Part shown: piece after piece, positions 1 to 22,708 of the stretch
Layout of the letters: the number at the start of each line of letters is the position of its first letter
Numbering within the stretch: the stretch's first letter is position 1
IMG/VR virus record: IMGVR_UViG_3300027749_000500
Location: 1-22,708 of that record
From: a virus
Reading direction: 5' to 3' (one strand)
Length of the DNA: 22,708 nt
Notes under the pieces: model-generated
What the model saw: the letters and a program-made list of their open reading frames with translations, nothing else
What the model was told of the DNA's origin: nothing
The model's database searches: none
Translations under genes and position numbers: made by a program

Positions 1-18
1 AGCGCATAAGGAACTACT

Positions 19-549
19 ATGTCTACAGAAAATACTTTTGCTTCTGGCGTTTACACTGTTGAGTGTATCGGTGCTGATGGCGTTGTTAAATGGTCTGAGC
101 AGTTGCCCAACCTTGTAGTTAACCAAGGCATTCAGTACATGGCAAGCGTTGCTTTGACGGCTGGCGCTACCGCTGTTACTCAGATTACCACTTGGTACCT
201 TGGCTTGTACGGCGCTGGCGCTTCCAACACCCCCGCTGCTGGTGACACGATGGCCTCTCACGCTGGCTGGACTGAGGTTGTCCCTTACAGCAACGCTACC
301 CGCCCAACCTGTACTTTTGTGGCAGCTACTACAGCTAACCCATCCGTGGCGACCAACTCCGCATCACCTGCTGTGTTTAACATCAACACAACCGCTACGG
401 TTGGCGGTGCTTTCCTTGTAAGCAACAACACTAAGTCCGGTACAACTGGAACCCTGTTCTCTGCATCAGACTTTACCACTGGCGACCGTAGTGTTGTGAG
501 CGGCGACACCCTGAATGTTACCTACACCTTTAGCTTGACTGCGACTTAA
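19..549 (+). CDS. Phage virion-associated protein, probable short fibre or decoration protein
   Basis: A 176-residue protein rich in Thr, Ala and Asn, with no signal peptide, membrane segment or cysteine cluster beyond isolated Cys. The middle carries the motif AAGDTMASHAGWTEVVPYS and the C-terminal half GGAFLVSNNTKSGTTGTLF followed by GDRSVVSGDTLNVTYTFS. This beta-rich pattern recurs in uncharacterised structural proteins of many tailed phages (recognised by pattern, no search run). An AAGGA ribosome site lies 6 to 7 bases before the ATG. It is the first of a run of fibre-like genes, and its stop is followed two bases later by the next ATG, so the two are probably coupled. A virion surface role is inferred from composition and neighbours. 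The exact function is unknown. Confidence 0.8.
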   Translation: MSTENTFASGVYTVECIGADGVVKWSEQLPNLVVNQGIQYMASVALTAGATAVTQITTWYLGLYGAGASNTPAAGDTMASHAGWTEVVPYSNATRPTCTFVAATTANPSVATNSASPAVFNINTTATVGGAFLVSNNTKSGTTGTLFSASDFTTGDRSVVSGDTLNVTYTFSLTAT

Positions 550-551
550 AT

Positions 552-1790
552 ATGGCACTAGTACTCGCTGATAGGGTACAAGAGACTTCAACTACAAGCG
601 GCACCGGGGCATTTACACTAAACGGTGCTGTATCGGGTTACCAGTCTTTTGCTACGGGCATTGGCTCGGGTAATACCGTCTACTATGCCATCTACGATGC
701 AACTGAGTTTGCATGGGAAACAGGGCTTGGAACTTTTACTGCCCCTAGTACGCTGACCCGTACAACAGTATTTGCCAACTCGCTGGGAACCACTGCGTTT
801 ATTTCGTTTGCTGGCAACACCACCAGCGTGTTTGCTACATACCCCGGCAGCAAAGCCGTATCCACGGACACCTTGGCAAGCCCTCCTGCCATCGGTTCTA
901 CGGCAGCAAACACAGGCGCATTTACTACATTAAGCGCATCTTCTACGGTAAGCGGGACAGGATTTAGTACATATCTTGCAAGCCCACCGGCTATTGGTGG
1001 CACAGCGGCTGCTGCTGGTAGCTTCACAACATTAACAGCAACAACATCAGTAACAACGCCTATTGTCCAAAATAGTGCTGCTGCTGCTATTGCATTTAAA
1101 ACAAATTCAGCATCTAGCGCAGCCACTCAATTTAACGTATTCCACACAGCCACCGCTGTTAACTATGTACAGGTGACGGGTGGTGCTACTGGTGCTGCTT
1201 CAGTAATTTCAGCGCAAGGTTCTGATGCTGCTGTTCAATTAAATATTCTTGGAAAAAGCACAGGTTTAGTTCTTATTGGAAACAACAATAGAGCATCTGC
1301 TAGATTTGATACAACTGGTGGTGCAAATTATTTTTTAATAACAGGGACAGCAACTGGTGTTGCACCAATTTTGTCCACAGCAGGAACAGACGCCAACATT
1401 GACCTAACCCTAACGCCAAAGGGAACAGGCCGTGTAAACATTACAACAAGTATCAAGCCCAAGGTTAATAGTGCAGCAAACGTAACATCACCGCTTGCTT
1501 GGGATAGTACGTCATACGATGAATACGCCATTACTGCCTTGGCTAATGCATTGACAATTAACGCTGATGCAAACGCATCTCCTGCTGACGGTCAACGAAT
1601 GATGTTCAGGTTTAAGGACAACGGAACTGCCCGTGCATTGACTTGGACAACAGGTGCAACAAACGCATTCCGTGCTGTTGGCGTTACTTTGCCTACAACT
1701 ACTGTTGCATCTAAGCTGGTATATATCGGATGTATATACAACTCTGCTGATTCCCGTTGGGATGCAGTAGCTGTGTCGCAGGAGGCGTAA
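552..1790 (+). CDS. Phage tail fibre-like protein with repeated linker motif
   Basis: A 412-residue Ala/Thr/Ser-rich protein. The N-terminus (MALVLADRVQETSTTSGTGA) is a recognisable opening shared by many phage fibre-type proteins and is probably the virion-attachment end. Residues about 108-131 and 142-166 hold two copies of a LASPPAIGxTAAxxGxFTTL unit spaced about 34 residues apart, typical of trimeric fibre shafts. The last 95 or so residues form a separate beta-rich domain (SYDEYAITALANALTI ... LPTTT ... RWDAVAVS) that matches the C-terminus of the fibre encoded at 13505-14554. No clear Shine-Dalgarno sequence precedes the start, which lies two bases after the previous stop, so coupling is likely. 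Receptor binding is inferred. Confidence 0.82.
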   Translation: MALVLADRVQETSTTSGTGAFTLNGAVSGYQSFATGIGSGNTVYYAIYDATEFAWETGLGTFTAPSTLTRTTVFANSLGTTAFISFAGNTTSVFATYPGSKAVSTDTLASPPAIGSTAANTGAFTTLSASSTVSGTGFSTYLASPPAIGGTAAAAGSFTTLTATTSVTTPIVQNSAAAAIAFKTNSASSAATQFNVFHTATAVNYVQVTGGATGAASVISAQGSDAAVQLNILGKSTGLVLIGNNNRASARFDTTGGANYFLITGTATGVAPILSTAGTDANIDLTLTPKGTGRVNITTSIKPKVNSAANVTSPLAWDSTSYDEYAITALANALTINADANASPADGQRMMFRFKDNGTARALTWTTGATNAFRAVGVTLPTTTVASKLVYIGCIYNSADSRWDAVAVSQEA

Positions 1791-3709
1791 TGGCTACTTT
1801 GTATTGGTGCGGACTTTCAAAATCAATTAATTCTAGTACAGGATGGGGAACTTCACCCGCTGGAATTGTTTTTAGGGGTTCAAGAAGTGGAACGGTTTTA
1901 ACCGTTACAACAGTATACGGTGGCTCTATTGTTCCAGGCATAGTAGGAACTGGCCCCGTTTTATATACTTCTACTGGAATTGCTTCCGGAACTATTATTG
2001 CTCAACTAACAGGAACTACTGGTGGCGCTGGAACCTATACAACTTCTGCATCAGGAACTATTGCTTCGGCAGATATGTACACGTTCCCTGCTAACGCAGT
2101 AGCTTCTACCCCAACAATAACCGATGATGTAATTTTTGGTGCGCCTTCAGTTTATTCTGGAGGTTCTGGGCCAACAGCAACTATTAATGCAATATTTTCT
2201 TTTAGAAGTTTAACAACAACAGCAGGAAGTAATGGTAGCGTTTATACAATTGCAGGCACTTTTGCCACAACAATTGATGGAAATTTATCGCTTTCAAGTG
2301 GGACACTTTGGACGCACAGTTCTACATTAAATTTGAACGGAAGCATAACTAGTTCAACTATAAATACAAATGGGACGGCAATATCATCGAATGTGGTAAT
2401 GAATTCTTCTAGTGGAACATTGACATTAACTTCTGATTTTGGTCAAAATAATTCTACAACTAATGGTGGTTCTTTTACTTTTACTACTGGAACAATAAAT
2501 TTAGCTGGATATGCATGGAATTGCGGAACTTTTGTAACAGGAACCGGAACTTTAACTAGAACACTGTCATTTGGTTCAACTGGAGTTGTTAATGTAACAA
2601 GCATTGCAACTGCAAGTGTTATCAATGTAAGTTCTGCTGTTACTCCAAGTTATTTAGTTTTAACGGGAACAAATCCAACCTTTGTATTAACTGGAACAAC
2701 AGGAGTTGGTACAAGAACAATTTCTTGGACTGGAAGTTCTTGGGCTGGCTCTACTTTATCCATGCCTTCTTTAAAAGTTACAGGAGGTTCGGATACGGTT
2801 GTATTATCTGTTGGTGGAACAACAACTGGAAATTTAAATCTTTTAGATTTAACTGGTTTTTCTGGAACTTTTCAATACAATACTCCTGCAAGTTATACAG
2901 TTTCAGCGTATAACTCAATAATAATACCTACTGGAGCAACTGGTGCGGCTTCTGGAAGTCAAGCTATAAACATAACTTTTATTCCAACAACTGGAACATA
3001 TAGTTTTGGGCTTGGCTCAATAACTTACCCAAATCAAATAGTTTCTTTTCCAACAACTGGAACTGCAATTTACAATCAAGTTGGAAGCACAACTTCAGCG
3101 GGATATATTTATGGTGGCTCTTCAAATGGTAGTATAAATTTTTCTGGGCAAATAAGTTTAAATAGGTCTTTGGGCACAAGTTCCAATCCAATTGTCGGTG
3201 CAAATTTAGGTTCCGCAAATTTAACAATAGTTGGGGCATACATTACAAGCCCTTTTAATGCCGGAACATCTACCATTGATCTATATTCAGCACCAGCAAC
3301 CAATTATTTGTTTTATGCCGCAGGATTAAATCTTTATAATTTAAGAGTTGTTGATTTTGCATATTATAAAACAATAATAAACGCAAATAGTTTTAATTCT
3401 TTTGAAACATTATCTTCTGCTTTAAATTCTTTTGGATCATCCGTTTTATTTCAAAGCAATTGTTCTTTTAATACTTTTAACGTAAATGGTACTTCTAGCA
3501 TAATTTTAACGCTTGGGTCAGATACAACAACTCAAAGAACTTTAACTAAAAATAATGCGTGGACGCTTGATAACAGCACAGATAGTGGCAATAATACGGG
3601 GCTTACTTTTTTGGGCAGCGGCTCTGGCAACAACGCTTATTTAGATGTTAGTTACATTAATGGTGTTGTTGTAGAGACTGCAACTGGCAATATGTTTTTA
3701 ATGTTTTAA
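1790..3709 (+). CDS. AT-rich repetitive phage fibre or adhesin-like protein
   Basis: A 639-residue Ser/Thr/Gly/Asn-rich protein with long runs of short beta-strand-like segments (TGTxTRT, SLSSG, LTGTTG), resembling phage and surface proteins that fold as beta-solenoids. No catalytic motif is visible. The frame stays open from 1757, but the start is taken at 1790 because AGGAGG (1780-1785) precedes it and the ATG overlaps the previous stop as TAATG. Base composition is much lower in GC than the neighbours: 25 of 120 bases are G or C in 3361-3480, against about half in the coat gene. A CAACTGGAAC-type word recurs many times (for example near 2988 and 3052). Both features suggest recent acquisition or fast evolution. 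The role in host recognition is inferred. Confidence 0.8.
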   Translation: MATLYWCGLSKSINSSTGWGTSPAGIVFRGSRSGTVLTVTTVYGGSIVPGIVGTGPVLYTSTGIASGTIIAQLTGTTGGAGTYTTSASGTIASADMYTFPANAVASTPTITDDVIFGAPSVYSGGSGPTATINAIFSFRSLTTTAGSNGSVYTIAGTFATTIDGNLSLSSGTLWTHSSTLNLNGSITSSTINTNGTAISSNVVMNSSSGTLTLTSDFGQNNSTTNGGSFTFTTGTINLAGYAWNCGTFVTGTGTLTRTLSFGSTGVVNVTSIATASVINVSSAVTPSYLVLTGTNPTFVLTGTTGVGTRTISWTGSSWAGSTLSMPSLKVTGGSDTVVLSVGGTTTGNLNLLDLTGFSGTFQYNTPASYTVSAYNSIIIPTGATGAASGSQAINITFIPTTGTYSFGLGSITYPNQIVSFPTTGTAIYNQVGSTTSAGYIYGGSSNGSINFSGQISLNRSLGTSSNPIVGANLGSANLTIVGAYITSPFNAGTSTIDLYSAPATNYLFYAAGLNLYNLRVVDFAYYKTIINANSFNSFETLSSALNSFGSSVLFQSNCSFNTFNVNGTSSIILTLGSDTTTQRTLTKNNAWTLDNSTDSGNNTGLTFLGSGSGNNAYLDVSYINGVVVETATGNMFLMF

Positions 3710-3717
3710 GGAAAATC

Positions 3718-3759
3718 ATGGCACTTATCAAATCAATTGACACCGACTACGGAATTTAA
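3718..3759 (+). pseudogene. 13-codon truncated copy of the start of the gene at 4504
   Basis: An AAGGA ribosome site (3708-3712) precedes ATG and 13 sense codons reading MALIKSIDTDYGI, then a stop. The first 12 residues match the start of the intact gene at 4504 (MALLKPINTDYG) at 9 of 12 positions, and the DNA matches at 27 of 36 positions. The stop codon overlaps the start of the endonuclease gene as TAATG. The simplest reading is the beheaded 5' end of an allele of the 4504 gene, left behind when the endonuclease gene entered. It may now act only as a translated leader feeding ribosomes into the endonuclease. A deliberately short leader peptide that was never part of a longer gene is the alternative. 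Confidence 0.7.
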
Positions 3760-4526
3760 TGGAACAAGCTTACGTTTATATGTGGAAAGAGATTGCTACT
3801 GAAAAGTGGTATATCGGCTCACGTACACGCAAAGGCTGTCATCCTGATGATGGGTATATTTGCTCTAGTAAAACGGTCAAGCCTTTGATTGAAGCTAATC
3901 CTGATGGTTGGAAAAGAAAGATTCTGTTTGTTGGTGAACCAAAACGAGCATTAGAGATTGAATCTTTTACTCTTGTTGGCATGAGAGCCAAGCAATCCGA
4001 AATGAGTTACAACCTTCACAATCAAGATATGAAGTGGACTCGACTTGGTTGCAAAGATACACCAGAAGTATTATTGAAAAAAAGCAAAGCACGATCAGGT
4101 GATAAAAATCCATCATTCGGTAAACGTGGTGAACTTAACCCTAATTGGGGAAGAAAGTTGCCGCCAAAATCTGCTGAAGCAAGAGCAAAATTAAGTGCTG
4201 CTTTAAAAGGAAAACCAAGTTGGAACAAAGGCAAGAAAATGCCTCCAATGTCTGATGAACAACGTGCAAAATTAAGCGAAGCATTAAAAGGAAAGCCAAG
4301 TCATCGTAAAGGAAAAGCATTTCCAGCGGTTATTGAAGCAAACAAAAAACGTGCTGGAGAAAAAAGACCAGCACAAAGTCTTGCATTGCTTGGTAAAACT
4401 TGGACACACCCTAAAAAAACTTGTCCGCAATGCGGAACAATAGGCGCTGGCGGCAACATGCTGCGCTATCATTTTGAAAACTGTAAACACAAAGGAAACG
4501 AAAATGGCATTACTCAAGCCCATTAA
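3759..4526 (+). CDS. GIY-YIG homing endonuclease with NUMOD3 repeats and C-terminal zinc finger
   Basis: A 255-residue selfish-element nuclease. The N-terminal 90 residues fit the GIY-YIG fold: YVY (5-7), KWYIGS (16-21), Arg22/Arg24 and a candidate metal-binding Glu at 66 or 68 in ALEIES. Residues about 113-188 contain NUMOD3-type DNA-binding repeats, with two close copies of AKLSxALKGKPSxxKGK (143-160 and 170-186). The C-terminus has a probable C2HC zinc finger (Cys222, Cys225, His238, Cys242). This order is typical of phage homing endonucleases, which cut an allele lacking the element and spread by recombination. The start overlaps the stop of the 13-codon stub, and the 3' end overlaps the next gene by 23 bases. 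All expected domains look intact, so it is probably active. Confidence 0.92.
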   Translation: MEQAYVYMWKEIATEKWYIGSRTRKGCHPDDGYICSSKTVKPLIEANPDGWKRKILFVGEPKRALEIESFTLVGMRAKQSEMSYNLHNQDMKWTRLGCKDTPEVLLKKSKARSGDKNPSFGKRGELNPNWGRKLPPKSAEARAKLSAALKGKPSWNKGKKMPPMSDEQRAKLSEALKGKPSHRKGKAFPAVIEANKKRAGEKRPAQSLALLGKTWTHPKKTCPQCGTIGAGGNMLRYHFENCKHKGNENGITQAH

Positions 4527-4788
4527 CACTGACTACGGCACACCAGAAGCCCCAGTTTTTGCCTCGTACTGGAACATCGGAGCCGTACAAGAAGACTTCA
4601 AAGGCAAGGGAACTGAAATTACGTTTTACGGCTACGCATCCAAAGAAGCCCGTGAAGCTGGCAAACAACCTTTAAGCGCAGGTAAAATACAGATTGCTGG
4701 CAATGAATACGTTGCTGGCGCTGACCGTGCTGCACTGTACGCAATCATCAAGCAAAAGCCGGAGTTTGAAGGCGCTGAAGACGCATAA
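4504..4788 (+). CDS. Conserved small phage protein, unknown function
   Basis: A 94-residue soluble protein starting MALLKPINTDYGT, with an internal stretch YWNIGAVQEDFKGKGTEI and a C-terminal PEFEGAEDA tail. It resembles uncharacterised proteins found among phage structural genes, and I do not know its role. The start at 4504 is preferred over an upstream in-frame ATG at 4474. An AAAGGAA ribosome site (4491-4497) fits 4504, and the truncated copy at 3718 begins with the same residues. The first 23 bases lie inside the endonuclease gene, so the endonuclease's last codons and this gene's start share sequence. The stop overlaps the next start as TAATG. Confidence 0.8.
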   Translation: MALLKPINTDYGTPEAPVFASYWNIGAVQEDFKGKGTEITFYGYASKEAREAGKQPLSAGKIQIAGNEYVAGADRAALYAIIKQKPEFEGAEDA

Positions 4789-4907
4789 TGTTTAATTCTT
4801 TTTTTGGCGGTGGATTTTTTAGCGGTGAATTTTTTAAGTCTGCAATAATTTATGCAGACCAATTGTTGATTAAACTTCGGTCATTTACCGAAAGAAGGAG
4901 ATTTTAA
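4788..4907 (+). CDS. 39-residue FF-repeat miniprotein, candidate
   Basis: A short ORF that fills the whole gap between two genes. Its ATG overlaps the upstream stop (TAATG at 4786-4790) and its stop overlaps the downstream start (TAATG at 4905-4909). The protein begins MFNSFFGGGFFSGEFFKSA, three copies of a five-residue FF-x-x-x unit encoded by 15-base repeats at 4800-4844, and ends with the basic stretch TERRRF. Similar tiny Phe/Gly-rich proteins are, to my recollection, seen among phage structural genes, but I cannot name a function. No strong ribosome site precedes it, so translation would depend on coupling. The region also holds two hairpins and the ribosome site for the next gene, so it could instead be untranslated spacer. 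Confidence 0.55.
   Translation: MFNSFFGGGFFSGEFFKSAIIYADQLLIKLRSFTERRRF
4838..4859 (+). other. Hairpin in the 4788-4907 interval
   Basis: A perfect 7-base inverted repeat, GTCTGCA and TGCAGAC, around an 8-base AT-rich loop. No T-run follows, so it does not look like an intrinsic terminator. It could be an RNA processing or stability element, or chance. Confidence 0.4.
4876..4892 (+). promoter_or_regulatory. Hairpin just upstream of the ribosome site for the gene at 4907
   Basis: An inverted repeat, TTCGGT and ACCGAA, with a 5-base loop ends two bases before the strong AGAAGGAGA ribosome site (4893-4901 region) of the next gene. Its position could affect ribosome access or mRNA stability. 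Function is inferred from location only. Confidence 0.35.
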
Positions 4908-5212
4908 TGGCTATCAACCTTAAAGCAATTACCTCGGTAATGGGCTATCAGCAGATCACTAGCTTGAGTTCTGCCACTCGTTTGACCGTACCACCCCGCG
5001 ATTTGACTGGACTTGTTGGTACACCTCGCATTGCTATCATTACTCCAGAGGGACAAAACGTGCGCTGGCGCGATGACAACGTGGCTCCTACAGCTTCCGT
5101 TGGTATGCCCTTGGCTTCTGGTGTTACCTTGCAATACGATGGTGATCTTTCTCAGATTCAGTTCATTGAGACGACAGCAGGCGCAAAACTCAACATCACT
5201 TACTATTCCTAA
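4907..5212 (+). CDS. Small phage structural-type protein, unknown function
   Basis: A 101-residue soluble, beta-rich protein (MAINLKAITSVMGYQQIT ... GAKLNITYYS) without membrane segments. It contains IAIITPEGQNVRWRDDNVAP and ends in an alternating hydrophobic strand pattern. The very good ribosome site AGAAGGAGA lies 6 to 7 bases before ATG, stronger than most others here, which suggests high output and hence possibly a virion component. I do not recognise a named family. It sits between the small genes following the endonuclease and the coiled-coil gene. Its stop is followed nine bases later by the next ATG, with a GAGG ribosome site between. Confidence 0.8.
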   Translation: MAINLKAITSVMGYQQITSLSSATRLTVPPRDLTGLVGTPRIAIITPEGQNVRWRDDNVAPTASVGMPLASGVTLQYDGDLSQIQFIETTAGAKLNITYYS

Positions 5213-5221
5213 GAGGTCAAA

Positions 5222-5710
5222 ATGCAAATCTCTAACGATACCCCCGCATTGAACTACATCGAGTATTTTACCAAACAGTTGCCAATTGACTTGGCTACTA
5301 TGGCTGCATTGCGCGATGAATTGGCTGTCCGTCAAGGCGCTTTGTCTGCTGCAAAAGATGCCATAGCAGACCGCGCTAAAGCTGCTAGTGAACTGGCTGC
5401 TGCAAAAGATCAAGCTGCTACTATGGTTGCTTCTGCTAAAGAAAAAGAAGCTAAAGCCAAAGTTCAGTTAGATGATTTAAAAGCCCGTGAAAAATCATTG
5501 GCTGATAACGCAAAAGCATTTGAGGCATCTAGCGCAGAGCGTGAAAAAGCGGTGCAAGTGCGTGAAGCAACATCTGACACCCGCGAAATGCACCAGCAAC
5601 AAACGCAAGAAAGCCTTGATGACAAAGAAGTCAAATTGTCTGCCGATCAAGCTGCTCTTGATGCACGTATCAAAGCATTTCAAGCTAAAGTTGCTGCGCT
5701 AAGCGCATAA
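5222..5710 (+). CDS. Coiled-coil phage protein, unknown function
   Basis: A 162-residue protein rich in Ala, Lys, Glu, Asp and Gln. From about residue 30 to the end it is almost entirely helical, with heptad-like spacing (LAAAKDQAATMVASAKEKE, LKAREKSLADNAKAFEASS, LDARIKAFQAKVAALSA), so a long coiled coil is expected. There is no signal peptide or membrane helix, which argues against a spanin. A short non-coil head of about 25 residues (NDTPALNYIEYFTKQLPI) could bind a partner. Its position directly before the tailspike suggests an assembly factor or fibre-linked component, but this is inference. The gene ends AGCGCATAAGGA, a 12-base word also found at 1-12 of the window. Confidence 0.8.
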   Translation: MQISNDTPALNYIEYFTKQLPIDLATMAALRDELAVRQGALSAAKDAIADRAKAASELAAAKDQAATMVASAKEKEAKAKVQLDDLKAREKSLADNAKAFEASSAEREKAVQVREATSDTREMHQQQTQESLDDKEVKLSADQAALDARIKAFQAKVAALSA

Positions 5711-5719
5711 GGATTCAAC

Positions 5720-7732
5720 ATGCCTGCTGTTACTCTTTCTCCTGTCGGTGGCGTAGCTACTCAATTTTTTAACAATAGTGGAGTCATATTGTCAGGTGGC
5801 AAGTTGTACACCTATTCTGCTGGAACGACTACATCAGCCACTACTTACACGACTAGCGCAGGTAATGTTGCCCACACTAACCCAATCATTTTAGATTCGG
5901 CAGGCCGTGTACCTGGCGGTCAAATTTGGTTGCCAATTGATTCTTCCTATAAATTTGTTGTCAACACATCTACCAATGTTTTAATTGGAACTTATGACAA
6001 TGTAAGTGGAGCAAACGCAGCAACCGTAAGTTACATCCCCGCAGGCACAGGGGCGGTGGCTACGACTGTGCAGACTAAGTTGCGGGAGAGTGTGAGTGTT
6101 TTTGACTTTATGACCGCAGCGCAGGTTTCTGATGTAAAAGCGGGAACAGCGACCGTTGACGTAACGTCTGCTATTCAGGCTGCTCTTAATGCAAAAGGCA
6201 GAATTTACCTACCTCCAGGCACATACAGAATTACGTCAACATTAACGGTGTACGGAGATACGGAACTGTTTGGCGCTGGGTTGGGTGTGTCTATTTTGAA
6301 ATGGTACGGCGCAACATCTGGCCGAATTATTCAAGACAGCAGTTACGTTACGTCAAGTTATGTCAATTTAAACATAATTCTGAGAGATTTTGAAGTTAAC
6401 GGAAATGCATACGCTTCAAACACGCTTTCTTGCATTGGTATGTATCGCGTTGGAAAAACCAAATACGAACGTTTGTATTTGCACGATGTTGGCGCAAATT
6501 TGCTGCAATGGGGATTAAGCCAAACAGATACGGTAGACATTCAAGTCATTGGTTGTATTTTTGAGCGCTGCTACAACGGGGATGCCACACAAGGGGTTGG
6601 GACGCGAGTAATTGTCAGGGATTGCTATGCGTTTAGCGCAGGCGATACCTGCTACGCTCTTCTCTATGATTCAAACGCAACGACTAACCCATCTAACTTG
6701 TATTCGTCCAATGTAGTTTTTGATAACTGCATAGCCAAAGGTGAATACAACGCTTCTGGAACATTTACAGGAACAGGGCGAGTAAACCAATTAGGTTTTG
6801 CATTTGGCCCATTCAACGTCAGCATTAATGCTTACATAACAGTTAATAACTGTTTGTGCGAAAACTTATATCAAAACTGTTGGTTTATTGTTTTTAACAA
6901 GTTAAAACTAATTGGCAACACGTTTAAATCGGCGGCTAATCTGCTAACAGGTGGTGTTAGGCTTGATGGTGTTAACAATGCAATCATCAACGGAAATTTT
7001 TTTGAAAATTCTTTTGCCAGCGCCTCAACGTATTACAGCTCTTTGTTTTTAAACGCGCAGCGCAACACCTTTGGCGCGTCAACTTTTGACGCCAGCAACA
7101 AGTACACCGTGATTAACGGAAACACGTTTGAACAAAATTCAACGCCAGCGGTAATTTTTGCAGTTGATCCAACGTACTCAGTTGTTGTTAGTGATGTGGT
7201 TGCCTCAAACAATGAGTTTGCTGGGGTTACGCTGCCATTTCAGTTTAAACCGCTTACTGGTAGTGGCACAAACATCTTTCAAAATATCAACATTAATGGA
7301 AACACGGTAAATAGCACCGCCACAACATTTGCCACTGTGTCTGGCGCTGGCGCTCAGTACAGTAATGTGACTTTGGCAGAAAATAACATTGGTTCAATTG
7401 CGCCATTGGGCGGCACGGCGGCAGCCTGGGATAACTTCTTGGTTGCCGGGTCAAATTTGCTAAGTGTTTCGGCAGCAGACGGTGTAACAACAACGGTTTT
7501 CACCATGCCCTCGGCTGGCTATAACCAGATTCAAGTACAAAGTTCCGTTAGGGCGGCAAGTGTTGCTTACACTGCGGTTGCTACATTGGCATCTAATGCC
7601 GGTGTGCCTAAAATTCTTTGGCAACAAAACGGCGCAAATTGCACATTAACTTTGGTTGGTAATGCTGTAAGAGTGACGCAAAGCGGTATTGGTACTCAAA
7701 CTGTTTATACATCTGTGAAGTATTTGACATGA
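5720..7732 (+). CDS. Tailspike-like protein with right-handed beta-helix (pectate lyase-like) domain
   Basis: A 670-residue probable host-surface recognition or depolymerase protein. Residues about 1-95 (SPVGGVATQFFNNSG, GGKLYTYSAGTTT, LDSAGRVPGGQIWLP) match the particle-binding head domain of P22-like tailspikes. From about residue 128, SVFDFMTAAQVSDVKAGT followed by IYLPPGTYRIT is the classic opening of the Pectate_lyase_3 type beta-helix, and repeated N-G-N and V-x-N-N-x-F turns continue to about residue 530. The C-terminal part (about 560-670) is a separate beta domain. Active-site residues cannot be assigned by eye, so glycan cleavage is an inference from the fold. A TAAGGA ribosome site precedes the ATG. 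The stop overlaps the next start as ATGA. Confidence 0.88.
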   Translation: MPAVTLSPVGGVATQFFNNSGVILSGGKLYTYSAGTTTSATTYTTSAGNVAHTNPIILDSAGRVPGGQIWLPIDSSYKFVVNTSTNVLIGTYDNVSGANAATVSYIPAGTGAVATTVQTKLRESVSVFDFMTAAQVSDVKAGTATVDVTSAIQAALNAKGRIYLPPGTYRITSTLTVYGDTELFGAGLGVSILKWYGATSGRIIQDSSYVTSSYVNLNIILRDFEVNGNAYASNTLSCIGMYRVGKTKYERLYLHDVGANLLQWGLSQTDTVDIQVIGCIFERCYNGDATQGVGTRVIVRDCYAFSAGDTCYALLYDSNATTNPSNLYSSNVVFDNCIAKGEYNASGTFTGTGRVNQLGFAFGPFNVSINAYITVNNCLCENLYQNCWFIVFNKLKLIGNTFKSAANLLTGGVRLDGVNNAIINGNFFENSFASASTYYSSLFLNAQRNTFGASTFDASNKYTVINGNTFEQNSTPAVIFAVDPTYSVVVSDVVASNNEFAGVTLPFQFKPLTGSGTNIFQNININGNTVNSTATTFATVSGAGAQYSNVTLAENNIGSIAPLGGTAAAWDNFLVAGSNLLSVSAADGVTTTVFTMPSAGYNQIQVQSSVRAASVAYTAVATLASNAGVPKILWQQNGANCTLTLVGNAVRVTQSGIGTQTVYTSVKYLT

Positions 7733-7827
7733 CCAACCGCACCATTTACCTCCGCATCACCCTAGCCCTACTCACATTCTGGTCAACCATTGGAATCATC
7801 ACATGGCAACTCTTGCACAACTCCTAA
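7729..7827 (+). CDS. 32-residue single-membrane-helix miniprotein, candidate
   Basis: A short ORF starting inside the tailspike stop (ATGA at 7729-7732) and overlapping the next gene by 25 bases in another frame. The product begins MTNRTIYLRITLALLTFWST and continues IGIITWQLLHNS. It has a basic N-terminus, one hydrophobic helix of about 22 residues and a short polar tail, as in small phage lysis or holin-regulating peptides. No separate ribosome site is obvious, so reinitiation after the tailspike stop is likely. The open frame exactly bridges two genes and has membrane-protein composition, which supports it. Its function is not known. Confidence 0.55.
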   Translation: MTNRTIYLRITLALLTFWSTIGIITWQLLHNS

Positions 7828-7997
7828 AATCCCGCACCGTCTGGTTCGCCCTGCTGCTGGCCGTGCTGTCTATTGTGCAAGGCTACGTTGCCCTGCTGCC
7901 CATCACGCCTATCCAACAGATGTTTGTCGGCTGCGGCATTGCGGTGGCAATCACGTTGCTGCGGATTATCACAACGCAACCAATTGCGGAGAAATAA
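7803..7997 (+). CDS. Small two-TM membrane protein, possible holin
   Basis: A 64-residue protein with a short basic head (LLKSRTVW), a first membrane helix (about residues 13-33), a tight Pro-containing turn (LLPITPIQQ), a second helix (about 41-58) and a short charged tail (PIAEK). Size and topology fit a class II-type holin or a related small phage membrane protein. The helix segment FALLLAVLSIVQGYVALL resembles ones I associate with unnamed phage proteins next to structural genes. GGAA (7790-7793) could serve as ribosome site. It lies far from the endolysin (21645) and from the other holin candidate (19801), so a lysis role is uncertain. Confidence 0.7.
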   Translation: MATLAQLLKSRTVWFALLLAVLSIVQGYVALLPITPIQQMFVGCGIAVAITLLRIITTQPIAEK

Positions 7998-8008
7998 GGC
8001 ATAATGCC
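7998..8008. promoter_or_regulatory. Palindrome GGCATAATGCC before the scaffold gene
   Basis: An 11-base perfect palindrome directly after the stop of the small membrane protein gene. It is the first of three inverted repeats in 52 bases leading to the scaffold gene. It contains a CATAAT hexamer that could serve as a -10 box, but no -35 element at 16-18 bases was seen. It could be a protein-binding site or part of a structured leader. Confidence 0.35.
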
Positions 8009-8018
8009 GACAAACGTA

Positions 8019-8034
8019 CTGGTGCGTTCACCAG
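8019..8034 (+). promoter_or_regulatory. Hairpin in the scaffold gene leader
   Basis: CTGGTG and CACCAG form a perfect 6-base stem with the tetraloop CGTT. There is no U-run after it, so termination is unlikely. Placed 20 bases before the scaffold start, it may control stability or translation of the scaffold-coat message. This is inferred from position. Confidence 0.4.
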
Positions 8035-8035
8035 G

Positions 8036-8049
8036 GAATCCAAGGATTC
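8036..8049 (+). promoter_or_regulatory. Inverted repeat overlapping the scaffold ribosome site
   Basis: GAATCC AA GGATTC is a 14-base palindrome. In RNA it can form a 5-base stem with a CAAG loop. The likely ribosome site AAGGA (8042-8046) lies within it, so folding would hide part of that site from ribosomes. This suggests translational control of the scaffold gene, though it has not been shown. Confidence 0.4.
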
Positions 8050-8054
8050 AATAA

Positions 8055-8843
8055 ATGTCAGAAGAAACCTTAGCGGAAGTTGACTCCGTGTCAGCTACAG
8101 AAACGGCGGCCGTTTCTGAATTGCCTGTAGCGCCTGAAAGCGCACTTGTAGCCGAGAATCAACCCAACGAGGCTGAGGAAAAAAAATTTTCCAAATCCGA
8201 TATTGAGGAGATTTTTGAAAAACGCATTGCAAAAGAAAGACGGAAATTAGAGCGAGAATACGCGCAACGTGCTGCGGAAACGCAAATCGTAAAGGCTCCA
8301 GCAACTCAAACGGTTGATCAATTTGAAAACCCTGAAGCCTATGCGGAAGCATTGGCATATCAGAAGGCAGAAGAATTGATTGCCAAGCGGGAAGCTGCAA
8401 AGCACCAGTCGCAAGTTCTCGAAAGTTATCAGGAACGTGAAGAAGCAGCGCGGGACAAATACGATGATTTTGAACAAGTCGCGTACAACCCTAAACTGAG
8501 CATTACGAACGTGATGGCTGAGACGATTCAATCTTCGGACATTGGGCCAGAGTTAGCTTATTACCTCGGCTCAAACCCAAAAGATGCAGATCGTATCGCC
8601 CGTCTGACGCCTTTTATGCAGGCAAAGGAGATTGGAAAGATTGAGGCTAAGTTAGCTTCTGAACCTCCAATGAAACGTACAACTTCGGCGCCAGCACCGA
8701 TTTCGCCTGTTACTGCACGATCTTCTGGATCGCCAGCTTTTGACACTACTGATCCAAGGTCTACCAAGACTATGACGGACTCGCAGTGGATTGAAGCTGA
8801 ACGAGCAAGACAGCGTAAGAAGTGGGAAGCGCAAAACCGCTAA
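8055..8843 (+). CDS. Capsid scaffolding protein
   Basis: A 262-residue acidic, strongly helical protein immediately before the coat gene, the usual place for a podovirus scaffold. The N-terminal 45 residues are disordered and Glu/Ala-rich. A charged helical core follows (FSKSDIEEIFEKRIAKERRK, YQKAEELIAKREAAK), then VAYNPKLSITNVMAETIQSS and a GPELAYYLGSNPKDADRIA segment seen in many phage scaffolds. The C-terminus is Pro/Ser-rich and then strongly basic (ARQRKKWEAQNR), like the coat-binding tail of P22 scaffold. It guides coat assembly and is expected to leave the prohead. AAGGA lies 8 bases before the ATG. Confidence is high from position, composition and the basic tail, although scaffold sequences diverge widely. 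Confidence 0.87.
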   Translation: MSEETLAEVDSVSATETAAVSELPVAPESALVAENQPNEAEEKKFSKSDIEEIFEKRIAKERRKLEREYAQRAAETQIVKAPATQTVDQFENPEAYAEALAYQKAEELIAKREAAKHQSQVLESYQEREEAARDKYDDFEQVAYNPKLSITNVMAETIQSSDIGPELAYYLGSNPKDADRIARLTPFMQAKEIGKIEAKLASEPPMKRTTSAPAPISPVTARSSGSPAFDTTDPRSTKTMTDSQWIEAERARQRKKWEAQNR

Positions 8844-8867
8844 CTTTTTTACTTCAAAGGACTTTTT

Positions 8868-10076
8868 ATGGCTAATTCAATCCTAACCATTGACATGATT
8901 ACTCGGAAGGCTCTCGAAATTCTTGAGAACAACCTAGTACTCACCCGTAACGTAAACCGCCAGTACGACGACAGCTTCGCCGTAGAAGGTGCCAAAATCG
9001 GCTCTACACTGCGTATCCGTTTGCCTGACCGCGCTTTGGTCACTGACGGTGCTGCTCTGCAAGTTCAGGACGACAACGAACAATTCACCACTTTGTCTGT
9101 TGCCAATCAAAAACACATTGGTGTTAACTTTACCTCCGCTGAATTGACCATGCAATTGGACGATTTTGCAGACCGTGTGTTGAAGCCTCGTATCAGCCAA
9201 TTGGCTGCCAGCATTGATGCTGACGTTGCCAATGCGTACAAGACCATCGGCAACACCGTTGGTACACCTGGTACTACTCCTGGCACTTCGTTGGTTTTGT
9301 TGCAAGCCCAACAGAAACTGAACGAAAACGCTGCTGTTATGTCGCCTCGCTACGCTACCGTTAACCCTGCCGCTAACGCTGGTTTGGTTGAAGGCATGAA
9401 AGGTTTGTTCAACCCCACCGACACTATCAGCAAGCAGTTCAAGAACGGCATGATGGGTACTGGCGTATTGGGCTTTGAAGAAATCAATATGTCTCAGTCA
9501 ATCAAGCAGCACACCACTGGTTCACGCGATGCTTCGGCTTCCACGACTACTGGCGCTGCTGTAACCTCTGAAGGCGCGGCAACTTTGACTTTGGCCCAAG
9601 GCTCTGTGACCACTACTATTGCTGCTGGCGATGTGTTCACTATTGCTGATTGCTTTGCTGTCAACCCACAAACCCGTGAAACCACTGGTTCTTTGTTCCA
9701 GTTTGTTGCTTTGGCTGCGGCTACCGCTGTGTCCGGCACTTGGACTGTGACTGTGGCTCCTATGTACTCGGCGGCCCATGCTTTGGCTACCGTGAACATC
9801 CTGCCGCAAAACAGCAAAGCCGTGACCTTTGTGGGCGCTGCTTCTACTGCTTACGCACAAAACTTGGTCTACCACAAGGACGCTATCACGTTTGCCACGG
9901 CTGACCTGTTGCTGCCTCAAGGTGTTGACATGGCTGCCCGTGCGGTTCATAACGGTATCAGCTTGCGTGTTGTGCGTCAGTACGATATTAACAACGACCG
10001 TATGCCTTGCCGTATTGACGTTCTGTATGGCTTCAGCGCCATCCGTCCTCAAATGGCTTGCCGCATCTGGGGCTAA
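8868..10076 (+). CDS. Major capsid (coat) protein, P22 gp5-like
   Basis: A 402-residue protein that forms the icosahedral shell. The N-terminus (MANSILTIDMITRKALEILE, followed by NLVLTRNVNRQYDD) and the segments GSTLRIRLPDRA, HIGVNFTSAELTMQ and VLKPRISQLAASID are characteristic of the P22 coat family with the HK97 fold. An Ala/Thr-rich stretch around residues 215-320 would correspond to the inserted domain and surrounding strands. Length is close to P22 coat (430). GC and codon use are distinctly higher here than in the fibre genes, as expected for the most highly expressed virion gene. AAAGGAC sits 6 to 7 bases before ATG. A strong GC hairpin follows the stop, consistent with setting its expression apart from downstream genes. 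Confidence 0.93.
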   Translation: MANSILTIDMITRKALEILENNLVLTRNVNRQYDDSFAVEGAKIGSTLRIRLPDRALVTDGAALQVQDDNEQFTTLSVANQKHIGVNFTSAELTMQLDDFADRVLKPRISQLAASIDADVANAYKTIGNTVGTPGTTPGTSLVLLQAQQKLNENAAVMSPRYATVNPAANAGLVEGMKGLFNPTDTISKQFKNGMMGTGVLGFEEINMSQSIKQHTTGSRDASASTTTGAAVTSEGAATLTLAQGSVTTTIAAGDVFTIADCFAVNPQTRETTGSLFQFVALAAATAVSGTWTVTVAPMYSAAHALATVNILPQNSKAVTFVGAASTAYAQNLVYHKDAITFATADLLLPQGVDMAARAVHNGISLRVVRQYDINNDRMPCRIDVLYGFSAIRPQMACRIWG

Positions 10077-10083
10077 TTTGAAT

Positions 10084-10103
10084 GGGGCTTCGGCCCCTTC
10101 TTT
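10084..10103 (+). terminator. Intrinsic terminator after the coat gene
   Basis: GGGGC and GCCCC form a perfect 5-base stem with a UUCG tetraloop (10084-10097), followed by the T-rich stretch TTCTTT. The U-tract is imperfect, so termination is probably partial. The same 14-base hairpin occurs again after the next gene. Confidence 0.75.
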
Positions 10104-10129
10104 CGTAACATTTTTTTAAGGAAATTATT

Positions 10130-10552
10130 ATGGCTCTCCCTAATTCTGGCGGCGGTTATCAGTTTACCGATGGTAACGTCAATGAAATCGTTATGGGCGT
10201 TCAAGCAGCGCCTCAAACTGCAACTGCTACGGCCACTTTGACCGTTGCACAAACTACTGGTGGCGTTTTGGTGGGCAATCCGTCTACCACGGCTGCAACC
10301 TACACGCTTCCAACTGCGGCTGCAATTGACGCTGTGCTTACCAACGCCAAAATCAACAGCACGTTTGAATTGAAAATTATCAACTTGGGTACTTCAACCG
10401 GCTTGATTACTGTAGCTGCTGGCACTGGCATTACTACGGTCGGCAACTTGGTTATTGCTATTACTGGTAGTTCCGCAGGTGTTGGTGGTGCAGCGCAGTT
10501 CTTGTTCCGCAAGACAGGCGATGCTGCTTACACCGTGTACCGGATTGCTTAA
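10130..10552 (+). CDS. Putative capsid decoration protein
   Basis: A 140-residue Ala/Thr/Gly-rich protein opening MALPNSGGGYQFTDGNVNE, with repeated beta-strand patterns (TATATLTVAQTTGG, STTAATYTLPTAA, STGLITVAAGTGIT) and ending DAAYTVYRIA. Proteins with this opening and ending commonly follow P22-type coat genes in environmental phages (recognition only). The place directly after coat, its own ribosome site (AAGGAA) and flanking terminators fit a high-copy decoration or head-fibre subunit. No enzyme motif is visible. The gene is bracketed by matching terminator-plus-ribosome-site sequences, which could have helped it move as a unit. Confidence 0.72.
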   Translation: MALPNSGGGYQFTDGNVNEIVMGVQAAPQTATATATLTVAQTTGGVLVGNPSTTAATYTLPTAAAIDAVLTNAKINSTFELKIINLGTSTGLITVAAGTGITTVGNLVIAITGSSAGVGGAAQFLFRKTGDAAYTVYRIA

Positions 10553-10560
10553 ATTTAAAT

Positions 10561-10582
10561 GGGGCTTCGGCCCCGTTTTTTA
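10561..10582 (+). terminator. Intrinsic terminator after the decoration gene
   Basis: The hairpin GGGGC-TTCG-GCCCC (10561-10574) is identical to the one after the coat gene and is followed by G and a run of T (about 10576-10581). The U-tract is better than in the first copy, so stronger termination is expected. Confidence 0.8.
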
Positions 10583-10593
10583 AGGAAACAATT

Positions 10594-11085
10594 ATGGCAA
10601 ATACAAAACCTGTTGGTGTTGCGTATAGCGACCCTGAATTGACCGCCGGTACTACCGTAAATGGCGGTACTGTTGATGGTAGTCCAATTGGCGCAACAAC
10701 GCCATCTACAGTTGTTGGCACTACTGTTTACGCTACAACTGAAATTGGTTATTCCGCTGCCGCACAAGGTGCTGTAACGCAGTTGACAGACAAGTCTACA
10801 GGGGTAACTCTGAACAAGTCTGCTGGCCGCATTACGATGAACGCCGCAGCATTGGCTGGTTCTACTGCTGTGTCATTTATTTTGACAAACAGTTTGATTT
10901 CTATCAATGACACAATCATTGTGTGTGTTTCAAGCAATACCACTGGTAGTGCTGCTGGGGCGTATACAACGTATGTGTCTTATTTGGCTGCTGGCTCTGC
11001 TTTGATTACATTGCGAAACTTGACTACGGCTACTTCATACTCTGAAGCTGTCATTATCAATTTTGCAATCATCCACGGCGCGTAA
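10594..11085 (+). CDS. Putative head-fibre or decoration protein
   Basis: A 163-residue Thr/Ala/Gly-rich protein. Residues about 15-45 (TAGTTVNGGTVDGSPIGATT) carry the DGSPIG-type motif found in trimeric phage fibres. A beta-rich C-terminal domain follows (AGRITMNAAALAGSTAVSF, GAYTTYVSYLAAGSALITL) and resembles small receptor-binding or head-fibre tips. It has its own AAGGAA ribosome site and lies between two strong intrinsic terminators, so it may be expressed at its own level. Surface display on the capsid is inferred from position behind coat and the decoration candidate. A short tail fibre is the alternative. Confidence 0.68.
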   Translation: MANTKPVGVAYSDPELTAGTTVNGGTVDGSPIGATTPSTVVGTTVYATTEIGYSAAAQGAVTQLTDKSTGVTLNKSAGRITMNAAALAGSTAVSFILTNSLISINDTIIVCVSSNTTGSAAGAYTTYVSYLAAGSALITLRNLTTATSYSEAVIINFAIIHGA

Positions 11086-11089
11086 AAAT

Positions 11090-11113
11090 AAGGGGGCCAC
11101 AAGCCCCCTTTTT
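11090..11113 (+). terminator. Intrinsic terminator after the head-fibre gene
   Basis: AAGGGGGC (11090-11097) pairs with GCCCCCTT (11103-11110) across a 5-base loop, and the 3' side runs into TTTTT. This is a textbook stem plus U-tract and the strongest plus-strand terminator in the window. Confidence 0.85.
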
Positions 11114-11117
11114 AAGT

Positions 11118-11309
11118 ATGAACATTTATTTAATGCACCCCATTCACGGTCGAAAAGTTGCCACAATGGAACTTGAAGCCGAATTTGATGAACAAAACGG
11201 CTGGTCGCGGTACAATCCCAATGAACCAGCCCCAATTTCTGAATCAGAAATAAATGCGCTAAACATTAAGCGCAAATACACGCGCAAGGCTGTAACAGAG
11301 GAAATTTAA
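11118..11309 (+). CDS. Small conserved phage protein, unknown function
   Basis: A 63-residue soluble protein starting MNIYLMHPIHGRKVATMELE, with a central EFDEQNGWSRYNPNEP segment and a basic tail (KRKYTRKA). I recognise this layout from small unnamed genes lying between coat and head-completion genes in podoviruses, but no function is established to my knowledge. The ribosome site is weak (TTTAAG), so expression may be low. Its stop is one base before the ATG of the gp4-like gene, whose ribosome site (AGAGGAAA) lies inside this coding sequence. Confidence 0.72.
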   Translation: MNIYLMHPIHGRKVATMELEAEFDEQNGWSRYNPNEPAPISESEINALNIKRKYTRKAVTEEI

Positions 11310-11310
11310 C

Positions 11311-12039
11311 ATGGCAATTTACACCGCAGCAGACCAGATAAATCGGGCGCTCCGACTTCTTGGCATCCTAGCTGAAGGTGAAACGCCATCGGCTGAAACA
11401 TCTCAAGATGCGCTGGTTGCTTTAAACCAGATGATTGACAGTTGGAATACTGAGCGCCTTTCGGTTTTTAACACAATCGACCAAACATTTACTTGGCCTG
11501 CTGGTGAAATTCAACGTCACCTTGGGCCAACTGGCGCAAGCATTGGCGGTTTTAATGGCATTCGCCCCGTCTTGCTAGACGATTCAACTTACTACCGCGA
11601 TCCAGGCACTAACGTCAGCTTTGGCATCAAGTTTATTAACCAGCAGCAGTACGACGGCATTGCCGTTAAAACGGTAACTTCTACTTATCCACAAGTGATG
11701 TGGATTAACATGGAGTACCCCAACATTCAGATGACGGTCTATCCCAAGCCCACAAGAGATTTGGAGTGGCACTTTATTAGCGTACAAGAATTAGGTGAAA
11801 TTACTGATTTGGCGACTCAGATTCTTTTTCCGCCAGGTTACTTACGTGCATTTACCTACAACTTGGCGATGGAATTTGCACCTGAGTTTGGCGTTGAACC
11901 TAGCCCACAAGTGCAGCGCATTGCTATGACCAGCAAGCGTAATTTAAAACGCATTAACAATCCTGACGATATTATGTCAATGCCGTATTCGCTGATTGCT
12001 ACTCGCCAACGGTTCAACATTTACGCAGGAAACTACTAA
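11311..12039 (+). CDS. Head-completion adaptor, P22 gp4-like
   Basis: A 242-residue protein expected to bind under the portal ring and stabilise packaged DNA. The N-terminal helices (AADQINRALRLLGILAEGET, then ALVALNQMIDSWNTERLSVF) are the usual signature of the gp4-type tail accessory family. QTFTWPAGEIQRHLGPTGAS and the C-terminal FPPGYLRAFTYNLAMEFAPE, followed by a region starting GVEPSPQVQ, are also typical of the larger environmental versions. It is longer than P22 gp4 (166 residues), with the extra length between the helical head and the C-terminal helices. P22 gp4 is reported to have a muralytic activity, which cannot be judged here. The stop overlaps the next start as TAATG, and the pair gp4-gp10 mirrors the P22 order. 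Confidence 0.85.
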   Translation: MAIYTAADQINRALRLLGILAEGETPSAETSQDALVALNQMIDSWNTERLSVFNTIDQTFTWPAGEIQRHLGPTGASIGGFNGIRPVLLDDSTYYRDPGTNVSFGIKFINQQQYDGIAVKTVTSTYPQVMWINMEYPNIQMTVYPKPTRDLEWHFISVQELGEITDLATQILFPPGYLRAFTYNLAMEFAPEFGVEPSPQVQRIAMTSKRNLKRINNPDDIMSMPYSLIATRQRFNIYAGNY

Positions 12040-13505
12040 TGAAAACGCCAATTCTTGGCGCATCGTATGTTGCACGCAGTATTAACGCTGCGGATAACCG
12101 CATGGTCAACTTGTTTCCTGAGATTGTTCCAGAGGGCGGCAAAGAAGCTGGATTTCTAAATCGAGCGCCTGGTCTTAACTTTCTTCAAACCGTAGGCACT
12201 GGCCCTATTCGTGCATTGTGGTCGCACCAAACCAACGGTAGCGACTTCTACGTTGTGTCTGGCACTGAGGTTTACAAACTTACTGGATTAACTTCTACAC
12301 CCGTCAAGATTGGCGATGTATCTGGTACTGGCCCTGTGTCTATTGCTGACAATGGCGCAGTGTTATTTTTTGCGTGTAACGGCCCTAGCTACACTTATTA
12401 CGAACCAACAAACGAATTTAACCAAATTACAGACGTTAACTTTCCTGGTGCTGTGACCGTTGGTTATTTGGACACTCAGTTCATTTTTAACGAACCTAAT
12501 AGTCAGCGGCTGTGGTCGGTAGACACCATCAACCCAGCTAACGGTGATTACATTTATCCGTTAGTATTTGACCCTTTGTTCTTTTCTAGCGCCGATGGCT
12601 CACCTGATGGCGTAGTTGCAATCAATGCAGACCATCGACAGCTTTGGGTGTTTGGTACAGACTCTACTGAAGTTTGGTACAACGCTGGCCTTGCCAACTT
12701 TCCATTAACGCCCATTCAAGGCGCTTTTAATGAGATTGGCTGTGTAGCCCCTTACTCGGTGGCCAAGCTCGACAATACGCTGTTTTGGCTAGGTACAGAC
12801 GCCCGTGGGCAGGGTATTGTTTACAAGGCCAACGGATACGCTGCACTTAGGGTTTCCACCCATGCTATTGAATACGCTATTGCCCAATACGGCAATCTGG
12901 CTAATGCGCTTGCCTACACTTACCAGCAAGAAGGCCATGCTTTCTATGTGTTGACGTTCCCAAACGCCAATGCTACATGGGTTTACGATGTGTCTACTCA
13001 AGCCTGGCATGAACGTGCTGGGTTTGTTGATGGTGAATTTACTCGCCACCGCAGCAATTGCCAATGTAACTTTGGTGGCAACACTGTTGTTGGCGACTTT
13101 GAAAACGGCAACATCTACACGTTTGACCTAAATGTTTACGCTGATAACGGACAGATTCAAAAATGGTTGCGTTCATGGCGTGCTTTGCCCACAGGACAAA
13201 ATAACCTTAAACGTACTGCCCAACACAGCCTGCAACTTGATTGTGAAACTGGTGTTGGCTTAAATGATGGTCAAGGCGCAACACCAGAAGCCATGCTGCG
13301 CTGGTCAGATGATGGCGGTCACACTTGGTCAAACGAGCATTGGCGCGAGATGGGGGCTATCGGTCAATACGGATACCGCACGATTTGGCGCAGGCTTGGT
13401 ATGACTCAAAAAATTCGTGACCGTGTTTATGAAATTTCTGGTACTGACCCTGTAAAAATTGCCATTATGGGTGCTGAATTGTTAATCTCACCGACAAACG
13501 CATAA
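12039..13505 (+). CDS. Tail hub / packaged-DNA stabilisation protein, P22 gp10-like
   Basis: A 488-residue protein close to the P22 gp10 length (472). The opening PILGASYVARSINAADNRMV, followed by NLFPE, is the hallmark of the family. The body shows repeated blade-like segments (ALWSHQTNGSDFYVVSGTEV, GVVAINADHRQLWVFGTDST, NTLFWLGTDARGQGIVYKAN, QQEGHAFYVLTFPNANATW) consistent with a beta-propeller. The C-terminal part has RWSDDGGHTWSNEHWREMG and RTIWRRLGMT, typical of the end of this family. It joins the gp4-like ring to the tail tip and closes the DNA channel. AGGAAA lies before the ATG, and both junctions are TAATG overlaps. Confidence 0.92.
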   Translation: MKTPILGASYVARSINAADNRMVNLFPEIVPEGGKEAGFLNRAPGLNFLQTVGTGPIRALWSHQTNGSDFYVVSGTEVYKLTGLTSTPVKIGDVSGTGPVSIADNGAVLFFACNGPSYTYYEPTNEFNQITDVNFPGAVTVGYLDTQFIFNEPNSQRLWSVDTINPANGDYIYPLVFDPLFFSSADGSPDGVVAINADHRQLWVFGTDSTEVWYNAGLANFPLTPIQGAFNEIGCVAPYSVAKLDNTLFWLGTDARGQGIVYKANGYAALRVSTHAIEYAIAQYGNLANALAYTYQQEGHAFYVLTFPNANATWVYDVSTQAWHERAGFVDGEFTRHRSNCQCNFGGNTVVGDFENGNIYTFDLNVYADNGQIQKWLRSWRALPTGQNNLKRTAQHSLQLDCETGVGLNDGQGATPEAMLRWSDDGGHTWSNEHWREMGAIGQYGYRTIWRRLGMTQKIRDRVYEISGTDPVKIAIMGAELLISPTNA

Positions 13506-14554
13506 TGGCCGCATCGTATTCACAAATTCCTGCGCCTCGCGTCCCCTTCTTGGACCCGCAGACAAACATGGTTTCGCCACAATGGTTTTTGTGGTTTAAC
13601 AATGTTTACGGCATTACGGGCAACGGCGTTGGTATTGTGCAAGTAGGAAATGGCGGCACTGGACTAGGAACAATCCCAGCCAATGGTCAATTATTGATTG
13701 GCAATGGAGATGGATACACCCTTAAAACTTTAACGCAAAGTACGGGAATTACCATTTCTAATGGAGTTGGCGCTATATCAATAGCCAATTCAGGTGTTTT
13801 GAGTTGGTCTGGAGGCGCAACTGGTTTAACGCCATCAACGGCAACAACTGGTGCAGTTACCTTGGGTGGAAAACTTGCCATTGAATACGGCGGCACAAAT
13901 GGAACTGTAACCCCCACGGCTGGGGCAATTGCTTACGGCAACGGGACGGCGTATGCTTTTACTTCAGCAGGAACCGCTGGTCAAGTTTTAACTAGCGCAG
14001 GCAGTGGAACCCCAACATGGTCGACAATAAGCGGAACTGGAACAGTTACATCTGTAGCGGCAACTGTCCCATCATTTTTGTCAATTACAGGAAGCCCAAT
14101 TACTACTTCCGGTACTTTGGCTATTAGCTATTCAGGCACGGCACTTCCTATTGCCAACGGCGGTACGGGCGAAACCACTTTAGCTGGTGCATCAATTGCA
14201 ACGTATGCTGGCACAGAGACGTTGACTAACAAATGGATTAAACCTCGCGTTCTTGCAAGCACGGCAAACAGCGCAACGCCCACCTTAAATACAGACAGCT
14301 ACGATATGATGGTAATTACAGGTCAGACTGTAGCCATTACATCGTTTACAACCAATCTGACTGGAACCCCCGTAAATGGGCAAAAGTTGTGGATTTCCAT
14401 TACAAGCACTGCTAACATCACGGCTTGGGGCGCATCTTTTGAGTCATCTGGAACCGTTACCTTGCCGACTACATTAACGTCTGGGGTTCGTACTGACATT
14501 GGATTTGTTTGGAACGTAGCAGCAAGCAAATGGCGCTGTATAGCGGTTGCATAA
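13505..14554 (+). CDS. Tail fibre or needle-position protein
   Basis: A 349-residue Gly/Thr/Ser-rich fibre. The N-terminus (RVPFLDPQTNMVSPQWFLWF) resembles the virion-anchoring opening of many podovirus fibres. The shaft contains NGGTGLGTIPANGQLLIGNG, VLTSAGSGTPTWSTISG, IANGGTGETTLAGA and TETLTNKWI, all common in trimeric phage fibres. The last 90 residues (SYDMMVITGQTVAITSFTTN ... LPTTLTSGVRTDIGFVWN ... KWRCIAVA) match the C-terminal domain of the protein at 552-1790. In P22 this slot (after gp10) holds the tail needle gp26, but no long coiled coil is evident here, so a fibre is preferred. No clear ribosome site is seen, so coupling through the TAATG overlap is likely. Confidence 0.82.
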   Translation: MAASYSQIPAPRVPFLDPQTNMVSPQWFLWFNNVYGITGNGVGIVQVGNGGTGLGTIPANGQLLIGNGDGYTLKTLTQSTGITISNGVGAISIANSGVLSWSGGATGLTPSTATTGAVTLGGKLAIEYGGTNGTVTPTAGAIAYGNGTAYAFTSAGTAGQVLTSAGSGTPTWSTISGTGTVTSVAATVPSFLSITGSPITTSGTLAISYSGTALPIANGGTGETTLAGASIATYAGTETLTNKWIKPRVLASTANSATPTLNTDSYDMMVITGQTVAITSFTTNLTGTPVNGQKLWISITSTANITAWGASFESSGTVTLPTTLTSGVRTDIGFVWNVAASKWRCIAVA

Positions 14555-14568
14555 AATAGTAAAATAAT

Positions 14569-15006
14569 ATGAGCGACTTACAAATTGATATGCGGTCAAA
14601 AGTTGAGGCTTTACAAACAAAACTTTTAAAATTTCCGCAATATAAACCTATTACAAAGCATACTTTTCATGGCGGTATGTACTGCCGAGAAGTGTTTCGT
14701 GAAGCTGGTGTTTTAGTTGTTGGTGCGGTGCATAAGAAAGAACACTTTTATTTAATTGTGTCTGGCACTGTAGCAATTACAACGGATGATGGTGTTCAAG
14801 AGGTTACTGGGCCTCATTTGTTTTCAAGCAATCCAGGAACAAAGCGCGCTGTCTATGCAATGACTGACGCACTTTGTATGACTTTTCATGCTATTGAAGC
14901 TAAAACTGTTGAAGAAGCTGAATCTGAACTAGTTGAAGAAGAAGCCTGCAATAACTATAGTCCTGGTAATCAAATTAAACATCAACCAATTGAGGTGTTG
15001 TTATGA
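14569..15006 (+). CDS. Cupin-like protein of phage structural operon
   Basis: A 145-residue protein with a single cupin (RmlC-like) barrel. After a helical head, TFHGGMYCREVFREAGVLVV leads into GAVHKKEHFYLIVSGTVAIT, in which His-x3-His and the later Gly fit cupin motif 1. FSSNPGTKRAVYAMTDALCM occupies the motif 2 position, where the usual His is not evident, so metal binding may be incomplete. Such proteins turn up in podovirus late operons without a defined function. An acidic Glu-rich stretch follows (KTVEEAESELVEEEA). No Shine-Dalgarno sequence precedes the ATG. The stop overlaps the next start as ATGA. An enzyme, chaperone or virion part are all possible. Confidence 0.75.
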   Translation: MSDLQIDMRSKVEALQTKLLKFPQYKPITKHTFHGGMYCREVFREAGVLVVGAVHKKEHFYLIVSGTVAITTDDGVQEVTGPHLFSSNPGTKRAVYAMTDALCMTFHAIEAKTVEEAESELVEEEACNNYSPGNQIKHQPIEVLL

Positions 15007-15728
15007 CTTTTTGGGTAGCTGGTGCCTCTGTTGTAGGCGGGTTAATTGGAGCATCGGGCGCTAAATCGGCAGCATCAACGCAAGCTGATGCAGCAAATCG
15101 TTCTGCTGACTTGCAAGCTGCTGCGTTAGACAAGCAGTTAGCCTTACAAGAACCTTACAGACAAGCGGGTCTGACAAGTCAAAACCGATTAATGGAGTTG
15201 CTTGGACTTGGTGGAAATGCTGGCGCTGGAGATTACGGAAAATACGCTAGGGATTTCAGCATGGCTGACTACCAAGCAGATCCTGGTTACGCATTTCGAC
15301 TTAGTGAAGGTTTGAAACAACTTGGGCATACAGCTGCCGGTCGTGGTGGCGCTATTTCTGGTCAGACAATGAAGGGCATTCAAGACTACGCCCAAAACTC
15401 TGCATCTCAAGAATACAACAATGCGTTTCAACGCTATCAAACTAATCGTGCAAACCAACTTCAGCCGTTGGGAAATTTAATGTCATCAGGTCAAGCTGCT
15501 GCTAGTAACCAATCTGGAAATACCGGTAACTATGCCACTAATGCTGGCAATGCGTATATGGCTGCTGGTCAGGCAATTGGGGCTGGTCAATTGGGGCAAG
15601 CCAACACATTAGCTAGTGGCCTTGGAACCGCTGCAAGCACATATCAAAATCAAACTAATTTTAATAATTGGTTGGCTCGAAATCAACCTGGTTCTGTAAT
15701 TCCAATGCAAGCAGGCGGGGGGTATTAA
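15003..15728 (+). CDS. DNA ejection protein, P22 gp7-position
   Basis: A 241-residue Ala/Gly/Gln-rich protein. An N-terminal hydrophobic glycine-rich segment (VAGASVVGGLIGASGAKSAA) is followed by a helical ADAANRSADLQAAALDKQL region, the conserved block DYQADPGYAFRLSEGLKQLG, then QPLGNLMSSGQAAASNQSGN and a low-complexity Gly/Ala/Asn tail. The DPGYxFRxxEG block is widespread in proteins annotated as phage DNA-transfer or internal virion proteins. Size is close to P22 gp7 (229), and it leads the three-gene ejection set. It probably leaves the virion with the DNA and enters the cell envelope. The start is fixed by ATGA overlap with the cupin gene. Confidence 0.78.
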   Translation: MTFWVAGASVVGGLIGASGAKSAASTQADAANRSADLQAAALDKQLALQEPYRQAGLTSQNRLMELLGLGGNAGAGDYGKYARDFSMADYQADPGYAFRLSEGLKQLGHTAAGRGGAISGQTMKGIQDYAQNSASQEYNNAFQRYQTNRANQLQPLGNLMSSGQAAASNQSGNTGNYATNAGNAYMAAGQAIGAGQLGQANTLASGLGTAASTYQNQTNFNNWLARNQPGSVIPMQAGGGY

Positions 15729-15730
15729 TC

Positions 15731-17260
15731 ATGGCAGATTTAAATGCATTAATTGCACAAGGCTATCAGCCTCAAGCGCCAGTTGATCCTTTTACTCAAT
15801 ATGCAAAGATGCAGCAGTTGAATGTTGGCGAAAATCAAAATGCTTTGGCGCAGTACCAGCTTGCACAGGCTAAACGGGCTGATGTTCAAGCCAATGCTTT
15901 GAATCAGGCTTATGCTAGTGGTGTCAATCCAGACACAGGTGAAATGGATTATGCAGCAGTTCGTAGGTCTTTAGCTGCTAACGGTGCTGGAAGTCAGATT
16001 CCTGCGCTTGAAAAAACACGTTTGGAACAACAACAAGCGGCACTTACTCAACAAAAACTTTTGGGTGAAATTGCAGCGCAACCCGTTGCTTTGGCTAAAG
16101 CAAAAATAGAAACAGTAGACGCTCAATTAAAACAATCAAAAGAACGATTGAATCAGATTGACCCCTATAGCCCAGATGCTGGCCAACAATTATTGGCATG
16201 GCATCAATCCAATCATCAAGGATTGTTGGGTGACACTCTTCGTGCTAGTGGTTCTACCCCAGAACAAACGCAAGGAGCAATTCAAGCTGCTGCTGCCAAA
16301 GGACCGGCAGGAATTGCTGACTTTATACAGAAATCAACACTTGGACAAACTGAGTTTGCGAAAAGCATAGCGCCTATTCCTGAAGCAATTACAGATGGCA
16401 AAACTAAGTTTTTCATAGACAAGAACCCAAGAAGCCCTACGTTTGGTCAAAAAGTTGGTGGCGCTGGATTTGAGATGGGAATGACGCCATATGAATCAGC
16501 GCGTATTCCAATTGAACAAGGCCAACTTGCTGTATCTCAAGGAAATCTTGCAAATGCACAACAGCGTCTTAAAGCTGAAATGGCTACTGGAAACCTTACT
16601 CCGGAAACAATTGATTTCATAGCTGAGACATATCGCCAAACTGGAACATTGCCACCATTAGGTATGGGGCCAATGGCTGCTGCTGCTCGCTCTAAAATTC
16701 TGACTAGAGCAGGTGAATTGGCTATGAGTGGCGGTCAAACTGCGGCACAAGCTGCTACTGACGTTCGCACTAATAAAGCTGAAAATGCTGGTATGACCGC
16801 TGGACAACGTGCAATTGGCACTCAGATTGCCAATGTGCAAGTTGCTGCAAATGAAGCCAACAAAATGATTGAAGTAGCAAAACCTTATGTTACTAAAGTC
16901 AATCCTACCGATTACCCAGTTCTTAATGCTGCCGGTAACTATGTGGCTAAAAACACAGGCGATCCAAATATTGTTGGTTTGGCTACATCACTTAATGCTA
17001 TTGTCAACACTTATGCCCGTGCCATTAATCCTAAGGGCACTGCCACAGTGTCGGATAAGAATCATGCGCGTGAGATTTTGAACGCCGCAATGTCTAAAGG
17101 TCAACTTAATGAAGCATTTAATGTGATGAATCAGGAAATGGGTGCGGCTCTTGCATCTGGTCCTGAAACTAAAGCAGGTATGCGAACTGCTAATGCACCT
17201 GCTGCTGCTACGCAAGGAACCGGTGGATTCAAATACCTTGGCACAGAAAGCAAAAAATAA
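15731..17260 (+). CDS. DNA ejection protein, P22 gp20-position
   Basis: A 509-residue, Gln/Ala-rich, largely helical protein (NVGENQNALAQYQLAQAKRA, LEKTRLEQQQAALTQQKLLG, VSQGNLANAQQRLKAEMATG). There is no signal peptide, and the C-terminus is a flexible Ala/Thr/Gly tail. The frame is open further upstream (15668), but the ATG at 15731 is chosen because GGGGGG (15717-15722) precedes it and MADLNALIAQGYQPQAP is a sensible opening. The gene lies between gp7-like and gp16-like genes, matching the P22 7-20-16 order, and its length is near gp20 (471). By analogy it is packaged and helps form the DNA conduit across the envelope. The sequence alone gives no enzyme motif. Confidence 0.75.
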   Translation: MADLNALIAQGYQPQAPVDPFTQYAKMQQLNVGENQNALAQYQLAQAKRADVQANALNQAYASGVNPDTGEMDYAAVRRSLAANGAGSQIPALEKTRLEQQQAALTQQKLLGEIAAQPVALAKAKIETVDAQLKQSKERLNQIDPYSPDAGQQLLAWHQSNHQGLLGDTLRASGSTPEQTQGAIQAAAAKGPAGIADFIQKSTLGQTEFAKSIAPIPEAITDGKTKFFIDKNPRSPTFGQKVGGAGFEMGMTPYESARIPIEQGQLAVSQGNLANAQQRLKAEMATGNLTPETIDFIAETYRQTGTLPPLGMGPMAAAARSKILTRAGELAMSGGQTAAQAATDVRTNKAENAGMTAGQRAIGTQIANVQVAANEANKMIEVAKPYVTKVNPTDYPVLNAAGNYVAKNTGDPNIVGLATSLNAIVNTYARAINPKGTATVSDKNHAREILNAAMSKGQLNEAFNVMNQEMGAALASGPETKAGMRTANAPAAATQGTGGFKYLGTESKK

Positions 17261-19563
17261 TGGCTACCAAATATCGTGTTCAAGGCCCAGACGGTGCAAT
17301 ACACGTCTTTGAAGGCCCAGATGACGCAACGCCTGCTCAAGTTGAAGCATTTGCATCTCAAACTTTTGGCGCAAAACCCGTTGCACCGTCTAGCGGCGTT
17401 CCTGGTCCACGTAAATCTTTTGCTCAAGAAACAGGTCAATTTTTAGGTAATGTTGCAGCCGGTGCGGTAAGAGGTGCGGGTTCAATTGGCGCTAGTTTAA
17501 TACGTCCTTTTGAATCCGCAGAAGAAAATACTGCTAGACGCATGGCAATGGATGAGGCGCTTAAAAGCATGGGCGCAGAGCCAGAATCTTATGCTTATGG
17601 TGGCGGAAAATTAGCTGGTGAAGTTGCTGGAACATTGCCTATTGGCGGCGTGATAGCTAGGCCATTGGCAGCAGTAGCGCCGTATGCGCCAACCCTAATT
17701 AATCCAGTTGTCAATGCTTTGCGGTCGTCTGGTTTTAGTTCAGGCATTCCCGTTACCAAAGGCGTTCCATTAGCTACCCGCGCTGCTGATATTGGCGCAA
17801 GAGTTGTTGGTGGCGGCGTAACTGGTGCCGCAACTGCGGCGCTTACCAACCCTGACGAAATTGGTGCTGGCACAACTGTTGGTGCGGGTTTAGCTGTTGC
17901 AGCGCCTCCTATTGTTAAGGGACTAGCTAAAAGTGCAGGGTTTTTGACTGATGCTTTTAGCGGCAAATTGGCACAAGTTGGCGCTGGAAAAATTGCGCGT
18001 GATGTTGCGGGTGATCGGATTGGAGCTATTCGTGCCGCGCTAATGGCTTCTCCTTCTGACGTTACGGCAGCGCAAGCTACATCGGGCATTCAAAAAGACG
18101 CTTGGCAAGCCCTTGGGGCTATGACTAGCAAAACAGATGATGCATCTGCGTTACTTAAACGTCAGGCGGCAGATGATCTGTCGCAATTGCAACGCATGGC
18201 CGAAGGCGGCAATGAAACAGAAATGCGGGCAGCTTATGAGCAATCCATTAAACGATTGAATCAATTAACCGCTGAAATGCGTAATGTTGAATTGCAAGCG
18301 GCCAATCAAGCTGCTCAAACAACCAATCGTTTGACTCCACAAATGCAACAGCGCCAAGCAAGCATGGTAAATGCGTTGCGTGAAGGTATGCCCGCAAACT
18401 TACCTTCTGGTGCGGCTGGAACACCGGCACCTGGCGTGTCGGGTATTCATGCCGGTACAGAAGCGGCTCAACAAGCGGCAACCGCAGCCAAAGGAAAGCC
18501 TGGCTTTTTAACTGCTGGTGATCGTTCACAAGAGTGGAAAGCAACATCAGACACTTTTGCAGATATTGCCAAGCAACGCCGTGCCGAGGCTGGATTTATT
18601 GAACGTCAAATTGGCAGTCTTGAGGCTCATGGTTTAAGACCATTGGATGCTGGAAGCATTACAGCAGCAATTGACCAAAAACTTTCCGCGCCAGGACTTC
18701 GTGCTAGTTCTAACATGACCAAAGTGTTGCAAGCCGTTAAAGATGACATTGCGAATTTGACCGAAAAAGGTGGTGGAGTTATTGACGCTCATGATCTTTA
18801 CACCCTTCGCAAAGAAGGTATAAACGAGCGCATCATGCAAATCATGGGGCAGACTGATCCCAAGATTAGCGCCAAAGTAACGCGCAATGTGTTGCAAGAA
18901 GTTAGACCACTTATTGACGACGCTATTGAAACCGCTGGCGGTACAGGCTGGAAAGATTACCTTAAAACGTACTCTCAAGGTATGCAGGCTATTGACCAAA
19001 AAGCAATGGCTGCACAAGCTGCGAAGTTGTTTGAAAACGCTCCAAACGAATATGTCAAATTGGTTCGGGGTAATAATCCAGATGCTGTAGAAGCCATTTT
19101 TGGACCAGGCAGTTACGACATTTTTAAAGAGATGGGTAGCAAGATGCCCACGTTGCAAAAAGTAGCAAGTAATGTTGAGCGCACGGTTTCAATGAAAGAG
19201 GCGGCAACTGCCGGTACTGAAGCACTTGGAAAAGTAATTGGCGAAGATTCATTTCGCTTGCGCTTTCCAAGTTTTTTAAACCGCGCTACTACAGCGGCCA
19301 ATTTAACATTAGACATCTTAGAAAAGCGCCTTAATAAAAAGATTTTTGCCGAAATGCAAAAAGGCATGGCTTCTGGAAAAAGCGCATTAGAAATGTTAAA
19401 TACATTGCCAACAGCCGAAAAAAGCAAAGTCCTTCGCGTGTTAGCTGATCCCGCATCTTGGGGTAAGGCGGGTACAATTTCGGCAAGAATTGCCACAAGG
19501 CAAGAGCAACCAGTTAACGCCCTTGCTCCTCAGCAAGAAAACCAAAACGCTTTAGCAAAGTAA
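17260..19563 (+). CDS. Large DNA ejection protein, P22 gp16-position
   Basis: A 767-residue protein. The N-terminus (YRVQGPDGAIHVFEGPDDAT) is a small module common at the start of phage internal virion proteins. Residues about 50-240 are hydrophobic and glycine-rich (AGAVRGAGSIGASLIRPFES, GGGVTGAATAALTNPDEIGA, GAGLAVAAPPIVKGLAKSAG), possibly membrane-inserting. The remainder is helical (QSIKRLNQLTAEMRNVELQA, LTLDILEKRLNKKIFAEMQK). It is longer than P22 gp16 (609). No transglycosylase motif was recognised. It is expected to be injected and to help DNA cross the inner membrane. The start overlaps the previous stop as TAATG. Confidence 0.77.
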   Translation: MATKYRVQGPDGAIHVFEGPDDATPAQVEAFASQTFGAKPVAPSSGVPGPRKSFAQETGQFLGNVAAGAVRGAGSIGASLIRPFESAEENTARRMAMDEALKSMGAEPESYAYGGGKLAGEVAGTLPIGGVIARPLAAVAPYAPTLINPVVNALRSSGFSSGIPVTKGVPLATRAADIGARVVGGGVTGAATAALTNPDEIGAGTTVGAGLAVAAPPIVKGLAKSAGFLTDAFSGKLAQVGAGKIARDVAGDRIGAIRAALMASPSDVTAAQATSGIQKDAWQALGAMTSKTDDASALLKRQAADDLSQLQRMAEGGNETEMRAAYEQSIKRLNQLTAEMRNVELQAANQAAQTTNRLTPQMQQRQASMVNALREGMPANLPSGAAGTPAPGVSGIHAGTEAAQQAATAAKGKPGFLTAGDRSQEWKATSDTFADIAKQRRAEAGFIERQIGSLEAHGLRPLDAGSITAAIDQKLSAPGLRASSNMTKVLQAVKDDIANLTEKGGGVIDAHDLYTLRKEGINERIMQIMGQTDPKISAKVTRNVLQEVRPLIDDAIETAGGTGWKDYLKTYSQGMQAIDQKAMAAQAAKLFENAPNEYVKLVRGNNPDAVEAIFGPGSYDIFKEMGSKMPTLQKVASNVERTVSMKEAATAGTEALGKVIGEDSFRLRFPSFLNRATTAANLTLDILEKRLNKKIFAEMQKGMASGKSALEMLNTLPTAEKSKVLRVLADPASWGKAGTISARIATRQEQPVNALAPQQENQNALAK

Positions 19564-19567
19564 AATC

Positions 19568-19801
19568 ATGGACTACCAACAAATTCTTAACATTGGCCTT
19601 AGCACCATAATGGCAGTTCTTGGCTGGTTTGCCAGAGAATTATGGTCGGCAGTCAAAGAACTAAAGTTTGATCTTGCTAAGTTGCGAGAAGACTTGCCTA
19701 AAGAATACGTTGCTAAAGATGATTACCGTCAAGATATACGCGAACTTAAAGAAATGATGAACAAAATCTTTGACAAAATTGACGCAAAGCAGGATAAATA
19801 A
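19568..19801 (+). CDS. Small membrane-anchored coiled-coil protein
   Basis: A 77-residue protein with one N-terminal membrane helix (ILNIGLSTIMAVLGWFA, residues about 6-22) followed by a long charged helix (LWSAVKELKFDLAKLREDLP) and a second one (DIRELKEMMNKIFDKIDAKQ). This layout is common in unnamed phage proteins beside holin genes. It could assist lysis as an antiholin-like or spanin-like partner. However, no lipobox is seen and the usual paired spanin ORF is absent. The next gene starts within its stop codon (TAATG) and uses an AGGAT ribosome site inside its end. A role in lysis is inferred from adjacency only. Confidence 0.75.
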   Translation: MDYQQILNIGLSTIMAVLGWFARELWSAVKELKFDLAKLREDLPKEYVAKDDYRQDIRELKEMMNKIFDKIDAKQDK

Positions 19802-20187
19802 TGGACATTACCGGATTAGGCGCTGTATCTGATTTAGTCAATACCGCCATCAACAAAATTTGGCCCGACAAGACTGAAGCTGACAAACAGCAACTTGCAG
19901 CGGCTGTAATGGTAGTACAAGGACAAATTGATACCAATAAAGCAGAGGCAGTAAACCCAAGCGTGTTTGTCTCGGGCTGGCGTCCATTTATTGGTTGGGT
20001 CTGTGGCGCAGCTTGTGGCTGGAACTGGATTGGCTTGCCGATTGCTAAAGTTGGATTGGCATTGGCTGGACATTCTCTTGATCTATCTCCCGCCAATCTT
20101 ACCGAAATGCTTCCCGTTCTTATGGGTATGCTTGGACTTGGTGGACTTCGTACAATTGAAAAAATAAACGGCGTAGCATCAAAGTAA
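19801..20187 (+). CDS. Holin, 3TM / gene-transfer-agent type
   Basis: A 128-residue protein with an amphipathic head (LVNTAINKIWPDKTEADKQQ), the conserved segment NPSVFVSGWRPFIGWVCGAA followed by a membrane helix with CGWNWIGLPIAKVGLALAG, and a final hydrophobic stretch (LTEMLPVLMGMLGLGGLRTI). The SGWRPFIGWxCG block is the signature of the holin family named for gene-transfer-agent release. Holins make the inner-membrane lesions that let endolysin through or trigger lysis timing. The endolysin lies about 1.5 kb downstream, with the phosphoesterase and an antisense gene between, which is a looser arrangement than a classical lysis cassette. Confidence in the family is high. Confidence 0.88.
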   Translation: MDITGLGAVSDLVNTAINKIWPDKTEADKQQLAAAVMVVQGQIDTNKAEAVNPSVFVSGWRPFIGWVCGAACGWNWIGLPIAKVGLALAGHSLDLSPANLTEMLPVLMGMLGLGGLRTIEKINGVASK

Positions 20188-20230
20188 CGTAAATATGTTA
20201 AGTTCCTGAAGTTTGCTCTAAAGGACTAAC

Positions 20231-21208
20231 ATGAAAGCTGTTATTTCAGATCAGGAATTTATTGAGTTGTGGAACACACACCAGTCTCCCACAAAGATCG
20301 CAAAGATTACTGGCATCTCTGAGAGAGCCGTTTACGCAAAACGAAATTCCATCCAAGTCTCGCAAAACGTAAAGCTAGAAACAAATCGACCCGTACAAGC
20401 CCTTGATCAGCCAAGGTACACCTACTCTCCTGTGCGGCCAAAGACTGAACTTGGGATTGAAAATGGAACCGTTATTGTTTTTTCTGACGCTCATTTCTGG
20501 CCTGGGATACGGACTACTGCTTTTCAAGGTTTACTGTGGGCGATTGAAAAGCTACAACCAAAAGCAGTTATTTGCAATGGCGATGCTTTTGACGGTGCAT
20601 CTATCTCTCGCCATCCACCTCTGGGCTGGACTAGAACACCGAGTGTGATTGACGAACTCAAAGCCTGCAAGGAAATGTTAGGTGAAGTTGTGGTGGCTGC
20701 AAAAGAATCACGCCACAATGTTGGTCTCGTGTACACAATGGGCAATCATGACGCTAGGTTTGAAATGCGTCTAGCAGCCAATGCGCCGCAATACGTACAA
20801 ACACCAGGATTCAAGTTAGAAGACCACTTCCCCGAGTGGCAATTCTGTATGTCGGTCTGGGTGACAGAAGATGTAATTGTTAAACACCGATACAAAGGCG
20901 GCATCCATGCTACCCACAACAATACCGTAGGGGCTGGTAAAAGCATCGTAACGGGTCATTTGCACAGCTTGAAGGTTACGCCTTATGCAGACTACAACGG
21001 CAACCGTTTTGGCGTGGATACGGGCACTCTTGCAGAGATTAACGGCCCACAGTTTGACTACGCTGAAGAAAACCCACAGAACCATCGATCTGGCTTTGCC
21101 GTACTAACATTCAAAGATGGAAAACTATTGTGGCCCGAATTGGTACACAAATGGAGCGAGGGTCAAGTGGAATTTAGGGGTGAAGTGATTGATGTAAGTG
21201 GCCTTTAA
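20231..21208 (+). CDS. Metallophosphoesterase with N-terminal helix-turn-helix
   Basis: A 325-residue protein. Residues about 8-42 (FIELWNTHQSPTKIAKITGI, then SERAVYAKRNSIQ) look like a helix-turn-helix. From about residue 80 comes a calcineurin-like phosphoesterase with the full metal-binding set: D86 and H88 (SDAHF), D118 (NGDAFD), N172 and H173 (GNHDAR), H226 or H229, and H243/H245 (GHLH). The family hydrolyses phosphodiesters or phosphomonoesters with two metal ions, and the substrate here is unknown. The HTH suggests action on DNA, for example nuclease or end-processing. It has a clear AAAGGAC ribosome site and is the last plus-strand gene before a terminator. A role in replication, recombination or host nucleic-acid degradation is speculative. 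Confidence 0.88.
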   Translation: MKAVISDQEFIELWNTHQSPTKIAKITGISERAVYAKRNSIQVSQNVKLETNRPVQALDQPRYTYSPVRPKTELGIENGTVIVFSDAHFWPGIRTTAFQGLLWAIEKLQPKAVICNGDAFDGASISRHPPLGWTRTPSVIDELKACKEMLGEVVVAAKESRHNVGLVYTMGNHDARFEMRLAANAPQYVQTPGFKLEDHFPEWQFCMSVWVTEDVIVKHRYKGGIHATHNNTVGAGKSIVTGHLHSLKVTPYADYNGNRFGVDTGTLAEINGPQFDYAEENPQNHRSGFAVLTFKDGKLLWPELVHKWSEGQVEFRGEVIDVSGL

Positions 21209-21255
21209 AGAACAAAAAGTCCGATATATGTAATATATATCGGACATTTGTTCTT
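21208..21255. terminator. Bidirectional intrinsic terminator between convergent genes
   Basis: A long near-perfect inverted repeat: AAGAACAAA (21208-21216) pairs with TTTGTTCTT (21247-21255), and GTCCGATATAT (21219-21229) with ATATATCGGAC (21235-21245), with only a small AA/A bulge between and a 5-base loop. Read leftward, the inner stem is followed by TTTTT, a good U-tract. Read rightward, ATTTGTTCTT is weaker. It separates the phosphoesterase from the leftward acidic gene. Confidence 0.85.
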
Positions 21256-21263
21256 ATAGAGCT

Positions 21264-21590
21264 TTATTCTTGCTCAACTTCAACGCCTTCCAAGTCTTCC
21301 ACCAGCAACCATTCGCCGGTTTCAATGTTCAGCCAATACCAAGCCTCGTGCTCTTCGTCGTACCAGCAGTAGCATTCTGCGTCTTCGTCATAGATATACT
21401 CTTCTCCATCGTCAAAGTATTGAGCGATCTCTTCTGGAATGTCAAATTCGTCATCAGCAAAGTCTTCGTCTTCATCAACAACTTCCAGGCTTCCCAACAT
21501 CTTTGCCATTTCAGCAAGTTCAAAAATTGACTCTGTAGCAAACTCAAAATAGCCAGACTTGTTAAAGTCAACCGTAACAGTAAACATCAT
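21264..21590 (-). CDS. Extremely acidic small protein, unknown function
   Basis: About 108 residues with 37 Asp/Glu and only 2 Lys and no Arg. The N-terminal part (MMFTVTVDFNKSGYFEFATE, then SIFELAEMAKMLG) looks like a small alpha/beta fold. A DEDEDFADDEFD acidic patch follows, then an aromatic-acidic segment (YIYDEDAECYCWYDEEHEAW, then YWLNIETGEWLLVEDLE) with two strand-like Tyr/Trp repeats. A TTG at 21602 is in frame, but the GGAG ribosome site (21600-21597 on the minus strand) fits the ATG at 21590 or 21587. It is transcribed against the late genes. The charge suggests a DNA mimic or a binder of a basic protein, but that is only a guess. Confidence 0.78.
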   Translation of the reverse strand: MMFTVTVDFNKSGYFEFATESIFELAEMAKMLGSLEVVDEDEDFADDEFDIPEEIAQYFDDGEEYIYDEDAECYCWYDEEHEAWYWLNIETGEWLLVEDLEGVEVEQE

Positions 21591-21644
21591 AATATTCTCC
21601 AAAAATTAGCACGGCGAAATGCCGCAAAAACATCTTACACCACC

Positions 21645-22154
21645 ATGATTTCAAATTTTAAAACTGCACTTTCTTACGTTTTAGCCTCGGAAGGAAATTT
21701 TGTAAACGACCCCAAAGACCCTGGCGGCATGACCAATTTAGGATGCACTAAAGCGACTTGGGAAGAGTACGTAGGCCATCCAGTGTCAGAGGCGGATATG
21801 CGTGCTCTGACACCCGCTATGGTGGCTCCTTTGTACAAGCGCAAGTATTGGGACAAAGTATCTGGCGACCTGCTTCCGTCAGGTCTGGACTACGCTGTGT
21901 TTGATGCTGCCATCAATAGTGGCCCTGGAAGGGCTGCAAAGTGGCTACAGGAGCTTGTAGGAGTACGGCAGGATGGTTCTATTGGCCCAAAGACTTTGGC
22001 CGCTGTACAGGCTTTTAGCCCTTTTGAGGTGATTGCACAGTACAACGAAAAAAGGCTTCAATTTCTTGAAAGCCTTCCTACCTACTTTACTTTTGGCAGA
22101 GGTTGGTTTAATAGGGTTTCTTCGGTTCAATCACTTGCTAGTCAGCTTGCGTAA
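21645..22154 (+). CDS. Endolysin, GH108-type muramidase with C-terminal peptidoglycan-binding domain
   Basis: A 169-residue lysis enzyme. ASEGNFVNDPKDPGGMTNLG (14-33) is the GH108 catalytic signature, with Glu16 as the predicted catalytic acid. YKRKYWDKVSGDLLPSGLDY and AVFDAAINSGPGRAAKWLQE follow as in family members. Residues about 100-165 (GVRQDGSIGPKTLAAVQAF, FTFGRGWFNRV) fit the PG_binding_3 domain. It cleaves the glycan backbone of peptidoglycan once the holin acts. There is no signal peptide, so it is holin-dependent. No Shine-Dalgarno sequence is seen before the ATG, which is unusual here. The 3' end overlaps the leftward gene at 22131 by 24 bases. Confidence 0.93.
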   Translation: MISNFKTALSYVLASEGNFVNDPKDPGGMTNLGCTKATWEEYVGHPVSEADMRALTPAMVAPLYKRKYWDKVSGDLLPSGLDYAVFDAAINSGPGRAAKWLQELVGVRQDGSIGPKTLAAVQAFSPFEVIAQYNEKRLQFLESLPTYFTFGRGWFNRVSSVQSLASQLA

Positions 22155-22292
22155 CTCCTTCATAGCGTCTTTAAGGTCTTGACGGTATTGCTCAATAGCT
22201 TCTTGCTGTTCTTGCATACGAATGTAAGAGTCCCGTGCAAAGTTAGCTAAATTTTCGTTGCTCCAAGCGGCAAAGTTTGGTAGGTCATTCAT
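22131..22292 (-). CDS. Small coiled-coil protein, unknown function
   Basis: A 53-residue helical protein (MNDLPNFAAWSNENLANFAR, then MQEQQEAIEQYRQDLKDAMK). The open frame extends upstream to 22379, but the ATG at 22292 is preferred. It overlaps the stop of the upstream leftward gene (ATGAATGA arrangement), whereas the longer form would lie largely inside that gene. Translation is probably coupled. The 3' end overlaps the endolysin end. I do not recognise the family. The heptad-like pattern suggests a dimer. Confidence 0.6.
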   Translation of the reverse strand: MNDLPNFAAWSNENLANFARDSYIRMQEQQEAIEQYRQDLKDAMKELRKLTSK

Positions 22293-22521
22293 TTGGTTTA
22301 GGGCAGTTAGCTGGCGGGGTAACAACGCACCATACGGCGCTATGTTTTTTTTGATATGAGGCGGGTGTCCATCTGTCAATGTAAGCGTCTGGCATACACT
22401 TCAGGGAGTTAATAATTGCGCGAGGGTCTGAGTCAATGCGTACCGCTATTTCGGTCGCCGTAAGTCCATCCTCAACCCCGCGCAGTAAAGCGCGTATTCG
22501 TAGCTGGTTAGACTTTCTCAC
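22285..22521 (-). CDS. Small winged-helix/HTH-like protein
   Basis: A 78-residue protein with a GTG start, preceded by AAGGA about six bases upstream. NQLRIRALLRGVEDGLTATE and IAVRIDSDPRAIINSLKCMP have the pattern of a helix-turn-helix (an 'LTATEIAVRIDSDPRAIINSL' type helix pair). DAYIDRWTPASYQKKHSAVW, followed by CVVTPPANCPKPNE, resembles the wing and tail of small phage DNA-binding proteins that end CPxPN. It may be a regulator of the leftward genes, though only the fold is supported. It overlaps the upstream gene by 14 bases and the downstream one by 8 bases. Confidence 0.7.
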   Translation of the reverse strand: MRKSNQLRIRALLRGVEDGLTATEIAVRIDSDPRAIINSLKCMPDAYIDRWTPASYQKKHSAVWCVVTPPANCPKPNE

Positions 22522-22708
22522 TTAATTCCTTTTCTTTGTTTCTTTTTGGCAATGGCAACCAGCCAAGGCACCAGTCACCCCAAAAGCCCACGGTGCAAAT
22601 ACCACCCTTAGATAATAAAAGCACTTTAGTATCTATAGGTGCTAACGCATCTCCGGCGTGGGGGTACAAGAACTCCTTTCCGTCAGCAAAGTAGCGTTGA
22701 TCGGTCAT
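22508..22708 (-). CDS. Small phage protein at window edge, unknown function
   Basis: A 66-residue product whose ATG is the last three bases of the window, so an earlier start outside cannot be excluded. It begins MTDQRYFADGKEFLYPHAGD and includes DTKVLLLSKGGICTVGFWGD and a Trp-rich WCLGWLPLPKR segment. This pattern resembles small phage proteins of the DUF551-like type (a 'G.W..W....W.PLP' ending), although that assignment is tentative. The basic tail KRNKEKELSEKV overlaps the next gene and contains its ribosome site. Confidence 0.65.
   Translation of the reverse strand: MTDQRYFADGKEFLYPHAGDALAPIDTKVLLLSKGGICTVGFWGDWCLGWLPLPKRNKEKELSEKV

Follow-up and report, generated by a model that had tools for sequence, protein, structure and literature searches.

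Free-standing nuclease genes are common in phages, the Im proteins of HNH colicins are acidic, and the repeat of the OCRE domain is an octamer; the small phage gene described here invites comparison with each of these, and with the T7 protein Ocr. In the available part of its account (PMC4872106) Ocr has 116 residues, 34 of them acidic and six basic, and the protein encoded in our window (the whole stretch of 22,708 nucleotides analysed here, from IMG/VR virus record IMGVR_UViG_3300027749_000500) is similar in size and charge, with 108, 37 and two, respectively. It differs from Ocr in lacking a sequence or fold match, in belonging to a family predicted to be beta-rich with aromatic repeats, and in having a nuclease-type neighbour in the phage itself. 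The likeness to HNH-colicin Im proteins is one of general analogy, a small inhibitor being encoded together with an HNH nuclease (PMC4548480, in the portion accessible). Im7 is a four-helix protein, according to the accessible text of PMC3314952, whereas the present family is predicted to be beta-rich, swaps between unrelated enzyme folds and faces its partner tail-to-tail; the AlphaFold model of the acidic protein, of moderate confidence, has strands and one helix rather than the four-helix Im fold. Homing endonuclease genes near capsid genes are also known (PMC10448857, as far as its text was available), and some of our loci resemble these free-standing phage elements in that an HNH gene stands beside the capsid gene in some phages and is missing from close relatives; they differ in that the available part of that paper mentions no acidic companion, and in the existence of a branch linked to a phosphoesterase and devoid of HNH. 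Finally, the OCRE domain (Pfam PF17780) shares tandem aromatic-acidic beta repeats with our family, in which the repeat period is instead ten; two of 51 family members match PF17780, with a best E of 0.4, which is not significant. Neither the family nor its enzyme pairing is described in the literature found by the searches made, a scope from which subscription papers were mostly absent.

The features of the locus are as follows.

20231-21208, plus strand: partner gene, termed PE, for a 325-residue protein with a helix-turn-helix (HTH) and a calcineurin-like metallophosphoesterase (phrog_221, E 7.5e-27; Pfam Metallophos, E 9.5e-6)
21208-21262, either strand: hairpin at the junction of the convergent genes, terminator-like in both directions (stem 21219-21245), from folding
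21264-21590, minus strand, stop codon included: gene for the ultra-acidic protein of 108 residues (open reading frame, Shine-Dalgarno sequence, 59 related contigs in a first scan)
21294-21404, minus strand: acidic-aromatic decapeptide repeats, residues 63-99, EEYxYDEDxxCYCWYDEEHEAWYWLNxETGEWLLVED (invariant residues in the alignment, meander predicted by AlphaFold)
21492-21590, minus strand: predicted N-terminal beta-beta-alpha part, residues 1-33, MxFTVxVD...FEFxTESI (two alignments and a low-confidence AlphaFold model)
21591-21640, minus strand: 5' leader of the acidic gene, with a GC hairpin (about 21610-21626), a U-run and then GGAG (21597-21600); the same leader type occurs in HNH-linked relatives
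21645-22154, plus strand: GH108 endolysin, divergent neighbour to the right of the acidic gene (Pfam GH108, E 1.4e-25; phrog_315)
22131-22708, minus strand: leftward small genes, which continue directly into the acidic gene in some relatives (L003, for example)

The acidic protein contains 13 Asp and 24 Glu against two Lys and no Arg, together with 19 Tyr, Trp or Phe, and its computed charge is about -35 at pH 7. No other product among the 88 ORFs of at least 60 residues in the window is as acidic; the net acidic excess per residue is 0.32, versus 0.05 for the runner-up. The first ATG, at 21590, is preceded by TTTTTGGAGAATATT, with the Shine-Dalgarno sequence GGAG six bases 5' of it. An initial annotation, made from the sequence of the window, had counted 37 acidic against two basic residues in about 108, which is exact by composition, and had noted a Tyr/Trp/Asp/Glu repeat near the C-terminus, which is real: it has a period of ten and is conserved in an alignment of 51 rows, from which its units were read as Y67-D68, Y77-D78, L87-N88 and V97-E98. 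Residues Y65, W76, Y77, D78, E79, W84, Y85, L87, W94 and L96 are invariant in these rows, the conserved core is EEYxYDEDxxCYCWYDEE[HY]xAWYWL[ND]xETGEWLLVED, and invariant alignment columns number 12, including the start Met. AlphaFold places strands at residues 3-9 and 13-19 and a helix at 22-33, with low confidence (pLDDT about 60), and predicts a four-stranded meander for the C-terminal repeats (pLDDT about 80); overall confidence is modest, at pLDDT 64 for a first model and 66 for a second, built from 112 rows. Because frame, motif and ribosome-binding site are conserved in the 59 contigs of the first scan, the ORF is more than a chance reading: a genuine gene, it has many relatives among contigs of uncultivated phages.

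That first scan of viral contigs, with the window protein as query, yielded 59 loci, and nine of their proteins, identical to others in the set, were left out of further comparison; when the 51-row alignment served as query instead, 67 loci were obtained, on contigs partly shared with the first scan. Among bacterial and archaeal genome contigs a single scan found no relative, and a tblastn search of named phages gave no match for the acidic protein types tried, although the low-complexity filter may hide matches. The window protein has no Pfam match up to E 10 and no fitting NCBIfam or PADLOC family. A PHROG profile without an assigned function, phrog_21303, is matched by 26 of 51 family members at E up to 1 (best 9.6e-5, with low-complexity bias possible), the window protein itself having no match to it. 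With the pLDDT 64 model, a Foldseek search of the PDB returned nothing at E 0.001; the best hit of a VIA fold search (Z 3.0 over 43 residues) was not above background, and a profile search of PDB sequences found no match. The second model was compared with the viral structure library only, where the best matches were three uncharacterized proteins of uncultured Caudovirales phage, A0A6J7WGB1, A0A6J5NEZ6 and A0A6J7WIK2; all three are probably family members, and the first is the only significant one (E 3.6e-6, 49% identity). Some relatives begin with a different, MYK-type N-terminus. A profile comparison of the window-type with the MYK-type alignment was not significant; the two N-termini may nonetheless be related, as judged from intermediates, from MEFTL-type members and from a joint alignment of 111 of the 153 partnered proteins with the window protein. 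Two such intermediates (L191 and L192) combine a MYK-type N-terminus with the aromatic repeats and the same type of C-terminal tail as L084. A small antisense gene (MK[IV]T[ILM]E[FY][DE]...) is often the next gene beside MYK-type acidic genes, some 250-450 bp past PE (L077, L087, L098 and others), and a second, unrelated acidic family (M[TN]D...EVDLGDLGVCD...) lies away from PE on the minus strand of three contigs (L078, 8749-8994; L087, 8312-8557; L105, 8476-8721).

The distinctive property of the family is its neighbourhood, which takes three forms: tail-to-tail with PE, as in the window, where the two genes stand stop against stop with PE to the left; co-directional and directly downstream of PE; and directly behind a major capsid gene, tail-to-tail with a small gene for an HNH endonuclease. 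An N-terminal helix-turn-helix-like segment is read from the sequence of the window PE, and no residue of the PE metal-site motif varies in any of 103 homologues. The HNH assignment is based on the pattern CxxC...DFHH...CxNCHRxxH, invariant or nearly so in 22 rows; Pfam HNH matches stay below threshold, the gathering score not being reached, and the proteins match 207 phage records, with many among the matches listed annotated as HNH endonuclease. The window partner is the metallophosphoesterase and not HNH, the HNH-type partner being present in the HNH-linked branch. PE and HNH were never found together in the loci checked, HNH occurring in none of the PE loci, and in all 21 records with family members and no PE in view there was no phosphoesterase match, in a search made without a positive control. 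The GH108 endolysin is missing from the place beside the acidic gene in some relatives. Elsewhere in the window, beside fibre-like genes, a gene at 3759-4526 (plus strand) encodes a 255-residue protein that carries NUMOD3 motifs (E 1.3e-13), which occur in homing-type nucleases; no very acidic ORF of the window adjoins it.

The tightness of this adjacency was assessed in loci selected by four different genes, in sets that share contigs and are not independent samples. Selection by the acidic gene gave 86 distinct family members, of which 54 adjoin PE (30 co-directional, 24 tail-to-tail) and 30 stand tail-to-tail with HNH; the remaining two stop 75 and 1 bp short of the edge of their contigs. 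Adjacency to a nuclease-type gene, a feature of immunity proteins, is therefore found in 84 of 86, with the other two cut by a contig end, and the acidic gene lies beside the gene for a DNA- or phosphate-cutting enzyme in every assessable case. Among 80 loci selected by PE, eight were too short to assess; a very acidic ORF immediately follows PE in 66 of the other 72 (29 co-directional, 37 antisense), or in 61 of 72 under a stricter rule, and six of the 72 have no acidic gene. No acidic neighbour is present in any of four named records that contain the nearest relatives of PE (37-61% identity). Selection by HNH (80 loci, two too short) found the acidic gene in 38 of 78, always antisense and pointing towards HNH. 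Of 39 very acidic ORFs in this set, 38 lie there. The other 40 assessable loci lack the acidic gene, and in about 22 of them, read by eye, HNH faces the capsid gene directly. The PE and HNH sets, each chosen by enzyme only, bear out the link. Since HNH lineages without an acidic gene exist, the enzyme does not always need the companion. When loci were pooled, 153 of 160 distinct small acidic proteins had a PE or HNH partner, the seven exceptions being one family member at a contig end (L016) and six proteins unlike the family. Adjacency to a nuclease-type gene is thus shown to be near-obligate, and is mostly tail-to-tail. The notion of the acidic protein as a cognate partner of PE alone was rejected once the 21 records without PE in view had shown no phosphoesterase match and the HNH gene had turned up beside the acidic one.

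In the HNH branch, the acidic gene lies directly behind, and co-directional with, a major capsid gene (phrog_371, E 2e-21), a placement that would suit a late accessory of virion morphogenesis or packaging, associated with the capsid and standing behind capsid or phosphoesterase genes by chance. Selection by the capsid gene (80 loci, 14 too short) argues otherwise: of the 66 loci counted, 55 have neither gene, seven have both, three have HNH alone and one has the acidic gene alone, on a contig that ends 238 bp after the capsid gene, so that in this branch the cassette is present or absent at one site between relatives. In addition, all four named capsid relatives examined have the next gene of the capsid operon at that place, the acidic sequence hardly tracks the capsid sequence (below), and in the window clade the acidic gene is on the opposite strand, beside lysis genes; we therefore regard a virion accessory as improbable. 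In L227, a 23-residue peptide is encoded at about 1700-1780 (plus strand) between the capsid gene and an HNH gene that has no acidic companion; we take it to resemble PqqA, the precursor of pyrroloquinoline quinone.

The initial annotation had the acidic gene transcribed against the late genes, and from its orientation proposed expression at a different time. The first statement holds in the window and fails across the family, 55 of the 153 partnered distinct members being co-directional with and directly downstream of PE, and orientation has changed at least twice on the PE tree. Since orientation flips, and since the gene is co-directional behind capsid in the HNH branch, arguments from antisense placement or different timing do not generalise, and the second proposal is weak.

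Some pairs of acidic proteins share 80-88% identity over 60-73 residues although one stands beside PE and the other beside HNH (L091 and L347, for example), which demonstrates an exchange of partners between two unrelated enzyme folds and, at this level of identity, argues against a tight lock-and-key inhibitor. At the same time, pairwise identities from 45 loci that contain all three genes (acidic, HNH and capsid) give a rho of 0.55 for acidic with HNH, 0.12 for acidic with capsid and 0.00 for HNH with capsid; the partial correlation between acidic protein and HNH is 0.55, a value as high being reached in none of 300 permutations, and shows that the two sequences co-vary independently of the adjacent capsid gene. 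The presence of the acidic gene likewise follows HNH lineage, requiring five changes versus 27.6 for shuffled labels on a tree of 91 distinct HNHs (57 with the acidic gene, 34 without) that has few columns and several long branches. In one contig (L005, 976-4397), two diverged acidic-PE cassettes flank a single endolysin, the acidic copies being 69% and the PE copies 75% identical; this represents either a partial duplication or a second acquisition. As to charge, the acidic protein has a median of -35 and the HNH proteins paired with it one of +14, with no clear excess over the +12 of unpaired HNH proteins (p 0.11). The window PE has a net charge of -2 (family median +1); as it is not basic, charge attraction to the acidic protein is not evident for it.

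An explanation close behind the one that we prefer is that the gene is anti-defence cargo, an Ocr-like mimic directed at host defence or host DNA-binding enzymes, carried where homing-type nucleases drive the exchange and amplification of neighbouring genes. The composition of the protein, close to that of Ocr in the available account, fits this, as do the partner exchange, the duplicated cassette of L005 and the slot between capsid and HNH in L227, filled by a different small gene (the PqqA-like peptide). It also fits published roles of phage nucleases, whose genes lie at the borders of exchange between phage genomes (PMC10448857, in the part available) and of which one, SegB, amplifies anti-defence loci (PMC13096335, likewise in part). 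On the other hand, the co-variation of acidic protein with HNH, and its presence by HNH lineage, are tighter than freely exchanged cargo would give, no other gene class recurs in the slot among the loci read, and PE is not known as a homing enzyme, such that cargo seems to us possible but rather unlikely. The initial annotation had favoured a DNA mimic or an inhibitor of host defences. Its likeness to Ocr stands as regards composition, and fold searches with the pLDDT 64 model gave no match to a mimic; nothing points to a host-defence target, PADLOC being without a match. With neither neighbourhood nor PADLOC offering such a target, the host-defence mimic was demoted from main reading to rival; judging by the adjacent genes, the linked partner is rather a nuclease-type enzyme that the phage itself encodes.

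The junction and leader of the gene suggest a further possibility, that the acidic gene and its hairpin-U-run leader serve chiefly to insulate or regulate converging transcription units, the protein being secondary. The hairpin at the convergent junction is strong in both directions, at -23.3 kcal/mol on the plus strand (z -8.6) and -23.1 on the minus strand (z -9.0), and, as it folds on both, could serve as terminator for PE and the acidic gene alike; the insulation by a strong terminator claimed at the outset is borne out to the extent that about -23 kcal/mol on either strand is terminator-like. A leader hairpin with a U-run ending in the Shine-Dalgarno sequence precedes 45 of 55 HNH-linked and 22 of 43 tail-to-tail PE-linked members, as compared with 88 of 991 other leaders and four of 153 shuffled ones, and the leader type TTGCAGC-GCTGCAA-TTTTTGGAG is seen with both PE and HNH partners. 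Such a leader may terminate transcription arriving from upstream or control how the acidic gene is translated. Covariation in it is weak (the score was reached by 15 of 500 shuffles, with two pairs showing two-sided change) and was computed on 39 rows picked from 53 that matched a hairpin pattern; because these rows were pre-selected, conservation of the leader is claimed from the unselected counts only. Against expression as the main role, the protein motif is strongly conserved, and the leader occurs in none of the 55 members co-directional with PE, in which the protein is kept nonetheless; a role of this kind is very improbable.

Taken together, these observations suggest that the acidic family may hold phage nucleases in check, or accompany them, instead of just blocking host defence. 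What stays constant is the nuclease-type neighbour, and for this reason we prefer, tentatively, to view the protein as an interchangeable, DNA-mimic-like restraint on the neighbouring nuclease: a companion genetically tied to an HTH-metallophosphoesterase or to a free-standing HNH endonuclease, which, as a DNA-like polyanion, would bind the nucleic-acid-binding face of the enzyme and limit its activity on the phage's own DNA, the pair behaving somewhat like a nuclease and its antidote. That one type of companion should serve two folds fits poorly with specific inhibition, unless the companion acts as a generic DNA-like polyanion; being generic, such a polyanion could serve either enzyme. A broader version, in which mobile nucleases of both the HNH and HTH-metallophosphoesterase kinds recruit the same DNA-like brake as an exchangeable general antidote, and in which nuclease and brake pass from phage to phage as a tail-to-tail cassette equipped with a leader hairpin, we consider doubtful. 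Should the gene prove to be anti-defence cargo instead, it would mark a recurrent cargo site beside nuclease genes. As a restraint, this recurrent, partner-changing acidic companion offers a testable candidate for how phages tolerate free-standing nucleases, and the family provides a sequence marker for nuclease-companion cassettes in uncultivated phages.
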